NCBI RefSeq assembly: GCF_025506355.1
Contig: NZ_JANZYP010000035.1
Location: 23,865-87,864, forward strand
Length of the DNA: 64,000 bases
Source of the DNA: Sphaerisporangium corydalis
GTDB lineage: Bacteria > Actinomycetota > Actinomycetes > Streptosporangiales > Streptosporangiaceae
Reading direction: 5' to 3'
Under the pieces are notes generated by a model. The model was not told the origin of the DNA, searched no databases, and saw nothing but the letters and a program-made list of their open reading frames with translations. Position numbers and translations under genes: made by a program. Below are positions 1 through 64,000 of this stretch, one piece after another. Every line of letters starts with the position of its first letter. The first letter of the stretch is position 1.

Positions 1-83
<83 letters not shown>

Positions 84-112
84 CGTGACATCCATCGAGA
101 GACGTGAACGAC

Positions 113-1642
113 ATGACCGACGACATCCTGCGGATGCGTGGAATCACCAAGACGTTCCCCGGGGTCAAGGCGCTCCAGAACGTGAACCTGTCCGTACGCC
201 GGGGCGAGATCCACGCCATCTGCGGCGAGAACGGCGCGGGCAAGTCGACCCTGATGAAGGTGCTGTCGGGCGTGTACCCCCACGGCTCCTACGACGGCGA
301 GATCTTCTTCGACGGCGATCCGTGCCACTTCTCCGACATCCGGGACAGTGAGCAGCGCGGGATCGTCATCATCCACCAGGAGCTGGCGCTCTGCGCGCAC
401 CTGTCGATCGCCGAGAACATCTTCCTCGGCAACGAGCGGGCCGCCCGCGGCATGATCGACTGGAACCGCACCAACCACGAGGCCTCCGCGCTCCTGGCCC
501 GCGTGGGGCTGCGGGAGAATCCGGTGACCCCGGTCGCCGACATCGGCGTGGGCAAGCAGCAGCTCGTGGAGATCGCCAAGGCGTTGTCCAAGGAGGTGCG
601 GCTGCTCATCCTGGACGAGCCGACGGCCGCGCTCAACGACGAGGACTCCGCCCACCTGCTGGACCTGCTGCGCGGCCTGCGCGACCAGGGCATCACCTGC
701 GTGATCATCTCGCACAAGCTTAACGAGATCGCGGCCATCGCCGACTCCATCAGCATCGTGCGCGACGGCCGCATGATCGAGACGCTGGACATGAAGTCCG
801 GCGAGGTGACCGAGGACCGCATCATCGCGGGCATGGTCGGCCGCGACCTGGAGCACCGTTTCCCGCCGCACGAGCCGAACATCGGCGAGGAGGCGCTGCG
901 CATCGAGGACTGGACCGTGCACAGCCCGACCCAGCGCGGCCGGGTGGTGGTCTCGGGGGCCAACCTTTCGGTGCGCCGCGGCGAGATCGTCGGGCTCGCC
1001 GGCCTGATGGGCGCCGGGCGCACGGAGCTGGCCATGAGCGTCTTCGGCCGCGCCTACGGCACCGGCATCAGCGGGCGCGTGTACCGGGACGGCCGCCAGG
1101 TCGAGATCCGCACGGTGGGCGACGCCATCAAGCACGGCATCGCCTACGCCACCGAGGACCGCAAGCGCTACGGCCTGAACCTGATCGAGGACATCAAGCG
1201 CAACGTCTCGGCCGCCAACCTCTTCAAGCTCGCCCGCCGCGGCTGGGTCAACGAGAACGAGGAGTACCGGGTCGCCGAGGATTTCCGGAAGAGCATGAAC
1301 ATCAAGGCCCCCAGCGTGCTGAGCGTCACGGGTAAGCTCAGCGGCGGCAACCAGCAGAAGGTCGTCCTGTCCAAGTGGATCTTCTCGGACGCCGACGTGC
1401 TCATCCTGGACGAGCCGACCCGCGGCATCGACGTGGGTGCCAAATACGAGATCTACACGATCATCAACCGGTTGGCCGACGAGGGTAAGGCGGTCCTGGT
1501 CATCTCCTCGGAGCTGCCCGAGCTGCTCGGCCTGTGCGACCGGATCTACGCCCTGTCCGCCGGTCGCGTCACGGGTGAGGTCCGCCGCGAGGACGCCACC
1601 CAGGAACGGTTGATGCAGTACATGACGAAGGTGCAGGAGTAG
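113..1642 (+). CDS. mmsA: Monosaccharide ABC transporter ATP-binding protein (MmsA/XylG type)
   Basis: This is the cytoplasmic ATPase of a CUT2-type sugar importer, with two fused ABC domains in 509 residues, normal for the family. The first domain has Walker [10 protein letters not shown] near residues 38-46 and Walker [12 protein letters not shown]. The second has a degenerate Walker A (GAGRTEL), the signature LSGGNQQK and Walker [13 protein letters not shown]. One strict and one degenerate site is usual in this family. A GTG at 104 is an alternative start. I prefer ATG 113 because a GAGAGA lies about 9 nt upstream and the protein then begins with the typical ILRMRGITK strand. The permease gene follows after 5 nt. 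The expected periplasmic sugar-binding protein gene is not present and may lie before the window. The exact sugar (xylose, arabinose or several) cannot be told. Confidence 0.92.
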
Positions 1643-1647
1643 ACCCG

Positions 1648-2913
1648 ATGAGCAGTATCTCCCCGGCCAACGCCGACGTCGTCCCGGGCGGGCAGGACAC
1701 GGGCCCCGCCCAGCCTCCCGGCCGCGCCTCGCTGCTCGGCATCTCCCTCAACCTGCGGCAGAGCGGCATCTACATCGCCTTCGCGCTGATCGTCGTGCTG
1801 TTCTCGGTGCTGACCGACGGTGCTCTGCTGCAGCCGCAGAACATCTCCAACGTCATCGTCCAGAACTCCTACATCCTGATCCTGTCCATCGGCATGATCC
1901 TGATCATCATCGCCGGGCACATCGACCTGTCGGTGGGCTCGGTGCTCGCGGCCACCGGCGCCATCGCCGCCGTGCTGATGGTGAACTACCACATGCCCTG
2001 GCCCCTCGCGCTGCTGCTCACGCTGATCGCGGGCGGCCTCATCGGCGCCTGGCAGGGATTCTGGATCGCCTACTTCGGCATCCCGGCGTTCATCGTCACC
2101 CTGGCCGGCATGCTGCTGTTCCGCGCGCTCACCCTCACCGTGCTGGGCAACCAGGGCATCGGCCCGTTCCCCGACGCGGTGCGCACGCTGTCCAACGGCT
2201 TCACCGACGGCTACCTGGGCAACATCGGCCTCGGCCCGCTCGGCGGCGCCGACCTGTTCAGCATCCTGCTGGGCGTCGTGGCGGTCGCCGGCATGGCCAC
2301 GGCCCAGTGGCGCACCCGCGCCGCCCGGGTGCGCTACAACCAGAGCGTCGACCCGCTGGCGCTGTTCCTGCTCAAGATCGTCGTCGCCGCCGCCGTGGTC
2401 ATGGCCATCGTGGTGCAGCTCGCGCGGTTCAAGAACCTCCCCTGGGTGCTGGTGCTGCTGGCCGTGCTGGTGCTCGCGTACTCCGTGATCACCACCCGTG
2501 CGGTGTTCGGCCGGCGGATCTACGCCATCGGCGGCAACCTGCAGGCGGCGGTCCTGTCCGGCGTCAAGGTCAAGTCGGTCATCTTCTGGATCTTCGTCAA
2601 CATGGGGGTGCTGTCGGCCCTGGCGGGTGTCATCTTCGCGGGACGGCTCAACCAGGCCGGTCCCACGGCGGGCGGCTCGTTCGAGCTCGACGCGATCGCC
2701 GCGGCGTTCATCGGCGGCGCGGCCGTCCAGGGCGGCGTCGGCAAGGTGGTCGGCGCGATCACCGGCGGCCTCATCATGGGTGTGATCAACAACGGCATGT
2801 CCCTGATCGGGGCGCCCAGCGAGCGGGTCATGCTGGTCAAGGGCATCGTCCTGCTGGCCGCCGTCGCCTTCGACGTGTGGACCAAGCGGCGCGCCGGCAG
2901 CGCGAGCCAGTAG
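1648..2913 (+). CDS. mmsB: Monosaccharide ABC transporter permease (MmsB/XylH type)
   Basis: This is the membrane channel subunit of the sugar importer, 421 residues. After a polar N-terminus of about 45 residues there are repeated hydrophobic helices. It carries the CUT2 permease segment IIIAGHIDLSVGSVLA near residues 88-103 and a late GGxxxxGGxG-like stretch (FIGGAAVQGGVGKVVGA). It starts 5 nt after the ATPase stop, and AGGAG in the end of that gene serves as ribosome binding site, so the two are co-translated. The protein closes with a short basic tail. It is longer than the roughly 330-residue RbsC permeases, which is why I place it with XylH/MmsB. Confidence 0.9.
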   Translation: MSSISPANADVVPGGQDTGPAQPPGRASLLGISLNLRQSGIYIAFALIVVLFSVLTDGALLQPQNISNVIVQNSYILILSIGMILIIIAGHIDLSVGSVLAATGAIAAVLMVNYHMPWPLALLLTLIAGGLIGAWQGFWIAYFGIPAFIVTLAGMLLFRALTLTVLGNQGIGPFPDAVRTLSNGFTDGYLGNIGLGPLGGADLFSILLGVVAVAGMATAQWRTRAARVRYNQSVDPLALFLLKIVVAAAVVMAIVVQLARFKNLPWVLVLLAVLVLAYSVITTRAVFGRRIYAIGGNLQAAVLSGVKVKSVIFWIFVNMGVLSALAGVIFAGRLNQAGPTAGGSFELDAIAAAFIGGAAVQGGVGKVVGAITGGLIMGVINNGMSLIGAPSERVMLVKGIVLLAAVAFDVWTKRRAGSASQ

Positions 2914-2933
2914 CGCGGCCGGGGGTCACCCCC

Positions 2934-2996
2934 GCGCCCGTCCGCGCGACCCCTGCGCCCGTCCGCGCGACCCCTGCGCCCGTTCGCGTGACCCCG
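2934..2996. repeat. Three tandem 21-bp repeats
   Basis: Three 21-bp units begin at 2934, 2955 and 2976. The first two are identical and the third differs at three positions. They start 20 nt after the permease stop, and the third runs into the hairpin at 2988-3014. They show no coding signal. Confidence 0.8.
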
Positions 2997-3014
2997 GGGG
3001 CGTCCCGGGGTCAC
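2988..3014 (+). terminator. Hairpin after the sugar transporter genes
   Basis: A perfect 11-bp stem (2988-2998 with 3004-3014) closes a 5-nt loop. There is no U-run, as is common for actinomycete terminators. It separates the ABC transporter from moaA. Confidence 0.6.
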
Positions 3015-3111
3015 CACGGTAACGAGGCCGGGCGCCAGGGGGGTCCCGCATCCGACGTAGGCTGGCGGTTCGACCGGGTATGCCGTGTACGCAACCAACC
3101 AGGGGGCCCTC

Positions 3112-4101
3112 GTGCTCGTTGACTCCTTCGGGCGGGTGGCGACCGACCTGAGGGTCTCGCTGACCGACAAATGCAACCTCCGCTGCACCTACTGCATGCC
3201 GCCGGAGGGGCTCGACTGGCTCCCCAAGCCCGACCTGCTCACGGCCGGGGAGATCGCCCGCCTGGTGGCGATCGGCGTGGAGCGTCTGGGCGTCACCGAG
3301 GTCCGCTTCACCGGCGGCGAGCCCCTCCTGCGCCGGGAGATCGTCGAGATCGTCGCCGGCGCCGCGGCGCTGCGGCCCCGGCCCCAGGTGTCGATCACCT
3401 CCAACGGCATCGGCCTGGCCCGGGTGGCCGGGCCGCTGGCCGACGCTGGCCTGGACCGGGTCAACATCTCCCTCGACACCCTCGACCGCGAGATCTTCCT
3501 GCGCCTGGCCCACCGCGACCGGCTCCCCGACGTCCTGGCCGGCCTCGCCGCCGCCGAGGAGGCGGGGCTGCGCCCGGTGAAGGTCAACGCGGTGCTCATG
3601 CGGGGCGTCAACGACCACGAGGCCGGGCGCCTGCTGCGCTACTGCCTGGAGCACGGCTACGAGCTGCGGTTCATCGAGCAGATGCCGCTGGACGCCCAGC
3701 ACGGCTGGCGCCGGGAGGACATGGTCACCGCCGACGAGATCCTCGGCCTGCTCGCCCCCGAGTTCACGCTCACCCCCGACGACCCGGGTGAGCGGGGCAG
3801 CGCCCCCGCCGAGATCTTCCTGGTGGACGGCGGCCCGGCCAGGGTCGGGGTCATCGGCTCGGTGACCCGCCCGTTCTGCGGCGCCTGCGACCGGGTGCGG
3901 CTGACCGCCGACGGCCAGGTGCGCAACTGCCTGTTCGCGACCGAGGAGTCCGACCTGCGCGGCGCCATGCGCGCGGGGGCCACCGACGACGACCTCGCCG
4001 CGCGCTGGGTCGCCGCCGTGCGCGGCAAGCGCGCCGGGCACGGCATCGACGACCCGAGCTTCCTGCAACCGGTCCGCCCCATGTCGGCCATCGGCGGCTG
4101 A
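3112..4101 (+). CDS. moaA: GTP 3',8-cyclase MoaA
   Basis: This radical-SAM enzyme starts molybdenum cofactor synthesis by rearranging GTP. With the GTG at 3112 it has 329 residues. It shows the radical-SAM cluster motif CNLRCTYC close to the N-terminus, FTGGEPLL, and the second Fe-S cluster ligands in CGACDRVRL and the following NCLF. It ends in Gly-Gly, which is conserved and functional in MoaA. A GTG at 3085 is in frame, but AGGGGG lies 6 nt before 3112 and most homologues begin at this point. A TAGGCT hexamer at 3058-3063 is a likely -10. The mobA-like gene follows with 1 nt between them. Its product can feed the nitrate reductase at 29 kb. Confidence 0.96.
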   Translation: MLVDSFGRVATDLRVSLTDKCNLRCTYCMPPEGLDWLPKPDLLTAGEIARLVAIGVERLGVTEVRFTGGEPLLRREIVEIVAGAAALRPRPQVSITSNGIGLARVAGPLADAGLDRVNISLDTLDREIFLRLAHRDRLPDVLAGLAAAEEAGLRPVKVNAVLMRGVNDHEAGRLLRYCLEHGYELRFIEQMPLDAQHGWRREDMVTADEILGLLAPEFTLTPDDPGERGSAPAEIFLVDGGPARVGVIGSVTRPFCGACDRVRLTADGQVRNCLFATEESDLRGAMRAGATDDDLAARWVAAVRGKRAGHGIDDPSFLQPVRPMSAIGG

Positions 4102-4102
4102 G

Positions 4103-4780
4103 GTGCCGCCCGGAGGTCCTCCTCCCTCCCCGCGGGGCCGCCAGGCCGCCACGGGGCCGCACAGCGCCGCGCAGACCCCACCCGCCGAACGGCCCGTCGT
4201 CTTCGACGCGGTGCTGCTGGCGGGGGGCGGCGCGCGCAGGCTCGGCGGGCGGGACAAGCCCGGGGTGAGCGTGGGCGGGCTGACCCTGGTCGAGCGGGTG
4301 GCGGCGGCGGTGCCGGACGCGGTGCGCCTGGTGGTGGTCGGCCCGGCGCGCCCCGGCCTGCCCCGCGCCACGTTCGCGCGCGAGGACCCCCCGGGCGGCG
4401 GCCCGGTCCCCGCGCTTCGCGCTGGGCTTTCGCGCGTCGCCTCGCCGTGGGTGGCGCTGCTGGCCGCCGACCTGCCGTTCCTGCTCCCCGGGCACGTCAC
4501 GGCGCTGTTCGGGGCCGCGGGGCCGCGCGCGGGCGCGGTGCTGGTCGACGACGGCGGGCGCGAGCAGTGGCTCACCGGCGTCTGGCGCACGGCCGCGCTG
4601 GCCGGCGCGCTCGCCGCGTACCAGGGGCGGTCCCTGCACGGGCTGCTGGCGCCGCTCGACCCGGTGCGGCTCGGCCTGCCGGTGGGCGACGACGGCCGGG
4701 TTCCGTGGTTCGATTGCGACACGATCGAGGACGTGCGGGACGCCAGGAGCCGGGTCCCGGGCGCGTCCGGCGACCGCTGA
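4103..4780 (+). CDS. MobA-like molybdenum cofactor guanylyltransferase
   Basis: The family attaches GMP to molybdopterin using GTP. The protein has 225 residues. The nucleotidyltransferase signature LAGGGARRLGGRDKP sits near residues 37-51, after an N-terminal stretch of about 33 low-complexity residues that may not belong to the fold. LLAADLPFL, the usual metal-binding Asp region, follows. GTG 4103 is the first start after moaA. GTG 4211 is also in frame but would remove the strand before the signature. Lying directly after moaA supports a Moco role. Other sugar or cofactor nucleotidyltransferases share this fold, so specificity is inferred. Confidence 0.85.
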   Translation: MPPGGPPPSPRGRQAATGPHSAAQTPPAERPVVFDAVLLAGGGARRLGGRDKPGVSVGGLTLVERVAAAVPDAVRLVVVGPARPGLPRATFAREDPPGGGPVPALRAGLSRVASPWVALLAADLPFLLPGHVTALFGAAGPRAGAVLVDDGGREQWLTGVWRTAALAGALAAYQGRSLHGLLAPLDPVRLGLPVGDDGRVPWFDCDTIEDVRDARSRVPGASGDR

Positions 4781-4844
4781 CATCAGCGGGCGAGCGGTGA
4801 CCCGGCCTTCCCGCTCGCCGACGACGCAGGACGAGAGGGACGCG

Positions 4845-5102
4845 ATGAACGTGCTGGCGGAGTGGACGGCGCTGGTCTGCAAGGAACTGGGCATCGACCC
4901 CGGGCGGGTCGACCGCGACGCGGTGCTCGATCTGACCAGGGACGTCGCCCACGGGGTGGCCCGGCCGGCGGCGCCGCTGACCGCCTACCTGCTCGGGCTG
5001 GCGCAGGGCGCCGGCACCGCGCCGCCCGAGGCGCTGGACCGGCTGTCGACGCTGGCGCGCAACTGGGGTGAAGCCACGGCGGAGACGCTGGGGGACCGCT
5101 GA
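4845..5102 (+). CDS. DUF6457 domain-containing small protein
   Basis: This is a helical protein of 85 residues with the segment LDLTRDVAHGVARPAAPLTAYLLG, typical of the DUF6457 family. Members are small actinobacterial proteins that commonly sit beside or fused to MobA-like proteins. Function is unknown, and an accessory role in Moco synthesis is inferred from position. ATG 4845 is chosen because GAGAGGGA lies just upstream. A GTG at 4797 would add 16 poorly conserved residues. Confidence 0.75.
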   Translation: MNVLAEWTALVCKELGIDPGRVDRDAVLDLTRDVAHGVARPAAPLTAYLLGLAQGAGTAPPEALDRLSTLARNWGEATAETLGDR

Positions 5103-5187
5103 TCCACCCGGAGCATGCGAGCCGTCCGGAGCGTGGATTCGGGGAAGACCGGCATCACGCGGATCCGGGGAAAAGGTTTTGAGATGG

Positions 5188-5293
5188 GCGACGCCGGGTG
5201 GTTACGGGGGCAAACCACCCGGCGTCGCTTCATCGGCGTTCCGACGGGGGCCCGGAACGCCGGCACGAGCGCTCCGACGGGGGACCAGAGCGC
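5188..5293. terminator. Array of three hairpins with a shared ACGGGGG loop
   Basis: Hairpin 1 is a perfect 16-bp stem (5188-5203 with 5213-5228). Hairpin 2 has a 7-bp stem (5236-5242 with 5254-5260). Hairpin 3 has a 6-bp stem (5269-5274 with 5288-5293). Every loop contains ACGGGGG. They lie between two convergent genes, so bidirectional termination is the simplest role for hairpin 1. The repeated loop is unusual and is discussed as a finding. Confidence 0.6.
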
Positions 5294-5340
5294 TTGTCTA
5301 AAGCGTACACCTACAACCCATGGGGTGCGTCAAGACTTTG

Positions 5341-5661
5341 TCACGACCCGATCTCGCGTCGGTGCCTTGGTATCCCGGTTTGGTTAGGTCGTTCCTCGTC
5401 GGAGGGCGGGCTCACGTCACGATTGGGCTGGTTGGCCCCAAGTACGGCAACGTACGGCAAAAAGATCGCACCGGCGACGAAGAGCGCCCTGACGGGCCAC
5501 GGAACGGTGGCCACCACGGCGAGCACCAGGCACAGGGTGCGGATGCCCATCTGGATGAAGTAGCGCTTCTCCCGGCGTCCGATGTCGGCCGTCAGGGAGG
5601 GTCGCGCGTCCGTGACCTGATGTACGACCTTGCGGCCGTGCCATACCTTCACAAGTTCCAC
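5341..5661 (-). CDS. DUF3099 domain-containing membrane protein
   Basis: This is a 106-residue protein with the DUF3099 core beginning VTDARPSLTADIGRREKRYF, followed by two transmembrane helices (about residues 35-53 and 57-75) and a polar tail. DUF3099 proteins are small actinobacterial membrane proteins of unknown function. GTG 5661 has AGGGGG 6 nt upstream, while the ATG at 5715 would add 18 unrelated residues. It converges with the Moco genes and is divergent from the dodecin gene. Confidence 0.85.
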   Translation of the reverse strand: MELVKVWHGRKVVHQVTDARPSLTADIGRREKRYFIQMGIRTLCLVLAVVATVPWPVRALFVAGAIFLPYVAVLGANQPNRDVSPPSDEERPNQTGIPRHRREIGS

Positions 5662-5744
5662 GTTAGACCCCCTATTCCAAGGTCCCGACAGCGGCCACGG
5701 AGCGCGGATCGACATACGATCAAGGCCGACGTTAGGAGAGTGGG

Positions 5745-5957
5745 ATGAGTGATCGCACGTACCGCGTGACCGAGATCGTCGGCACGTCGTCCGAGAGCCT
5801 CGACGCGGCCGTCCGCAACGGGGTGCGCCGCGCTTCGGAGACCCTGCGCCACCTCGACTGGTTCGAGATCACCGAGGTCAGGGGTCACATCCAGGACGGC
5901 GAGGTCGGGCACTACCAGGTGGGGATGAAGGTCGGCTTCCGCCTGGAGGACTCCTGA
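5745..5957 (+). CDS. Dodecin family protein
   Basis: This is a 70-residue protein matching dodecins, small dodecameric proteins that bind and buffer flavins (and CoA in some bacteria). The family pattern is clear: YRVTEIVGTSSES, a helix AVRNGVRRASETLRHLDWFEI, then EVRGHIQDGEVGHYQVGMKVGFRLE. The Trp in LDWFEI is the residue that stacks on flavin in known dodecins. TAGGAG precedes the ATG at good spacing. TACGAT at 5715-5720 is a possible -10. Confidence 0.95.
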   Translation: MSDRTYRVTEIVGTSSESLDAAVRNGVRRASETLRHLDWFEITEVRGHIQDGEVGHYQVGMKVGFRLEDS

Positions 5958-6047
5958 GGCGCCCGGCGTCCCGCAGGGGCCCCTGAGGGACCGGACGCCG
6001 CCGGGGTCACTTGACACCGGGGAGTCATGAGGGACGGGCGTGACGGG

Positions 6048-6087
6048 CCGCCGCCGGCGCCGGGGAGGCCCCCGGCGCCGGCGGCGG
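6048..6087. terminator. Large bidirectional terminator hairpin
   Basis: A perfect 18-bp GC stem (6048-6065 with 6070-6087) closes a 4-nt loop between the ends of the convergent dodecin and TldE-like genes. It is among the most stable hairpins in the window and abuts the stop codon at 6090. Confidence 0.8.
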
Positions 6088-6089
6088 GC

Positions 6090-7453
6090 TCAGCTCGCCT
6101 GGCTGACCGTCGACATGTTGAAGTCGGGCACCCGCAGGGCCGGCATGATCGTGCGGGTGAAGTAGTCGTTCCACTCGCGGGGGAGCGTCTGCCCCTCCCG
6201 GCCGATCTCGGTGAACCGGCCCAGCAGGTCGACCGGGCTCTCGTTGAAGCGGAAGTTGTTCACCTCCCCGACCACCTCGCCGTTCTCGACCAGGTAGACC
6301 CCGTCACGGGTCAGGCCGGTCAGCAGCAGCGACTGGGGGTCGACCTCCCGGATGTACCACAGGCAGGTGAGCAGCAGGCCGCGCTCGGTCGAGGCGACCA
6401 TGTCCTCCAGCGACCGCCCGCCCTCGGGACCCGACATGATCAGGTTGTCGATCACCGGGGTCGCCGGGAGGCCGGTCAGCTCGGCGGAGTACCGGGTCTG
6501 CAGCAGGGCCGACAGCGACCCGTCGCGGACCCAGTCGGTCGGCGGCAGCGGCAGCCCGTTGTCGAACACCGACCGCTCGCGCCCGCTCGCGTGGGAGATG
6601 ACGAACGGCGCGCACTCGATGCCCGCCGCCCCCGGGTCGCTGCGCAGCCGCACCGGGGAGGTGGTGAGCGACTCGCCGACGCGGGTGCCGCCGCCCGGCT
6701 TGGAGAACACCGTGCGGCCGTCGGCGGCGTCCCTGGCGCCCGCCGACCAGTAGAGGTAGATCATCAGGTCGGCCACCGCGGAGGGCGGGATCAGCGTCTC
6801 GTACCGGCCCGCGGGCAGGGCGACGCGGCGCTTGGCCCAGTCGAGGCGGCGCGAAAGAGTGGCGTTCAGCGCCGACACGTCGACGTCGGTGAAGTCCTTG
6901 GTGGCCACGCCGGTCCAGGCCGAGCGGCTCATGTCGGGCGACTTGGCGTTCAGCTCCAGGCGGCCGGTCGGCTGGTCGTGCCGCAGCCGCAGGCCGGTGG
7001 AGGACCCGACGAACGTCGAGGTGACGATGTGCTCGGCGAACCCGTACAGCTTGCGGTTGGCCGTCTCGGCCACCGCGAACGCCTCGCCGAGCGCGGGCGC
7101 GAACTCGCCGAACACCCCGATCGAGGTGGACTCGGGCGGCAGGTCCCAGCCGGGCGACTGCGCGGCGGCGACCAGCGGGCGGGCGTCCTCCGACGGCGGC
7201 GCGGTGTGCGAGGCCAGGTCGGCGGCGGTGACCACGTCGGCGAGCTGGTCGGGGCGCACCGCCGAGCGCGACACCACCCCGACGCCGCGGCCGGTCACCG
7301 AGATGACGGTGAGCTGGGACGAGCGCGCGACGCCGTTGGTGGTGAGCGTGTTGCCGGCGAAACGGAGGTTCGCGGTGGACCCCTCGTCGACGATCACGAC
7401 GCAGTCGTCGGCCTTGCTGAGCGCAAGGGCACGCTCGACGGTCTCCTGAGGAG

Positions 7454-7457
<4 letters not shown>
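6090..7457 (-). CDS. TldE/PmbA-like subunit of a TldD/TldE protease
   Basis: This 455-residue protein belongs to the PmbA/TldD family. In TldD/TldE complexes the TldE partner lacks the metal site and helps TldD degrade unfolded or peptide substrates. No HExxxH is present here, as expected for TldE. Recognisable stretches include [17 protein letters not shown] at the start and [12 protein letters not shown] near the end. The GTG start at 7457 overlaps the TldD stop by 4 nt (GTGA), so the pair is translationally coupled and probably forms a heterodimer. No leader-peptide substrate gene is nearby, so the target is unknown. Confidence 0.9.
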
Positions 7458-8953
<1,496 letters not shown>

Positions 8954-8960
8954 GTCCACG

Positions 8961-8966
8961 ATCCTA
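8961..8966 (-). promoter_or_regulatory. Putative leaderless -10 for tldD
   Basis: TAGGAT on the minus strand ends 7 nt before ATG 8953, and no Shine-Dalgarno is seen. This fits a -10 element with transcription starting at or next to the start codon. No good -35 is visible. Confidence 0.45.
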
Positions 8967-9008
8967 GCCGTGTGATCTTGTACGGGGCGGATAAGGGTTT
9001 ACCCCTGA

Positions 9009-9734
<726 letters not shown>

Positions 9735-9735
9735 C

Positions 9736-10500
9736 ATGGGAATTCTCGACGGCAAACGGCTACTGGTCAGCGGCGTGCTGACCGACGCCTCGATCGCCTT
9801 CTCGGTGGCCAGGCTGGCCCAGCAGGAGGGCGCCCAGATCGTGCTCACCGGCTTCGGCCGGCTCAGCCTGGTCGAGCGCATCGCCAAGCGGCTCCCCGAG
9901 CCGCCGCCGGTGGTCGAGCTCGACGTGCAGAACACCGAGCACCTCGACACCCTCGCCGACCGCGTCGGCGAGCACATCGGCGGCCTCGACGGCGTGGTCC
10001 ACTCGATCGGCTTCGCGCCGCAGACCGCGCTCGGCGGCAACTTCCTCAACACCAGCTGGGAGGACGTGGCGACGGCCGTGCACGTCTCCACGTTCTCGTT
10101 CAAGTCGCTGGCGGTCGCCTGCCTGCCGCTGATGAAGGACGGCGGCGCCGTCGTCGGCCTCGACTTCGACGCCACCAAGGCCTGGCCCGTGTACGACTGG
10201 ATGGGCGTGGCCAAGGCCGGCCTGGAGTCCTGCTCGCGCTACCTCGCCCGCGACCTCGGCAAGCACGGCATCCGGGTGAACCTCGTGGCGGCGGGCCCAC
10301 TGCGCACCATGGCCGCCAGGAGCATCCCCGGGTTCACCGACTTCGAGGAGAGCTGGCCGGCCAAGGCCCCCCTCGGGTGGAACCTCGCCGACCCGCTGCC
10401 CGCCGCCAAGGCGTGCGTGGCGCTGCTGTCGGACTGGTTCCCCGCCACGACGGGCGAGATCGTGCACGTCGACGGCGGCGTCCACGCCATGGGCACCTGA
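9736..10500 (+). CDS. fabI: Enoyl-ACP reductase FabI/InhA
   Basis: This NADH-dependent enoyl-ACP reductase of 254 residues performs the last reductive step of the fatty acid elongation cycle. It opens with GILDGKRLLVSGVLTDASIAF, the InhA/FabI nucleotide-binding start, and has the Y-x6-K catalytic pair in YDWMGVAKAG. The end VHVDGGVHAMG is typical. It is coupled to fabG and followed by a terminator. This is the protein class targeted by isoniazid and triclosan. Confidence 0.96.
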   Translation: MGILDGKRLLVSGVLTDASIAFSVARLAQQEGAQIVLTGFGRLSLVERIAKRLPEPPPVVELDVQNTEHLDTLADRVGEHIGGLDGVVHSIGFAPQTALGGNFLNTSWEDVATAVHVSTFSFKSLAVACLPLMKDGGAVVGLDFDATKAWPVYDWMGVAKAGLESCSRYLARDLGKHGIRVNLVAAGPLRTMAARSIPGFTDFEESWPAKAPLGWNLADPLPAAKACVALLSDWFPATTGEIVHVDGGVHAMGT

Positions 10501-10512
10501 CGCCGGAACCTC

Positions 10513-10539
10513 CCGGGCGTCCCGCACGGGGACGCCCGG
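10513..10539 (+). terminator. Hairpin after fabI
   Basis: An 11-bp perfect stem (10513-10523 with 10529-10539) with a 5-nt loop lies 13 nt after the fabI stop. The next 70 bp are a GC-rich degenerate repeat of CGGGTACGCG-like words with no coding signal. Confidence 0.65.
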
Positions 10540-10608
10540 CGCGCGCACGCGGGTACGCGACCGCGGACGGGTAGGCGGGCACGCGGCCGGGTACGCGGGC
10601 CGGGTGCC

Positions 10609-11535
10609 TCAGGCCAGCCGGTGGCGGCCGGTGTCGGGGCGGCGCAGGCCGTCGAAGGGCATCGACTGGGGCCCGCTGTCGTCGCGGCGCGCCTGCACGA
10701 TGCGGGTCACCAGGATGGCCGAGGCCAGCAGCACCGCCGTCAGCGCGGTGCCCACGACGTCGTAGGGCCGCGTCGGCACCACCTTGTGCGCGTCGAGGCG
10801 GCCCGCCAGCACCGGAAGGGGCTGCCCCGGCCACAGCGGGATCAGCGGCGGCGCCTCCACGTCGGCCGAGGGCCGCCTCACCGGCGGGGACGAAGGCGCG
10901 GCGCGCCCTCCCGCGTCACGACCGGAGCCGCCCGCGGCCGTGCCGGTCCTCGGCGTCGGGCGGGCCTCACCCGACGGCCGCGAGGGCGCCGTCTCCCGGG
11001 CGGGGGGCGAGGCGGGCTCGGTGGCCGTCCTGGAACGGTCCCGGGGGGCCGGGGCCTGCGGGGACGGCGAGGGCCGGGCGTCCTGCGCGCAGTCGGGAGG
11101 CGTGACCACCGGCAGGCACGCGGTGTCGACGGGCACGCCGAGCACGCTCGCCCCCGCGGCCTCGCTCGGCTCCGGCGACGGGGTCGCCGAGGCCGACGGC
11201 GAAGGCGCGGGCGTCGGCTCGCCGGTGACCTGCGGTGTCTGCTCCTCCACGGTGTCGGCGAGCGGCGACGGCGCCTCCTCGGGCGGCTCGGTGGCTTCGG
11301 TGGAATCGGTGACCGGCGAGGAACCGTCGCCGGCGAGCTCGGGGACGGTGTCGGCGACCTGGCCCGCCAGATCGCACACCTCCCCGGCCAGGCTGGACAC
11401 GGGGTTCCCGCCCCTGTCGCAGTCGGTCACCCGCTGCGACGCCGCCAGGACGGGGCTCGCCGCCATCAGCACCGTGCCCCCGCTCAGCGCCAACGCCAGC
11501 GCTCCCGCCGAAATGGCGGTCGTGCCCTTACGCAT
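10609..11535 (-). CDS. Secreted Pro/Ser-rich protein with C-terminal membrane anchor
   Basis: I do not recognise this 308-residue protein. It has a signal peptide (basic MRKG, hydrophobic core, likely cleavage after SPVLA near residue 31), then four Cys in two groups, a long Pro/Ser/Thr/Glu-rich linker (about residues 60-220), and one transmembrane helix near residues 260-278 (TALTAVLLASAILVTRIV) followed by a basic cytoplasmic tail. This is the layout of a cell-surface stalk protein. GGAGGGG precedes ATG 11535. No sortase motif is seen. The gene is alone, tail-to-tail with fabI. Confidence 0.75.
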   Translation of the reverse strand: MRKGTTAISAGALALALSGGTVLMAASPVLAASQRVTDCDRGGNPVSSLAGEVCDLAGQVADTVPELAGDGSSPVTDSTEATEPPEEAPSPLADTVEEQTPQVTGEPTPAPSPSASATPSPEPSEAAGASVLGVPVDTACLPVVTPPDCAQDARPSPSPQAPAPRDRSRTATEPASPPARETAPSRPSGEARPTPRTGTAAGGSGRDAGGRAAPSSPPVRRPSADVEAPPLIPLWPGQPLPVLAGRLDAHKVVPTRPYDVVGTALTAVLLASAILVTRIVQARRDDSGPQSMPFDGLRRPDTGRHRLA

Positions 11536-11726
11536 GGTTCCCCTCCATCGTCTTCCACACGCGCAACGGAGGCGCGGGCTCCCCTCCCGCCACCTCCAAG
11601 ACCATCGTGTTGCACCACGCCGGTCTTTCCCCGAAAAGATGCGATTCGGTATCGAGTAGTGATACGCGAACGCGATTCCCGTTCCGCGGCTCGCGAGGCC
11701 GCGCCCCGGGCCGCGCGCACACCGCC

Positions 11727-12674
11727 TCAGTCGACGGCCGACACGTCGTCCAGCGCCTCGCGGATCTCCATCGGCAACGTCAGCTCCTCCGCTTGCAGCA
11801 CGCCCTTGAGCTGGGCGTGGGTGCGCGCCCCGACGATGGCCGCGGCCACCCCCGGCTGGTCGCGCACCCAGGACAGGGCCACCGCCAGCGGGGACACCCC
11901 GAGCCCCTCGGCGGCGGTGGTGACCGACTCCACGACGCGGCGGCACCGCTCGTCCAGATAGGGCTGGACGAAGTCGGCGAAGTGCGGCGTCGCCGCCCGC
12001 GAGTCGGCGGGGATGCCCACGCGGTACTTGCCGGTCAGCACGCCCCGCCCGAGCGGCGACCAGGCCAGCACCCCGGCCCCGACGTGCTCGGCGGCGGCCA
12101 GGACCTCGCGCTCGGCGTCCCTGGCGAGCAGGGAGTACTCCACCTGGGCGGACACGATCGGCGCGCGCCCGGCCGCGGTGCGCTGCCACACCCCCGCCGC
12201 GGCGAGCTGCCACCCCGCGTAGTTGCACACCCCGGCGTACATCGTGCGCCCCGAGGAGACGGCGGTGTCCACGGCCGCCAGGGTCTCCTCCAGGGGCACC
12301 TCGGGGTCGAAGGCGTGGAGCTGCCACAGGTCGACCTCGTCGACCCCGAGCCGGCCGAGGGAGGCGTCCAGCGCCGAGATGAGGCCCCTGCGGGAGGCGT
12401 CCCTGGACCGTGGGCCCCGCGGCGTCAGGACGGACTTGGTCGCGACGACCATCTCCGAGCGCGGCACCGAGTCGCGCAGCAGGCGGCCGAGCAGCAGCTC
12501 GGCGTCACCGCCGGCGTAGACGTCGGCGGTGTCGACGAGGGTTCCGCCGGCCTCGGCGAAGGCGACGAGCTGCGCGGCGGCCTCCTCGGCGCCGGTGTCA
12601 CGTCCCCAGGTCATGGTGCCCAGCCCCACCCGTGACACCGTCAGACCGCTACGACCGACCAATCGCTGATCCAT
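11727..12674 (-). CDS. Aldo/keto reductase
   Basis: This is an NADPH-dependent carbonyl reductase of 315 residues with the (beta/alpha)8 fold. The catalytic tetrad can be read as Asp and Tyr in DTADVY, Lys in VVATKSV and His in LWQLHAFD. The start [24 protein letters not shown] is typical of the YajO/tas-like group. A TAGCCT hexamer ends 9 nt before ATG 12674, so its message may have almost no leader. The substrate is unknown, and nothing nearby suggests a pathway. Confidence 0.9.
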
Positions 12675-12768
12675 GATCCGGCCAGGCTACCGCGTCGGAC
12701 GTCTCACTTCCCTCGATGGCCCGGGGACGCGCCCTGGGCGCCCCACCTGCCCTAGGCTGGCCCGCACT

Positions 12769-13590
12769 ATGGACGCACTGCAAGCGATCGTGCTCGGGAT
12801 CGTTCAGGGGCTGACCGAGTTCCTGCCGATCTCCAGCTCCGCCCATCTGCTCATCGTTCCCCGGCTCTTCGGCTGGGCCGACCCGGGCGCCGCGTTCACC
12901 GCGGTGATCCAGCTCGGCACCATGCTGGCCGTCGTCATCTACTTCTGGCGCGACATCGTGCGCATCGTGTGGACCTGGCTGCGCAGCCTGTGGACCCCCG
13001 AGCTGCGCGGCGAGCTGGACGCGCGCATGGGCTGGTACATCGGCCTAGGGACGGTGCCGCTAGGCGTGCTCGGGCTGGTGTTCAAGCACCAGATCGAGGG
13101 GCCGGCGCGCAACCTGTGGCTCAACGCGAGCATCCTGATCGTCTTCGGCCTGCTCCTGCTGCTGGCCGAGCAGGTGGGGCGGCGGCGCCTGCCCATCGAG
13201 TCCCTGACCCTGAAGGACGGCCTCATCATCGGCGGGTTCCAGGCGCTCGCCCTGGTGCCGGGCGCCTCGCGGTCGGGGTCGACCATCACCGGCGGGCTGT
13301 TCCTCGGCTTCACCCGCGAGGCCGCCGCCCGCTACTCCTTCCTGCTGTCCATCCCGGCCGTGGTGCTGTCGGGGCTGTTCGAGCTGAAGGACGTCGGCGC
13401 GGGCGCCGGGCCCGACCTCGTGCCGACCCTGATCGCCACCGCCGTGTCGTTCGTCGTCGGGTACGCCTCGATCGCCTGGCTGCTCCGCTACATCACCAAG
13501 CATTCCATGATGGTTTTTGTCACCTATCGGGTCTTCATCGGCGCCTTCTTGTTGACACTGTTGTCTCTAGGGGTGATCACAGCCCAATAG
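12769..13590 (+). CDS. uppP: Undecaprenyl-diphosphatase UppP
   Basis: This integral membrane phosphatase of 273 residues recycles undecaprenyl pyrophosphate for cell wall synthesis and can give bacitracin resistance. Both signature motifs are present: [14 protein letters not shown] near the N-terminus and PGASRSGST in the middle. About eight membrane helices are visible. TAGGCT at 12753-12758 lies 10 nt before the ATG. The upstream in-frame extension is not conserved. Its stop codon TAG forms part of a putative -10 for the next gene. Confidence 0.96.
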
Positions 13591-13593
13591 GCT
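13588..13593 (+). promoter_or_regulatory. Putative leaderless -10 inside the uppP stop codon
   Basis: TAGGCT, whose first three bases are the uppP stop, lies 7 nt before GTG 13601. No Shine-Dalgarno is present between them. Confidence 0.4.
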
Positions 13594-13600
13594 TTGCTTT

Positions 13601-14314
13601 GTGACCACTTTGCTTCTGGTGCGACACGGGCTCACGGACCTGACCGGGCCGGTGCTCGCCGGGTGGACCCCCGGGGTCCACCTGAGCGAGCGCGGGCGGG
13701 CCCAGGCCGCCGCACTCGCGGCCCGGCTGACCCCGCTGAGCCTCGACGCGATCGTGTCCAGCCCTCTCGAACGCTGCCAGGAGACGGCCCTGGCCGTCCT
13801 GCACGGGCGCGAGGGCCTCAAGCTCGAAAGCGACGACCGCTTCGGCGAGTGCGGGTACGGCGAGTGGACCGGCCGCCCGCTGAAGGAGCTGGCCGAGGAC
13901 CCGCTGTGGCGGGTCGTGCAGCAGCACCCGAGCGCGGTGGTCTTCCCCGGCGGGGAGTCGCTGGCGGGCGTGCAGCGCCGCGCCGTCGCCGGGGTGCGGC
14001 ACTGGAACGCCAAGCTCGGCGAGAACGCGACCTACATGGTGTGCAGCCACGGCGACGTCATCAAGGCGATCGTGGCGGACGCCATGGGGCTGCATCTGGA
14101 CCAGTTCCAGCGCATCACCGCCGATCCCGCGTCGCTCACGGTGATCCGGTACACCGCGCTGCGGCCTTTCATCCTCAGAGTCAACGACATAGGCGGCGGG
14201 GTGGAGAACATCCTCCCCCCGGCTCCCCCGCCTGAGGGTTCGGAGCACCAAGACGGGGGAGAAAAATTCACCGAGAGCGACGCCGCTGTCGGCGGCGGAG
14301 CCGGGACCACGTAA
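13601..14314 (+). CDS. Histidine phosphatase, MSMEG_4193-type putative phosphomutase
   Basis: This is a 237-residue member of the phosphoglycerate mutase-like superfamily. The catalytic LVRHG lies at residues 6-10, with the partner His in CSHGDVIKAI and Glu in FGECGYGEWTG. This matches the actinobacterial subgroup known as MSMEG_4193-type phosphomutases, which is encoded with a DUF3090 protein and a PI-kinase-like protein, exactly as here. The C-terminal 35 residues are low-complexity and polar. The substrate is unknown. It starts 10 nt after uppP. Confidence 0.9.
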   Translation: MTTLLLVRHGLTDLTGPVLAGWTPGVHLSERGRAQAAALAARLTPLSLDAIVSSPLERCQETALAVLHGREGLKLESDDRFGECGYGEWTGRPLKELAEDPLWRVVQQHPSAVVFPGGESLAGVQRRAVAGVRHWNAKLGENATYMVCSHGDVIKAIVADAMGLHLDQFQRITADPASLTVIRYTALRPFILRVNDIGGGVENILPPAPPPEGSEHQDGGEKFTESDAAVGGGAGTT

Positions 14315-14317
14315 GGT
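14312..14317 (+). promoter_or_regulatory. Putative leaderless -10 for the DUF3090 gene
   Basis: TAAGGT, overlapping the TAA stop of the phosphomutase gene, lies 6 nt before ATG 14324 and no Shine-Dalgarno is present. The trio may therefore have an internal promoter. Confidence 0.4.
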
Positions 14318-14323
14318 CGGGCT

Positions 14324-14884
14324 ATGCCGGTCTTCGACTACGATCCGCCAGACAGGTTCGTGGCCGGTGCCGTTGGGCAACCGGGATCACGCGCCTTCTT
14401 TTTGCAAGCCCGCGGCCAGGGGCGTGTGACGACGGTGGGCTTGGAGAAGTTCCAGGTCGCGGTACTGGCCGATCGGCTCGACGAGCTGCTCGACGAGGTG
14501 CTGCGCCGGAGCGGGGGCACCGCCCCGGTGCCCGCGATGGCACCGGTGGAGCTCGCCGACCAGGCTCCGCTCGACCTGCCCCTGGACGAGGACTTCCGGG
14601 TGGGCACCATGGCGCTGGCATGGGACCCCGACACCTCGCAGGTCGTGATCGAGGCGCAGGAGGCCGGGGAGGACGACGAGGAGCCCCCGGAGGTGGATCC
14701 CGACCGGCCGGAATCGGCCGTCCTGCGGGTCCACATCAGCGCCGCCGCCGCCCGCGCGTTCACCCAGCGGGCTCTGGAGATCGTCGCGGCCGGACGGCCG
14801 CCGTGCCCGCTGTGCGGGCAGCCACTCGACGCGGAGGGACACATCTGCGTTCGCCTGAACGGCCACCGGGGGGACAGTACGTGA
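14324..14884 (+). CDS. DUF3090 domain-containing protein
   Basis: This is a 186-residue protein of the DUF3090 family. Visible are the start VFDYDPPDRFVAGAVGQPGSRAFFLQA, an acidic centre, and a C-terminal CPLCGQPLDAEGHIC with two CxxC-like pairs that could bind zinc. The function is unknown. The gene overlaps the following kinase-like gene by 4 nt (GTGA), so the products are probably made in fixed ratio. Together with its neighbours it forms the conserved actinobacterial trio near mshC. Confidence 0.9.
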   Translation: MPVFDYDPPDRFVAGAVGQPGSRAFFLQARGQGRVTTVGLEKFQVAVLADRLDELLDEVLRRSGGTAPVPAMAPVELADQAPLDLPLDEDFRVGTMALAWDPDTSQVVIEAQEAGEDDEEPPEVDPDRPESAVLRVHISAAAARAFTQRALEIVAAGRPPCPLCGQPLDAEGHICVRLNGHRGDST

Positions 14885-15645
14885 GTGCAGAGAGCGACCC
14901 CCGGCTCAGTAGCATCCCCGGATCGTCCGGGCTCGACGACGTCTCCGCCCTGCGCCTGCTGCGCGAGGGCACCATCGAGGTGGCCGGGCGCCTGGTCGAG
15001 GCGACCAACATGACGCTCTACTGCTCCATACGCCTGGACGGCCTCATCGCCGAGTGCGTGTACAAACCGGTCAGGGGCGAGCGGCCCCTGTGGGACTTCC
15101 CCGACGGCACCCTGGCCGCGCGCGAGGTCGCCGCCTTCGAGGTCTCGGCGGCCACCGGCTGGCGCATCGTGCCGCCGAGCGTCTACCGCGACGGCCCGTT
15201 CGGCCCGGGAATGTGCCAGCTGTGGATCGACACCGACCCCGACGCCGACCTGATGGCCCTGATCCGCAGCCGCGACCCCGTGCTGCGCCGCATGGCGATC
15301 TTCGACGCGGTGGTCAACAACGCCGACCGCAAGGGCGGCCACCTCCTGCCCCTGCCCGACGGGCACATCTACGGCGTGGACCACGGGGTCTGCTTCTCCT
15401 CGGAGGACAAGCTGCGCACCGTGCTGTGGCAGTGGCGCGGCAAGCCGCTTCCCCGCGAGGCGGTGAACGTCCTGGCCCGGCTGGAGCGCGAGATCGAGCG
15501 CGGCAGGCTCGGGCGGCGGCTGCGCGAGCTGCTGACGCTCGCGGAGGTGGAGGCGACGTGGGAACGCGTCCGCCGCCTGCTCAGCACCGGCATCCACCCC
15601 TTCCCCTCCGAGGACTGGCCCGCGATCCCCTGGCCGCCCATCTGA
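14881..15645 (+). CDS. SCO1664-family protein, PI3/4-kinase-like
   Basis: This 254-residue protein resembles the catalytic core of PI3/4-kinases and HipA-like kinases. EcVYKPVRGERPL gives the ATP-binding Lys, FDAVVNNADRKGGHLL gives a catalytic loop with Asp and Asn, and YGVDHGVCF gives the metal-binding Asp, so it looks enzymatically competent. The N-terminal part has a glycine-poor beta region. The phosphorylated substrate is unknown. GTG 14881 overlaps the DUF3090 stop. Pairing of a putative kinase with a histidine phosphatase suggests that the two act on the same small molecule or protein. Confidence 0.88.
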   Translation: MSAESDPRLSSIPGSSGLDDVSALRLLREGTIEVAGRLVEATNMTLYCSIRLDGLIAECVYKPVRGERPLWDFPDGTLAAREVAAFEVSAATGWRIVPPSVYRDGPFGPGMCQLWIDTDPDADLMALIRSRDPVLRRMAIFDAVVNNADRKGGHLLPLPDGHIYGVDHGVCFSSEDKLRTVLWQWRGKPLPREAVNVLARLEREIERGRLGRRLRELLTLAEVEATWERVRRLLSTGIHPFPSEDWPAIPWPPI

Positions 15646-15792
15646 CCGTCCGCCCCTCCGGCCCCCGTCCGTCCTCTTTCGGCCGCTGATCCTCTCCGGC
15701 CGCTGATCCCGGTCGTCCGCGCGTGCCCCGCGGCCCTCGGGGGCGTAGGGTTTCGGGGGAGTCCATCTCTACCCACCCCGGAGGGAACGGAC

Positions 15793-16536
15793 ATGTGCAC
15801 GGTGATCGTCGGCTTCGAGCCCGGCGCGCGTACCCCCCTGGTGATCGCCGGTGTGCGCGACGAGATCCTGTCGCGGCCCTGGGAGCCTCCCGCGGCGCAC
15901 TGGCCCGGGTTCCCCGGCCTGGTCGGCGGGCGCGACCTGTCGGGCGGCGGCACCTGGCTGGCCGTCGACCCCGGCGCCCCGAGGGTCGCGGCGCTGCTGA
16001 ACGGGCGCGGGCGCGAGGCACCTGAGGACGTCCGCAGGTCCAGGGGCGACCTGCCGCTGCGCGCGGTGACGGCCGGCGAGCTCCCCGAGGGCGACCTGTC
16101 GTGCTACGACCCCTTCCATCTCATCGTCGCCGACCCCGGCGGGGTGCGGCTGTGGAGCTGGGACGGGGAGCGGGTGAGCGACGGCAAGCTCCCCGCCGGC
16201 GTGCACGTCGTGGTCAACAGCGGGTGGGAGCGCGGCAGGGACGATCCCCGGGTGGCCTGGTTCCGGCCGCGCTTCGCCTCGGCCGCGTGGCCCTCCGCCC
16301 GCGACGGCGAGAGCGCGTGGGCGCCGTGGCGGGAGCTGGCGTCCGGAGCGGGCCTGGACACCTCCGACCCGAGGGCGCTGGTGGTCCGCAGCGAGCTGCC
16401 GGACGGGAGCGTGTGGGGCACGTCCTCGATCACGCTGGTCGCCCTCGGCGAGGACGCGCTGCGCTACGACTTCTGCCCCGACCCGGCCGACCCGTCGTCG
16501 TGGTACGGCGTCCTGCGGTCGGAGGTCCCCGGGTAG
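15793..16536 (+). CDS. NRDE (TANGO2-like) family protein
   Basis: This is a 247-residue protein of the NRDE/TANGO2 family, which has an N-terminal nucleophile-hydrolase-like fold. It starts Met-Cys-Thr-Val, with Cys at position 2 as is common, and the name motif is varied to GVRDE at residues 17-21. In eukaryotes TANGO2 proteins affect heme and lipid handling. Bacterial function is unclear. GGAGGGA precedes the ATG, and TAGGGT at 15746-15751 is a candidate -10. Confidence 0.85.
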   Translation: MCTVIVGFEPGARTPLVIAGVRDEILSRPWEPPAAHWPGFPGLVGGRDLSGGGTWLAVDPGAPRVAALLNGRGREAPEDVRRSRGDLPLRAVTAGELPEGDLSCYDPFHLIVADPGGVRLWSWDGERVSDGKLPAGVHVVVNSGWERGRDDPRVAWFRPRFASAAWPSARDGESAWAPWRELASGAGLDTSDPRALVVRSELPDGSVWGTSSITLVALGEDALRYDFCPDPADPSSWYGVLRSEVPG

Positions 16537-16559
16537 CGTCCCGGCGCCGCCCCGCGTGG

Positions 16560-18341
16560 TCAGCACAGCACCCCGCCCCACATGATGGTCACGGTCCTGT
16601 CGCCCCCGTTGGAGCGGATCCGGACCTTGGAGGTGCTGCAGAAGGTCGTCCCGTACGCGGTGATGGTCGTGGCGCCCCCGGCGGCGATCCGGCCCTTGGT
16701 CGAGCTCAGCACGCTGCCCTCGGTGATGGACGCGCGCCACTTCACGGCCGCGCCCTTCGCCCGGAGCTTGATGTTCACGTAGAAGATGTAGTCGGAGCGG
16801 ACCCGCACCTTGACGGGGCTGACCGACAGCACCGGCTTGTAGATCCGGGTGGTCGAGGACTCCCAGTTCGGCGCCACGTCCTTGGTCGCCTTGGGCGTGC
16901 TCTCGGCGGGGGAGGGCACCGGCGTCGGCTCGGGGTCGGCGCTCGGGGAGGCCGACGGCAGCGCGGTGATCCGGCCGCCGGAACCCAGCGGGGGCGCCAG
17001 GGCGGCGCCGGGTATCGTCCTGCCGGACGGGCCGCCGGGCGCGGCCACGACCGCGATCGCGATGACGGCGACCACCAGGGCCCCGGCGGCGGCGATGACG
17101 CGGTTGCGCCGCCGCAGGCGCCTGAGCCGCGCCAGGGCCTGCCGGTCCGGCGCGGCCTCCGCCGGGCCCTCCGGGTACCGGGACGGCCCCTCAGGGCCGG
17201 GTCGCGGCCCCGGATCGGGCACGGCGTCGCGGGGGGCGCCCTGCGGGGGCCTCGGCCACAGCGGCATCGAGCTCAGCGGGATCGGCCCGGCGTACGGGGG
17301 AGGCGGTCCCTGCGGGCCCTGCGGCCCCGACGGCAGGGGAGCGGCCGAGGACGGCCGCGGCGGCGGCAGGGGAGAGCCCGAGGACGGCGGCCGAGGGGGC
17401 GGTGGCAGGGGCCTCGCCGGAGGCGGCGGCAGGGCCGGTTGGGGCGGTGCCATGGCCGGCGGCACGGGCGGCGGAGGCGGGGACGCGGGCATGGTCCACG
17501 CCGGGCGCCGTGGCGCCGGGGAGGGGGAGGGGCCCGGGGCGCCGTACGGCAGGCCGGCCAGCACCTCGCGGGCGGAGGGCCGGCCGGCGGGGTTGGTGTC
17601 CAGGCAGGCGGCGACGGCGGCGAGCAGCGGGCCCGCGAGCGCCGAGAGCTCGGGCACGCCCTTCAGGACGCGGTCGGCCACGGCGGGGACCGGGTCCTGG
17701 CCGAACGGCGCGCGCCCGGTCGCGGCGTGGACCAGCGTGCCGGCCCACGCGAACATGTCGCTCTCGGGGCCGGCGGCCGTCCCCGTCAGGCGTTCGGGCG
17801 CGATGTACGGCGAGGTGCTCGCGGGGCCGGCGCCCGGGCGGGAGCCCTCCAGCGCGCGGCCGACGCCGAAGTCGATCACCCGGGGACCGTCCGGGCCCAG
17901 CAGCACGCATCCGGGCTGGAAGTCGCCGTGGGTCACGCCCGCCTCGTGGATGGCCACCAGGGCCGCCAGGGTGGAGACGGCCAGCCCGGCGAGCTCGCTG
18001 CCCGGGTAGGGGCCGTGCTTGACCACCGCGTCCGCCAGCGAGGGGCCCTCGATGTACTCGCTCGCGTAGTACAGGCGGCTGTCGTGGATGCCGTAGGCCA
18101 GGACGCGGGCGGCGTAGGGGCCGGTCACCCGCTGCGCCTGCCGCAGCTCGGTGCCGAACGACCGCCGCACGCGGGCGTCGTCGGAGAACCGGCGGTGCAG
18201 CAGTTTCACCGCCACCGGCTCACCCGACTCGGTCTCCGCGGCGTAGACGACCCCCTGGCCGCCCTCGCCGATCCGTCCTGTCACCCGGTAGGAGGCGATC
18301 TGGGTGGGATCAGCGGGTCCTAGGGGCTTGAAAGCCGGCAA
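16560..18341 (-). CDS. Membrane Ser/Thr protein kinase with atypical catalytic loop
   Basis: A eukaryotic-type kinase domain (about residues 13-262) is followed by a long Pro-rich linker (about 265-410), one transmembrane helix (about 420-442) and an extracellular domain of roughly 150 residues. The G-loop GEGGQG, ATP Lys in VAVKLL and DFG are present. The catalytic loop reads HGDFQPGC: the Asp is kept, but the usual Lys is Gln and the metal-binding Asn is Cys, so activity may be weak or altered. I prefer TTG 18341 because AAGGGAG lies 5 nt upstream and the protein then starts PAFKPL; ATG 18383 is the alternative. It is convergent with the NRDE gene. The signal it senses is unknown. Confidence 0.88.
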   Translation of the reverse strand: MPAFKPLGPADPTQIASYRVTGRIGEGGQGVVYAAETESGEPVAVKLLHRRFSDDARVRRSFGTELRQAQRVTGPYAARVLAYGIHDSRLYYASEYIEGPSLADAVVKHGPYPGSELAGLAVSTLAALVAIHEAGVTHGDFQPGCVLLGPDGPRVIDFGVGRALEGSRPGAGPASTSPYIAPERLTGTAAGPESDMFAWAGTLVHAATGRAPFGQDPVPAVADRVLKGVPELSALAGPLLAAVAACLDTNPAGRPSAREVLAGLPYGAPGPSPSPAPRRPAWTMPASPPPPPVPPAMAPPQPALPPPPARPLPPPPRPPSSGSPLPPPRPSSAAPLPSGPQGPQGPPPPYAGPIPLSSMPLWPRPPQGAPRDAVPDPGPRPGPEGPSRYPEGPAEAAPDRQALARLRRLRRRNRVIAAAGALVVAVIAIAVVAAPGGPSGRTIPGAALAPPLGSGGRITALPSASPSADPEPTPVPSPAESTPKATKDVAPNWESSTTRIYKPVLSVSPVKVRVRSDYIFYVNIKLRAKGAAVKWRASITEGSVLSSTKGRIAAGGATTITAYGTTFCSTSKVRIRSNGGDRTVTIMWGGVLC

Positions 18342-18509
18342 ATGTGCTCCCTTGGCATGAAGTGCTCCGTGCCGATCCCCCATAGCAGCGGCGGCAAGAT
18401 TCTGCCACGTAGGACATCACTTAAGTATGGTTTTATGTCATTAGCCACGAGGGTCACTCATGTATCAAAACGGACACCCCGGGGTGATCGCACCACCCGG
18501 ACACCTGGA

Positions 18510-18515
18510 TAGGCT
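18510..18515 (+). promoter_or_regulatory. Putative leaderless -10 for mshC
   Basis: TAGGCT lies 7 nt before ATG 18523 and there is no Shine-Dalgarno. The intergenic stretch 18421-18450 is the most AT-rich part of this region and also serves the divergent kinase gene. Confidence 0.45.
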
Positions 18516-18522
18516 CTTGGGC

Positions 18523-19746
18523 ATGCGATCGTGGTCCGCTCCGAACATCTCCCCTCTGCCCGGCGCCGGCCTTCCTCTCCGGCTGCACGACACCTCGGCC
18601 CGGGAGATCAGGGAGACCTCCCCGGGGCCCGCGGCGCGGATGTACGTGTGCGGCATCACCCCCTACGACGCCACCCACCTCGGGCACGCCAGCACCTACC
18701 TGGCGTTCGACCTGGTGAACCGGATGTGGCGGGACGCCGGGCACACCGTCCACTTCACGCAGAACGCCACCGACGTCGACGACCCCCTGCTGGAGCGCGC
18801 CGAGCAGACCGGCGTGCGCTGGCAGGACCTGGCCGAGAGGGAGATCGAGCTCTTCCGCACCGACATGGAGGCGCTGCGCGTCCTGCCGCCGGACGAGTAC
18901 GTCGGCGTCACCGAGGTCGTCGGCCGGGTCGCCGCGCTGATCGAGCGGCTGAAGGACAAGGGCGCCACCTACGAGGTCGACGGCGACGTCTACTTCTCGG
19001 TCGCCGCCGCCCCGAAGTTCGGCGCCGTGTCGGGGTTCTCCGAGCAGCGAATGCTGGAGCTGTTCGCCGAGCGCGGCGGCGACCCCGCGCGCGAGGGCAA
19101 GCGCCACCCGCTCGACTGGCTGCTGTGGCGCGCCGAGCGCCCCGGCGAGCCGTCCTGGCCCTCGGCCTTCGGCCCTGGCCGGCCCGGCTGGCACATCGAG
19201 TGCACGACGATCGCCCTGGACTGCCTGGGCAGCGGGTTCGACGTCTCGGGCGGCGGCTCCGACCTGATCTTCCCGCACCACGAGATGGGCGCCAGCGAGG
19301 GGCACGTCGCCACGGGGGAGTGGCCGTTCGCCAAGGCGTACGTGCACTCCGGCATGGTCGGGCTCGACGGCGAGAAGATGTCGAAGTCCCGGGGGAACCT
19401 CGTGTTCGTCTCCCGCCTGCGGGCCGAGCACGACCCGATGGCGGTACGGCTGGCGCTGCTCGCCCACCACTACCGCTCCGACTGGGAGTGGACCGGCGAC
19501 CAGATCGGCACCGCGGCCGAGCGGCTGGCACGCTGGCGCACGGCCACCGGCCTGCCCGCCGGGCCCGACGGGCGCGCGGTGCTCCAGGAGGTCAGGGAGC
19601 ACATGGCCGGCGACCTGGACGCGCCCGCCGCCCTCGCGGCCATCGACACCTGGGCGGCCCGCGCCCTCGCCGGCGAGGCCACCGACACCGAGGCCCCCGC
19701 CCTGATCCACGCCACCGCCGACACCCTCCTCGGCATCGCCCTGTAG
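18523..19746 (+). CDS. mshC: Mycothiol cysteine ligase MshC
   Basis: This ATP-dependent ligase joins cysteine to glucosaminyl-inositol in mycothiol synthesis. It evolved from cysteinyl-tRNA synthetase. It has 407 residues, shorter than CysS because the tRNA-binding region is missing. [16 protein letters not shown] carries the zinc Cys and the HIGH-like motif. [10 protein letters not shown] carries another metal ligand. KMSKSRGN is the KMSKS loop. The in-frame ATG at 18460 adds residues that are not family-like, and TAGGCT upstream supports 18523. Mycothiol is restricted to actinomycetes, so this gene is a taxonomic marker. Confidence 0.96.
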
Positions 19747-19760
19747 CCCACCCCGGCAGG

Positions 19761-19900
19761 TCAAGGGCGGGCGGTCAGTGCCCTGGCGGGTCGGGGGCGG
19801 GCGGTCAGTGCCCCGGCAGGTCGAGGGTGGGCGGTCGGCGGGTCGAGGGCGGGGGCGGTGCCCTGGCGGGTCGAGGGTGGGTGGTCAGTCGCCTGGCAGG
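19761..19900. repeat. Five degenerate ~30-bp tandem repeats at the gvpK 3' end
   Basis: Units begin at 19761, 19791, 19821, 19843 and 19871, with lengths 30, 30, 22, 28 and 30 bp. The last unit contains the final codons and stop of gvpK, so the other four look like duplications of the gene's 3' end spreading downstream. The array fills the gap between mshC and gvpK. No separate terminator is visible. Confidence 0.8.
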
Positions 19901-20442
19901 AGGGTGCCGAGGGGGCCGAGGTCGAGGTTCAGGTCGGCGGGGGTCAGGTCGAAGCGCTCGCACAGCTCCGTCATCGCCTCCTCCAGCCGCATCAGCGTCA
20001 GCCCGAGCGTCTCGACCTGGGCGTCGGACAGGTCGCCCTGGTCCATCCGGTGGACGCACTGGCGCTCCACGAGCTGGCGTACCAGCTCCACCAGCGTGAG
20101 GACCAGCCGGGTCAGGTCGCGCTCGACCGTCTCGGGATCGGTCTCCAGATGCCACCGCCCCGACCGCGACTCCAGACCCCCCTCGCTCGCCCGTGGACGC
20201 CCTTCCGCGCGGTCGCCCGCTCGCGAGCGTCCTTCCGCACGGTCGCCTGTCCGTGGACGCCTCTCCGCGCGGTCGCCTGCTCGCGAACGCCCTTCCTCGC
20301 GGCCGTTCGCCCGTGGGCGTCCTTCCCCGCGATCGGTTGTCCGTGGGCGCCCTTCGGCGCGATCGCTTGTCCGTGGGCGCCCTTCGGCGCGGTCGCCGAT
20401 GTGGGGGCGGTGCGGGGTGGGGTCAGAGGGGGGTGCCGCCAT
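19885..20442 (-). CDS. gvpK: Gas vesicle protein GvpK with an N-terminal decapeptide repeat
   Basis: GvpK is an accessory protein needed for gas vesicle assembly. The 185-residue protein has its conserved core at about residues 90-180 (ETVERDLTRLVLTLVELVRQLVERQ and LGLTLMRLEEAMTELCERFDL). In front are seven ten-residue repeats (residues 16-85) close to GDRAEGRPRT, rich in Arg, Asp and Glu and probably disordered. GvpK proteins are usually near 90-150 residues, so this extension is an added feature. ATG 20442 lies inside gvpS (20-nt overlap). It is the last gene of the operon. Confidence 0.93.
   Translation of the reverse strand: MAAPPSDPTPHRPHIGDRAEGRPRTSDRAEGRPRTTDRGEGRPRANGREEGRSRAGDRAERRPRTGDRAEGRSRAGDRAEGRPRASEGGLESRSGRWHLETDPETVERDLTRLVLTLVELVRQLVERQCVHRMDQGDLSDAQVETLGLTLMRLEEAMTELCERFDLTPADLNLDLGPLGTLLPGD
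20188..20397 (-). repeat. Seven in-frame 30-bp repeats in gvpK
   Basis: There are seven exact-length 30-bp units (210 bp), each coding ten residues of the type GDRAEGRPRT. Copies differ by a few substitutions and the frame is always kept, showing expansion under selection for an open frame. Confidence 0.85.
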
Positions 20443-20668
20443 GGCGGACTCCCGTCTCCAGCGGCTCCGACGCCCGGACCGACATGATCAGCGCCCGCAG
20501 GGAGATGCGCACCAGGTCGATGTCGGCGATGGACAGCACCAGGTCACCGGTGATCACGACGCCGCCGGCCAGCAGCCGGTCGAGCAGGTCCACCAGCGCG
20601 ACGCGCTCGGCGGGCAGCCGCCCCTCGGCCGCCAGCCCCGCCCCCCTCGGCGCGACCTCACGCCCCAT
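20423..20668 (-). CDS. gvpS: Gas vesicle protein GvpS (GvpA/J family)
   Basis: This is an 81-residue minor protein related to the shell protein GvpA. The family core LVDLLDRLLAGGVVITGDLVLSIADIDLVRISLRALI occupies about residues 25-61, with short polar ends. The name follows the L-S-K gene order used in Streptomyces gas vesicle clusters. It overlaps gvpL by 11 nt and gvpK by 20 nt. Confidence 0.88.
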   Translation of the reverse strand: MGREVAPRGAGLAAEGRLPAERVALVDLLDRLLAGGVVITGDLVLSIADIDLVRISLRALIMSVRASEPLETGVRHGGTPL

Positions 20669-21659
20669 CGCGACCCTCCCGGCCCTGACGGTCCTCGGGA
20701 CCCCGGTGGTCCTCCTGGTCCTGGTGGGTCTCCCGGCCCTGACGATCGTCCGGACCCCGGTGGTCCTCCTGGTCCTGGTGGGTCTCCCGGCTCCGGCGGT
20801 CGTCCGGGCCCCGGTGGTCCTCCTGGTCAGGGTGGTCCTCCTCGTCAGGGTGGGTCTCCCGGCTCTGGGGGGCCTCGCGGGGGCGGCCGTCGGGTTCCAG
20901 GTCGGTGAAGGAGTACGGTGCCCAGGGGCCGGTCAGTTCGATCTCGATGCCGGGCTCGCGTAGCAGGTCGAGCAGGGCGGCGAACTCGTCGCGGCGGTCC
21001 TCCTCGACCAGGTAGGCGCCGTTCAGCAGCATCTGGTCGTCGCGGCCGGACAGTTGCGGGTCCTGCGGCCGGTGACGCCTGGTCGCGACCGAGACGTCCG
21101 CCAGGGTGCCGTGGACGCGCTCGGCGTGCTCGGCCGACCGCCGCCAGGCGTCGTCCCGGTCGCGCAGGCTCGCCTTGCGGCGCTTGAGGTAGTCGGTGCC
21201 CGGGCTGGCGCTCGCCGCAGGTTGGGGGGCGGCGGCGGGCCCGGCGGGCGGCGCGGCGGGGCGCTCGGCGTAGGCCTTGACGCCCCACTCCTGGCAGCCG
21301 GTCACCCGGGCCAGGACGGCGGCGAAGTCGTCGTGCCGCCGGTCGAGCATCTCGCGGACCTGGGCCTCGCCGCTGTACACCGTCACCAGCCGCACCGGGG
21401 CGGTCGGGGCGGTCCCGGCGACGGTCTCCACGACGTGGTGGTGGGCGCGGGCCGTCTCGCCGACCCAGTCCAGGTCCTCGAGCGACCGGCGCAGCGGTCC
21501 TTCCCCGAACTCGCCCAGGGGCACGGTGCTCACGTAGGCGAGCAGCCCGGCGTGCTCCACGGCGTGGACCGGGGCGCCCGCCACACCCGCCAGGCCGTCC
21601 AGCCCCGGCCCGGGGCCCGCGCGGGTGACCGCGTACAGGTAGGTGCCGGTGTCAGCCAC
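20658..21659 (-). CDS. gvpL: Gas vesicle protein GvpL/GvpF family with C-terminal 18-residue repeats
   Basis: This 333-residue GvpL/GvpF-family protein is an accessory that binds the shell protein during vesicle assembly. The family start TYLYAVTRAG and the closing segment LTGPWAPYSF bracket the folded part (about residues 4-258). A hydrophilic tail of about 75 residues follows, built from copies of SRETHQDQEDHRGPDDRQ. GGAGGA lies 5 nt before GTG 21659. The GTG just upstream (21662) is too close to it. Its start overlaps gvpJ by 8 nt. Confidence 0.92.
   Translation of the reverse strand: MADTGTYLYAVTRAGPGPGLDGLAGVAGAPVHAVEHAGLLAYVSTVPLGEFGEGPLRRSLEDLDWVGETARAHHHVVETVAGTAPTAPVRLVTVYSGEAQVREMLDRRHDDFAAVLARVTGCQEWGVKAYAERPAAPPAGPAAAPQPAASASPGTDYLKRRKASLRDRDDAWRRSAEHAERVHGTLADVSVATRRHRPQDPQLSGRDDQMLLNGAYLVEEDRRDEFAALLDLLREPGIEIELTGPWAPYSFTDLEPDGRPREAPQSRETHPDEEDHPDQEDHRGPDDRRSRETHQDQEDHRGPDDRQGRETHQDQEDHRGPEDRQGREGRDGA
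20685..20864 (-). repeat. In-frame 54-bp repeats in the gvpL tail
   Basis: Two nearly identical 54-bp units (20685-20738, 20739-20792) and a longer 72-bp variant (20793-20864) encode the His/Asp/Gln/Arg-rich tail. On the opposite strand the same DNA happens to read as Gly-X-Y triplets. Confidence 0.85.
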
Positions 21660-22293
21660 CACGGTCCTCCCGACCGCCGGCACGGTACACGCCGCCCCGC
21701 CCACGCGCCCCGTTACCGCGCGCCTCGTCATCGCGGCCCCTGTCGAGCGCCTCGTCATCCCGGGCTCCGGTGCCTCCCGCCTCGTCCTCGCGGGACCTGC
21801 GGCGTGTCTCGTCCTCGCGGAACCTGCCGCGCGCCCCGTCATCGCGGGACCCGCGGCGCGTTTCGTCGCGGGCTCTGACGCGGGTTTCGTCGTCGTGGCC
21901 TCTGGCGTACGCGCCGTTGGCGCGGGCGGCCTCGATGGAGCGGGAGTCGCCGGACGTCAGGGCCTCAGGGCCCTCCTCCACGGCGGCGAGGCGGTGGCGC
22001 AGGCGCCGGTTCTCCTCGACCAGGTCGCGGTCCTTGGAGCTGAGCCACGGGTCGTGCTCCCACCAGTCGATGCCGAGCTCGCGCGCGGTGTCGACCGAGG
22101 CGATCAGCAGCCGCAGCTTGATGGTGAGCAGCTCGATGTCCAGGAGGTTCACCCGGATGTCGCCGACGATCACCACACCCCTGTCGAGGACCCGCTCCAG
22201 GATGTCGCCGAGGTTGCCCCCCGAGTCGCGCGCGGCGGGCGCACGCGACCCGTAGGACTGCGAGATGTTGGCCGGGCGCGTCGGGTCGGACAT
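21652..22293 (-). CDS. gvpJ: Gas vesicle protein GvpJ with charged C-terminal tail
   Basis: This is a minor shell-type protein of 213 residues. The GvpA/J core (NLGDILERVLDRGVVIVGDIRVNLLDIELLTIKLRLLIASVDTARE) spans about residues 20-70, then a short coiled-coil-like stretch (KDRDLVEENRRLRHRLAAVEE). The last 80 residues are a disordered repeat of RDDE, REDE and RRGS words, nearly balanced in charge. GvpJ proteins are usually near 80-130 residues. The start lies 1 nt after the gvpO stop. Confidence 0.92.
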   Translation of the reverse strand: MSDPTRPANISQSYGSRAPAARDSGGNLGDILERVLDRGVVIVGDIRVNLLDIELLTIKLRLLIASVDTARELGIDWWEHDPWLSSKDRDLVEENRRLRHRLAAVEEGPEALTSGDSRSIEAARANGAYARGHDDETRVRARDETRRGSRDDGARGRFREDETRRRSREDEAGGTGARDDEALDRGRDDEARGNGARGRGGVYRAGGREDRGG

Positions 22294-22294
22294 G

Positions 22295-22804
22295 TCAGTA
22301 CGCTCCGCCCGAGTCGCCCTTGGCGCGCTTGAAGCACCGCACCCTGCGGTACGACACCAGGTCGCCGCCGGCGTCCAGGTCCACCGCGTAGATCGCCAGG
22401 GTGTCACCCGAGGACGGGACGCGGTGGTCCTCGACCACCTCGACCTCGACGGTCCAGCCGCCGTCCCCCGGCCGCACCATCGTGACCCCCTCGATGTCCT
22501 TGCCGGTCAGCTCGCCCATGTACCGCAGCCCCGACCGGCCGGCGGTGGCCGCCGTCAGGCGCGGAGGCGCCTCCCTGCGCGCCACCCGGCGCATCCTCGG
22601 CCGCTCCGGCTCCTCGCCGGCGAGCTCCTCGTCCGGCTCCTCGTCCAGCGACTCCCCGTCAGGAGACTCCTCGTCCAGGAGTTCGTCCCCGGGTTCCCCG
22701 TCGTCGAAGGGCTCCTCGTCCACGCCGTCGTCGTACTGGACGGAGTCGCCGGGGACGTATCCGCCGGCGCCCCGCTCACCGTGGGTTCTGCGACTCGCGG
22801 GCAC
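22295..22804 (-). CDS. gvpO: Gas vesicle protein GvpO with acidic N-terminus
   Basis: This 169-residue protein has the GvpO domain in its second half: ELTGKDIEGVTMVRPGDGGWTVEVEVVED followed by IYAVDLDAGGDLVSYRRVRCFKR. The first 75 residues are strongly acidic (repeated DEE and DGE words) and probably disordered. GvpO is required for vesicle formation in haloarchaea and is conserved in actinomycete clusters. GTG 22804 has GGAAGG about 9 nt upstream. A gap of 48 nt separates it from gvpG. Confidence 0.9.
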   Translation of the reverse strand: MPASRRTHGERGAGGYVPGDSVQYDDGVDEEPFDDGEPGDELLDEESPDGESLDEEPDEELAGEEPERPRMRRVARREAPPRLTAATAGRSGLRYMGELTGKDIEGVTMVRPGDGGWTVEVEVVEDHRVPSSGDTLAIYAVDLDAGGDLVSYRRVRCFKRAKGDSGGAY

Positions 22805-22852
22805 GACATCACTTCCTTCCGCCGCCTCCCGGCTCCGGGCGGCGGCGCGCGG

Positions 22853-23074
22853 CTAGGAGATCATCCGCTGGAGGATCTCCTCCATGGCGGTGGCCGCCTC
22901 CTCCTCGGAGATGCGGCCGGCGGCCAGGGCCTCCTCCACCTCGTCGAGCTGCCGCCGCACGGCCGCCGGGTCGTGAAGCTGCTGGTCCACCTGTTCCTGT
23001 ATCAGCTCACCGAGCCGGATCAGCACCTGGACGGGCGCGAGCGGCCAGCCGAAGAGCACACCGAACAACCCCAT
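22853..23074 (-). CDS. gvpG: Gas vesicle protein GvpG
   Basis: This is a 73-residue helical accessory protein. It starts MGLFGVLFGWPLAPVQVLIRLGELIQEQ, a hydrophobic helix, and continues as an amphipathic helix DEVEEALAAGRISEEEAATAMEEIL. This matches GvpG, and its place after gvpF agrees. ATG 23074 is chosen over the upstream in-frame start because AGGAGGT lies about 12 nt before it. Confidence 0.9.
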   Translation of the reverse strand: MGLFGVLFGWPLAPVQVLIRLGELIQEQVDQQLHDPAAVRRQLDEVEEALAAGRISEEEAATAMEEILQRMIS

Positions 23075-23090
23075 GACCTGGAACGACCTC

Positions 23091-24182
23091 CTACATTCGC
23101 GTCGAGACGAAGTCGTAGGGCGCCTGGGGGCCGAGCAGCCGCAACGTGACACGCCCCGCCCACCTGCGGCCGAACTCGTCCAGGGCCTTCTCGAACTCCT
23201 CCTGCCCGGCGGTCTCGACCAGGGCGGCCAGATGCGCCGCGTCCTCCTCGTGGGTCGGCTCGCGGATCACGATCGACACGGCGTGCGGGGCCAGCCCCTC
23301 GGCCAGCGCCTGGGTGTCGGCGTCGCGCTTGGCCTCGATCGCCTCGTTGATGATCTCCCCGAGCCGGATCCGCGCGTCCCACGTCGCGTCCTCGGGCATG
23401 CCGCGGACGCGGTCGCGCAGCTCGGCGGCCTCCGGGCTCTCCTGGAGCACCTCCCTGAGCACCGTCCCCTCCTCGTAGCGCGCCTTGACCACGTACTGGG
23501 CCCGGCCCTCCAGGCTTTCCAGCGCGGCGCGGAACTCGTCGTGGTGCGGCACCAGGAACTCCCTGACGATCGCCTCCGGGCTCTCCATGACCGCCCCGAA
23601 GCGCAGCGGGAGCACCGGCACCTCGGCGGCCACGTCGTCCAGCAGGTGCTGGTGGGCCATCAGGTCCTGGGGCTTGCCGAGCGGGCGGTTCAGGTGGAGG
23701 TCGCTGACCAGCGCCGCGATGTCCTGGTGGCGCACCAGCCTGATCTCCCCTGGCGGGTCCCCGACGCCGCGCGCCTCCGGCGTCAGCTCGATGTCCCCGG
23801 GCAGCACGCCGTAGATGTACGAGGCGACCGCCAGCCCGTCCCCGGACGCGCCCTCGGCCTCGCCGGTCCTGCGCGCGGCGCCGTCGCGCCGGGCCTCGCC
23901 GTTCGCGGGGGCCCGCTCCGGGGGCCGGGCCTTGCGGCCGTTCCCGCCGGGAACCCTCTCCCCGGCCTGACCGGTCTCGGGTGCGGACGGATCCCGCTTC
24001 GGCCGGCCGGTGCCGGGAACGGACGGGTCCTGCCCCGGCCGGCCGGTCTCCGGGACGGACGGGTCCTGTCGCGGACGGCCGGTGCCGGGGGCGGACGGGC
24101 CGCGCCTCGGTTCGGCGGTCTCGCGGGTGGCGGCGCCCTGGCGGGACCTCTCCGCCGAGGGCCCTGGGGTGGAGCGGGTCAT
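23091..24182 (-). CDS. gvpF: Gas vesicle protein GvpF with long repetitive N-terminus
   Basis: This 363-residue protein contains a full GvpL/GvpF domain from about residue 118 (SYIYGVLPGDIELT) to the end (LRLLGPQAPYDFV). GvpF contacts GvpA and helps to start vesicle growth. The first 115 residues are a low-complexity extension containing 12-residue repeats like GRPRQDPSVPET. The only plausible start is ATG 24182, 1 nt after gvpA, so the extension is translated. Typical GvpF proteins lack it. Confidence 0.92.
   Translation of the reverse strand: MTRSTPGPSAERSRQGAATRETAEPRRGPSAPGTGRPRQDPSVPETGRPGQDPSVPGTGRPKRDPSAPETGQAGERVPGGNGRKARPPERAPANGEARRDGAARRTGEAEGASGDGLAVASYIYGVLPGDIELTPEARGVGDPPGEIRLVRHQDIAALVSDLHLNRPLGKPQDLMAHQHLLDDVAAEVPVLPLRFGAVMESPEAIVREFLVPHHDEFRAALESLEGRAQYVVKARYEEGTVLREVLQESPEAAELRDRVRGMPEDATWDARIRLGEIINEAIEAKRDADTQALAEGLAPHAVSIVIREPTHEEDAAHLAALVETAGQEEFEKALDEFGRRWAGRVTLRLLGPQAPYDFVSTRM
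23970..24107 (-). repeat. In-frame 36-bp repeats in gvpF
   Basis: About four 36-bp units encode 12-residue copies around RPRQDPSVPETG at residues 26-71 of GvpF. All units keep the frame. Confidence 0.75.
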
Positions 24183-24183
24183 C

Positions 24184-24591
24184 TCAGTCCTCCTCTCGCC
24201 TGCGCCTGCGGCGCGGCGCGGGTTCCTCGGCGGGCTCCATGAAGTCGCGGAGCTTGTCGCCCGCCGCCTCCAGGGCGCCCTGCGCGATGCCCTTGGTCTT
24301 GGACGAGGCGACGCCCTGCGTCATGTCCTGCATCACCTCGGGAAGGCCCTTCGACCCCTCCGCGAGGTCCAGCCGGTTCACCGCCTGGGCGAACCGCAGG
24401 TAGGTGTCGACGCTGGCCACCACGATGCGGGCGTTGATGGTCAGCAGCTCGATGCCCACCAGGGCCACGCTGACGTACACGTCGATGACCAGGCCCTTGT
24501 CCAGGATCGTGTCGATGACGTCGGCCAGCCCGCTGCCGCCGCCCGACGGCTTGCCCGCCGCCCCGCCCCCTGAGGGCTGCACGATGGTCAT
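24184..24591 (-). CDS. gvpA: Gas vesicle shell protein GvpA
   Basis: This is the main structural protein of the gas vesicle wall. The hydrophobic core ([51 protein letters not shown]) spans about residues 21-71. The 135-residue protein has an extra C-terminal part of about 55 residues ending in Arg6-Glu-Glu-Asp. Actinomycete GvpA proteins are often longer than the 70-residue cyanobacterial form. GAGGAG lies 8 nt before ATG 24591; an in-frame GTG at 24600 overlaps that site and is rejected. Confidence 0.94.
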
Positions 24592-24651
24592 CGGCCCCAC
24601 TCCTCGCTGTCGATCCGCGCGATGCCTCGGTGACCCGCTGTGCCGGCCATC

Positions 24652-26040
24652 TCAGCGTTCCTCGTCCTCGCCCCGCGCACGGCGGCGCGGCGGCGGGGTC
24701 TCCCCGGTCTCGGCGCGGCGGCGCCGGCGCGGGGGGGTCTCCTCGTCCCGGGCCTTGGCCCGCCGGCGCGGCGGCGGCGCGTCGTCCTCGTCGGAGGGCT
24801 CGGGCCTGCGGCGCGGTCGCTCGGCGGCGCCGTTCCCCGGCGCCTCCGCCTTGCCGTTGCCCGAGTGGCCCGCCGAGCCGTTGCCGGAGTGCCCCTTCGC
24901 GCCGTTCCCGGACGAGCCGTTCCCCGCCGAGCCGTTCCCGGCCGGCCGGTCCCCGCCCTCGCCGCCCCCTGCGGTGGCCCCGGCCTTCTCCTCGGACCCG
25001 CGCGACCGGCCGCGCCTGGCCCAGGGACGGCGCCGGCGCTTCTCGCCGGTGTCCGCCGCGGCCTCCTCCTCGTCCTTAGGTTCGCCCTCTTCGCCCTCTT
25101 CGCCCTCTTCGTCTCCGGGCTCGCCCTCGTCCTCCTCCTCGCCGCCGGTGGCCTCGTCCTCCTCGCCCTCGGGGGCCTGGTCCTCGGCGCCGCCCTCTTC
25201 TTCCCGCTCGCTCTCCTCGCGCTCGCGCTCCTCTTCCTCCTCGCGGACGGCGGTCTCGTGGTCCTTGACGACCTCGCCCTCGTGGATCACGCCGCGCCAG
25301 CCCTCGACCTCGTCGGGGTTCAGCAGCGATTGGGTCATCACGTACCGCCGGAAGTGCTTGAACTCCAGGCGGGCACGGCGGCCCTGCACGCGCCAGATGA
25401 GGCCGATGTGCTCCATCAGCCCCTTGGGGTGGTATTCGAGCACCATCAGGATCCGGGTCAGGTCCGGGGTGACGGAATGGAAGGTCAGCGCCCCGTCGAC
25501 GTACCCCTTGGCCCCGCTGGACCGCCAGATGATCTTGTCGTCGGGCACCTGCTCGGAGATGGTGGACTGCCAGGTCCGCCGCGACCAGATGATCTTCGCC
25601 TGCCAGGTGAGCTTCTGGTCCTCGTCCTGGACGACCTTCTCGACCTTCTTCATGAAGCTCGGGAAGTCCTGGAACTGGGTCCACTGGTCGTAGACGATCC
25701 GGATCGGGGCGCCGACGTCCATCGTCTCGACGATGTTGAGGAACTTGAACTGCTTGCCCTTGGCGCCCCGCCCGCCGAACCCGAGCTTCTTCTTCAGGCC
25801 GCCCCACGCCATCTTGGCGAAGCCCTTGATCTTTCCCGTGCCGCCCTCGGACCCGGCGAGCTGGCCCAGCGTGTGGACCCCGTCGCCCTCGGCGATGCCG
25901 GTCAGCCGGTGGGTGGTCTGCTCGACCCGGCGCTTGACCGCCGACATCGCCAGCTTGCCCGCCATCCCGGCCAGGCCCCTGAGCTGCTGCTTGATCGGGT
26001 TCACCACCGAGGTGGCGCCGCCCTTGCCCTCGTCGGCCAT
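24652..26040 (-). CDS. gvpZ: SRPBCC-domain gas vesicle cluster protein (GvpZ-like)
   Basis: This 462-residue protein is probably accessory to gas vesicles. An N-terminal helical part (1-95) precedes an SRPBCC/START-like lipid- or hydrophobic-ligand fold (about 96-265: NIVETMDVGAPIRIVYDQW to WRGVIHEGE). A 200-residue tail follows with a Glu/Asp-rich tract, GNGS-type repeats and Arg clusters. In Streptomyces clusters two extra genes called gvpY and gvpZ occur; from memory the SRPBCC protein is GvpZ, so the letter is tentative. It begins 3 nt after the previous stop. Confidence 0.82.
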   Translation of the reverse strand: MADEGKGGATSVVNPIKQQLRGLAGMAGKLAMSAVKRRVEQTTHRLTGIAEGDGVHTLGQLAGSEGGTGKIKGFAKMAWGGLKKKLGFGGRGAKGKQFKFLNIVETMDVGAPIRIVYDQWTQFQDFPSFMKKVEKVVQDEDQKLTWQAKIIWSRRTWQSTISEQVPDDKIIWRSSGAKGYVDGALTFHSVTPDLTRILMVLEYHPKGLMEHIGLIWRVQGRRARLEFKHFRRYVMTQSLLNPDEVEGWRGVIHEGEVVKDHETAVREEEEEREREESEREEEGGAEDQAPEGEEDEATGGEEEDEGEPGDEEGEEGEEGEPKDEEEAAADTGEKRRRRPWARRGRSRGSEEKAGATAGGGEGGDRPAGNGSAGNGSSGNGAKGHSGNGSAGHSGNGKAEAPGNGAAERPRRRPEPSDEDDAPPPRRRAKARDEETPPRRRRRAETGETPPPRRRARGEDEER

Positions 26041-26043
26041 CGG

Positions 26044-26766
26044 TCAGCCCCGTGTCCTGCGCACCGGCCGGGAGCGCGGCGTCGCCTGGTCGCGGACCAC
26101 CCGGCCGCGCGGGGCGGGCTCGTCGTCCTCGTCATCGGGCTCGTCGTCGTCCTCGTCCTCCTCCACCGGGGCGCGCTTGGACGAGGCCCGGCCCCTGGCC
26201 GCGGGCGCGCGGCGCGCGGGCGGCTCCTCCTCTTCCTCCTCCTCCTCCTCTTCGTACTCGTCGTACGGCTCTTCCTCGTCTTCGTCTTCGTCCTCGTCCT
26301 CGGCGGGACGGATCCGGGACTTGGCGCCCCGCACCCCGCCGGCCGCCTTGTCCCGCACGCCCTTCACGCCGCCTCGCGCCGTCTTCGTCACGCCCTCGGC
26401 CGCGTCCTCGACGGCGTCCTCCAGGCCCGCGGCGACGTCGGCCGCGTGCTGCAGGGCCTCGGCCCGCGCCTGGAGCTTGTCGCTCAGCGAGCTGACCTGC
26501 CTGGTCGCGGCGGCCTTCGCGGCGGCCTTGCCGGCCTGGAACAGCTCGCCCCGGACGCTGGTCACGATCTTCTCAAGCTCGGGGGAGGAGCTGATCAGCT
26601 TCATCCCCTGTCCCAGCAGGTGCCCGCCGGCCCCGCCGAGGCGGCCGGTCGCCCCGGCCGTGGCCAGCGCGATGGCGAGCTTGAACTTCCGGTGCCGGCC
26701 GAGGAGGTAGCCCAGGGCAACGGCTACGGCCACTTTCAGTCCGCCTGTCACGACTGCCTCCTTCAT
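26044..26766 (-). CDS. gvpY: Gas vesicle cluster protein, GvpY-like, with acidic tail
   Basis: This 240-residue protein starts with one hydrophobic segment (KEAVVTGGLKVAVAVALGYLLGRHRKF, about residues 2-28), then an Ala-rich helical region of about 120 residues, then a disordered tail with a run of ten Glu and many Asp-Glu pairs. The tail is encoded by CTC/CTT trinucleotide tracts near 26230-26310. It is the first gene of the operon and could tether vesicle assembly to a membrane, which is inference. ATG 26766 is used; a TTG at 26778 would add four residues. Confidence 0.72.
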   Translation of the reverse strand: MKEAVVTGGLKVAVAVALGYLLGRHRKFKLAIALATAGATGRLGGAGGHLLGQGMKLISSSPELEKIVTSVRGELFQAGKAAAKAAATRQVSSLSDKLQARAEALQHAADVAAGLEDAVEDAAEGVTKTARGGVKGVRDKAAGGVRGAKSRIRPAEDEDEDEDEEEPYDEYEEEEEEEEEEPPARRAPAARGRASSKRAPVEEDEDDDEPDDEDDEPAPRGRVVRDQATPRSRPVRRTRG

Positions 26767-26790
26767 CGGCCATCCCAATCGTTGGTGGCC

Positions 26791-26816
26791 CTACCCCCCC
26801 CATCTGTGCATACAAC
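26791..26816 (-). promoter_or_regulatory. Possible SigB-like promoter of the gas vesicle operon
   Basis: On the minus strand GTTG (26816-26813) and GGGTAG (26796-26791) are 16 nt apart, close to the stress sigma factor pattern GNNT-N14-16-GGGTAY. The match is imperfect (GTTG rather than GNNT, final G rather than Y) and the second box sits in a G-run. Confidence 0.25.
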
Positions 26817-26911
26817 GCTCGTTGCCGGAAAAAGGAGACATAGCACGCACAGAACGTAAGGTTCGGTGCGAATGCCGGAAAACGCCGTCCACGCGGACGG
26901 AGACGAAGGGC

Positions 26912-27391
26912 CTACGCCATCGCGGCGAAGAAGCGCTCCCGCTCCTCGGCGGGGAGCCGGTCGCTGAACAGGACGCCGTCGAGGTGGTCCACCTCGTGCT
27001 GGAGCACCCTGGCCAGCATCCCGAGCGCCCGTACGGTCACCGGCTTGCCGTGCATGTCGCGGCCCCGGGCCACCACCGAGTAGGAACGCTCCAGCGGCCA
27101 CCACATGTCCGGGGCCGACAGGCACGCCTCGTCGGCCACGATGGCGCGCTCGGACAGTTCGAGCCGGGGGTTCACCAGGTGCCCCGACCTGCCGTCCAGC
27201 TCGAAGACCAGCACGCGGAGCGACACGCCGAGCTGGGGGGCCGCGAGTCCCGCCCGGCCCGAGCCCGCGCGGGTGGTGGCCAGCAGCGACTTGACCAGCT
27301 CCCGGAGGGGACGGTCGAAGGCCGTCACCGGGGCGGCCACGGCCCGGAGCACGGGGTCGGAGAAGAGCCTGATCGGCTGGACGCTGGTCAT
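26912..27391 (-). CDS. def: Peptide deformylase (variant motif 2)
   Basis: This metalloenzyme of 159 residues removes formyl groups from nascent proteins. Motif 1 is AGLAAPQLG, motif 2 is EACLS in place of the usual EGCLS (the metal Cys is kept), and motif 3 is QHEVDHLDG with both His ligands and Glu. Being outside the usual def-fmt locus it may be a second copy. ATG 27391 gives the normal start SVQPIRLFSDPVLR; the longer ORF adds 38 unrelated residues. Confidence 0.88.
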   Translation of the reverse strand: MTSVQPIRLFSDPVLRAVAAPVTAFDRPLRELVKSLLATTRAGSGRAGLAAPQLGVSLRVLVFELDGRSGHLVNPRLELSERAIVADEACLSAPDMWWPLERSYSVVARGRDMHGKPVTVRALGMLARVLQHEVDHLDGVLFSDRLPAEERERFFAAMA

Positions 27392-27618
27392 GCCCGCTCC
27401 CAGGGGTGACGTCGACCGGTGGAAGGTTCCCCAGGGGAATTCCCGGTCTGGCCCGAGCGCAATCTCTGTTAAAAGCGTGTTGCCTCCGTGATGCCTGTGG
27501 ATCACATGTTTCAGCGGTGCGTCAGAAGTAACCCCGATATCCGACGGCCGTCGCGAGGGGGTGTGATCTCCCGAAATACCGTCTGAAATGCCCGTTCCCT
27601 AGCCATGCAGGAGGAACA

Positions 27619-28983
27619 GTGACGGTGACGGAGGCGGCGCGTAAGGCGCCCGCGAGAGGCCGCTGGATAGCCGACTGGCACCCCGACGACCCCGGATTCT
27701 GGGCGAGCCGGGGCAAAAGCGTGGCCCGCAGGAACCTCGTGTTCTCGATCCTCGCCGAGCACCTCGGCTTCACGCTGTGGACCGTATGGAGCATCGTCGC
27801 CGTGAAACTCGGCGCCTACCGGTTCTCCACCGACCAGCTCTTCTGGCTGGTGTCGCTGCCCAACCTGGTCGGGTCGGCCCTGCGGCTGCCCTACACGTTC
27901 GCCCCCGCCCGGTTCGGCGGCCGGAACTGGACCGTGGTCAGCGCCCTGCTGCTGCTCGTGCCCGCCGTCCTGCTGGCCGTCGCGGTGAACGACCCGGGCA
28001 CGCCGTACTGGGCGTTCCTGCTCATCGCCGCCACCGCCGGCCTCGGCGGCGGCAACTTCGCCTCCAGCATGGCCAACATCACCTACTTCTACCCCGAGCG
28101 GGAGCAGGGCTGGGCGCTCGGCCTGAACGCCGCAGGAGGCAACATCGGCGTCAGCTCCGTCCAGCTCCTCATGCCGCTGGTGATCGCCGGGTTCGGGCTG
28201 GCGGCGGCCGGGCTGTTCTGGGTGCCGTTCATCGCGGTCGCCGCGGCCGGCGCGTTCTTCTTCATGGACAACCTCACCTCCGCTAAGGCGAGCGCGCGGG
28301 AACAGCTCAAGATTGCCGGTCGGGCGCAGACCTGGATCATGTCCCTGCTGTACATCGGCACCTTCGGCTCGTTCATCGGCTACACCACCGCCTTCCCGCT
28401 GCTCATCAAGAGCCAGTTCCCCGAGCACCCCTCCGCGGTCACCTGGGCCTTCCTCGGGGCGCTGGTCGGCTCGCTGGTCAGGCCGCTCGGCGGCAGGCTG
28501 TCGGACCGGCTCGGCGGCTCGCGGGTCACCCTCGGGAACTTCGCCGCCATGGGGGTGGCGATCGCCCTGGTCGGGACCGGCCTGAGCACCCACGGCTTCG
28601 CCCTGTTCTTCGGCGCCTACCTGCTGCTGGTGGCGCTGACCGGCGTCGGCAACGGCTCCACCTACCGGATGATCCCCGCGATCTTCCGTGCCAAGGCGCT
28701 CGAAGGCGTCCCCGCGGGCGACGAGGCGGCGCGCGCGGCGGCCCTGGTGACCGGCAGGCGGAACAGCTCGGCGGCCATCGGGATCATCTCGGCCGTCGGC
28801 GCCTTCGGCGGGTTCTTCATCAACCGGGGCTTCGGCACCTCGATCGCGGCCACCGGGGGTGCCGGGGCCGCCCTGGTGGCGTTCGCCTGCTTCTACGCCG
28901 TCTGTGCCGCGCTCACCTGGTTCTGCTACGTGCGCACGGCCGGCTCGCGGCTCGCGCCCGGCCTGGCCGCCGCCCGCGTCTGA
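27619..28983 (+). CDS. narK: Nitrate/nitrite transporter NarK/NasA (MFS)
   Basis: This is a 12-helix major facilitator of 454 residues that imports nitrate. The nitrate signature occurs in both halves: AGLGGGNFASSMANITYFYP and, near the end, GVGNGSTYRMIP. A cytoplasmic N-terminus of 40 residues has IADWHPDDPGFWASRG, common in the NasA-like group. The GTG start has a strong AGGAGG 6 nt upstream. The nitrate reductase gene follows after about 100 nt with hairpins in between. Confidence 0.95.
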   Translation: MTVTEAARKAPARGRWIADWHPDDPGFWASRGKSVARRNLVFSILAEHLGFTLWTVWSIVAVKLGAYRFSTDQLFWLVSLPNLVGSALRLPYTFAPARFGGRNWTVVSALLLLVPAVLLAVAVNDPGTPYWAFLLIAATAGLGGGNFASSMANITYFYPEREQGWALGLNAAGGNIGVSSVQLLMPLVIAGFGLAAAGLFWVPFIAVAAAGAFFFMDNLTSAKASAREQLKIAGRAQTWIMSLLYIGTFGSFIGYTTAFPLLIKSQFPEHPSAVTWAFLGALVGSLVRPLGGRLSDRLGGSRVTLGNFAAMGVAIALVGTGLSTHGFALFFGAYLLLVALTGVGNGSTYRMIPAIFRAKALEGVPAGDEAARAAALVTGRRNSSAAIGIISAVGAFGGFFINRGFGTSIAATGGAGAALVAFACFYAVCAALTWFCYVRTAGSRLAPGLAAARV

Positions 28984-29000
28984 CCCTCCGCACGTGGCGT

Positions 29001-29039
29001 CCGGGGCGATGTGCGCACATCGGGCCAGCCCCGGATGTG
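29001..29039 (+). promoter_or_regulatory. Overlapping hairpins upstream of the nitrate reductase gene
   Basis: A perfect 16-bp palindrome at 29007-29022 contains GATGTG and CACATC. The same CACATC (29016-29021) can pair instead with a second GATGTG at 29034-29039, through a GGG/CCC extension. The two folds exclude each other. The segment lies 18 nt after the narK stop and about 50 nt before the next start. It may be a terminator, an attenuator or a dimeric regulator site. Confidence 0.4.
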
Positions 29040-29067
29040 AACACGGTTGGCGGCTTGTAGCACAGAG

Positions 29068-29094
29068 GTAACAGGAGAGACCCAACGGTGAAAC
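29068..29094 (+). promoter_or_regulatory. Possible GlnR-type box
   Basis: GTAAC, GACCC and GAAAC occur with exactly 6 nt between each, the 11-bp rhythm of GlnR sites in actinomycetes (GTNAC-n6-GAAAC). The middle half-site is poor and the box overlaps the proposed start codon, so it would fit best if translation starts at ATG 29118. Confidence 0.3.
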
Positions 29095-31259
29095 GGCCTG
29101 AAAGCACCATCGGATCCATGTCGGTCTCACTTTCCCCTCCCGCGCCTGTGATGGCGCCGGTCCATCAGGGGGAGGCGACCCACTGCCCGTACTGCGCCCT
29201 GCAGTGCGGAATGTACGTGAGCGAGGACGCGGGCGGCGCGATCACCATCACCCCCAGGCACGACGTCCCGGCCAACGACGGGGCGCTCTGCCAGAAGGGG
29301 TGGACGGCGGCCGCCCTGCTGACCGGCGGCGCCCGCCTCACCACGCCGCTCGCACGCGCGAGCCGCGCCGGCCCGCTCGTCCCGGTGAGCTGGGACGACG
29401 CCCTGGACCGCGTCGCGGCGGGACTGCGGGCCGTCCAGGACGAGCACGGGCCCGACGCCGCGGCGGTGTTCGGCGGCGGGGGGCTCACCAACGAGAAGGC
29501 GTACCTGCTCGGCAAGTTCGCCCGCGTGGCGCTGCGGACCGGCCAGATCGACTACAACGGCCGGTTCTGCATGTCCTCGGCCGCCGCCGCCGCCAATCGC
29601 GCGTTCGGGATGGACCGTGGCCTGCCGTTCCCGATCACCGACATCGCCGGAGCGGACACGGTCATGATGGCCGGCGGCAACGTCGCCGAGACCATGCCGC
29701 CGTTCCTGCGCCACCTGCGCGGCGCCCTGGTCGTCATCGACCCGAGGCGGACCCGCACCGCCGGCCGCGCCACCCTGCACCTGCAGCCCGCCCCCGGCAC
29801 CGACCTGGCGCTGGCCCTCGGCATGCTGCACATCGCCGTCACCGAGGGGTACGCCGACCAGGACTACATCGCCGCGCGCACCAGCGGGTTCGCCGAGGCG
29901 CGCGCGTCGGTGGCGACGTGGTGGCCCGAACGCGCCGAACGCGTCACCGGCGTGCCGGTGGCCCGGATGCGCGAGGCCGTCCACCTGCTCGGCGACGCGG
30001 GCAAGGCCATGATCATCACCGGCCGGGGCGCCGAGCAGCACGCCAAGGGCGCCGACACGGTGACCGCGTACATCAACCTGGCGCTCGCGCTCGGCCTGCC
30101 GGGGCGGCCGGGCTCGGGCTACGGCTGCCTGACCGGCCAGGGCAACGGCCAGGGCGGCCGCGAGCACGGCCAGAAGGCCGACCAGCTCCCCGGCTACCGC
30201 CGCATCGACGACCCCGCGGCGCGCGCGCACGTCGCCGCCGTCTGGGGGGTCGACCCCGCCGACCTGCCCGGTCCCGGCCGCTCGGCCTACGAGCTGCTGG
30301 ACGCCCTCGGCACCGAAGGCGGGCCGAAGGCGCTGCTGGTGTTCGGCTCCAACCCGGCGGTGTCGGCGCCCCGCGCCGGCCACGTCGCCGGGCGGCTCGC
30401 CGCGCTGGACCTGCTGGTGGTCTGCGACTTCGTGCTCTCGGAGACCGCCGCGATGGCCGACGTCGTGCTGCCCACCACCCAGTGGGCCGAGGAGCACGGC
30501 ACGATGACCAACCTGGAAGGCAGGGTCCTGCTGCGCCGCCAGGCCGTCGCTCCGCCCTCGGGGGTGCGGAGCGACCTGGCGGTCATCAACGGCCTGGCCG
30601 CGCGCCTCGGCCACGCCGACGGCTTCTCCGCCGACCCCGGGACGGTGTTCGACGAGCTGCGCCGGGCCAGCGCAGGAGGGGTGGCCGACTACTCGGGCAT
30701 CACCTACGAGCGGATCGCCGCCGGCCCCGGCCTGTTCTGGCCCGTCCCCGCCGAGGACCACCCCGGCACGCCGCGCCCGTTCCTCGACCGGTTCCCCACC
30801 CCCGACGGGCGCGCCCGGTTCGTCCCCGTCGACCACCGGCCGCCCGCCGAGGACGTCGACGAGGACTACCCGTACTACCTGACCACCGGCCGCGTCCTCG
30901 CGCACTACCAGAGCGGCGCGCAGACCCGCAGGATCGCCGCGCTGAACGAGGCGTCCCCGGGCCCCTACGTCGAGCTCCACCCCGACCTGGCCGAACGCCT
31001 GGAGGTCGTCTCCGGCGACCTGGTCAGGGTGTCCAGCCGCCGGGGGACCACCGAGGCCCCCGCCAGGGTCGGCCCCGCGATCCGCCGCGACACGGTGTTC
31101 ATGCCCTTCCACTGGGCGGGCGCCAACCTGCTCACCAACCCGGCGCTGGACCCGCTGTCGCGGATGCCGGAGTTCAAGGTCTGCGCCGTGCGCGTCGAGC
31201 GCGCCGTCCCGGACGCCGCGCGCGCGGCGGACGCGCGGGCCGATCGGGGGCGGGCGTGA
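29088..31259 (+). CDS. nasA: Assimilatory nitrate reductase, molybdopterin catalytic subunit
   Basis: This reduces nitrate to nitrite at a bis-MGD molybdenum site in the cytoplasm. The N-terminal CPYCALQCGMYV plus a later Cys in LCQKGW binds a [4Fe-4S] cluster. VFGGGGLTNEKAYLLGKFAR and GSGYGCLTGQGNGQGGREHGQ are typical of the assimilatory branch. The molybdopterin dinucleotide-binding C-domain starts near residue 600 (YYLTTGRVLAHYQSG). No Tat signal is seen. Start is uncertain: GTG 29088 has AGGAG about 10 nt upstream, ATG 29118 is also possible. 723 residues, normal. The next gene overlaps by 4 nt. Confidence 0.94.
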   Translation: MKRPESTIGSMSVSLSPPAPVMAPVHQGEATHCPYCALQCGMYVSEDAGGAITITPRHDVPANDGALCQKGWTAAALLTGGARLTTPLARASRAGPLVPVSWDDALDRVAAGLRAVQDEHGPDAAAVFGGGGLTNEKAYLLGKFARVALRTGQIDYNGRFCMSSAAAAANRAFGMDRGLPFPITDIAGADTVMMAGGNVAETMPPFLRHLRGALVVIDPRRTRTAGRATLHLQPAPGTDLALALGMLHIAVTEGYADQDYIAARTSGFAEARASVATWWPERAERVTGVPVARMREAVHLLGDAGKAMIITGRGAEQHAKGADTVTAYINLALALGLPGRPGSGYGCLTGQGNGQGGREHGQKADQLPGYRRIDDPAARAHVAAVWGVDPADLPGPGRSAYELLDALGTEGGPKALLVFGSNPAVSAPRAGHVAGRLAALDLLVVCDFVLSETAAMADVVLPTTQWAEEHGTMTNLEGRVLLRRQAVAPPSGVRSDLAVINGLAARLGHADGFSADPGTVFDELRRASAGGVADYSGITYERIAAGPGLFWPVPAEDHPGTPRPFLDRFPTPDGRARFVPVDHRPPAEDVDEDYPYYLTTGRVLAHYQSGAQTRRIAALNEASPGPYVELHPDLAERLEVVSGDLVRVSSRRGTTEAPARVGPAIRRDTVFMPFHWAGANLLTNPALDPLSRMPEFKVCAVRVERAVPDAARAADARADRGRA

Positions 31260-32653
31260 GGATCGTCATCGTCGGCAACGGCATGGCCGGCTCCCGGCTG
31301 GCCGCCGAGATACGCGCGCGGGACAAGGACGCCAGGGTCACGGTGTTCGGCGCCGAGACCCGCGCCCCCTACAACAGGGTGCTGCTGTCCAACGTGCTCG
31401 CCGGCACCGCGGGCCCCGAACAGGTGTGCCTGCCCACCCCGGCCGAGGGCGTCGACACCCGGCTCGGCGTCACGGTCACCGAAATCGACAGGGCCGCGCG
31501 CACGGTCCGCACCGCCGACGGCGGCGGCGAACCGTACGACGTCCTGGTGCTGGCCACCGGCAGCGAACCGGTCGTGCCCCCGATCCCCGGCGCCACCCGG
31601 GCCATCGCCTTCCGCACCATGGACGACTGCGACCGCATCCTCGGCGCGGCGGCGACCGCCACCACGGCGGTCGTGATCGGCGGCGGCCTGCTCGGCGTCG
31701 AGGCGGCCCGTGGCCTTTCCGGGCGCGGCATGCCGGTCACCCTGCTGCACGTGGCCGGGCACCTGATGGACCGCCAGCTCGACGCCGAGGCCGGCCTGGT
31801 GCTCGGCGAGGCGCTCGCCGGGCTCGGCGTGACCGTCAGGACCGGCGCGCGCGCCGCCGCCGTCCACCCCCACGGGGTGGAGCTGAGCACCGGCGAGGTG
31901 CTCGCCTCGGAACTGGTGGTGCTCGCCTGCGGGGTGCGCCCGGTGACCGGCCTGGCCAGGGACGCCGGCCTCCCGGTCGGCCGCGGGATCATCGTGGACG
32001 ACCGGCTGCGCACCGCCGACCCGGCGATCTACGCCATCGGCGAGTGCGCCCAGCACGACGGCACCGTCTACGGCCTGGTGGCGCCCGCGTGGGAGCAGGC
32101 CGCCGTGGTGGCCGACCTGGTCACCGGCGCCGGCCCCGCCGCCAGATACCGGGGCTCGCGCCTGGTCACCCGGCTCAAGGCCAGGAGCGTCGAGCTGGCC
32201 GCGATGGGGGAGACCCACCTGACCGAGGAGTCCGCGGGCACCGTCGAGGTCGTCCGCTTCACCCACCGGGCCCGTGGCATCTACCGCAAGCTCGTGATCA
32301 GGGACGACCGCCTGGTCGGCGCGATCCTGCTCGGCGAGACCCCGGCGGTGGGGACGCTCACCCACCTCTACGACCGGGGCGGCCCGCTCCCCGTCGACCC
32401 GGCCGGGCTGCTGTTCCCCGGCCAGGACGCCGCGCCGCGCGCCGACAGCCCCGTCCGCATGCCGGACGCCGCCCGGGTGTGCGAGTGCAACAACGTGACC
32501 AAAGGAAGGATCCGCGCCTGCTGGGAGGCGGGCGCCCGCGACACCGAGGCCGTCGTCGCGGCCACCAGGGCCACGACCGGCTGCGGAAGCTGCCGCGACG
32601 CGGTCGAAGGGATCATCGGCTGGCTGTGCCGGCAGGAGGAGGTCCGCGCGTGA
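31256..32653 (+). CDS. FAD-dependent oxidoreductase, nitrate reductase electron-transfer subunit
   Basis: This is a 465-residue flavoprotein of the NirB N-terminal type. VIVGNGMAGSRLAAE binds FAD, VIGGGLLGVEAARGL binds NAD(P)H, and IYAIGECAQHDG is the second FAD segment. After residue 400 a BFD-like [2Fe-2S] domain has CECNNVTKGRIRACW and CGSC. It probably passes electrons from NAD(P)H to the neighbouring nitrate reductase, which is an inference from gene order. GTG 31256 overlaps the stop before it (GTGA), and its own stop overlaps nirB likewise. Confidence 0.9.
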   Translation: MRIVIVGNGMAGSRLAAEIRARDKDARVTVFGAETRAPYNRVLLSNVLAGTAGPEQVCLPTPAEGVDTRLGVTVTEIDRAARTVRTADGGGEPYDVLVLATGSEPVVPPIPGATRAIAFRTMDDCDRILGAAATATTAVVIGGGLLGVEAARGLSGRGMPVTLLHVAGHLMDRQLDAEAGLVLGEALAGLGVTVRTGARAAAVHPHGVELSTGEVLASELVVLACGVRPVTGLARDAGLPVGRGIIVDDRLRTADPAIYAIGECAQHDGTVYGLVAPAWEQAAVVADLVTGAGPAARYRGSRLVTRLKARSVELAAMGETHLTEESAGTVEVVRFTHRARGIYRKLVIRDDRLVGAILLGETPAVGTLTHLYDRGGPLPVDPAGLLFPGQDAAPRADSPVRMPDAARVCECNNVTKGRIRACWEAGARDTEAVVAATRATTGCGSCRDAVEGIIGWLCRQEEVRA

Positions 32654-35088
32654 GGATCGTCGTGGCAGGATACGGGCCGGCGGCCCACCGGTTCGCCGAG
32701 ACGCTGGCCGCGCGGGGGTTCACCGGCGGGCTCACCCTCATCGGGGAGGAACCGAGGAGCGCCTACGACCGGGTGGCCCTGACCTCCTATCTGTCCGGGC
32801 GGCCGGGCACCGGCGCCGAGGACCTCACCTACCCCGTCCCGCCCGCGGTGACCGCCGTGCGGCTGGCCGACCGGGTGACCGCGATCGACAGGGCCCGCCG
32901 CGCGGTGACCACCGCGAGCGGGCACGAGGAGCCGTACGACGTCCTGGTCCTCGCCACCGGGTCGGCGCCGTTCGTCCCCCCGGTGCCCGGCGCGGAGCGG
33001 GCCTTCGTCTACCGCACCATCGAGGACCTGCGGGCCATCCGCGCCGCCTCCGAGCACGCCACGACGGGCGTGGTCGTCGGCGGCGGGCTGCTCGGCCTGG
33101 AGGCCGCCGACGCGCTGCGCGGGCTCGGCCTGGCGACGCACGTCGTCGAGATGGGCGGCTGGCTCATGCCCCGCCAGGTCGACGAGGGCGGCGGCGCGGT
33201 GCTCCGGGGGCACATCGAGCGGCTCGGCCTCACGGTGCACACCGGCACCGGCCTGGACCGGATCGAACCCGGCCGGGTGGTGCTCGCCGACGGCACCGTC
33301 ATCGACGCCGGCGTCGTGGTGCTGTCGGCCGGCGTCCGGCCGAGGGACGAGCTGGCCCGCGCGGCCGGCCTCGACGTCGGCCCGCGCGGCGGCGTCGTCG
33401 TGGACGAGGGGATGCGCACCTCCGACCCGGCCGTCTACGCCGTGGGGGAGTGCGCCCTGGCGGGCGGCATGGTCTACGGGCTCGTCGGGCCCTGCAACAC
33501 CATGGCCGAGGTGGCCGCCGACCGCGTGCTCGGCGGCGCCGCCGCGTTCACCGGCGCCGACCTGTCGGCCAAGCTCAAACTGCTCGGCGTGGACGTGGCC
33601 AGCTTCGGGCAACTGTCCGGCGCGCTGGACGTGACCTACATGGACCCGGTGGCCGGCGTCTACAAGAAGCTGTTCATCAGCGACGACGCCCGCACCCTGC
33701 TGGGCGGCGTCTGCGTCGGCGACGCCGCGCCGTACGCGCTGCTGCGCCCGATGGTCGGCAGCGAGCTGACCGCCCAGCCGAGCGACCTGCTGTTCGCCGG
33801 GGCACAGGGCGCCGGCCCCGACGGCGCGGGCTACCCCGACGACGCGCAGGTGTGCTCCTGCAACAACGTCACCAAGGGAGAGATCCGCTCGGCCATCGCC
33901 GAGCAGGGGCTGACCGACGTCGCGGGCGTGAAGAAGTGCACCCGCGCGGGCGCGAGCTGCGGCAGCTGCGTGCCCGCCCTGGTGTCGATCCTCGCCGCCG
34001 AGGGGGTGGCCACCGGCAAGGCGCTGTGCGAGCACTTCCCCTACAGCAGGCCGGAGCTGTTCGAGATCGTGCGGGTGCGCGGCATCGGGACGTTCTCCCA
34101 GCTCATCGCCGAGCACGGCCAGGGGCGCGGGTGCGAGGTGTGCAAGCCCGCCGTGGCCTCGATCCTGGCCTCGCTGAACGGCGGGCACGTCCTTGAGGGC
34201 GAGCGGGCGGCGCTGCAGGACACCAACGACCACTTCCTCGCCAACATCCAGAAGAACGGCACCTACTCGGTGGTGCCGCGCATCCCCGGCGGCGAGATCA
34301 CCCCCGAGAAGCTCATCGTGATCGGGGAGGTCGCCCGCGACTTCGGCCTCTACACCAAGATCACCGGCGGCCAGCGGATCGACCTGTTCGGGGCGCGGGT
34401 CGAGGAGCTACCGAAGATCTGGAAGCGGCTGGTCGACGCCGGGTTCGAGTCCGGGCACGCCTACGGCAAGGCGCTGCGCACGGTGAAGTCCTGCGTGGGC
34501 TCCACCTGGTGCCGCTACGGCGTCCAGGACTCGGTCGGCATGGCCATCGCCCTGGAACTGCGGTACCGGGGCCTGCGCTCCCCCCACAAGATCAAGTCCG
34601 CGGTGTCGGGGTGCGCCCGCGAGTGCGCCGAGGCCCGCAGCAAGGACTTCGGCATCATCGCCACCGAGAACGGCTGGAACCTGTACGTCGGCGGCAACGG
34701 CGGGTTCAAGCCGCGCCACGCCGACCTGCTGGCCCAGGACCTGTCCGACGACGAGCTGATCCGCGTCATCGACCGGTTCCTGATGTTCTACATCCGCACC
34801 GCCGACCGGCTCCAGCGCACCGCCGCCTGGATCGAGGCCATCGGCCTCGGCCACCTCCGCGAAGTGATCATCGAGGACTCCCTCGGCATCTGCGCCGACC
34901 TCGACGCGGGAATGGAACGACACGTCAACGACTACTTCGACGAGTGGAGCGCCACAATCGCCGACCCCGAGAAACTGCGCCGGTTCGTCAGCTTCGTCAA
35001 CGCGCCGGGCACCCCCGACCCCTCGATCGTCTTCGAGACCGAACGCGACCAGATCAAACCCGTCCTGCTGGAGGTGACCCGCCGATGA
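32650..35088 (+). CDS. nirB: Nitrite reductase (NADH) large subunit NirB
   Basis: This six-electron reductase turns nitrite into ammonium. Its 812 residues are arranged in order: an FAD/NAD(P) module (VVGGGLLGLEAADALRGLG), a BFD-like [2Fe-2S] domain (CSCNNVTKGEIRSAI with CGSC), a second related segment (CEVCKPAVASILAS), the ferredoxin-like half-domain, and the siroheme-[4Fe-4S] domain with CVGSTWCRYG and SGCARECAEA. All four siroheme-cluster Cys are present. It is about 35 residues shorter than E. coli NirB. It is coupled to nirD by ATGA. Confidence 0.96.
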   Translation: MRIVVAGYGPAAHRFAETLAARGFTGGLTLIGEEPRSAYDRVALTSYLSGRPGTGAEDLTYPVPPAVTAVRLADRVTAIDRARRAVTTASGHEEPYDVLVLATGSAPFVPPVPGAERAFVYRTIEDLRAIRAASEHATTGVVVGGGLLGLEAADALRGLGLATHVVEMGGWLMPRQVDEGGGAVLRGHIERLGLTVHTGTGLDRIEPGRVVLADGTVIDAGVVVLSAGVRPRDELARAAGLDVGPRGGVVVDEGMRTSDPAVYAVGECALAGGMVYGLVGPCNTMAEVAADRVLGGAAAFTGADLSAKLKLLGVDVASFGQLSGALDVTYMDPVAGVYKKLFISDDARTLLGGVCVGDAAPYALLRPMVGSELTAQPSDLLFAGAQGAGPDGAGYPDDAQVCSCNNVTKGEIRSAIAEQGLTDVAGVKKCTRAGASCGSCVPALVSILAAEGVATGKALCEHFPYSRPELFEIVRVRGIGTFSQLIAEHGQGRGCEVCKPAVASILASLNGGHVLEGERAALQDTNDHFLANIQKNGTYSVVPRIPGGEITPEKLIVIGEVARDFGLYTKITGGQRIDLFGARVEELPKIWKRLVDAGFESGHAYGKALRTVKSCVGSTWCRYGVQDSVGMAIALELRYRGLRSPHKIKSAVSGCARECAEARSKDFGIIATENGWNLYVGGNGGFKPRHADLLAQDLSDDELIRVIDRFLMFYIRTADRLQRTAAWIEAIGLGHLREVIIEDSLGICADLDAGMERHVNDYFDEWSATIADPEKLRRFVSFVNAPGTPDPSIVFETERDQIKPVLLEVTRR

Positions 35089-35450
35089 CCACGGTACAGA
35101 GCGTTGAGGCGCCCACCGGAGCCGCGCGGAACTGGATCCCGATCTGCGCCCACGCGGACCTGATCCCCGAGCGCGGCGCCGCCGCCCTGGTGCGCGGCCG
35201 CCAGATCGCGGTGTTCCGCGCCTTCGACGGGCACCTGTACGCCGTCGGCAACCGCGACCCCTACAGCGGCGCGTACGTGATCTCGCGCGGCATCGTCGGC
35301 ACCCGCGGCGAGGAGCCGGTCGTGGCCACGCCCATGCACAAGCAGGTCTTCTCCCTGGTCACCGGTGTCTGCCTGGACGATCCGGCGACGGCGGTACCCA
35401 TCTATCCGACCCGTGTCACCAACGGCACCGTGGAGGTGAGCGTGGAATGA
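35085..35450 (+). CDS. nirD: Nitrite reductase (NADH) small subunit NirD
   Basis: This 121-residue Rieske-fold protein completes the NirBD enzyme. The Rieske Cys and His cluster ligands are absent, as is normal for NirD, so it has a structural rather than redox role. The fold is seen in WIPICAHADLIPERGAAALVRGRQIAVFR and PMHKQVFSLVTGVCLDDP. Both ends overlap neighbours by 4 nt. Confidence 0.95.
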   Translation: MTTVQSVEAPTGAARNWIPICAHADLIPERGAAALVRGRQIAVFRAFDGHLYAVGNRDPYSGAYVISRGIVGTRGEEPVVATPMHKQVFSLVTGVCLDDPATAVPIYPTRVTNGTVEVSVE

Positions 35451-36616
35451 CGGCCGCGCTTCTGGACGATCCCCTGACCAGCCCCGAGACGGCGCCCGAC
35501 GCCCTGGCGGGGTTCACCATCGGGGTGACCGCGACCCGCAGGCGCGAGGAGTTCGCGGCCCTGCTGGAACGGAGGGGCGCCCGCGTCGTGCGGGCCCCCG
35601 CGATCCGCCTGGTGCCGCTCCCCGAGGACGCCGACCTGCTGGCGGCCACCCGCGAGTCCCTGGAGGGCCCGGTCCACGACGTCGTGGTCACCACGGGCGT
35701 CGGGTTCCGCGGCTGGATGGCCGCCGCCGAGGGCTGGGGGCTGTCCACCGACCTCGCCGACCACCTCGCGGCGGCGCGGCTGCTCCCCCGGGGACCGAAG
35801 GCCCGGGGCGCGGTGCGCGCCGCCGGGCTGAACGACCACTGGACCCCGCTCACCGAGTCCTGCGAGGAGATCAAGCAGTACCTCCTCGGCCAGGACCTGC
35901 GCGGGCGGCGCATCGTGGTCCAGCTCCACGGCGAGCCGCTGACCGGGTTCGTGGCCGCCCTGCGCGCGGCCGGCGCCACGGTGATCGAGGTGCCGGTCTA
36001 CCGCTGGCTGCCCTACCGCGACACCTCGCCACTGCGCCGCCTGATCACCCAGGCCATCTCGGGGTCGGTGGACGCCGTGGCGTTCACCAGCGCCCCCGCC
36101 GTGCTGGCGATGCTGAACGCCGCCCGCGCGGAGAGCCTGGAGGACACGCTCATCGCCGCCTTCCGCGGGCCGGTGGTGGCGGCCTGCGTCGGGCCGGTCA
36201 CCGCGGCGCCGCTGCTGGCCCAGGGGGTGCCGGTGATCCAGCCCGAGCGCTCCCGCCTCGGCGCCCTGGCCCGCACCCTGGCCCGCCACCTGCCCGAGCA
36301 CAGCGTCACCAGGGTCACCGCAGGCGCCCACGAGCTGGAGATCCGGGGGCACGCGGTCGCCGTCGACGGCGAGCTCAAACCGCTCCCGCCCGCGCCCATG
36401 GCGGTGCTCAAGCGCCTCGCGGAGCGGCCCGGCCACGTCGTGCCCCGCTCCGAACTGCGCGTCGTGCTGCCCGGCGGCCCCTCCAGGGACTCCGCCGAGC
36501 ACGCGGTCGAGATGGCGGTCACCCGCCTGCGCCGCGCGCTCGGGCCCTCGGGCATCGTGGAGACCGTCGTCAAGCGCGGCTACCGGCTGGCCTGCGACCG
36601 GGTGGACGCCCGATGA
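35447..36616 (+). CDS. nnaR: HemD-like protein with C-terminal DNA-binding domain (NnaR-type regulator)
   Basis: This is a 389-residue fusion. Residues about 20-270 resemble uroporphyrinogen-III synthase (FTIGVTATRRREEFAALLERRGARVVRAP; DAVAFTSAPAV). Residues 295-385 form an OmpR-type winged helix (MAVLKRLAERPGHVVPRSELR; VEMAVTRLRRALGPSGIVETVVKRGYRL). Proteins of this design, called NnaR in mycobacteria and Streptomyces, activate nitrate assimilation genes. Whether the first domain makes tetrapyrrole or only senses it is not known. ATGA overlaps occur at both ends. Confidence 0.9.
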   Translation: MTAALLDDPLTSPETAPDALAGFTIGVTATRRREEFAALLERRGARVVRAPAIRLVPLPEDADLLAATRESLEGPVHDVVVTTGVGFRGWMAAAEGWGLSTDLADHLAAARLLPRGPKARGAVRAAGLNDHWTPLTESCEEIKQYLLGQDLRGRRIVVQLHGEPLTGFVAALRAAGATVIEVPVYRWLPYRDTSPLRRLITQAISGSVDAVAFTSAPAVLAMLNAARAESLEDTLIAAFRGPVVAACVGPVTAAPLLAQGVPVIQPERSRLGALARTLARHLPEHSVTRVTAGAHELEIRGHAVAVDGELKPLPPAPMAVLKRLAERPGHVVPRSELRVVLPGGPSRDSAEHAVEMAVTRLRRALGPSGIVETVVKRGYRLACDRVDAR

Positions 36617-36720
36617 CGCGACCGCACGGGCCGGGAGACCGGCAGGCGCGTTCGCGTCGGCCGGTGCGTCTGCATCGGCTGGATCGGCGGGCGCACGCGT
36701 ATCGGCGGGCGCGCCTGTGA
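36613..36720 (+). CDS. Arg-rich 35-residue ORF bridging nnaR and the chelatase gene
   Basis: A 35-codon frame starts with ATG overlapping the nnaR stop (ATGA) and ends with TGA overlapping the next GTG start (GTGA). Twelve residues are Arg. No domain is recognisable, and the ribosome binding site is weak (GGTGGA). Its position turns a 100-nt gap into two 4-nt overlaps, matching all the other junctions of the operon. It may be translated for coupling only, or be a chance frame. Confidence 0.4.
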   Translation: MTRPHGPGDRQARSRRPVRLHRLDRRAHAYRRARL

Positions 36721-37535
36721 GGGGGAACCGCACGGGCGTCCTGGCGAGGAGGGGTCCCGCCGGGAGGCCCGCCGCCGAGGGGGCCGAGGGGACGCTGGTG
36801 CTCGTCGCGCACGGCACGCGCAGCGCGCCCGGCCAGGCCACGCTCGCCACCCTGGCGGACCGGGTGCGCCGCGCCCGCCCCGGCCACCGCGTCGAGCTCG
36901 GCTACCTGGAGATCAGCGCGCCCTCGCTCGCCGGCGTCCTGGCCCGCGTGCCGGGGCCGGTCGTCGTGGTCCCGCTGCTGCTGGCGGGCGGCTACCACGT
37001 CCACGTCGACCTGCCCGCCGTGGTCGCCGGGACCCGGCCGGACGCCCTGGTCGCCGGCCGGCTGGGCCCGCACCCGCTGATCACCTCGGTGCTGGCGCGG
37101 CGGCTGGCGGCGGCCGGCCTGCGCTCCACCGACGCCGTGGTCCTCGGCGCCGCCGGCTCCTCCGACCCCGCGGCCCTGGCCGACGTGCGCGCCGCCGCCC
37201 GGCTGCTGTCGGTGCGGCTGGCGCGCCCGGTCACCGCCGCATTCGCCTCGGCCGGGACCCCGTCGGTGCCCGACGCGCTGGAACGGCTCCGCTCGGGGCC
37301 GGCGCCCCGCGTGGTGGTCGCGTCCTACCTGCTGGCCCCCGGGTTCTTCCAGGACCGGCTGGAGTCGGCCGGTGCCGACCTGGTGAGCGGCCCGCTGGGC
37401 GCCGAGGACGACCTGGCCGCGCTGGCGTGGCACAGGTACGACGAGGCCGCCGCGACGATCGGGCGCGGCGGGCAGGAGGCGGCGCCCCGCCTCGCCAGGG
37501 AACCGCTCAGGACAGCGCGGGCGTCCGGGGGGTGA
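36717..37535 (+). CDS. Sirohydrochlorin chelatase (CbiX/SirB type)
   Basis: This 272-residue protein has two CbiX repeats. It inserts iron into sirohydrochlorin to form siroheme, the cofactor of NirB. LVAHGTRSAPG and GGYHVHVDLP carry the metal-binding His residues in the first half. The second half begins VVLGAAGSSDP, where the matching His is not conserved, as in many fused forms. The first 23 residues are basic low-complexity. Cobalt insertion is the alternative, but the nitrite reductase operon favours iron. Its end overlaps the next minus-strand gene by 29 nt. Confidence 0.88.
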   Translation: MRGNRTGVLARRGPAGRPAAEGAEGTLVLVAHGTRSAPGQATLATLADRVRRARPGHRVELGYLEISAPSLAGVLARVPGPVVVVPLLLAGGYHVHVDLPAVVAGTRPDALVAGRLGPHPLITSVLARRLAAAGLRSTDAVVLGAAGSSDPAALADVRAAARLLSVRLARPVTAAFASAGTPSVPDALERLRSGPAPRVVVASYLLAPGFFQDRLESAGADLVSGPLGAEDDLAALAWHRYDEAAATIGRGGQEAAPRLAREPLRTARASGG

Positions 37536-38133
37536 CCGACTCCAGCCGCAGCTCGCGGACGATCTCCACGGCGCCGTCGTCCCGCGACAGTCCCGCGCCG
37601 GGGCCGGCGAACATCTCGTAGTAGGCGTGCCGGAAGCACCCCGCGAGCAGCAGGCGGGCGCTGGCCTCGGGGGTGACGTCCGGCGCCACCCGCCCAAGGC
37701 CCCGCTCGGCCTGGAGGTACTCGGCCAGGGGGGCGATCTCGGAGGCGGGCCCGAGCCGGGTCTCGCGCAGCGCCTCGCGGAAGCGCACCGTGATCGAGGG
37801 GGAGATGAACGCGGGCATCGCCGCCGCCTGGACCTCGGCGTAGTAGTCGATGCCGGCCCGCGCCACCGGGAGCAGGTTGTCGTTCACCCGCCCCTTGCCC
37901 GCGCGGTTCATCAGCTCGTCGAGCGTGCGCAGCCAGACCGGCAGCCGGTCCTGCAGGAGGGCGAGGAACAACTCGACGGCCTGCGCCGGGGTCGCGCCGC
38001 GCAACTGCGGATACGCCTCCGCCGCAGGGGCGGGCGCGGCGGGGCCTTCCTGTTTCATGAAAACGGCCATTTCGAGAACGCGTCGCCGCGTCTCCTGTGC
38101 TCTCTTGTGCGGGTCAGGATATGGAGTCGCCAT
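37507..38133 (-). CDS. TetR C-terminal-domain-like protein without recognisable HTH
   Basis: This 208-residue protein has the helical ligand-binding part of TetR regulators (about residues 55-195: VELFLALLQDRLPVWLRTL ... ASARLLLAGCFRHAYYEMF). The N-terminus begins like the first TetR helix (KRAQETRRRVLEMAVFMKQEG), but the recognition helix-turn-helix is replaced by a Pro/Ala stretch (PAAPAPAAEAYPQLRG). It may no longer bind DNA or may act as a partner protein. ATG 38133 is used; GTG 38157 is in frame. Palindromes upstream may be its operators. Confidence 0.7.
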   Translation of the reverse strand: MATPYPDPHKRAQETRRRVLEMAVFMKQEGPAAPAPAAEAYPQLRGATPAQAVELFLALLQDRLPVWLRTLDELMNRAGKGRVNDNLLPVARAGIDYYAEVQAAAMPAFISPSITVRFREALRETRLGPASEIAPLAEYLQAERGLGRVAPDVTPEASARLLLAGCFRHAYYEMFAGPGAGLSRDDGAVEIVRELRLESVTPRTPALS

Positions 38134-38294
38134 GGGGGTCCCAAGGTGCGCAGTCACATGTGTAGGTTCAGCACGCGGGCGGCGGCGTTCACGATTTTTG
38201 CGGAGTCGTGTTTCTCTCCGTTATCGAATCGTTGCCGCGCGTGGGGGTGCCGCCCAGGTGCATTGGTGCGGAGTCGCGCAGCGGACAATTATTA

Positions 38295-38342
38295 CCGGAA
38301 CTTCCGGAGCCCCGTAGGCCATAACGCGAATTGCGCGCTATG
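38295..38342. promoter_or_regulatory. Two palindromes in the TetR-like upstream region
   Basis: CCGGAA-C-TTCCGG at 38295-38307 is perfect. A 23-bp imperfect palindrome at 38320-38342 matches at 9 of 11 positions and is AT-rich at its centre. They lie between the PAC2 stop and the TetR-like start. They could be operators or the PAC2 terminator. Confidence 0.4.
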
Positions 38343-38371
38343 TGGCTTTCGTCGGGTCTGACGGCGGAACG

Positions 38372-39226
38372 TCAGCCGTCGCCGTCGGTGTCGCGCCGCC
38401 GCAGATAGCGCTCGAACTCCGCCGCGATGGCGTCACCGCTGGCCTCGGGCAGCTCGGCGGCGTCCTTGCGCTCCTCCAGCTCGCGGACGTACTCGGCCAC
38501 CTCGGAGTCCTGGGCGGCCAGCTCGTCCACGCCGTGCTCCCACGCCTGCGCCTCGTCGGGCAGCTCCCCGAGCGGCATGGGGATGTCCAGCAGGTCCTCC
38601 ATGCGGCGCAGCAGCGCCAGCGTGGCCTTGGGGTTGGGCGGCTGGGCGACGTAGTGCGGCACCGAGGCCCACAGCGAGACCGTCTTGGTGCCCGCCACGC
38701 CCAGGGAGTGCTGGAGCACGCCGACGATGCCCGTGGGGCCCTCGTAGCGCGTCATCTCCAGGTTGAGCGAGCGGGCCAGGCCCGGGTCGCTCACCGAGCC
38801 GACGATCGGCACCGGGCGGGTGTGCGGGGAGTCGTTGAGCAGGGCGCCGAGCAGCACCGCCGTCTCCACCCCGAGCTCCAGGCAGATGCTCACGATCTCG
38901 GCGCAGAAGGTGCGCCAGCGCATGTTGGGCTCGATGCCGCGCAGCAGCACCACGTCGCGCCGGCTGCCCGGCGGGCGCGCCACCAGCAGGCGGGTGGTCG
39001 GCCAGATGATGGAACGCGTGAGGCCGTCGCCGAGCTCCACGACCGGGCGGGTCACCTGGAAGTCGTAGTAGTCCTCGGGGTCGAGCTCGACCAGGGGAGT
39101 GGCCTTCCACTCCTCCTCGAGATGCGCGAGGGCGCCGCTCGACGCCTCACCCGCGTCGTTCCACCCCTCGAACGCGGCGATCAGCACCGGGTCGACGAGC
39201 TCGGGAAGTCCTTCGAGCTCGATCAC
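38372..39226 (-). CDS. PAC2 family protein
   Basis: This is a 284-residue protein of the PAC2 (proteasome assembly chaperone 2-like) family, common in actinomycetes. The fold is recognisable from DPVLIAAFEGWNDAGEASSGAL and LLGALLNDSPHTRPVPIVGS. The C-terminus ends in an acidic, charged helix. Actinobacterial members are uncharacterised; a role linked to the proteasome is only suggested by the family name. GTG 39226 follows a strong GAGGAGGAGG. It is divergent from metH. Confidence 0.88.
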   Translation of the reverse strand: MIELEGLPELVDPVLIAAFEGWNDAGEASSGALAHLEEEWKATPLVELDPEDYYDFQVTRPVVELGDGLTRSIIWPTTRLLVARPPGSRRDVVLLRGIEPNMRWRTFCAEIVSICLELGVETAVLLGALLNDSPHTRPVPIVGSVSDPGLARSLNLEMTRYEGPTGIVGVLQHSLGVAGTKTVSLWASVPHYVAQPPNPKATLALLRRMEDLLDIPMPLGELPDEAQAWEHGVDELAAQDSEVAEYVRELEERKDAAELPEASGDAIAAEFERYLRRRDTDGDG

Positions 39227-39495
39227 GCGCCGCCTCCTCCTCGCCTGGCCGAGGCCGCCCGGGTGACCGGGACGTCCTCTCGGCCGCCGGCGGCGGCCTT
39301 GTGCCTGTCTAAGCCTATTCGTTGGGAGGCGCTGAGTGGCACGGAGCGGCGATAGCCGGGTGTGAGCGGGCCCATACGGCGTCGGCGGGCGGACGCCACC
39401 ATGATCCCGCACACGGCGCCGAACGGTCATCGGCGGCCATCCACCCCCCAATCGTGCGGGTGACCATGGCCGAACAGGCGCGTCACGCCTCCCGC

Positions 39496-39501
39496 TAGGC
39501 T
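39496..39501 (+). promoter_or_regulatory. Putative leaderless -10 for metH
   Basis: TAGGCT lies 6 nt before ATG 39508 with no Shine-Dalgarno. The 281-nt gap to the PAC2 gene was read for a cobalamin riboswitch and none was recognised. Confidence 0.45.
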
Positions 39502-39507
39502 GAGAAC

Positions 39508-42500
39508 ATGAACAGCGGAGCGTCCTTCAGACAAGCCCTCGCCGAACGCGTGATCGTCGCGGACGGGGCCATGGGGACCATGCTGCAGGCCTACGACATC
39601 ACGCTCGACGACGTGCTCGGCCACGAAGGCTGCCCCGAGGTGCTCAACGTCACCCGCCCCGACATCGTCCAGGCCGTCCACGACGCCTACTTCGAGGTCG
39701 GCGTCGACTGCGTCGAGACCAACACCTTCGGCGCCAACCTCGCCGCCCTCGGGGAGTACGACATCCCCGAGAAGATCTACGAGTTCTCCGAGGCGGGCGC
39801 GCGGCTGGCGCGGGAACGCGCCGACCACTGGTCGACGGCGGAGAAGCCGAGGTACGTGCTCGGGTCGATGGGCCCGGGCACCAAGCTTCCGACGCTGGGC
39901 CACATGCCGTTCGCGACGTTGCGCGACGCCTACCGGGACAACGCGGCCGGGCTGATCGCGGGCGGCGCCGACGCGCTGATCATCGAGACCTGCCAGGACC
40001 TGCTGCAGGTGAAGGCGGCGGTGATCGGCGCCCGGCGGGCGATCGAGGCGGCGGGCCGTGACGTGCCGGTGATCGCGCAGGTGACGATCGAGACCAACGG
40101 CGCGATGCTGCTGGGCTCGGAGATCGGCGCCGCCCTCACCGCCATCGAACCCCTCGGCATCGACCTCATCGGGCTCAACTGCGCCACCGGCCCGGCCGAG
40201 ATGAGCGAGCACCTCCGCTACCTCGCCAAGCACAGCCGGCTCGCCCTGTCGTGCATGCCCAACGCCGGCCTGCCCGAGCTGACCTCCGACGGCGCCCGCT
40301 ACCCCCTCAGCCCCGGCGAGCTGGCCTCGGCCCACGAGACCTTCACCCGCGACTACGGGCTCTCCCTGGTCGGCGGCTGCTGCGGCACCACCCCCGAGCA
40401 CATGCGCAAGGTGGTGGAGCAGGTGCGCGGCCAGGCGCCCGCGGTCCGCCGCCCGCGTCCCGAGGCCGGCGCGGCCTCGCTGTACGCGCACGTTCCGTTC
40501 CGCCAGGACACCTCCTACCTGGCCATCGGCGAGCGCACCAACGCCAACGGCTCCAGGGCCTTCCGCGACGCCATGCTGGCGGAGAACTGGGAGGAGTGCG
40601 TCGACATCGCGCGCGCCCAGTCCCGCGACGGCGCGCACATGCTGGACCTGTGCGTGGACTACGTGGGCCGCGACGGCGTGGCCGACATGAAGGAGCTGGC
40701 GTTCCGCTTCGCCACCGCCTCCACGCTGCCGATCGTGCTGGACTCCACCGAGCCCGCGGTGCTGGAGGCCGGGCTGGAGATGCTCGGCGGGCGCGCGGTC
40801 CTGAACTCGGTCAACTACGAGGACGGCGACGGCCCCGACTCCCGGTTCCAGAAGATCATGCGTCTGGTGCGGGAGCACGGCGCGGGCGTGGTGGCGCTGA
40901 CCATCGACGAAGAGGGGCAGGCGCGCACCGCCGAGTGGAAGGTGCGGGTCGCCTCACGCATCATCGACGCCCTGGTGGGCGAGTGGGGCATGCAGGTCGA
41001 CGACATCCTGGTCGACTGCCTGACCTTCCCGATCGCCACCGGCCAGGAGGAGACCCGGCGCGACGGCATCGAGACCATCGAGGCCATCCGCGAGCTCAAG
41101 CGCCGCTACCCCCGGGTGCAGACCACCCTCGGGCTGTCGAACATCTCCTTCGGCCTGAACCCGGCGGCGCGCATCGTGCTGAACTCGGTGTTCCTGAACG
41201 AGTGCGTGAACGCGGGCCTGGACTCGGCCATCGTGCACGCCTCCAAGATCCTCCCCATGGCGCGCATCCCCGACGAACAGCGTCAGGTGGCGCTGGACAT
41301 GGTCTACGACCGGCGTCGTGAGGGATACGACCCGTTGCAGCGGTTCATGGAGCTGTTCGACGGCGTGGACGCCGCCTCGATGCGCCAGGACCGGGCCGCG
41401 GAACTGCTGGGCCTGCCGCTGTGGGAGCGCCTCAAGCGGCGCATCGTGGACGGCGAGAAGAAGGGCCTGGAGGCCGACCTGGACGAGGGTCTGGGGCAGC
41501 GGCCGGCGCTGGAGATCATCAACGAGGTGCTGCTGGAGGGCATGAAGACCGTCGGCGAGCTGTTCGGCTCGGGGCAGATGCAGCTCCCGTTCGTGCTGCA
41601 GTCCGCCGAGGTCATGAAGACCGCCGTCGCCTACCTCGAACCCCACATGGACCGGGTGGAGGGCGACACCAAGGGGCGCATCGTGCTGGCGACCGTCAAG
41701 GGCGACGTGCACGACATCGGCAAGAACCTGGTGGACATCATCCTGTCCAACAACGGCTACGAGGTCGTCAACCTCGGCATCAAGCAGCCGGTGTCCACCA
41801 TCCTGGAGGCCGCGGAGGACAAGAACGCCGACGTGATCGGCATGTCTGGGCTCCTGGTGAAGTCCACGGTCATCATGAAGGAGAACCTCCAGGAGATGAA
41901 CGCCCGGGGGATCGCCGACCGCTTCCCCGTGCTGCTCGGCGGCGCCGCCCTCACCCGCGCCTACGTCGAGCAGGACCTCGCCGACGTCTTCGGGGGCCAC
42001 GTCCGGTACGCCAGGGACGCCTTCGAGGGGCTCCGGCTGATGGACGCCTTCATGGCCGTCAAGCGGGGCGTGGCCGGGGCGACCCTGCCGCCGCTGCGCG
42101 AACGCCGCGTCAAGACCGGCGCCACCCTGGTCCGCACGCCCGAGGAGGAGCTGCCCGCCCGCTCCGACGTGGCCGCGGGCAACCCCGTCCCCCGCGCGCC
42201 CTTCCACGGCGACCGCGTCGTCAAGGGCATCCCGCTGGCGGAGTACGCGGCGTTCCTGGACGAGCGGGCCACGTTCATGGGGCAGTGGGGCCTGAAGGCC
42301 GCGCGCGGCGGCGAGGGGCCCTCCTACGAGGAGCTGGTGGAGACCGAGGGCCGGCCCCGGCTGCGCATGTGGCTGGAGCGGATGCAGACCGAGAACCTCC
42401 TGGAGGCCGCGGTCTCCTATGGCTACTTCCCCTGCGTCAGCGAGGGCGACGACCTGGTCATCCTCGACGACGCGGGCAACGAGCGCACCCGGTTCACCTT

Positions 42501-42972
42501 CCCCCGGCAGCGCCGCGACCGGCATCTGTGCCTGTCGGACTTCTTCCGCTCGCGCGACTCCGGCGAGGTCGACGTCGTGGCCTTCCAGGTCGCCACCATG
42601 GGCCACCGCATCTCCGAGGCCACGGCCGAGCTGTTCGCCAAGGACGCCTACCGCGACTACCTGGAGCTGCACGGGCTGTCGGTGCAGCTGACCGAGGCGC
42701 TGGCGGAGTACTGGCACGCGCGGGTGCGGTCCGAGCTCGGCATCGGCGGCGAGGAGAGCCTCAACGACATGCTGAAGGTGAACATCACCGGCTGCCGGTA
42801 CTCCTTCGGCTACCCCGCCTGCCCGAACCTGGAGGACCAGACGCAGTTGTTCGAACTGCTCGACCCCTCCCGCATCGGCGTGAGCCTGTCGGAGGAGTTC
42901 CAGCTCCACCCCGAGCAGGCCACCTCCGCCATGATCGTCCACCACCCCGAGGCCAGCTACTTCAACGTCTGA
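39508..42972 (+). CDS. metH: Cobalamin-dependent methionine synthase MetH
   Basis: This transfers a methyl group from methyltetrahydrofolate to homocysteine via cobalamin. All four modules are present in 1154 residues: the homocysteine domain with zinc Cys in GLNCATGP and GGCCGTTPEH; the pterin domain (AIGERTNANGSRAFRDAM to about residue 590); the cobalamin domain with DVHDIGKNLV near residue 733, where His binds cobalt; and the SAM-dependent reactivation domain near the end (CRYSFGYPACPNLEDQ). It is slightly shorter than E. coli MetH, which is normal in actinomycetes. It is transcribed alone. Confidence 0.97.
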   Translation: MNSGASFRQALAERVIVADGAMGTMLQAYDITLDDVLGHEGCPEVLNVTRPDIVQAVHDAYFEVGVDCVETNTFGANLAALGEYDIPEKIYEFSEAGARLARERADHWSTAEKPRYVLGSMGPGTKLPTLGHMPFATLRDAYRDNAAGLIAGGADALIIETCQDLLQVKAAVIGARRAIEAAGRDVPVIAQVTIETNGAMLLGSEIGAALTAIEPLGIDLIGLNCATGPAEMSEHLRYLAKHSRLALSCMPNAGLPELTSDGARYPLSPGELASAHETFTRDYGLSLVGGCCGTTPEHMRKVVEQVRGQAPAVRRPRPEAGAASLYAHVPFRQDTSYLAIGERTNANGSRAFRDAMLAENWEECVDIARAQSRDGAHMLDLCVDYVGRDGVADMKELAFRFATASTLPIVLDSTEPAVLEAGLEMLGGRAVLNSVNYEDGDGPDSRFQKIMRLVREHGAGVVALTIDEEGQARTAEWKVRVASRIIDALVGEWGMQVDDILVDCLTFPIATGQEETRRDGIETIEAIRELKRRYPRVQTTLGLSNISFGLNPAARIVLNSVFLNECVNAGLDSAIVHASKILPMARIPDEQRQVALDMVYDRRREGYDPLQRFMELFDGVDAASMRQDRAAELLGLPLWERLKRRIVDGEKKGLEADLDEGLGQRPALEIINEVLLEGMKTVGELFGSGQMQLPFVLQSAEVMKTAVAYLEPHMDRVEGDTKGRIVLATVKGDVHDIGKNLVDIILSNNGYEVVNLGIKQPVSTILEAAEDKNADVIGMSGLLVKSTVIMKENLQEMNARGIADRFPVLLGGAALTRAYVEQDLADVFGGHVRYARDAFEGLRLMDAFMAVKRGVAGATLPPLRERRVKTGATLVRTPEEELPARSDVAAGNPVPRAPFHGDRVVKGIPLAEYAAFLDERATFMGQWGLKAARGGEGPSYEELVETEGRPRLRMWLERMQTENLLEAAVSYGYFPCVSEGDDLVILDDAGNERTRFTFPRQRRDRHLCLSDFFRSRDSGEVDVVAFQVATMGHRISEATAELFAKDAYRDYLELHGLSVQLTEALAEYWHARVRSELGIGGEESLNDMLKVNITGCRYSFGYPACPNLEDQTQLFELLDPSRIGVSLSEEFQLHPEQATSAMIVHHPEASYFNV

Positions 42973-43021
42973 CCCCGCGCCGCCGGGCCCGAGCGGGGCC
43001 CCGGCGTCCAAGGTCACCTCG

Positions 43022-43047
43022 CCGTCCGGCCACTCCCGGCCGGACGG
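43022..43047 (+). terminator. metH terminator hairpin
   Basis: A perfect 10-bp stem (43022-43031 with 43038-43047) with a 6-nt loop lies 50 nt after the metH stop. A weaker bulged GC hairpin precedes it at about 42982-43006. Confidence 0.65.
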
Positions 43048-43086
43048 TACGGTCTTGGTGTACGGCACCGGTCGTCAGGGGGATGT

Positions 43087-43734
43087 GTGGACGCGGTTCT
43101 CTTCGACATGGACGGGCTCCTCGTCGACACCGAAAAGCTGTGGTTCCGGGTCGAGTCAGAGGTGATGCGGCGCCTCGGAGCGGAATGGACCAACGCCGAC
43201 CAGGAGAACCTGGTCGGCGGCTCGATGCCCGCGACCGTCGCCTACATGATGGCCAGGAGCGGCACCGCCGCCGACCCCGCGCGGCTGGAGGCCTGGCTGC
43301 TCGAAGGCGTGCTCACCCTGCTCGCGGACGGGTTCGAGCCGATGCCGGGAGCCGCCGAGCTGCTGGCCGAGGTGCGCGCCTCCGGCGTGGCCACCGGGCT
43401 GGTCACCTCCTCCACCCGGCCCATCGCCGAGGCGGTGCTCGCCGGCATCGGGCGCGCGAGCTTCGACATCGTGGTCACCGGCGACGACGTCGGCCGCTTC
43501 AAGCCCGACCCTGAGCCGTACCTGCTGGCGGCGCGCACGCTCGGCGTGGACCCGGCGCGGTGCGTCGTCCTTGAGGACTCCCCGAACGGCGTCGCGGCCG
43601 CCACGGCGGCGGGCTGCGCGGTCGTGGCGGTCCCCAGCGTCCTCGCCATCCCCCCGGCGCCCCGGCGCCTGGTGGTCGAATCGCTCAAACAGGTCGACCT
43701 GGCCGCCCTGCGCGCCCTCTCCCTGGCCCCGTAG
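43087..43734 (+). CDS. HAD family hydrolase, subfamily IA
   Basis: This is a 215-residue phosphatase-like protein. Motif I is FDMDGLLVDTE, with the nucleophile Asp, motif II is LVTSSTR, motif III Lys is in GRFKPDPEPYLLAA, and motif IV is VVLEDSPNG. The cap sits after motif I, as in beta-phosphoglucomutase and sugar phosphatases. AGGGGGAT precedes the GTG. A metH-HAD neighbourhood is frequent in actinomycetes. The substrate is unknown. Confidence 0.92.
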   Translation: MDAVLFDMDGLLVDTEKLWFRVESEVMRRLGAEWTNADQENLVGGSMPATVAYMMARSGTAADPARLEAWLLEGVLTLLADGFEPMPGAAELLAEVRASGVATGLVTSSTRPIAEAVLAGIGRASFDIVVTGDDVGRFKPDPEPYLLAARTLGVDPARCVVLEDSPNGVAAATAAGCAVVAVPSVLAIPPAPRRLVVESLKQVDLAALRALSLAP

Positions 43735-43882
43735 CCCCGGTCCCCGGTCCCGGGGGCGGTCTCCCCTAGGGGACGCGCCCTCCCCGGGGTAGGGGACGGG
43801 CCATCCTTGGGGAGGAGGGGGTACGCGCGGAGGGCGTGCCAGGATGGAATGGTAATGCCACATCCCAAGGGGGCGAGCCGTT

Positions 43883-44380
43883 ATGACCTTCGACCAGATC
43901 GCCTGGTTGCCGCTCTGCGCGGGGCTGACAGCGGCCGGGCTGCTGATCGGCTTCCTGACGTTACGCAGGCGCGGCGCGGGCGCGGGCCTGCGGGTCGCCG
44001 CGTGGTCCCTGATCCCGCTCGCCGCGTACCTCACCGGCGCGCTGCCGGCGGTGTGGCAGGCGGGCACGGCCGTGGTGGGTTTCGTCACCGGGCTGGTCTT
44101 CTCGCCGACGGTCTGGGCGGGCGTCGGGGTCGCGGCCCTGTCGGCGCTGTTGTTCCTGGTCTCCGGCGTGCTGCGCAGACGGCGCGGGGGCGCCGCGCGC
44201 GCGGAACGGCCCGCCAAGCAGGCCGTCCCCGGCGCGGCCCCGGCGGGCGCGCCGGGCGCGACGCCGAGCATCGCCCCGACGGTGCCCAACCGCCGGCCGC
44301 TGCCACCGAAGTCCGCGGCCCCGGCCGACGACGACCTCTCCGACATCGAGGAGATCCTCAAGCGCCGGGGCATCAGCTAG
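43883..44380 (+). CDS. Small membrane protein of unknown function
   Basis: I do not recognise a family function. The 165-residue protein has about three hydrophobic helices (residues 9-27, 38-56, 62-96), then a basic stretch and a Pro/Ala-rich tail ending DDDLSDIEEILKRRGIS, a conserved-looking acidic helix that could bind a partner. A GGGGGCGAG site precedes the ATG. Its last 8 bases overlap the end of the convergent ATPase gene. Confidence 0.7.
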   Translation: MTFDQIAWLPLCAGLTAAGLLIGFLTLRRRGAGAGLRVAAWSLIPLAAYLTGALPAVWQAGTAVVGFVTGLVFSPTVWAGVGVAALSALLFLVSGVLRRRRGGAARAERPAKQAVPGAAPAGAPGATPSIAPTVPNRRPLPPKSAAPADDDLSDIEEILKRRGIS

Positions 44381-44879
44381 CCCCCGCCCCGCCCTCCCCG
44401 TGAGCCCAGGCCGGTGACCGCGAGCCGGCCCCCTGCCGGGCGGGGGGGTGCGGGCAGGGCATGGGGGACTCGTGGGCGCGGTGGCGCAGGCAGCGCAGGA
44501 ACCAGACGGTCTTGGCGAGCGGGTCGGGTCCCGGCCCGACCCCCCACTGGTCGGCCAGGGCCGAGACGATCATCAGCCCCCGGCCGTGGTCGGCCGCGAC
44601 GCCGGCGTCCAGCCGGCGCGGCCGTCCCGCCCCGTGGTCGCTCACCTCGCCCCGCAGCGCGGACCTCCCTGCGCTCAGCGACAGCCGGACCGGAGCGGCG
44701 CCGTGCGTGACGGCGTTGCCGACCAGCTCGCTCACGATCAGCACCACGTCGTCCACCAGGTCGGCCAGCCCCCAGCTCGCGAGCGCCCGTCTCGCCGTGC
44801 CCCGCGCCTCGGCGACGATCGCCCGGTCGTCGGTAAGGTCCCATGACATGGTCAGCTGTCCTCTCGGAGTGCCGATCAT
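44373..44879 (-). CDS. Anti-sigma-factor-type ATP-binding protein (HATPase_c_2)
   Basis: This 168-residue protein has the GHKL ATPase fold of RsbW/SpoIIAB-like anti-sigma factors. The N-box is SELVGNAVTHG, followed by the G-box (VSDHGAGRP ... DHGRGLMIVSALADQWG). Many such stand-alone kinases occur in actinomycetes and control sigma-B-like factors through antagonist proteins, none of which is encoded next to it. ATG 44879 has AAGGAG 7 nt upstream. The C-terminal 40 residues are low-complexity. Confidence 0.85.
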   Translation of the reverse strand: MIGTPRGQLTMSWDLTDDRAIVAEARGTARRALASWGLADLVDDVVLIVSELVGNAVTHGAAPVRLSLSAGRSALRGEVSDHGAGRPRRLDAGVAADHGRGLMIVSALADQWGVGPGPDPLAKTVWFLRCLRHRAHESPMPCPHPPARQGAGSRSPAWAHGEGGAGAS

Positions 44880-45386
44880 CGATGCTCCTTGCCTGCGGGC
44901 CCAGCACGTGTGGCGTCTTCCAGTACGAGGTACGGTCCCGGGCCTGCCCGCGTTCGGCGGACGGCGCCCCGTTTTCCCCTCGGGCCCCTTCCGCACCGCC
45001 GGTCCCGCGTGTCGCGGGCGTGCCGGCCACGCGGTGCGGGACGATGACGCAAAATCTCAGGGGCGGACGCGGCGCCTGGCCGGGGCCCGTTTTTCCCCGT
45101 GAAATCCGGCCAAACGGTGCGATCCCCCTTACGTCACAGGACTCAGACACAACCAAGACACGCCTCTGACATTGGCTTCAAGATCAACACGAATGAATTT
45201 CGCATGAATCACAGTTGAGCCACATAGCGTGCTCAGGTACTGGTCAGTGCAGCTCAGCACGTAGATTCTGCGTCCGGGGGCCGTACACGCGGCCAGCCAC
45301 CAGAATGGGGCGACGTCCGCCAGCCACCCTTGGCCGGGCGACGCGCCACACGGACAACGTCGTCTGGGATCCAGGGGGCCGACACT
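44880..45386. other. Intergenic region before the peptide transporter operon
   Basis: This 507-nt divergent gap is much poorer in GC than its surroundings at 45155-45245. It holds the promoters of the anti-sigma-type gene and of the transporter. I found no small ORF with a good ribosome binding site and no known RNA motif. Confidence 0.6.
45215..45243 (+). promoter_or_regulatory. Candidate promoter of the peptide transporter operon
   Basis: TTGAGC (45215-45220) and TACTGG (45238-45243) are spaced by 17 nt within the AT-richest part of the gap, giving a leader of about 135 nt before ATG 45387. Confidence 0.35.
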
Positions 45387-46379
45387 ATGACCGCACCGCT
45401 CGACGTCTCGGGCGCGGAGTACGAAGCCGCACCAGAGGCCGTGCTGGATGCGTCGCAAGCCAAGGCGATCCAGGGCCGATCACTCGGCCAGATCGCCTGG
45501 ATGCGCCTGAAACGCGACAAGGTCGCGCTGACGGGCGCGGGCGTGGTGATCTTCCTGATCCTGGTGGCGGTCTTCGCGCCCCTGATCGTCGGCTGGATCG
45601 GGCATCCGCCGACCGACTTCAACCAGGACCTCATCAGCTCCGAGACCATGGCTCCGAAGGACGGCACCGGCATCGGCTGGGACCACCTGTTCGGCGTCGA
45701 GCCGGTCAACGGCCGCGACATCTTCAGCCGCATCGTCTACGGCGCCCGCATCTCCCTGCTGATCGCCTTCCTGGCGACCCTGCTGTCGGTGGTCATCGGC
45801 ACCGTGCTCGGCGTCACGGCCGGGTACGTCGGCGGCTGGGTCGACTCGGTCATCAGCAAGGCCATGGACGTCTTCCTCGCCTTCCCGATCCTGGTCTTCG
45901 CCATCGCCCTGGCGGGCATCGTGCCCGACTCCGCGTTCGGCCTGTCCGGCGACGCGCTGCGCGTCTCGCTCCTGGTGTTCATCATCGGGTTCTTCAACTG
46001 GCCCTACATCGGGCGCATCATGCGCGGTCAGACGCTCTCCCTGCGCGAGCGGGAGTTCGTCGACGCGGCCCGCAGCCTCGGCGCGCGCGGGCCGTACATC
46101 ATCTTCCGGGAGATGCTGCCCAACCTGGTGGCGCCGATCCTGGTCTACTCCACGCTGCTGATCCCCTCGAACATCCTGTTCGAGGCGGCGTTGTCGTTCC
46201 TCGGCGTCGGAGTGCGCCCGCCCACCCCCACCTGGGGCGGCATGCTGTCGGACGCCGTGCGGTTCTACACGATCCCGCACTTCATGTTCTTCCCCGGCAT
46301 GGCGATCTTCATCACCGTTCTGGCCTTCAACCTCCTCGGAGACGGCCTTCGCGACGCCCTCGACCCGAGGGCCCGCTGA
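45387..46379 (+). CDS. Oligopeptide ABC transporter permease (DppC/OppC)
   Basis: This is a membrane subunit of a peptide importer, 330 residues. The OppC N-terminal segment precedes the first helix (RDKVALTGAGVVIFLILVAVFAPLI). GVEPVNGRDIFSRIVYGARISL is the family hallmark, and the EAA loop lies in EFVDAARSLGARGPYIIFREMLPN. It is unusual in coming first in its operon, ahead of the binding protein. AGGGGG precedes ATG 45387. Confidence 0.92.
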   Translation: MTAPLDVSGAEYEAAPEAVLDASQAKAIQGRSLGQIAWMRLKRDKVALTGAGVVIFLILVAVFAPLIVGWIGHPPTDFNQDLISSETMAPKDGTGIGWDHLFGVEPVNGRDIFSRIVYGARISLLIAFLATLLSVVIGTVLGVTAGYVGGWVDSVISKAMDVFLAFPILVFAIALAGIVPDSAFGLSGDALRVSLLVFIIGFFNWPYIGRIMRGQTLSLREREFVDAARSLGARGPYIIFREMLPNLVAPILVYSTLLIPSNILFEAALSFLGVGVRPPTPTWGGMLSDAVRFYTIPHFMFFPGMAIFITVLAFNLLGDGLRDALDPRAR

Positions 46380-46434
46380 GCTCGACCTGTTCCCCCCATA
46401 AGTTCCCTGGCACCGACAACAAGGGGTTTTTTAG

Positions 46435-48216
46435 ATGAAGAGAAAGACCACGCTGGGGGTGACCGCCCTGGGTGCGGTCCTCGCCCTGGCGCTGTCCGCG
46501 TGCGGGGGCGGCACCGCCTCCACACCGAGCCAGTCGGGCTCGGCCGCCGCACCGGCGAGCAGCGGCGCGAAGGCGGAGTTCAACGCGGCCCTGGAGAAGG
46601 TGCTGAACCCGTCCGACAAAAAGGGCGGCATCATCAAGTTCGCCAACGCCGGCGACTGGGACTCGCTCGACCCGGCCGACACCTACTACGGCTACTCGTG
46701 GAACTTCATCCGGCTCTACGGCCGCGCCCTGGTGATGTTCAAGCCGGCTCCGGGCAAGGAGAGCAGCCAGCTCGTCCCCGACCTGGCCGACAGCCTCGGC
46801 GTCCCCAGTGACGACGCCAAGACCTGGACCTACAAGCTCAAGCCGGGCGTCAAGTACGAGGACGGCACTCCGATCACGTCCAAGGACGTGAAGTACGGCG
46901 TCCTGCGGTCGCTGGACAAGGAGATCTTCCCGGACGGGTACACCTACTTCAACGACACCCTCGCCCTGCCGAAGGACTACAAGGGCCCCTACAAGTCCAA
47001 GGGCGTCAACACCGACAAGGCGATCGAGACCCCCGACGACCAGACGATCGTCTTCCACCTGAAGCAGTCGTACAGTGGTTTCGACTACTTCGCCCAGCTC
47101 CCCGCGACGATTCCGGTCCCCGAGGCCAAGGACACCGGCGCGAAGTACAAGGAGCACGTGATCTCCTCCGGGCCGTACAAGTTCGACAAGAACGACATCG
47201 GCAAGGGCTTCAACCTCGTACGCAACGACCAGTGGGACCCGGCCTCCGACCCGGAGCGCAAGGCGCTGCCCGACGGCTACGAGGTCAGCACCAACGTCAA
47301 CGCCGACGACATCGACAACCGGATCCTCGCCGGTGACCTGCAGGTCGACATCGCCGGCACCGGCGCGCAGCCCGCGACCCTCGGCCGCGTGCTGACCGAC
47401 CCGGCGCTGAAGGCCAACACCGACAACCCGACGATCACGCGTCTGTGGTACACGTCGATCAACGGCAACGTGAAGCCGCTGGACAACCTCGACTGCCGCA
47501 AGGCCGTGGAGTTCGCCTCGGACAAGGCCGCCTACCAGACCGCCTACGGCGGCGAGTTCTCCGGTGGCCAGATCGCGACCAGCCTGCTGCCCCCGGGCAT
47601 CCCCGGCCACCAGGACATCAATCCGTACCCGAGCGGCCCGGACAACCACGGTGACGTGGCCAAGGCCAAGGAGGCCCTCACGGCCTGCGGCCAGCCGAAC
47701 GGTTTCGAGACCAACATCTCCTACCGGGCCGAGCGTCCCAAGGAGAAGGCGGCCGCCGAGGCCCTGCAGCAGTCCCTGGCCAAGGTCGGCATCAAGCTCA
47801 CGCTGAAGCCGTTCCCGCAGGCGGACTACTTCGCCCTGTACGCCGGCAAGCCCGGTTACGCCAAGGACAACAAGCTGGGCCTGGCCGTCAACGGCTGGGG
47901 TGCCGACTGGCCCGACGGCTACGGCTTCCTCCAGCAGGTGGTCGACAGCCGCGTGATCCGTGAGACCGGTGGCTCCTCGAACATCAGCGTCCGCGACCCC
48001 GAGGTCGACAAGCTGATCGACCAGGCCTCCCTGGAGACCGACGTCGCCAAGCGTGAGCCGATCTGGGGCCAGATCGACCAGAAGGTCATGGACGGCGCCT
48101 ACATCCTGCCGGGCCTGTGGGCCAAGAGCCTGCTGCTGCGCGGCAAGGGTCTGACGAACGTCTACGTCAGCGACGCGTTCGGCATGTACGACTACCTCAA
48201 CATGGGCCTCGAGTAA
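46435..48216 (+). CDS. Oligopeptide ABC transporter substrate-binding lipoprotein
   Basis: This 593-residue SBP_bac_5 protein binds peptides or similar ligands outside the cell. It has a lipoprotein signal (MKRKTTLGVTALGAVLALALSACGGG, lipobox LSAC with Cys at 22) and a Ser/Ala/Pro linker. The family core is seen in WTYKLKPGVKYEDGTPITSKDVKYGVLRSLD and ISSGPYKFDK. AAGGGG lies 8 nt before the ATG. A strong hairpin follows the gene, probably making this the most abundant product of the operon. Confidence 0.93.
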   Translation: MKRKTTLGVTALGAVLALALSACGGGTASTPSQSGSAAAPASSGAKAEFNAALEKVLNPSDKKGGIIKFANAGDWDSLDPADTYYGYSWNFIRLYGRALVMFKPAPGKESSQLVPDLADSLGVPSDDAKTWTYKLKPGVKYEDGTPITSKDVKYGVLRSLDKEIFPDGYTYFNDTLALPKDYKGPYKSKGVNTDKAIETPDDQTIVFHLKQSYSGFDYFAQLPATIPVPEAKDTGAKYKEHVISSGPYKFDKNDIGKGFNLVRNDQWDPASDPERKALPDGYEVSTNVNADDIDNRILAGDLQVDIAGTGAQPATLGRVLTDPALKANTDNPTITRLWYTSINGNVKPLDNLDCRKAVEFASDKAAYQTAYGGEFSGGQIATSLLPPGIPGHQDINPYPSGPDNHGDVAKAKEALTACGQPNGFETNISYRAERPKEKAAAEALQQSLAKVGIKLTLKPFPQADYFALYAGKPGYAKDNKLGLAVNGWGADWPDGYGFLQQVVDSRVIRETGGSSNISVRDPEVDKLIDQASLETDVAKREPIWGQIDQKVMDGAYILPGLWAKSLLLRGKGLTNVYVSDAFGMYDYLNMGLE

Positions 48217-48269
48217 AAGGTCCGCACCACCCGTTATCCGAAAGATCCGATAGATCCGTGAACGCGGCA

Positions 48270-48295
48270 GGGGGCCGGCCGGCAGGCCGGCCCCC
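48270..48295 (+). terminator. Intercistronic hairpin after the binding-protein gene
   Basis: A perfect 11-bp stem (48270-48280 with 48285-48295) with a 4-nt loop ends 15 nt before the next start. It probably reduces read-through or protects the upstream message. Confidence 0.7.
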
Positions 48296-48310
48296 GGGGC
48301 CGGGGGGACT

Positions 48311-49326
48311 GTGGTCACATACATCATCCGGCGCCTGATCTGGGGTGTCTTCATGCTCGCCATCGTGAGCGTGATCACCTTCGCCATCTTCTTCCTGGTG
48401 CCCCGCCTGACGGGCGCCACCTCGGAGAGCCTGGCCTCCCGCTATGTCGGGCGCACGGCGAGCGCCCAGCAGGTGAAGGTCGCCGCTGAGAAACTCGGGT
48501 TCAACGACCCGCTGATCGTGCAGTACGGCCGCTTCGCCAAGGGCATCGTGACGGGCGCCGACTACGACTACGGCCCCGGCGTGGAGCGCTGCCCGGCGCC
48601 GTGCTTCGGCTACTCCTTCCTCACCCGGCTGCCGGTGTGGCCCGACCTGCTGAACCGGCTCCCGGTCACCCTCTCGCTGGCCCTCGGGGCCGCGGTCCTG
48701 TGGCTCATCGCCGGCGTCGCCACCGGCGTGCTCTCCGCGCTGAAACGCGGCAGCGTCTTCGACCGGGCGGCGATGGGCATCGCGCTCGCCGGCGTCTCAC
48801 TACCGATCTTCTTCACCGGCATCGTCTCGCTGGTGCTGTTCAGCTACGGCCGCCCGCTGGCGATCACCGCCCCCGGCGGCAGCTTCACCCCGTTCTTCGA
48901 CAACCCCGCCCAATGGGCGTACAACCTGATCCTGCCGTGGATCACCCTGGCCTTCCTGTACGCCGCCGGGTACGCGCGGCTCACGCGGTCGGGCATGCTG
49001 GAGACGATGAACGAGGACTACATCCGCACGGCCAGGGCCAAGGGCCTCGCGGAACGCGTGGTGGTCTTCAAACACGGCCTGCGCGGGGCGCTCACCCCCA
49101 TCCTGACCATCTTCGGCCTCGACCTCGGCCTGCTCATGGGCGGCGCGGTGCTGACCGAGAGCACCTTCTCCCTGCCCGGCATCGGCAAGTACGCCATCGA
49201 CGCGATCACCAACCAGGACCTGCCGAAGGTCATGGGCGTCACGCTCGTCGCGGCGTTCTTCGTCGTCGTGGCGAACCTGGTCGTCGACCTCCTGTACGCG
49301 GTGGTCGACCCGAGAGTGAGGCTCGC

Positions 49327-49330
<4 letters not shown>
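48311..49330 (+). CDS. Oligopeptide ABC transporter permease (DppB/OppB)
   Basis: This second membrane subunit has 339 residues. It begins with the OppB hallmark helix YIIRRLIWGVFMLAIVSVITFAIFFLVP. The EAA loop is in EDYIRTARAKGLAERVVVFKHGLRGALTPI. GGAVLTESTFSLPGIGKYAIDAI near the end is conserved. An extra segment with two Cys (residues 96-100) lies in the first external loop. GTG 48311 follows GGGGGG. It overlaps the ATPase gene by 4 nt. Confidence 0.92.
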
Positions 49331-50348
<1,018 letters not shown>

Positions 50349-50352
<4 letters not shown>

Positions 50353-51383
50353 GCGAGTCGCCTGAGCCCCTGCTTTCGGTCCAGGGCCTGGAGAAGCACT
50401 TCCCGATCACCAAGGGGCTGATCAAGCGCCAGGTCGCGGCCGTCAAGGCCGTCGACGGGCTCAGCTTCGACGTGGTCAAGGGCGAGACGCTCGGGCTGGT
50501 CGGGGAGTCGGGCTGTGGCAAGACCACCACCGGCCGCCTGATCACCCGCCTGCTGGAGCCGACCGGCGGGAAGATCGTCTTCGAGGGCAGGGACATCAGT
50601 CACATGTCCCAGAGCGCCCTGCGCCCGCTCCGCCGCGACATGCAGATGATCTTCCAGGACCCCTACAGCTCGCTGAACCCGCGCCACACCGTGGGCGCGA
50701 TCGTCGGGGCCCCGTTCCGCATCCAGGGCGTGCGCACCGAGCACGGCACCAAGAAGGCCGTCCAGGACATCCTGGAGCTGGTCGGGCTGAACCCCGAGCA
50801 CTACAACCGCTACCCGCACGAGTTCTCCGGCGGCCAGCGGCAGCGCATCGGCATCGCCCGCACCCTGGCGCTCAAGCCCAAGCTCATCATCGCCGACGAG
50901 CCGGTGTCGGCGCTCGACGTGTCCATCCAGGCGCAGGTGGTCAACCTGCTGGAGGACCTGCAGAACGAGCTCGACCTCACCTACGTCGTCATCGCGCACG
51001 ACCTGTCGGTGGTCCGGCACATCAGCGACCGGGTCGCGGTGATGTACCTCGGCAAGATCGTCGAGATCGCCGACCGCAAGGACCTGTACGAGTCCCCGAT
51101 GCACCCCTACACCACCGCGCTGCTGTCGGCGGTGCCCGTCCCCGACGTCAAGCGGCGCAGCGAGCGGGAGCGCATCCGCCTGCAGGGCGACGTGCCGAGC
51201 CCGATCAACCCGCCGGCGGCGTGCAGGTTCCACACCCGCTGCTGGAAGGCGCAGGAGATCTGCAGGACCGTGGAGCCGCCCCTGGCGCAGCTCGACGTCC
51301 GTCACCAGGTGGCCTGCCACTTCCCGGAGAACGTCCCCTCCGACGCCGTGCCCGAGGACGCCGGGACGCCCGTCCCCGGCTGA
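50349..51383 (+). CDS. Oligopeptide ABC transporter ATP-binding protein (DppF/OppF)
   Basis: This second ATPase, 344 residues, pairs with the one before. It has Walker [10 protein letters not shown], the signature FSGGQRQR, Walker [13 protein letters not shown] and the OppF phrase [16 protein letters not shown]. The C-terminal Cys group is in [14 protein letters not shown]. It is the last gene of the operon, convergent with the response regulator gene. A short GC hairpin at 51413-51429 may end transcription. Confidence 0.94.
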
Positions 51384-51438
51384 CCCGGGCGCACGTCCCC
51401 GCACGTCCCCGTCCGGCCCCGGTGGCCGGGCGGGCCGG

Positions 51439-52122
51439 TCAGGGGATGGCGCCGGGCGTGATCAGGCCGGTCTCGTAGGCCAGCACCACGGCCTGCACGC
51501 GGTCGCGCAGCGCCAGCTTGGTCAGCACGTTGCCGACGTGCGTCTTCACCGTCGTCTCGCTGACCACCAGCTCGGCGGCGATCTCGGCGTTGGACATGCC
51601 CCGGGCGATCAGGCGCAGCACCTCCAGCTCGCGCTCGGTCAGCCGGTGGACGCGCGCCGGGGTGGCCTGCTGGTGGGCCGAGGGCAGGTGGGTGGCGAAC
51701 TTGTCCAGCAGCCGCCGGGTCACGCTCGGCGCCACGATCGCGTCGCCGGCGGCCACCACCCGGATGGCCTGCACCAGCTCGTCGGGCGGCACGTCCTTGA
51801 GCAGGAAGCCGCTGGCGCCGGCCCGCAGGGCCTCCACGATGTACTCGTCCAGGTCGAAGGTGGTCAGCACCAGGACGCGGGGCACGTGGGCGCCGGGGGC
51901 GGCGTCGCGCACGATGCGGCGGGTCGCGTCGATGCCGTCGACGCCGGGCATGCGGATGTCCATGAGCACCACGTCGGGCAGCAGGGCGCGTGACTGGTCC
52001 TGCGCCGTCGCCCCGTTCCCCGCCTCTCCCACCACCGTGATGTCGGTCTCGGCCTCCAGGATGAGCCGGAAGCCGGTGCGCAGAAGGGGCTGGTCGTCGA
52101 CCAGCAGCACACGGATAGTCAT
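51439..52122 (-). CDS. NarL/FixJ-type response regulator
   Basis: This is a 227-residue two-component regulator. The receiver domain has the acidic pair VDDQ, the phosphorylated Asp in VVLMDIRMPG (about residue 54) and the Lys in FLLKDVPP. The LuxR helix-turn-helix is LTERELEVLRLIARGMSNAEIAAELVVSETTVKTHV (about 158-193). It lies 3 nt after the kinase gene, so both are one operon. No target is evident. Confidence 0.95.
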   Translation of the reverse strand: MTIRVLLVDDQPLLRTGFRLILEAETDITVVGEAGNGATAQDQSRALLPDVVLMDIRMPGVDGIDATRRIVRDAAPGAHVPRVLVLTTFDLDEYIVEALRAGASGFLLKDVPPDELVQAIRVVAAGDAIVAPSVTRRLLDKFATHLPSAHQQATPARVHRLTERELEVLRLIARGMSNAEIAAELVVSETTVKTHVGNVLTKLALRDRVQAVVLAYETGLITPGAIP

Positions 52123-52125
52123 TTG

Positions 52126-53316
52126 TCAGTCCTTGAGGGGGAATCGGGCTCTTACCTCGAATCCGCCACCCTGTCGTGGGCCGATCCGCAGATTTCCACC
52201 ATAAAGGGCAACTCGCTCGCGTATGCCCACCAAGCCGTGGCCGGGACGGTCGTCGGGACCCCGGGAGAACTCGCCCGTCCTGCCGCGCCCGTCGTCCTCC
52301 ACCTGGACCACGAGCTCGCCCGTCGCGTGCCGCACCGTCACCCAGGCCCGCGCGGCCGGCCCCGCGTGCCGCAGGCTGTTCGTCAGGGCCTCCTGGACCA
52401 GCCGGTAGGCGGCCAGGTCGATGCCCGGGGGCAGCGTCCGCCGCTCGCCCTCGATCCAGAGCTGGGCGCGCAGCCCCGCCTCGCGCATCTGGTCGACCAG
52501 CCCCGGCAGGTCGACCATGCCCGGCTGTGGCGAGAGCTCGCCGGTCTCCCCGTCGGTGCGCAGCACCCCGACGATGCCCCGCATCTCCCGCATGGCGGTC
52601 CTGCCCATCTCCTCGATGGCCACCAGGGCGTCCTTGGCGGCCTCCGGGCGGGTGTCCAGCACCTTGCGGGCGGCGGCGGCCTGGACGGTCATCACGCTCA
52701 CGTGGTGGGCCACCACGTCGTGCAGCTCGCGGGCGATGCGCGACCGCTCCTCGGCGCGCGCGGCCCGGGTGTCGGCGTCCCTGGCCCGCTCCAGCCGCTC
52801 GGCCCGGTCCACCAGCTCGGCGAGGTAGGCCCGGCGCAGCCGCACCGAGCGGCCGACCACCCAGATGGCCGAGGCGACCACGAAGACGAACGTGTGCCGG
52901 GTCCAGCCGCCGGGATCGCTGGCCAGCGCCGCCACCACGGCGTACCCCAGCAGGCCCACCGCGGCGGCGACCAGGCTGAGCGCGAGGCCCCGGTAGGCGG
53001 CGACGGTGTACAGCAGGATGAGCGTCACCAGCCCGGTGAGCCCGTCGGCGTAGCCCAGCGCGACCATGACCACGTCGGGCAGCACGCTCGCGCACAGCAA
53101 TACGAACGGCCAGCGCCTGCGGAGCACCAGCGGCGCGCAGCCCAGCACGAGCAGGGCCCCGCCGGGGACGCCGGGCTCCCACGGCGGGCCGGGCGCGGAG
53201 GAGCCGACCACCACGGCCGTGGCGACCGAGAACGCCGCCACGACCACCGCCATGACCGAGTCGCCGAACAGGGCATGGGCTCTCAGCCATGATCGCAGAA
53301 TGCCGGTGGTGCGCAC
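52126..53316 (-). CDS. Sensor histidine kinase (HisKA_3, NarX/DesK type)
   Basis: This membrane sensor of 396 residues has about five hydrophobic helices in residues 10-160, a short coiled coil (AYLAELVDRAERLERARDADTRAARAEER), the phosphorylated His in RIARELHDVVAHHVSVM and the ATPase domain with NSLRHAG, DDGRGR and GHGLVGIRERV. It has no large extracellular domain, so it probably senses within the membrane. GTG 53316 is the start. Confidence 0.93.
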   Translation of the reverse strand: MRTTGILRSWLRAHALFGDSVMAVVVAAFSVATAVVVGSSAPGPPWEPGVPGGALLVLGCAPLVLRRRWPFVLLCASVLPDVVMVALGYADGLTGLVTLILLYTVAAYRGLALSLVAAAVGLLGYAVVAALASDPGGWTRHTFVFVVASAIWVVGRSVRLRRAYLAELVDRAERLERARDADTRAARAEERSRIARELHDVVAHHVSVMTVQAAAARKVLDTRPEAAKDALVAIEEMGRTAMREMRGIVGVLRTDGETGELSPQPGMVDLPGLVDQMREAGLRAQLWIEGERRTLPPGIDLAAYRLVQEALTNSLRHAGPAARAWVTVRHATGELVVQVEDDGRGRTGEFSRGPDDRPGHGLVGIRERVALYGGNLRIGPRQGGGFEVRARFPLKD

Positions 53317-53435
53317 CCTCTCAATTTAGGACGTCATGGCTGCTCGCCACCCTGCTGAGGGATGACCATCGGACTCATCCCCACGAAGGACATGCCGAGG
53401 GGCGCGTACGGCGGCCGGTGCGGGCCGCCCGGGGA

Positions 53436-53648
53436 TCAGACGGCGAACAGGCCGTCCTTCACGCATCTGCTGAAGCCGGTCCACCCGCCGGCCGTGACGA
53501 CCAGCGCCGGGCCGGCCGGGTCCTTGCTGTCGCGGACGCCGACCCGCCCGCCCGGCAGGACGGCGACCTCGACGCAGTCGCCGCCGCTGCTACCGGAGTA
53601 AGAGGATTTGCACCACGCGGCCTGCCGGAACTCGTCGTTCAGGTCCAT
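53436..53648 (-). CDS. DUF397 domain-containing protein
   Basis: This 70-residue protein is of the DUF397 family (WCKSSYSGSSGGDCVEVAVLPGGRVGVRDSKDPAGPALVVTAGGWTGF). These small actinomycete proteins are nearly always encoded next to an XRE-DUF5753 regulator, as here, and may be its target or partner in development or antibiotic control. ATG 53648 overlaps the regulator gene by 10 nt. Confidence 0.95.
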   Translation of the reverse strand: MDLNDEFRQAAWCKSSYSGSSGGDCVEVAVLPGGRVGVRDSKDPAGPALVVTAGGWTGFSRCVKDGLFAV

Positions 53649-54460
53649 CGCTCCATCGTCTCCCTGATCAAGTCGAGCGACGCGCGCTGAGGGAGCGCCT
53701 CAGCGCGGATGACTTCGTATCTGGTGGCGAGGTCCTCGACCACTTCGGCCCGGTCGACGACCTGGCCGTGCCCGGCCGACTCCAGGTAGACCGTGTCGGG
53801 GACGCCCCGCGTCTGCGCGATGATGAATCCCCCTTCCAGGCCCGTGGTGGAGTACGTGCTCAGCGGCAGGACCTGGACGGTGATGTACGGCAGGGTGCCC
53901 GCCTCGATCAGGCGGGTGAGCTGGGCCGCCATCACCTGGGCGTCGCCGACCGGGCGGTGGAGCACGCCCTCGTCCAGCACCGCCCAGAACATCGGCGGCT
54001 CGGGGCGGGCGAAGACGCGTTGCCGCTCCATGCGCGCCGCGACGTGGTCCTCCACCTCCTCGGGGGACACCCTCGGCTCCCCGAGCAGGATCGCCCGGGC
54101 GTAGTCCTCGGTCTGCAGCAGGCCGGGGACGATCAGCGGCTGCCAGGTGTGCAGCGTGCCGGCCTCGCGCTCGACGTCGAGCCAGGGGCGGAACCAGGCC
54201 GGAGTGGAGGCGCGGTTGATGAAGGGCCAGAGCCGGAGCAGGGCGCCGTCGAGCCGCAGGGCCTCGTCGCAGCGCTCGGCGAAGTCGCGCGAGGGGGTGC
54301 GCCTGGCGGTCTCCACCATGCCCACCAGGGCCAGCGAGAAGCAGATCTTCTGGGCGAGCTGCTCCATCGTCCAGCCCGCCGCCGTGCGGTGGCGCCTCAG
54401 CTCGTAGCCGAAGAGCGCCTGGGGGGAGGCGCTCGGGTCCAGTTCGCGAGGGGCGGGCAT
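53639..54460 (-). CDS. XRE-family regulator with DUF5753 domain
   Basis: This 273-residue regulator has an N-terminal helix-turn-helix (LFGYELRRHRTAAGWTMEQLAQKICFSLALVGMVETARRTP, about 13-53) and a DUF5753 domain from about residue 90 (PLIVPGLLQTEDYARAIL) to the end. AAGGAG lies 6 nt before ATG 54460; the longer reading frame upstream is not family-like. It forms the standard pair with DUF397. Confidence 0.94.
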   Translation of the reverse strand: MPAPRELDPSASPQALFGYELRRHRTAAGWTMEQLAQKICFSLALVGMVETARRTPSRDFAERCDEALRLDGALLRLWPFINRASTPAWFRPWLDVEREAGTLHTWQPLIVPGLLQTEDYARAILLGEPRVSPEEVEDHVAARMERQRVFARPEPPMFWAVLDEGVLHRPVGDAQVMAAQLTRLIEAGTLPYITVQVLPLSTYSTTGLEGGFIIAQTRGVPDTVYLESAGHGQVVDRAEVVEDLATRYEVIRAEALPQRASLDLIRETMERWT

Positions 54461-54773
54461 CGTCGCTCCTTCCGCTCGGGTCCGCCGGCCGGCCGGCCGC
54501 CTCCCACAGGCCGTTTCACATGAGGTGTCGAATACTCGATGGAGATGGCCGGGTACCGAGAGTAGTCGCCGGGCGGCAGTCTTGGAAGGGTGAACGGTCA
54601 ACGGGCGGGTGAATGACGGAGGCGATGCCGTACATGCCACAGCATCATCGTGAACGTGTGGAATCACCGCGTCCAGTGCGAAACGGCAGTGATTCGCGCT
54701 GGACGGAGGAAACCTGGGCGATCGGGGCGCCGGCCGGAGCGGAGCGCGGTGGCCCCTGGCGGAAGGAGTGTCG
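54461..54773. other. Divergent intergenic region with a long hairpin
   Basis: This 313-nt gap holds promoters for the XRE gene and the divergent gene. The only clear structure is the hairpin at 54670-54705. No convincing ORF was found. Confidence 0.6.
54670..54705 (+). promoter_or_regulatory. 13-bp stem hairpin in a leader
   Basis: Arms 54670-54682 and 54693-54705 pair over 13 bp with one G-U wobble around a 10-nt loop. It lies 68 nt before ATG 54774, opposite the XRE regulator, and could be an operator for it or an RNA leader structure. Confidence 0.45.
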
Positions 54774-55217
54774 ATGATCTTTCCCGGTCACGGGAACGGC
54801 GAGATCCCCGAGGAGCAGCGGCACGCCAACCTGGAGACGGTGCGGCGGGTGCGGCGGGTGGTCGCGGACCTGGTGGAGGCCGAGCGGCGGCGCGGGCGGG
54901 CCGAACGGCTCATGACCTCATGGGGCCTCGACCGGGACGAGCTGGACGAGGCGGCCGGCGCGCTCGGCATCCCCGCCCTGCGCGACGACGAATGGGAGTC
55001 CATCGGCGGCCGCGCGTACGAGGGCGCGGCGTACGAGGGCGGCGGGCATGAGGCTCGCCCGTACGAGGGAGGCGGGCATGAGGCCCACCCGTACGAGGGT
55101 CACGTGCCCGCCGGTCACGCGCGTGAGGGCCATGCGGACGACGGGCGCGCGTACGAGGCACTCGGGTGTGAAGGGCGGGCGGAGGCGAGCGGGCGGCCGG
55201 CGTGCGGGGGGCGGTGA
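54774..55217 (+). CDS. Unknown protein with YEG/HEA-rich repeat tail
   Basis: I do not recognise this 147-residue protein. Residues 1-78 look folded and helical (EEQRHANLETVRRVRRVVADLVEAERRRGRAERLMTSWGLDRDELDEAAGALGIP). The rest is a disordered repeat of YEGGGHEARPYEG-like words with His, Tyr, Gly and Glu. AAGGAG lies 5 nt before ATG 54774; GTG 54768 is in frame but too close to the site. It is divergent from the XRE-DUF397 pair and might be under its control. Confidence 0.65.
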   Translation: MIFPGHGNGEIPEEQRHANLETVRRVRRVVADLVEAERRRGRAERLMTSWGLDRDELDEAAGALGIPALRDDEWESIGGRAYEGAAYEGGGHEARPYEGGGHEAHPYEGHVPAGHAREGHADDGRAYEALGCEGRAEASGRPACGGR

Positions 55218-55267
55218 GGCGCGGCACGCGGGGCCCACCGGCCGGGAGGGAGCGGGGGCGGCGGGGG

Positions 55268-56128
55268 TCAGAGCTCGTCGGTGGCGGCCCGGCGGGCGCC
55301 CCGGGTGGTGTCGCCGGGCCGGCGGTCGGGGACCGGCGGCGGGGTGCCGCCCCACTCGGGGCAGATCGCCTGGTAGTCGCACCAGTCGCACAACCGGCTG
55401 CGCCGGGCCCGCCACTCGCGGGTGGTCAGCGACCGCTCGATGGCCTCCCACAGCGCCTGCACCTTGCGCTCGGTCGCCAGCAGGTCGGCCTCGTCGGGGG
55501 AGTACCGCAGGACCTCGCCGTTGCCGAGGTACATGAGCTGGAGCAGCCGGGGCACCGTGCCGCGCAGGCGCCACAGCACCAGCGCGTAGAACTTCATCTG
55601 GAACAGCGCCTTGGCCTCGAAGTCGGGGCCGGGCGCGCTCCCGGTCTTGTAGTCGACCACGCGCAGGTCGCCGCTCGGCGCGACGTCGAGCCGGTCGATG
55701 TAGCCGCGCAGCATGAGCCCGCTGTCGAGGACGGCCTCCACGTAGAGCTCGCGCTGGGCGGGCTCCAGGCGGCTCGGATCCTCCAGGGCGAAGTACCGCT
55801 CCAGCATCTTGCGGGCCTGGCCGACCCACGCCTCGCGCTCGGACTCGTCGGCGAACAGCTTGGAGTACTCGGGGGCGTGCTCGAGCAGGCGCGACCACTG
55901 CGGGTCGAGCAGGGCCTGCGCCGCCATGACGGTGCGCTCGGCGGCCGGCAGGTCGTACAGCCGCTCCAGGACGGCGTGGACCAGGGTGCCGCGCACGGCC
56001 GCCGCGGAGGGCCGCTCGGGAAGCTGGTCGATCACGCGGAAGCGGTAGAGCAGCGGACATGTCATGAAGTCGCCCGCGCGGGAGGGGGAGAGACTGCCGA
56101 CGATCGCGGGCGACTCCGAAATGCTCAT
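55268..56128 (-). CDS. RecB-family PD-(D/E)XK nuclease with Cas4/AddB-like Cys set
   Basis: This 286-residue nuclease has conserved His in GTLVHAVLERLY, Asp in GYIDRLDV and the DYKTG motif, giving a PD-(D/E)XK site. One Cys in FMTCPLLYRFR and three in CDWCDYQAIC match the four ligands of the Fe-S cluster in AddB and Cas4. No cas genes are near, so it is the stand-alone actinomycete exonuclease-like protein beside the site-2 protease. TACAGT lies 6 nt before ATG 56128. Its biological role is unknown. Confidence 0.88.
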   Translation of the reverse strand: MSISESPAIVGSLSPSRAGDFMTCPLLYRFRVIDQLPERPSAAAVRGTLVHAVLERLYDLPAAERTVMAAQALLDPQWSRLLEHAPEYSKLFADESEREAWVGQARKMLERYFALEDPSRLEPAQRELYVEAVLDSGLMLRGYIDRLDVAPSGDLRVVDYKTGSAPGPDFEAKALFQMKFYALVLWRLRGTVPRLLQLMYLGNGEVLRYSPDEADLLATERKVQALWEAIERSLTTREWRARRSRLCDWCDYQAICPEWGGTPPPVPDRRPGDTTRGARRAATDEL

Positions 56129-56134
56129 GCCGGA

Positions 56135-56140
56135 ACTGTA
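56135..56140 (-). promoter_or_regulatory. Putative leaderless -10 for the RecB-like gene
   Basis: TACAGT on the minus strand ends 6 nt before ATG 56128 and no Shine-Dalgarno is visible. Confidence 0.4.
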
Positions 56141-56241
56141 AGTCAGCCGGCCGACACTTTCGGCCCAGGGCGTGCCTCTGATCGGCCGATCCCCTTCCGG
56201 AGGCGCGTAGCATCGAGGCACAAGGAGGGAAGACGACAAAC

Positions 56242-57378
56242 ATGAGCACCCAGACCCCGCAACGGCCTGAGTCTCCGGGGCTGCGCATGGGGCGGCCTTT
56301 CGGCATCCCCGTCTACGTCTCGCCGACCTGGTTGATCGTCGCGGCGTTCATCACCTACACCTTCCAGCCCTCGGTGGCCGACGACCTGCCCGGCAGGGGC
56401 ACCGTCGTCACCTACCTGGTCGCCTTCGTGTTCGCCGTCTTCCTCTACGTGTCGGTGCTGCTCCACGAGCTGGCGCACTGCGTGGTCGCCCGCTACTTCG
56501 GGCTCCCGGTCCGCCGGATCACGCTCTACCTGCTCGGCGGCGTCTCCGAGATCGAGCGCGAGCCCGAGACCCCGGCCAGGGAGTTCCTCGTCGCGTTCGC
56601 GGGCCCGCTGCTCTCGCTCGGCCTGGCCGGCGTCGGCTACCTGGCGAGCATGGTCATCCCCCAGGAGACCATCCCCTACGTCCTGGTGTGGCAGCTCTGG
56701 TTCTCCAACCTCATCGTGGGCGTGTTCAACCTGCTCCCCGGCCTGCCGCTCGACGGCGGGCGCATGCTGCGCGCGGGCGTGTGGAAGCTCACCCGCAACC
56801 CGGGCTCCGGCACGATCGCCGCCGCCTGGTTCGGGCGCGGGCTGGCCGTCGCCCTGGTCGTGGTGCCGGTGGGGCTGGCGCTCATGACCGGGCAGCAGCC
56901 CGGGTGGGGCATGCTGCTGTGGTCGGTGCTGCTGGCGTCGTTCATCTGGATCGGCGCGACCCAGTCGCTGCGGGTGGCGCGGGTGCGCGCCCGCATGCCG
57001 CAGGTCCAGGCCCGCTCGCTCGCTCGCCGGGCCATCCCGGTGACCGCCGAAGTGCCGCTGGCCGAGGGCATGCGCCGCGCACGGGAGGCGCAGGCGGGCG
57101 CGATGGTGGTCGTCGACCACGACGGGCACCCCATCGCGATCGTCGCCGAGGCCGCCGTCACGGCCACGCCCGAGCAGCGGCGGCCCTGGGTGACCGTCGG
57201 GTCGCTGGCCCGCACGCTGGAGCCCTCGCTGGTGCTCGCCGCCGACCTGTCGGGCGAGTCGCTCCTGGACGCCATGCGCGGCGCCCCCTCGGGGGAGTAC
57301 CTGCTGGTCGAGCGGGGCGGCGACGTGTTCGGCGTGCTGGTCACCGCCGACGTGAACCGCGTCTTCTCCGGAGTCTGA
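56242..57378 (+). CDS. Site-2 protease family protein with CBS-like domain
   Basis: This is a 378-residue membrane metalloprotease. HELAH (about residues 75-79) and LDGG (about 170-173) are the zinc ligands inside membrane helices. After the membrane part (to about 245) a CBS-like module follows (VTAEVPLAEGMRRAREAQAGAMVVVDHDGHPIAIV). Related proteases cut anti-sigma factors, but some lack a known substrate. AAGGAGGG lies about 12 nt before ATG 56242, and TAGCAT at 56208-56213 is a possible -10. Confidence 0.93.
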   Translation: MSTQTPQRPESPGLRMGRPFGIPVYVSPTWLIVAAFITYTFQPSVADDLPGRGTVVTYLVAFVFAVFLYVSVLLHELAHCVVARYFGLPVRRITLYLLGGVSEIEREPETPAREFLVAFAGPLLSLGLAGVGYLASMVIPQETIPYVLVWQLWFSNLIVGVFNLLPGLPLDGGRMLRAGVWKLTRNPGSGTIAAAWFGRGLAVALVVVPVGLALMTGQQPGWGMLLWSVLLASFIWIGATQSLRVARVRARMPQVQARSLARRAIPVTAEVPLAEGMRRAREAQAGAMVVVDHDGHPIAIVAEAAVTATPEQRRPWVTVGSLARTLEPSLVLAADLSGESLLDAMRGAPSGEYLLVERGGDVFGVLVTADVNRVFSGV

Positions 57379-57642
57379 CCCCCCTCGGCGCGTCACCTTT
57401 CCTCCGGCGTCCGTTCCCGGGTCCGGCCCTTGTGAGGGCGCCTCACGATCCCGCCGGGACCGGACGCCGTCGCACGCGAACCTCACGCGCGGGTCGGGCG
57501 TCTGATCAGTAGCGCACGCGACGGGGACGGGCTGAGGCAGGGGGAAAGATCGGCCGCTTTGTCCCACTCGTTTTCCGTGCGCGCCCCGGCTACTGTTCTG
57601 ATCAGCCGATCCGGTCGGCCAAGCAGATTAGGAACGTTCGCA

Positions 57643-59178
57643 TTGGCTACGCCTCATACACCCCCCGCGGCCGGTGACCTCACGCCGGAGCTGCTGGGTG
57701 CGCCCGAGTGGAGCGACCGCATGGTCGCCGCGGCGGGCATCCCCATGTACGACATCCCCTTCCTCACCCTCGGCGGCGGCATCGGATCGTTCGTCACCCT
57801 CGACTACCTGCGCGTCTACGGGGTGCCGACCTCGCAGATGCGGGTGGTGTCCAACATCGACCACCCCTGGCAGACCTACGAGTTCCTGACCCGGTGCTCG
57901 CAGATCCCCCGGCCCGAGCGCATCCGCTCCGACTCCTCCTCGCGGCCCGACAACCTGTGGGGGTTCCCCTCCTACGCCCTGGAGGAGGCGTGGAAGGAGA
58001 AGAACCCCGCCTACCTGCTCCAGATCGCGACCGAGCCGATACTCAACGACTACTGGACGCCCCGCGCGGGCACGGTCTTCGAGAACCTCGAACGCGAGGC
58101 CAAGCGCATCGCCTACTGGGACATGCTGGTCAAGGGCCAGGTCCGCATGGTGCGCCGCAGGAGCGGCGGCGGCTACTTCACGGTGGTCACCCCGCCGGAG
58201 GGCACCGCCCAGACCAAGCGCATCGTGTTCCGGTCCCGGTTCGTGCACATCGCCCTCGGCTACCCCGGCCTGAAGTTCCTGCCCGACCTGCAGGAGTTCC
58301 GGCAGAAGTACGGCGACTACCAGCACGTGGTGAACGCCTACGAACCCCACGAGCAGGTCTACGAGTTCCTCAAGACCCGTCCGGGCACGGTGGTGGTCCG
58401 TGGCGGCGGCATCGTCGCGTCCCGCGTGCTGCAGCGCCTGTTCGACGACCGGGAGAAGTTCCGGCTCCAGACGCAGATCGTGCACATCTTCCGCACGTTC
58501 GTGACCGGCTCGCACGGCCCCAGCCTGCGCAACCGGCGCAAGGGCGGCGACGGCTGGGCCTACCAGGGCTTCAACTACCCGAAGTCGGTGTGGGGCGGCC
58601 AGCTCAAGGCCGAGATGCGCAGGCTGGAGGGCCCGGAGCGTGCCCAGAAGTACAAGGAGATGGGCGGCACCAACACCCCCTTCCGCCGCCGCTGGCAGGA
58701 GCAGATGCGCGCGGGCCGCGAGGGCGGCTACTACCACGCCGTCCAGGGCACGGTCGAGCGGGTCGAGCCGGCGGCCGACGGCCGCATGATGAGCTACGTG
58801 CGCAGCAAGGACGGCACCGTCCGCGAGCCCGTCTCCGACTACATCATCGACTGCACCGGCCTCGAGGCCGACATCGCCGAGCACCGCGTGTTCGCCGACC
58901 TGCTGCGGCACGGCGGCGCCTACCGCAACCCGGTCGGCCGGCTGGAGGTCGAGCGCCACTTCGAGATCAAGGGCACCGCCAGCGGCGACGGGGCGCTCTA
59001 CGCCTCCGGCTCGGCCACCCTCGGCGGCTACTTCCCCGGCGTCGACACCTTCCTCGGCCTGCAGATCGCCGCCCAGGAGATCGCCGACGACCTGGCCAGA
59101 CGCGGTTTCTGCCGCCGGATGGGCCCGCTGCGCTCGACATCTCAGTGGTTCAAATGGGCCCTCAACAAGCCCGTCTAA
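57643..59178 (+). CDS. Putative FAD/NAD(P)-binding oxidoreductase of a FHA-linked cluster
   Basis: This 511-residue protein is not a family I can name. It has two Rossmann-type glycine motifs, LTLGGGIGSF near residues 42-50 and VVRGGGIVASR near 248-258, a late YIIDCTGLEAD and a C-terminal GGYFPGVDTFLGLQIAAQEIADDL, the order seen in two-dinucleotide-binding flavoproteins such as monooxygenases. A basic segment (residues 290-365) separates them. The start is uncertain: TTG 57643 has TTAGGAACG upstream, while a TTG at 57559 gives 28 more residues. A membrane-protein gene follows after 12 nt. Confidence 0.7.
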   Translation: MATPHTPPAAGDLTPELLGAPEWSDRMVAAAGIPMYDIPFLTLGGGIGSFVTLDYLRVYGVPTSQMRVVSNIDHPWQTYEFLTRCSQIPRPERIRSDSSSRPDNLWGFPSYALEEAWKEKNPAYLLQIATEPILNDYWTPRAGTVFENLEREAKRIAYWDMLVKGQVRMVRRRSGGGYFTVVTPPEGTAQTKRIVFRSRFVHIALGYPGLKFLPDLQEFRQKYGDYQHVVNAYEPHEQVYEFLKTRPGTVVVRGGGIVASRVLQRLFDDREKFRLQTQIVHIFRTFVTGSHGPSLRNRRKGGDGWAYQGFNYPKSVWGGQLKAEMRRLEGPERAQKYKEMGGTNTPFRRRWQEQMRAGREGGYYHAVQGTVERVEPAADGRMMSYVRSKDGTVREPVSDYIIDCTGLEADIAEHRVFADLLRHGGAYRNPVGRLEVERHFEIKGTASGDGALYASGSATLGGYFPGVDTFLGLQIAAQEIADDLARRGFCRRMGPLRSTSQWFKWALNKPV

Positions 59179-59190
59179 GGAGACTTCCGC

Positions 59191-59634
59191 GTGGTTCCGA
59201 CACTGATCGGCCGCATCCAGACGCGGCTGTTCCTGCTCGCCACCGTGGGCGTGGTGATCACGGCGCTGATCGTGCCCGTGCTGCCCGGCCTCACCGGGCC
59301 GCTCTCCCAGGACTACCTCACCGGATTCTCGGTGCTGGCGGCGGTCGCCGTCCTCGGGGTGCTGTGGGAGCTGCTCTACCACTTCCTGATGCAGTTCCGG
59401 TGGGAGAAGGATTGGCCCACTCTGTTCGGTTTGCTGACACTTGTGCCAGAAGGACTTCTGCTGTTGTTTTTGCTACGGTCCGGTGCCATCGGTAGCGTCA
59501 TCGACCCGGTCCCGCCCGCCTCGGCCTTCTGGACGCAGTTCGTGGTGGTCTGGATCTGTGTTTGGCTGGTGGCCAACGGGCCGATGCGGGTGCCGTTCAT
59601 CAGGTGGCGTTTTCGGGGAGGGAGAGTTCTGTGA
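59191..59634 (+). CDS. Four-helix membrane protein of the FHA-linked cluster
   Basis: This 147-residue protein of unknown function has four predicted membrane helices (about 12-31, 44-66, 78-97, 112-131) and a short basic end FIRWRFRGGRVL. AAGGAGA lies 7 nt before GTG 59191. Its stop overlaps the FHA gene start by 4 nt (GTGA). It may anchor the FHA protein or the oxidoreductase at the membrane. Confidence 0.72.
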   Translation: MVPTLIGRIQTRLFLLATVGVVITALIVPVLPGLTGPLSQDYLTGFSVLAAVAVLGVLWELLYHFLMQFRWEKDWPTLFGLLTLVPEGLLLLFLLRSGAIGSVIDPVPPASAFWTQFVVVWICVWLVANGPMRVPFIRWRFRGGRVL

Positions 59635-61046
59635 CGGAGCAAGGCGTGGGGGTGGTGCGTCCGCTTCCCGGCAACGGCCTGATCGCCCATGTGGGCGGCC
59701 TGTTGCTGGTGTGCGACGCGGCCGGCGCCGTCGCCGGGGAACTGCTGGACGCGGTCCAGGAGACCGCCGCCGGCGGCGGGGACGGCCGGGCCCTCGCCCG
59801 GCGCGTCGCCCAGGTCCTCGCGCGGTCGATGACGGCCGAGCCGATCACCTGCGCCGTCGCCGGCCGCGCGGGCGGTGGCATCGCGGTGCTGGTCAGCGGG
59901 GACGCGCAGGTGACGATCACCGGGCCGGGCACCGACGTCAGGCTCGACGGCCAGGACGTCCTGACCTGGACCGACCGCCTGGTCCCCGGGCCGATCTCCG
60001 GAGTGGAGCTGCGCCTGCCCGACGCCGGGCAGCCGATCAGGCAGGCCCGCCTCGACGGCGGCGTCATCCCCGGCGGCGGCCTGACCTGCGACTACACCGA
60101 GTCCGGCGGGCACGTCGCGCCCGTATCGCAGCACTCCCGGTCCTCGGCGGCCCCGGTGGCCTCCGAGCCGCCCCGGCCCACGGCCCCGCCGCCGCCCGAG
60201 CCGGTCCGGCCCCGGGAGCCGGTGGAGTACGGCCGCCACGACACCGGCCCGAGCCTGCCGGAGCCGGACCACGGGCCCGCCATGGCCGGGCCGCGTCCCG
60301 CCGAGCCCCCGCCGCCGCACCCCGTCACCCCGCAGGGCCCGCCGCCCCCCGACGTGCCCCCGGTCCAGCGCCGGGAGTTCGAGCAGCCGCCCGCCCTGGT
60401 CACCGACCCCGAGATGGCCGCGCTCGGCGGCGGCGTGCCCGTGCCCGAGGAGCAGCCCGAGTTCGAGTCGTACCTGCTGATCGACGGGCAGGGGGAGCAG
60501 CAGCAGGCCGGGACGCCGGGCTCGATCCTGGAGCCCACCGAGGCCGGGCCCACCCCCGAGCCGCTGAACCGCCCGATGGTCTACGGCGTCGACTGCAAGA
60601 ACGACCACTTCAACGACCCGCGCGTCCCCTACTGCGCGGTGTGCGGCATCGCGCTGGTGCAGCGCACCCTGGTGCCGTACAAGGGGGAGCGGCCGCCGCT
60701 CGGCGTGCTCCTGCTCGACGACGGCATGACCCTGCGGCTCGACAGCGACTACCTGCTCGGGCGCGACCCCGAACGCGCGCCGGAGGTCACCTCGGGGGAG
60801 GCCAGGCCGGCCAAGGTCACCAGCCCGGACGGGTCGGTCTCCCGGCGCCACCTGCGCGTGCGGCTCGACGCGTGGGACGTCAACCTCATCGACCTGGGCT
60901 CGGTCAACGGCACTCAGGTGCAGCCGCCGGGGGACCCCAACTTCTACGACATCCCGCCGAACGAGCCGGTGCCCATCCTGCCCGGCACGACGGTGCGCGT
61001 CGGCGTGTCACGCACCATGCGCTACGAGTCCCACCGCAAGGGCTGA
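59631..61046 (+). CDS. FHA-domain protein with N-terminal unknown domain
   Basis: The 471-residue protein has three parts. Residues 1-145 form a domain I cannot name (NGLIAHVGGLLLVCDAAG ... DVLTWTDRLVPGPI). Residues 150-310 are a Pro/Glu-rich linker. A Cys pair motif (CKNDHFNDPRVPYCAVCG, about 323-340), possibly zinc-binding, precedes the C-terminal FHA domain (about 360-465) with YLLGRDPE, SVSRRHLRV and DLGSVNGTQV. FHA domains bind phosphothreonine, so it is likely a substrate or reader for a Ser/Thr kinase; one is encoded at 63.3 kb. Confidence 0.85.
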   Translation: MTEQGVGVVRPLPGNGLIAHVGGLLLVCDAAGAVAGELLDAVQETAAGGGDGRALARRVAQVLARSMTAEPITCAVAGRAGGGIAVLVSGDAQVTITGPGTDVRLDGQDVLTWTDRLVPGPISGVELRLPDAGQPIRQARLDGGVIPGGGLTCDYTESGGHVAPVSQHSRSSAAPVASEPPRPTAPPPPEPVRPREPVEYGRHDTGPSLPEPDHGPAMAGPRPAEPPPPHPVTPQGPPPPDVPPVQRREFEQPPALVTDPEMAALGGGVPVPEEQPEFESYLLIDGQGEQQQAGTPGSILEPTEAGPTPEPLNRPMVYGVDCKNDHFNDPRVPYCAVCGIALVQRTLVPYKGERPPLGVLLLDDGMTLRLDSDYLLGRDPERAPEVTSGEARPAKVTSPDGSVSRRHLRVRLDAWDVNLIDLGSVNGTQVQPPGDPNFYDIPPNEPVPILPGTTVRVGVSRTMRYESHRKG

Positions 61047-61110
61047 GCGCCGGCCCGCGCGGCCGGTCGTCCACCCGCGGTGCCCGGCCCGCGCGGCCGG
61101 TCACCGACCT

Positions 61111-61138
61111 GCGGCGACCGGCGCGCACCGGTCGCCGC
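61111..61138. terminator. Hairpin between the FHA and antiporter genes
   Basis: A perfect 11-bp stem (61111-61121 with 61128-61138) with a 6-nt loop lies between convergent genes. An 18-bp direct repeat (61051-61068 and 61085-61102) precedes it. Confidence 0.65.
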
Positions 61139-61161
61139 CCGTCTCCGGTGACCCGCTCCGG

Positions 61162-63129
61162 TCAGCCGCCCACCTTCGACGGGGTGACGGCCGCCCAGTC
61201 GACCGGGTCGGCGTCCTGTTCGGCGCGGACCAGCAGGTGCGCGCCCGAGGGCGCGGCGGCGCCCGCCGCCGCCACGACCAGCGCGCCCGAGGGCGCCTCG
61301 TCCGCCGAGGTCGTCTCCACGCCGAGCCTGGCGAGCCGCTGCGCCAGGGCCGCGCCCCGGCCCCGCCCGAGCACCACCAGCGGGCGGCCGGTGGCGAGCG
61401 CGAGCTGCAGGGCGATGTGCGCGGCCGCGTCGTCCTGGCCGGGGTGCACGGCCACCGGCCCGGTCATCTCGTAGGTGCCCGGCAGCACCGTGACGGTGCG
61501 GCAGGTCGCCTCGGCGACGACGCGGTCGAGCCCGGGGGTGTCGCGGGCGAGCACCACCACGTCGGGCCGCGCGGACTCGGCGAGCCCCGGCAGCTCGGCG
61601 GCCACGTCGGCCGAGAACCGGCTCACCACCCGCGCCTCGGGGCCGCGGCCGCGCACGCCGGCGGCCAGCGCCTCCAGCGCGCCCAGCGTCTCGGTCATGC
61701 CGGCCAGCTCCGACGACAGGCCGGTGCCCACCTCCAGGCGGCCGGCGGGATAGGGCTGCAGGTGGCCGAGCACCACCTCCGACGGCGTACGCGCGCTCGC
61801 CAGCGAGGCGGCCAGCCAGGCGAGCGGCCCGGCGTCCAGCGGGTCACCCGGGATGACGACGAGCACGCGGTAGGAGGTGGTCCCGTCCAGGGTGACGCGC
61901 GCGGCCTCGGCGATGTCCCTGGCGACCCTGCGGTCGGGGTAGACGCGGCGCAGCAGCGGCCCGGTCATCGCCGTGGTGAGCAGGGCCATCAGCACCATGA
62001 GGGAGTACAGCTCGCCGTCCAGCACCCCCTTCTGCAGGCCGACCGTCAAGATGACGATCTCGGTCAGGCCCCGGGTGTTGAGCAGGATGGCCAGCGCGGA
62101 CGCCTGGCGCCCCGGCAGCCGCCGCAGCCGCGCGCCGAGGTAGGAGCCGGCCAGCTTCCCGCCGATCGCGACCGCGAGGATGGCCGCGAGCACGCCGAAG
62201 CTCCCGACCGTCAGCGTGCGCAGGTTGACGTTCAGCCCGGACACGACGAAGAACATCGGCAGCAGCAGGAGCACCGCGAGCTGTTCCAGGCGCTCCAGGA
62301 TCTGGTGGTTGAGCTTCTCGGCGCCCGCCCGGGGCATCACCGCGCCGAACAGGAACGCGCCGAAGATGAAGTGGATGTGCATCCACTCGGTCGCCCACGC
62401 CGAGGTCAGCAGGCCGAGCAGCACGATCGACAGCAGGCCGGGCGTGATGCGTCCCGCCCGTTCGAAGGCGGGCACCAGGCGGGCCAGCAGCGGACGCACC
62501 ACGAAGAACATCAGCGCGACGTACGGCACCGCCAGCAGGATCTGCCACTGGCCGGTCGCCGCCTCCGTGCCCGCGATGGCGACCACGACGGCCAGGACCG
62601 TCCAGGCCAGCACGTCGATGACGGCGGCGGACGCCAGCGCGAGCCCGCCGATCATGGTGCGTTGCATGCCGCGGTCGGTGAGGATCCGCGCGAGCACCGG
62701 GAACGCGGTCGCCGACATCGCGGCGCCGAGGAACAGCACGAACGCCAGGGTCCTGCCGTGCGCGTGCTCGTCCGCGAGGGTGAGCGCCAGCAGGACACCG
62801 AGGACGAAGGGGACGACGGTGGAGCCGACGGAGATGCTCGCGGCCACCTTCCCCTTGCCCCGCACGAGCTTCTGGTCGAGCTCCAGGCCGACCACGAACA
62901 TGAACAGGATCAGGCCGACGTCGGCCAGGGCCGACAGCGCCGGGCGCATGTCGGGGCCGAACAGGTCGTCGCCGATCCACGGGCCCAGCAGTGTGGGACC
63001 CAGCAGGATCCCCGCGACGATCTCCCCGATCACCGGTGGCTGGCCGACGCGCTTGGCGAGCAGGCCGAGAAGGCGGGCCGCTCCGAGCACGATCACCAGG
63101 TCAAGTAACAGCACATCCACGCGCAGCAT
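61162..63129 (-). CDS. CPA2-type cation:proton antiporter with USP-like tail
   Basis: This 655-residue exchanger has about 12 membrane helices in residues 1-410 (ILLGPTLLG, LFMFVVGLELD, ALASAAVIDVLAW, LNTRGLTEIVIL), the last being typical of KefB/NapA-like carriers. Residues 425-655 are a soluble part resembling two universal-stress-protein-like halves and probably regulatory. No TrkA-N domain is seen. The ion (K+ or Na+) cannot be told. ATG 63129 is the start because the extension upstream is not family-like. Confidence 0.9.
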   Translation of the reverse strand: MLRVDVLLLDLVIVLGAARLLGLLAKRVGQPPVIGEIVAGILLGPTLLGPWIGDDLFGPDMRPALSALADVGLILFMFVVGLELDQKLVRGKGKVAASISVGSTVVPFVLGVLLALTLADEHAHGRTLAFVLFLGAAMSATAFPVLARILTDRGMQRTMIGGLALASAAVIDVLAWTVLAVVVAIAGTEAATGQWQILLAVPYVALMFFVVRPLLARLVPAFERAGRITPGLLSIVLLGLLTSAWATEWMHIHFIFGAFLFGAVMPRAGAEKLNHQILERLEQLAVLLLLPMFFVVSGLNVNLRTLTVGSFGVLAAILAVAIGGKLAGSYLGARLRRLPGRQASALAILLNTRGLTEIVILTVGLQKGVLDGELYSLMVLMALLTTAMTGPLLRRVYPDRRVARDIAEAARVTLDGTTSYRVLVVIPGDPLDAGPLAWLAASLASARTPSEVVLGHLQPYPAGRLEVGTGLSSELAGMTETLGALEALAAGVRGRGPEARVVSRFSADVAAELPGLAESARPDVVVLARDTPGLDRVVAEATCRTVTVLPGTYEMTGPVAVHPGQDDAAAHIALQLALATGRPLVVLGRGRGAALAQRLARLGVETTSADEAPSGALVVAAAGAAAPSGAHLLVRAEQDADPVDWAAVTPSKVGG

Positions 63130-63273
63130 CGAACACGTCCCCAGCGAGTGACGACACCCTGATCTCAGCCCCTGATAATGGTCAACGCGACGGTACCCCG
63201 ACCGGGGCGGCCGGCGCGAGGCCTCGCGGCGCACGCCGGGCCGATCCGCGCGTGTCGAGGAGAGGAACGCAAG

Positions 63274-64000
63274 GTGGAGGGCATCGCCGACTACGAGTTC
63301 GTCCGGTCGCTGGGAGCGGGCAACCATGGCGAGTTCTATCTGGCGAGAAAACCACCGAGGCTGCCGGTCGACGCGGAGTACGTCACGGTGAAGGTCGTGG
63401 GGGGCACGGGGCAGGACGCGTTCCGGCGGGCCACCCGCGAGCTGAAGGCGTTCGCCGCGGTGCGCTCGCCCTTCCTGGTCACGCTGTACGACGCCGGGCA
63501 GCAGGGCGGGGTCTTCTACTACTCCATGGAGCACATCCCCGGCGGGTCGCTCGCCGCGCCGGCGGAGCCGCCCTCCCGCGACGGGGTGGTGCGCGCGGTC
63601 GCCTGCGCGGCCCGCGCGGCGCAGGCCCTGCACGAGGAGGGCATCGTGCACCGCGACATCAGCCCGGTGAACGTCCTGCTGACCGACGGCGGCGGCAAGC
63701 TCTCCGACCTCGGCCTGTCCCAGGTCCTGATGCCGGGGGCGACGATCACCGGCATGGGCGGGCTCGGGTCGGTGGAGTTCACCGACCCGGCGCTGCTGCA
63801 GGGCGAGAAGCCCTCGCCGGGGTGCGACGTGTGGTCGCTTGGCGCCACGCTGCACTGGGCGGCGAGCGGGCACGGCCTGTACGGCGAGCTGCCGACGCAC
63901 GACCCGCTGCTGACGCTGCGGAAGGTGTACAGTACTCCGCCGGTCATCGGTCCCGAGCTGGAGCCGGAGCTGTCGGACCTGGTCGGCGCGTGCATCGGCG
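63274..64000 (+). CDS. Ser/Thr protein kinase, truncated by the window end
   Basis: This frame runs off the window without a stop; the first 242 residues are visible. The G-loop is LGAGNHGEFYLA, the ATP Lys is in VTVKVVG, the catalytic loop is HRDISPVNVLL with Asp and Asn kept and Lys replaced by Ser, and DFG is DLG. The APE-like region reads FTDPALLQGE, with Trp in VWSLGATLHWA. GTG 63274 has GAGGAGAGG upstream. It is a good candidate for the kinase acting with the nearby FHA protein, though the antiporter gene lies between them. Confidence 0.88.
   Translation, partial: MEGIADYEFVRSLGAGNHGEFYLARKPPRLPVDAEYVTVKVVGGTGQDAFRRATRELKAFAAVRSPFLVTLYDAGQQGGVFYYSMEHIPGGSLAAPAEPPSRDGVVRAVACAARAAQALHEEGIVHRDISPVNVLLTDGGGKLSDLGLSQVLMPGATITGMGGLGSVEFTDPALLQGEKPSPGCDVWSLGATLHWAASGHGLYGELPTHDPLLTLRKVYSTPPVIGPELEPELSDLVGACIG

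Follow-up and report, generated by a model that had tools for sequence, protein, structure and literature searches.

The gas vesicle operon found in this Sphaerisporangium genome encodes ten Gvp proteins, and seven of them (K, L, J, O, F, Z and Y) carry highly charged extensions outside the core. Judged by comparison with homologues, these tails are not one phenomenon: those on Y, Z and J are standard, those on O and K variable and those on F and L rare. In good part, the tails are a normal feature of actinobacterial Gvp proteins that is exaggerated in the operon of the window, as we call the whole stretch of 64,000 nucleotides that was analysed. A new point is that the GvpY tail ends in a conserved C-terminal motif. 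Our preferred reading, to which we give a probability of roughly 0.45, is that the extensions act as flexible tethers on Gvp cores, with the GvpY motif docking a partner and the repeats of K, F and L being largely tolerated.

The operon comprises ten genes, all on the minus strand, running from 26751 to 19885 in the order Y, Z, A, F, G, O, J, L, S, K. The first gene, gvpY (26044..26751, 235 aa), starts with a GTG at 26751 that is preceded by a strong AAGGAGG-type ribosome-binding site. It is followed by gvpZ (24652..26040, 462 aa), by gvpA for the shell protein (24184..24591, 135 aa; PF00741, with NF006872 above cut-off), and by gvpF (23091..24182, 363 aa; PF06386 at residues 121-359), gvpG (22853..23074, 73 aa without extension; PF05120) and gvpO (22295..22804, 169 aa; PF05800 at residues 75-164). 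Next are gvpJ (21652..22293, 213 aa; PF00741), gvpL (20658..21662, 334 aa; PF06386), gvpS (20423..20668, 81 aa without unusual extension; PF00741) and gvpK (19885..20442, 185 aa; PF05121 at residues 99-182). The gvpL start was set by its ribosome-binding site and is most likely 21662, or a second GTG at 21659, and a longer open reading frame was set aside. With GvpL taken as 333 aa, the ten products total 2,249 residues. Pfam assigned the cores of nine of the ten, including Polyketide_cyc for Z, and GvpY had no Pfam or NCBIfam match at E<=0.001.

An actinobacterial gas vesicle operon can be recognised by gvpA, F, G, O, J, L, S and K lying together in one co-directional cluster, as they do here. 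A second mark is likewise found, with gvpY- and gvpZ-like genes present by homology to relatives and GvpN absent. No GvpN match above cut-off was obtained in the genome itself, where weak AAA-type matches occur; among the 21 genomes searched none had GvpN above cut-off and all had weak AAA-type matches. By its gene content the cluster is classed as an actinobacterial gas vesicle operon of the layout YZ-AFGO-JLSK, without GvpN. Upstream of gvpY lies a candidate stress-sigma-like promoter, the sequence pattern GCGTT-N17-GGGTAG (26791..26818, minus strand). Comparable sites were present upstream of 52 of 103 operons with the YZ-first layout, where base shuffles gave 5.7; the spacing of the window candidate is one base longer than the pattern scanned in them.

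The names GvpY and GvpZ were transferred by position from the gene order of S. coelicolor, the proteins compared being from genera other than Streptomyces. That order is given as gvpO, A, F, G, Y, Z, J, L, S, K in a table of PMC5839063, and as gvpOAFG-JLSK, without N or C, in the available text of PMC9501494. The window operon has the same gene names as these clusters but places YZ first and O after G. Genomes of the same family as the window with the layout OAFGYZJLSK have homologues of the window Y and Z at the corresponding positions. The S. coelicolor cluster was tested in E. coli and is not among the clusters named as vesicle-forming in the accessible part of PMC10344784.

An earlier note on this DNA had claimed large low-complexity additions on seven of the ten Gvp proteins, lying outside the standard domains, and both claims were borne out. 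Charged, hydrophobe-poor segments made up 723 of the 2,249 residues (32%), compared with 1,713 of 90,049 (1.9%) in a control set of 246 genes called in the window outside the operon and in 308 kb of this genome, and the extensions fall beyond the Pfam cores. Among 96 control runs of ten genes, the highest share of flagged residues was 9.5%, in a run that includes a mis-called frame (396 flagged residues) lying before what we take to be a nitrite reductase gene. The summed extensions of 472 aa were the largest among 117 operons, the median being 125 aa. Tandem repeats covered 20.2% of the operon and 3.2% of the control DNA.

The repeats bring in mutational drift as an explanation, in which GC-rich minisatellites expand in frame within tolerant disordered ends and the added length has no function. 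The control figure shows a genome that is minisatellite-rich elsewhere too, and an array is also present in the non-coding DNA after gvpK (19751-19897). However, the coverage of the operon was reached by none of 203 overlapping control windows (maximum 14.9%), and coverage was higher in the gvp operon than in its flanks at 58 of 79 loci.

The extensions of K, F and L are in-frame minisatellites. The GvpK head (20167..20442, minus strand; 92 aa) has seven 30-bp repeats of 10 aa, the GvpF head (23844..24182, minus strand; 113 aa, net charge +7) contains 36-bp repeats of 12 aa and is the longest among the 117 operons, and the GvpL tail (20661..20876, minus strand; 72 aa, net charge -13) has 54-bp repeats of 18 aa. 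The acidic GvpO head (22601..22804, minus strand) spans 68 aa. Such F heads were found in 8 of 132 distinct homologues and L tails in 6 of 129. A count of five operons with an L tail at least as long as that in the window is too high, because the long 'tails' at L040 (identical to L142) and L064 are parts of the folded domain that the profile split off. The O and K extensions varied across the sampled actinomycetes, and in most sampled operons none of the proteins O, K, F and L had a charged 30-aa extension. Where K, F and L extensions exist, they differ wholly from species to species, as drift would have it; K heads ranged in charge from -11 to +15 and one was a proline-rich repeat (L038). 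In comparison, these extensions are fast-changing and are exceptionally long in the window operon.

The K head had a GC content of 0.84, 0.75 and 0.70 at the three codon positions, the third-position value being 0.70 versus 0.96 in the K core. This low value, together with a lack of third-position excess among the GvpF repeat units, fits young, little-constrained insertions, whereas the GvpK units do show a third-position excess, which speaks against drift. The tails of Y, Z and J, moreover, persist across families. Drift probably accounts for much of F and L and not for Y, Z and J; as the account of all extensions we consider it unlikely. Coordinated growth of the tails was also considered and rejected, as raw correlations of up to 0.62 fell to r 0.13-0.27 after phylogenetic contrasts (F, J, L, K).

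The atypical codon-position GC of the K head could also point to an artefact of annotation or assembly, with heads left untranslated or tails created by frameshifts, and an in-frame GTG at the 28th codon of the O head would shorten that head. Neither the K nor the F head, however, contains an ATG, GTG or TTG beyond its first codon, the starts used have ribosome-binding sites, the repeat periods are multiples of three, and like extensions occur in independently sequenced relatives. An artefact is very improbable.

In contrast to the F and L extensions, those of Y, Z and J were ordinary among the actinomycetes sampled. Charged tails were present in 108 of 117 distinct homologues of GvpY, 119 of 127 of GvpZ and 119 of 130 of GvpJ. 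The earlier note had held that the same tails in homologues across actinomycetes would make them ordinary, and this is what was found for these three; what stood out as exceptional were F, L and the summed extensions. A C-terminal extension of GvpA was likewise present in nearly all homologues sampled.

GvpZ has a core at about residues 102-283 with a START/SRPBCC fold, recognised by profile (PF03364, E 2.7e-14, 54 bits against a cut-off of 23.4) as well as by model and PDB matches. The 'SRPBCC protein' and Z, which had been named separately, are one and the same protein. It shares its fold with ZhuI (3tfz) and DR_A0006 (3ggn) but, unlike these, is extended by a helical part at its N-terminus and by a long charged tail. 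This tail, the last 196 aa (24655..25242, minus strand), runs from a Glu block through a Gly/Asn/Ser-rich stretch to an Arg block. The GvpJ tail of 127 aa has a net charge of 0; its first ~25 residues form a conserved coiled-coil-like stretch, followed by a variable part of 102 aa, a mix of R, D and E with 27-bp repeats (21655..21960, minus strand).

The earlier note had proposed that the charge differs between the proteins, so that the tails might cluster the assembly factors electrostatically. Spelled out, oppositely charged tails would attract one another non-specifically and collect these factors in a condensate or cluster. As to the charges themselves, O (-22), Y (-19) and Z (-23) are indeed acidic and K is Arg-rich, but the K head is nearly charge-balanced (+6). 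Clustering of this kind would agree with the high charged fraction of the tails (Z 0.58, J 0.49, O 0.49), with the preference for Arg over Lys (94% in tails, 79% in cores) and with the GvpZ tails, of which 57 were compared: 96% had a net negative charge, and in 49 the first half was the more acidic. A precedent is the phase transition by which GvpU clusters vesicles in Bacillus/Priestia megaterium (Li 2024, as cited in PMC11445434). However, the net charges of the K, F, L and O extensions were not conserved between species, making a fixed code of opposite charges unlikely, and most operons sampled have no 30-aa charged extension on these four proteins.

Neutrality of the GvpJ tail gives little further help to this idea. 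The variance of whole-tail charge was 0.34 of the binomial over 80 species, but beyond the first 25 residues it was 0.75 over 69 species, which is not significant (P 0.06). We dropped neutrality as a general feature, most of the signal lying within the first 25 residues, which are conserved; within the genus alone the value beyond them was 0.19 (11 species, P 0.003). The same underdispersion in GvpA tails reflects conserved sequence. A link between short J tails and the absence of adjacent YZ genes was also dropped. For this check 21 genomes whose fetched operon had no adjoining YZ were searched (G007 and G192 set aside), and 17 of the 21 gave a strong GvpZ match (E below 1e-100) at another place in the genome or, for G230, close by on the opposite strand. 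Overall, non-specific attraction seems rather unlikely as the main explanation, and electrostatics may be an addition to specific contact.

Such a specific contact is suggested by GvpY. The protein has short hydrophobic helices, then a long amphipathic helix up to residue 121 and a tail predicted to be disordered (residues 122-235; 26047..26388, minus strand), in which a D/E/Y-rich acidic part precedes an Arg patch. The part beyond residue 130 (105 aa) accounts for the net charge of -19. Structure models returned the Y and Z tails as unstructured; for Y no secondary structure was predicted, and pLDDT was 43-56 by blocks. A Pfam scan of 50 GvpY proteins gave scattered low-complexity-type matches (one HC2 at 3.5e-8, BUD22 in four) and apolipoprotein-type matches at E 0.04 or weaker. 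Its helices, together with these very weak matches, give GvpY the look of a helical protein associated with membrane or vesicle. Among the 70 named loci with GvpY, 58 had a 30-aa window with a net charge of -10 or below. The tails could not be aligned between families, but the last residues could.

These last residues contain PVRRTRG in the window (26047..26067, minus strand), with (R/A)PV(R)R(T/A/R)R as the terminal consensus. Of 117 distinct GvpY proteins, 71 had the pattern P[VIL]xR among their last 15 residues, compared with 1.46 expected from shuffled tails; because the pattern was picked after inspecting the sequences, the expected count is a guide and no pre-planned test. The proline stands at six or seven residues from the C-terminus in 64 of these proteins. 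The pattern was also seen at 28 of 127 GvpZ ends (1.07 expected) and at 0 to 6 ends of each of the other eight Gvp proteins. It was absent from 46 of the 117 GvpY proteins, and its presence followed the layout: 69 of 99 in YZ-first operons, 2 of 8 in others and 0 of 10 in OAFGYZJLSK operons, none of these ten from Streptomyces. On a tree of 100 tips, 15 changes were needed versus 29.6 with shuffled labels. The motif was found in 47 of the 70 named loci, in genera including Sphaerisporangium, Microbispora, Amycolatopsis, Rhodococcus, Nocardia, Gordonia and Plantactinospora; it was missing from the Herbidospora loci and from all three of Micromonospora. Its occurrence in several families is a stronger argument than the expected count.

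A conserved motif at the end of GvpY also bears on nitrogen storage by the Gvp proteins of soil actinobacteria, the interpretation given in the available text of PMC5839063 to the high Arg, Glu and Pro content remarked on in Streptomyces, where gvp genes are reported to be up in an S. coelicolor argR mutant. Arg (16.5% versus 10% in cores) and Pro (9.3% versus 5.1%) are indeed enriched in the tails of our comparison. The commonest tail residue, however, is Glu (22% versus 9%), which is not nitrogen-rich, and Lys, Asn and Gln are scarcer than in the cores. Neither the terminal motif nor conserved folded cores would be expected of a store, and this explanation is highly unlikely.

In the preferred reading of flexible tethers, each accessory protein would consist of a folded Gvp core and a disordered tether attached to it. 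GvpY might lie on a hydrophobic surface, of vesicle or membrane, via its N-terminal helices; this binding is a guess, because the GvpY model is weak (pTM 0.30). The acidic tail would serve as a spacer, at whose end the (R/A)PVRRxR motif, a conserved docking-type motif pointing to at least one specific contact, would dock onto another component, perhaps a Gvp. GvpZ, with its START domain and acidic-then-Arg tail, and GvpJ may add weak contacts; together the tethers would hold assembly factors close to vesicles as these grow. The long repeats of K, F and L would be largely tolerated expansions that may raise valency. From the absence of GvpN we infer that disordered arms could help to hold the assembly factors together. 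A wider version, which we regard as doubtful, is that actinomycetes of this GvpN-less type use a tethered network in which GvpY, seated on vesicle or membrane, catches a partner with the motif that tips its acidic spacer, GvpJ and GvpZ, the latter with a similar motif in some cases, supply further disordered arms, and lineages tune the network by in-frame repeats on GvpK, GvpL and GvpF.

Such a network would resemble GvpU as a disorder-based way of organising bacterial vesicles, but the window operon spreads its extensions over seven proteins. No GvpU-type family was among the Pfam and NCBIfam matches of the ten proteins, a comparison made with family profiles. A literature search that covered few subscription papers returned nothing on disordered tails of actinobacterial Gvp proteins or on the GvpY motif.

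Initiation and growth of gas vesicles are open questions, and the parts of the literature examined are silent on how actinomycetes could manage them without GvpN. A disordered tail that closes with some eight conserved residues offers a small target for deletion, which makes one step directly testable. The operon also provides a natural series of conserved assembly factors with repeats expanded in frame, which would be useful for studying the function of disordered tails in bacteria.

Upstream of gvpY, a promoter candidate, GCGTT-N17-GGGTAG, was detected on the minus strand (26791-26818); it resembles stress-sigma promoters of the SigB/SigF type. Sites like it, scanned with a spacing one base shorter, were present upstream of 52 of the 103 operons in relatives that carry gvpY and gvpZ ahead of the other gvp genes, compared with 5.7 in base shuffles. 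A 30-bp tandem array (19751-19897) was found in the non-coding DNA directly 3' of gvpK, next to what is presumably a cysteine-ligase-like gene. At the start of the window, a run of 27 G is followed shortly after by a run of 29 C (24-81), possibly an assembly or hairpin feature.

Judged by core order, one locus of a relative (L103, genome G211) contains two tandem gvp operons, YZAFGOJLSK and then ZAFGOJLSK. In Actinomadura (loci L154, L177, L178, L180, L188 and L194), the fetched stretch of each locus held two gvpZ-like genes and nothing else of the gvp set; the top-scoring copy had a tail of 0 or 10 residues. Loci of Acrocarpospora, Herbidospora and Dactylosporangium (L150, L156, L170, L190 and L198) carry a gvpY-gvpZ pair. 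Because these pairs stand without further gvp genes in the fetched stretch of each locus, their gene content suggests that Y and Z may function separately from the vesicle genes.
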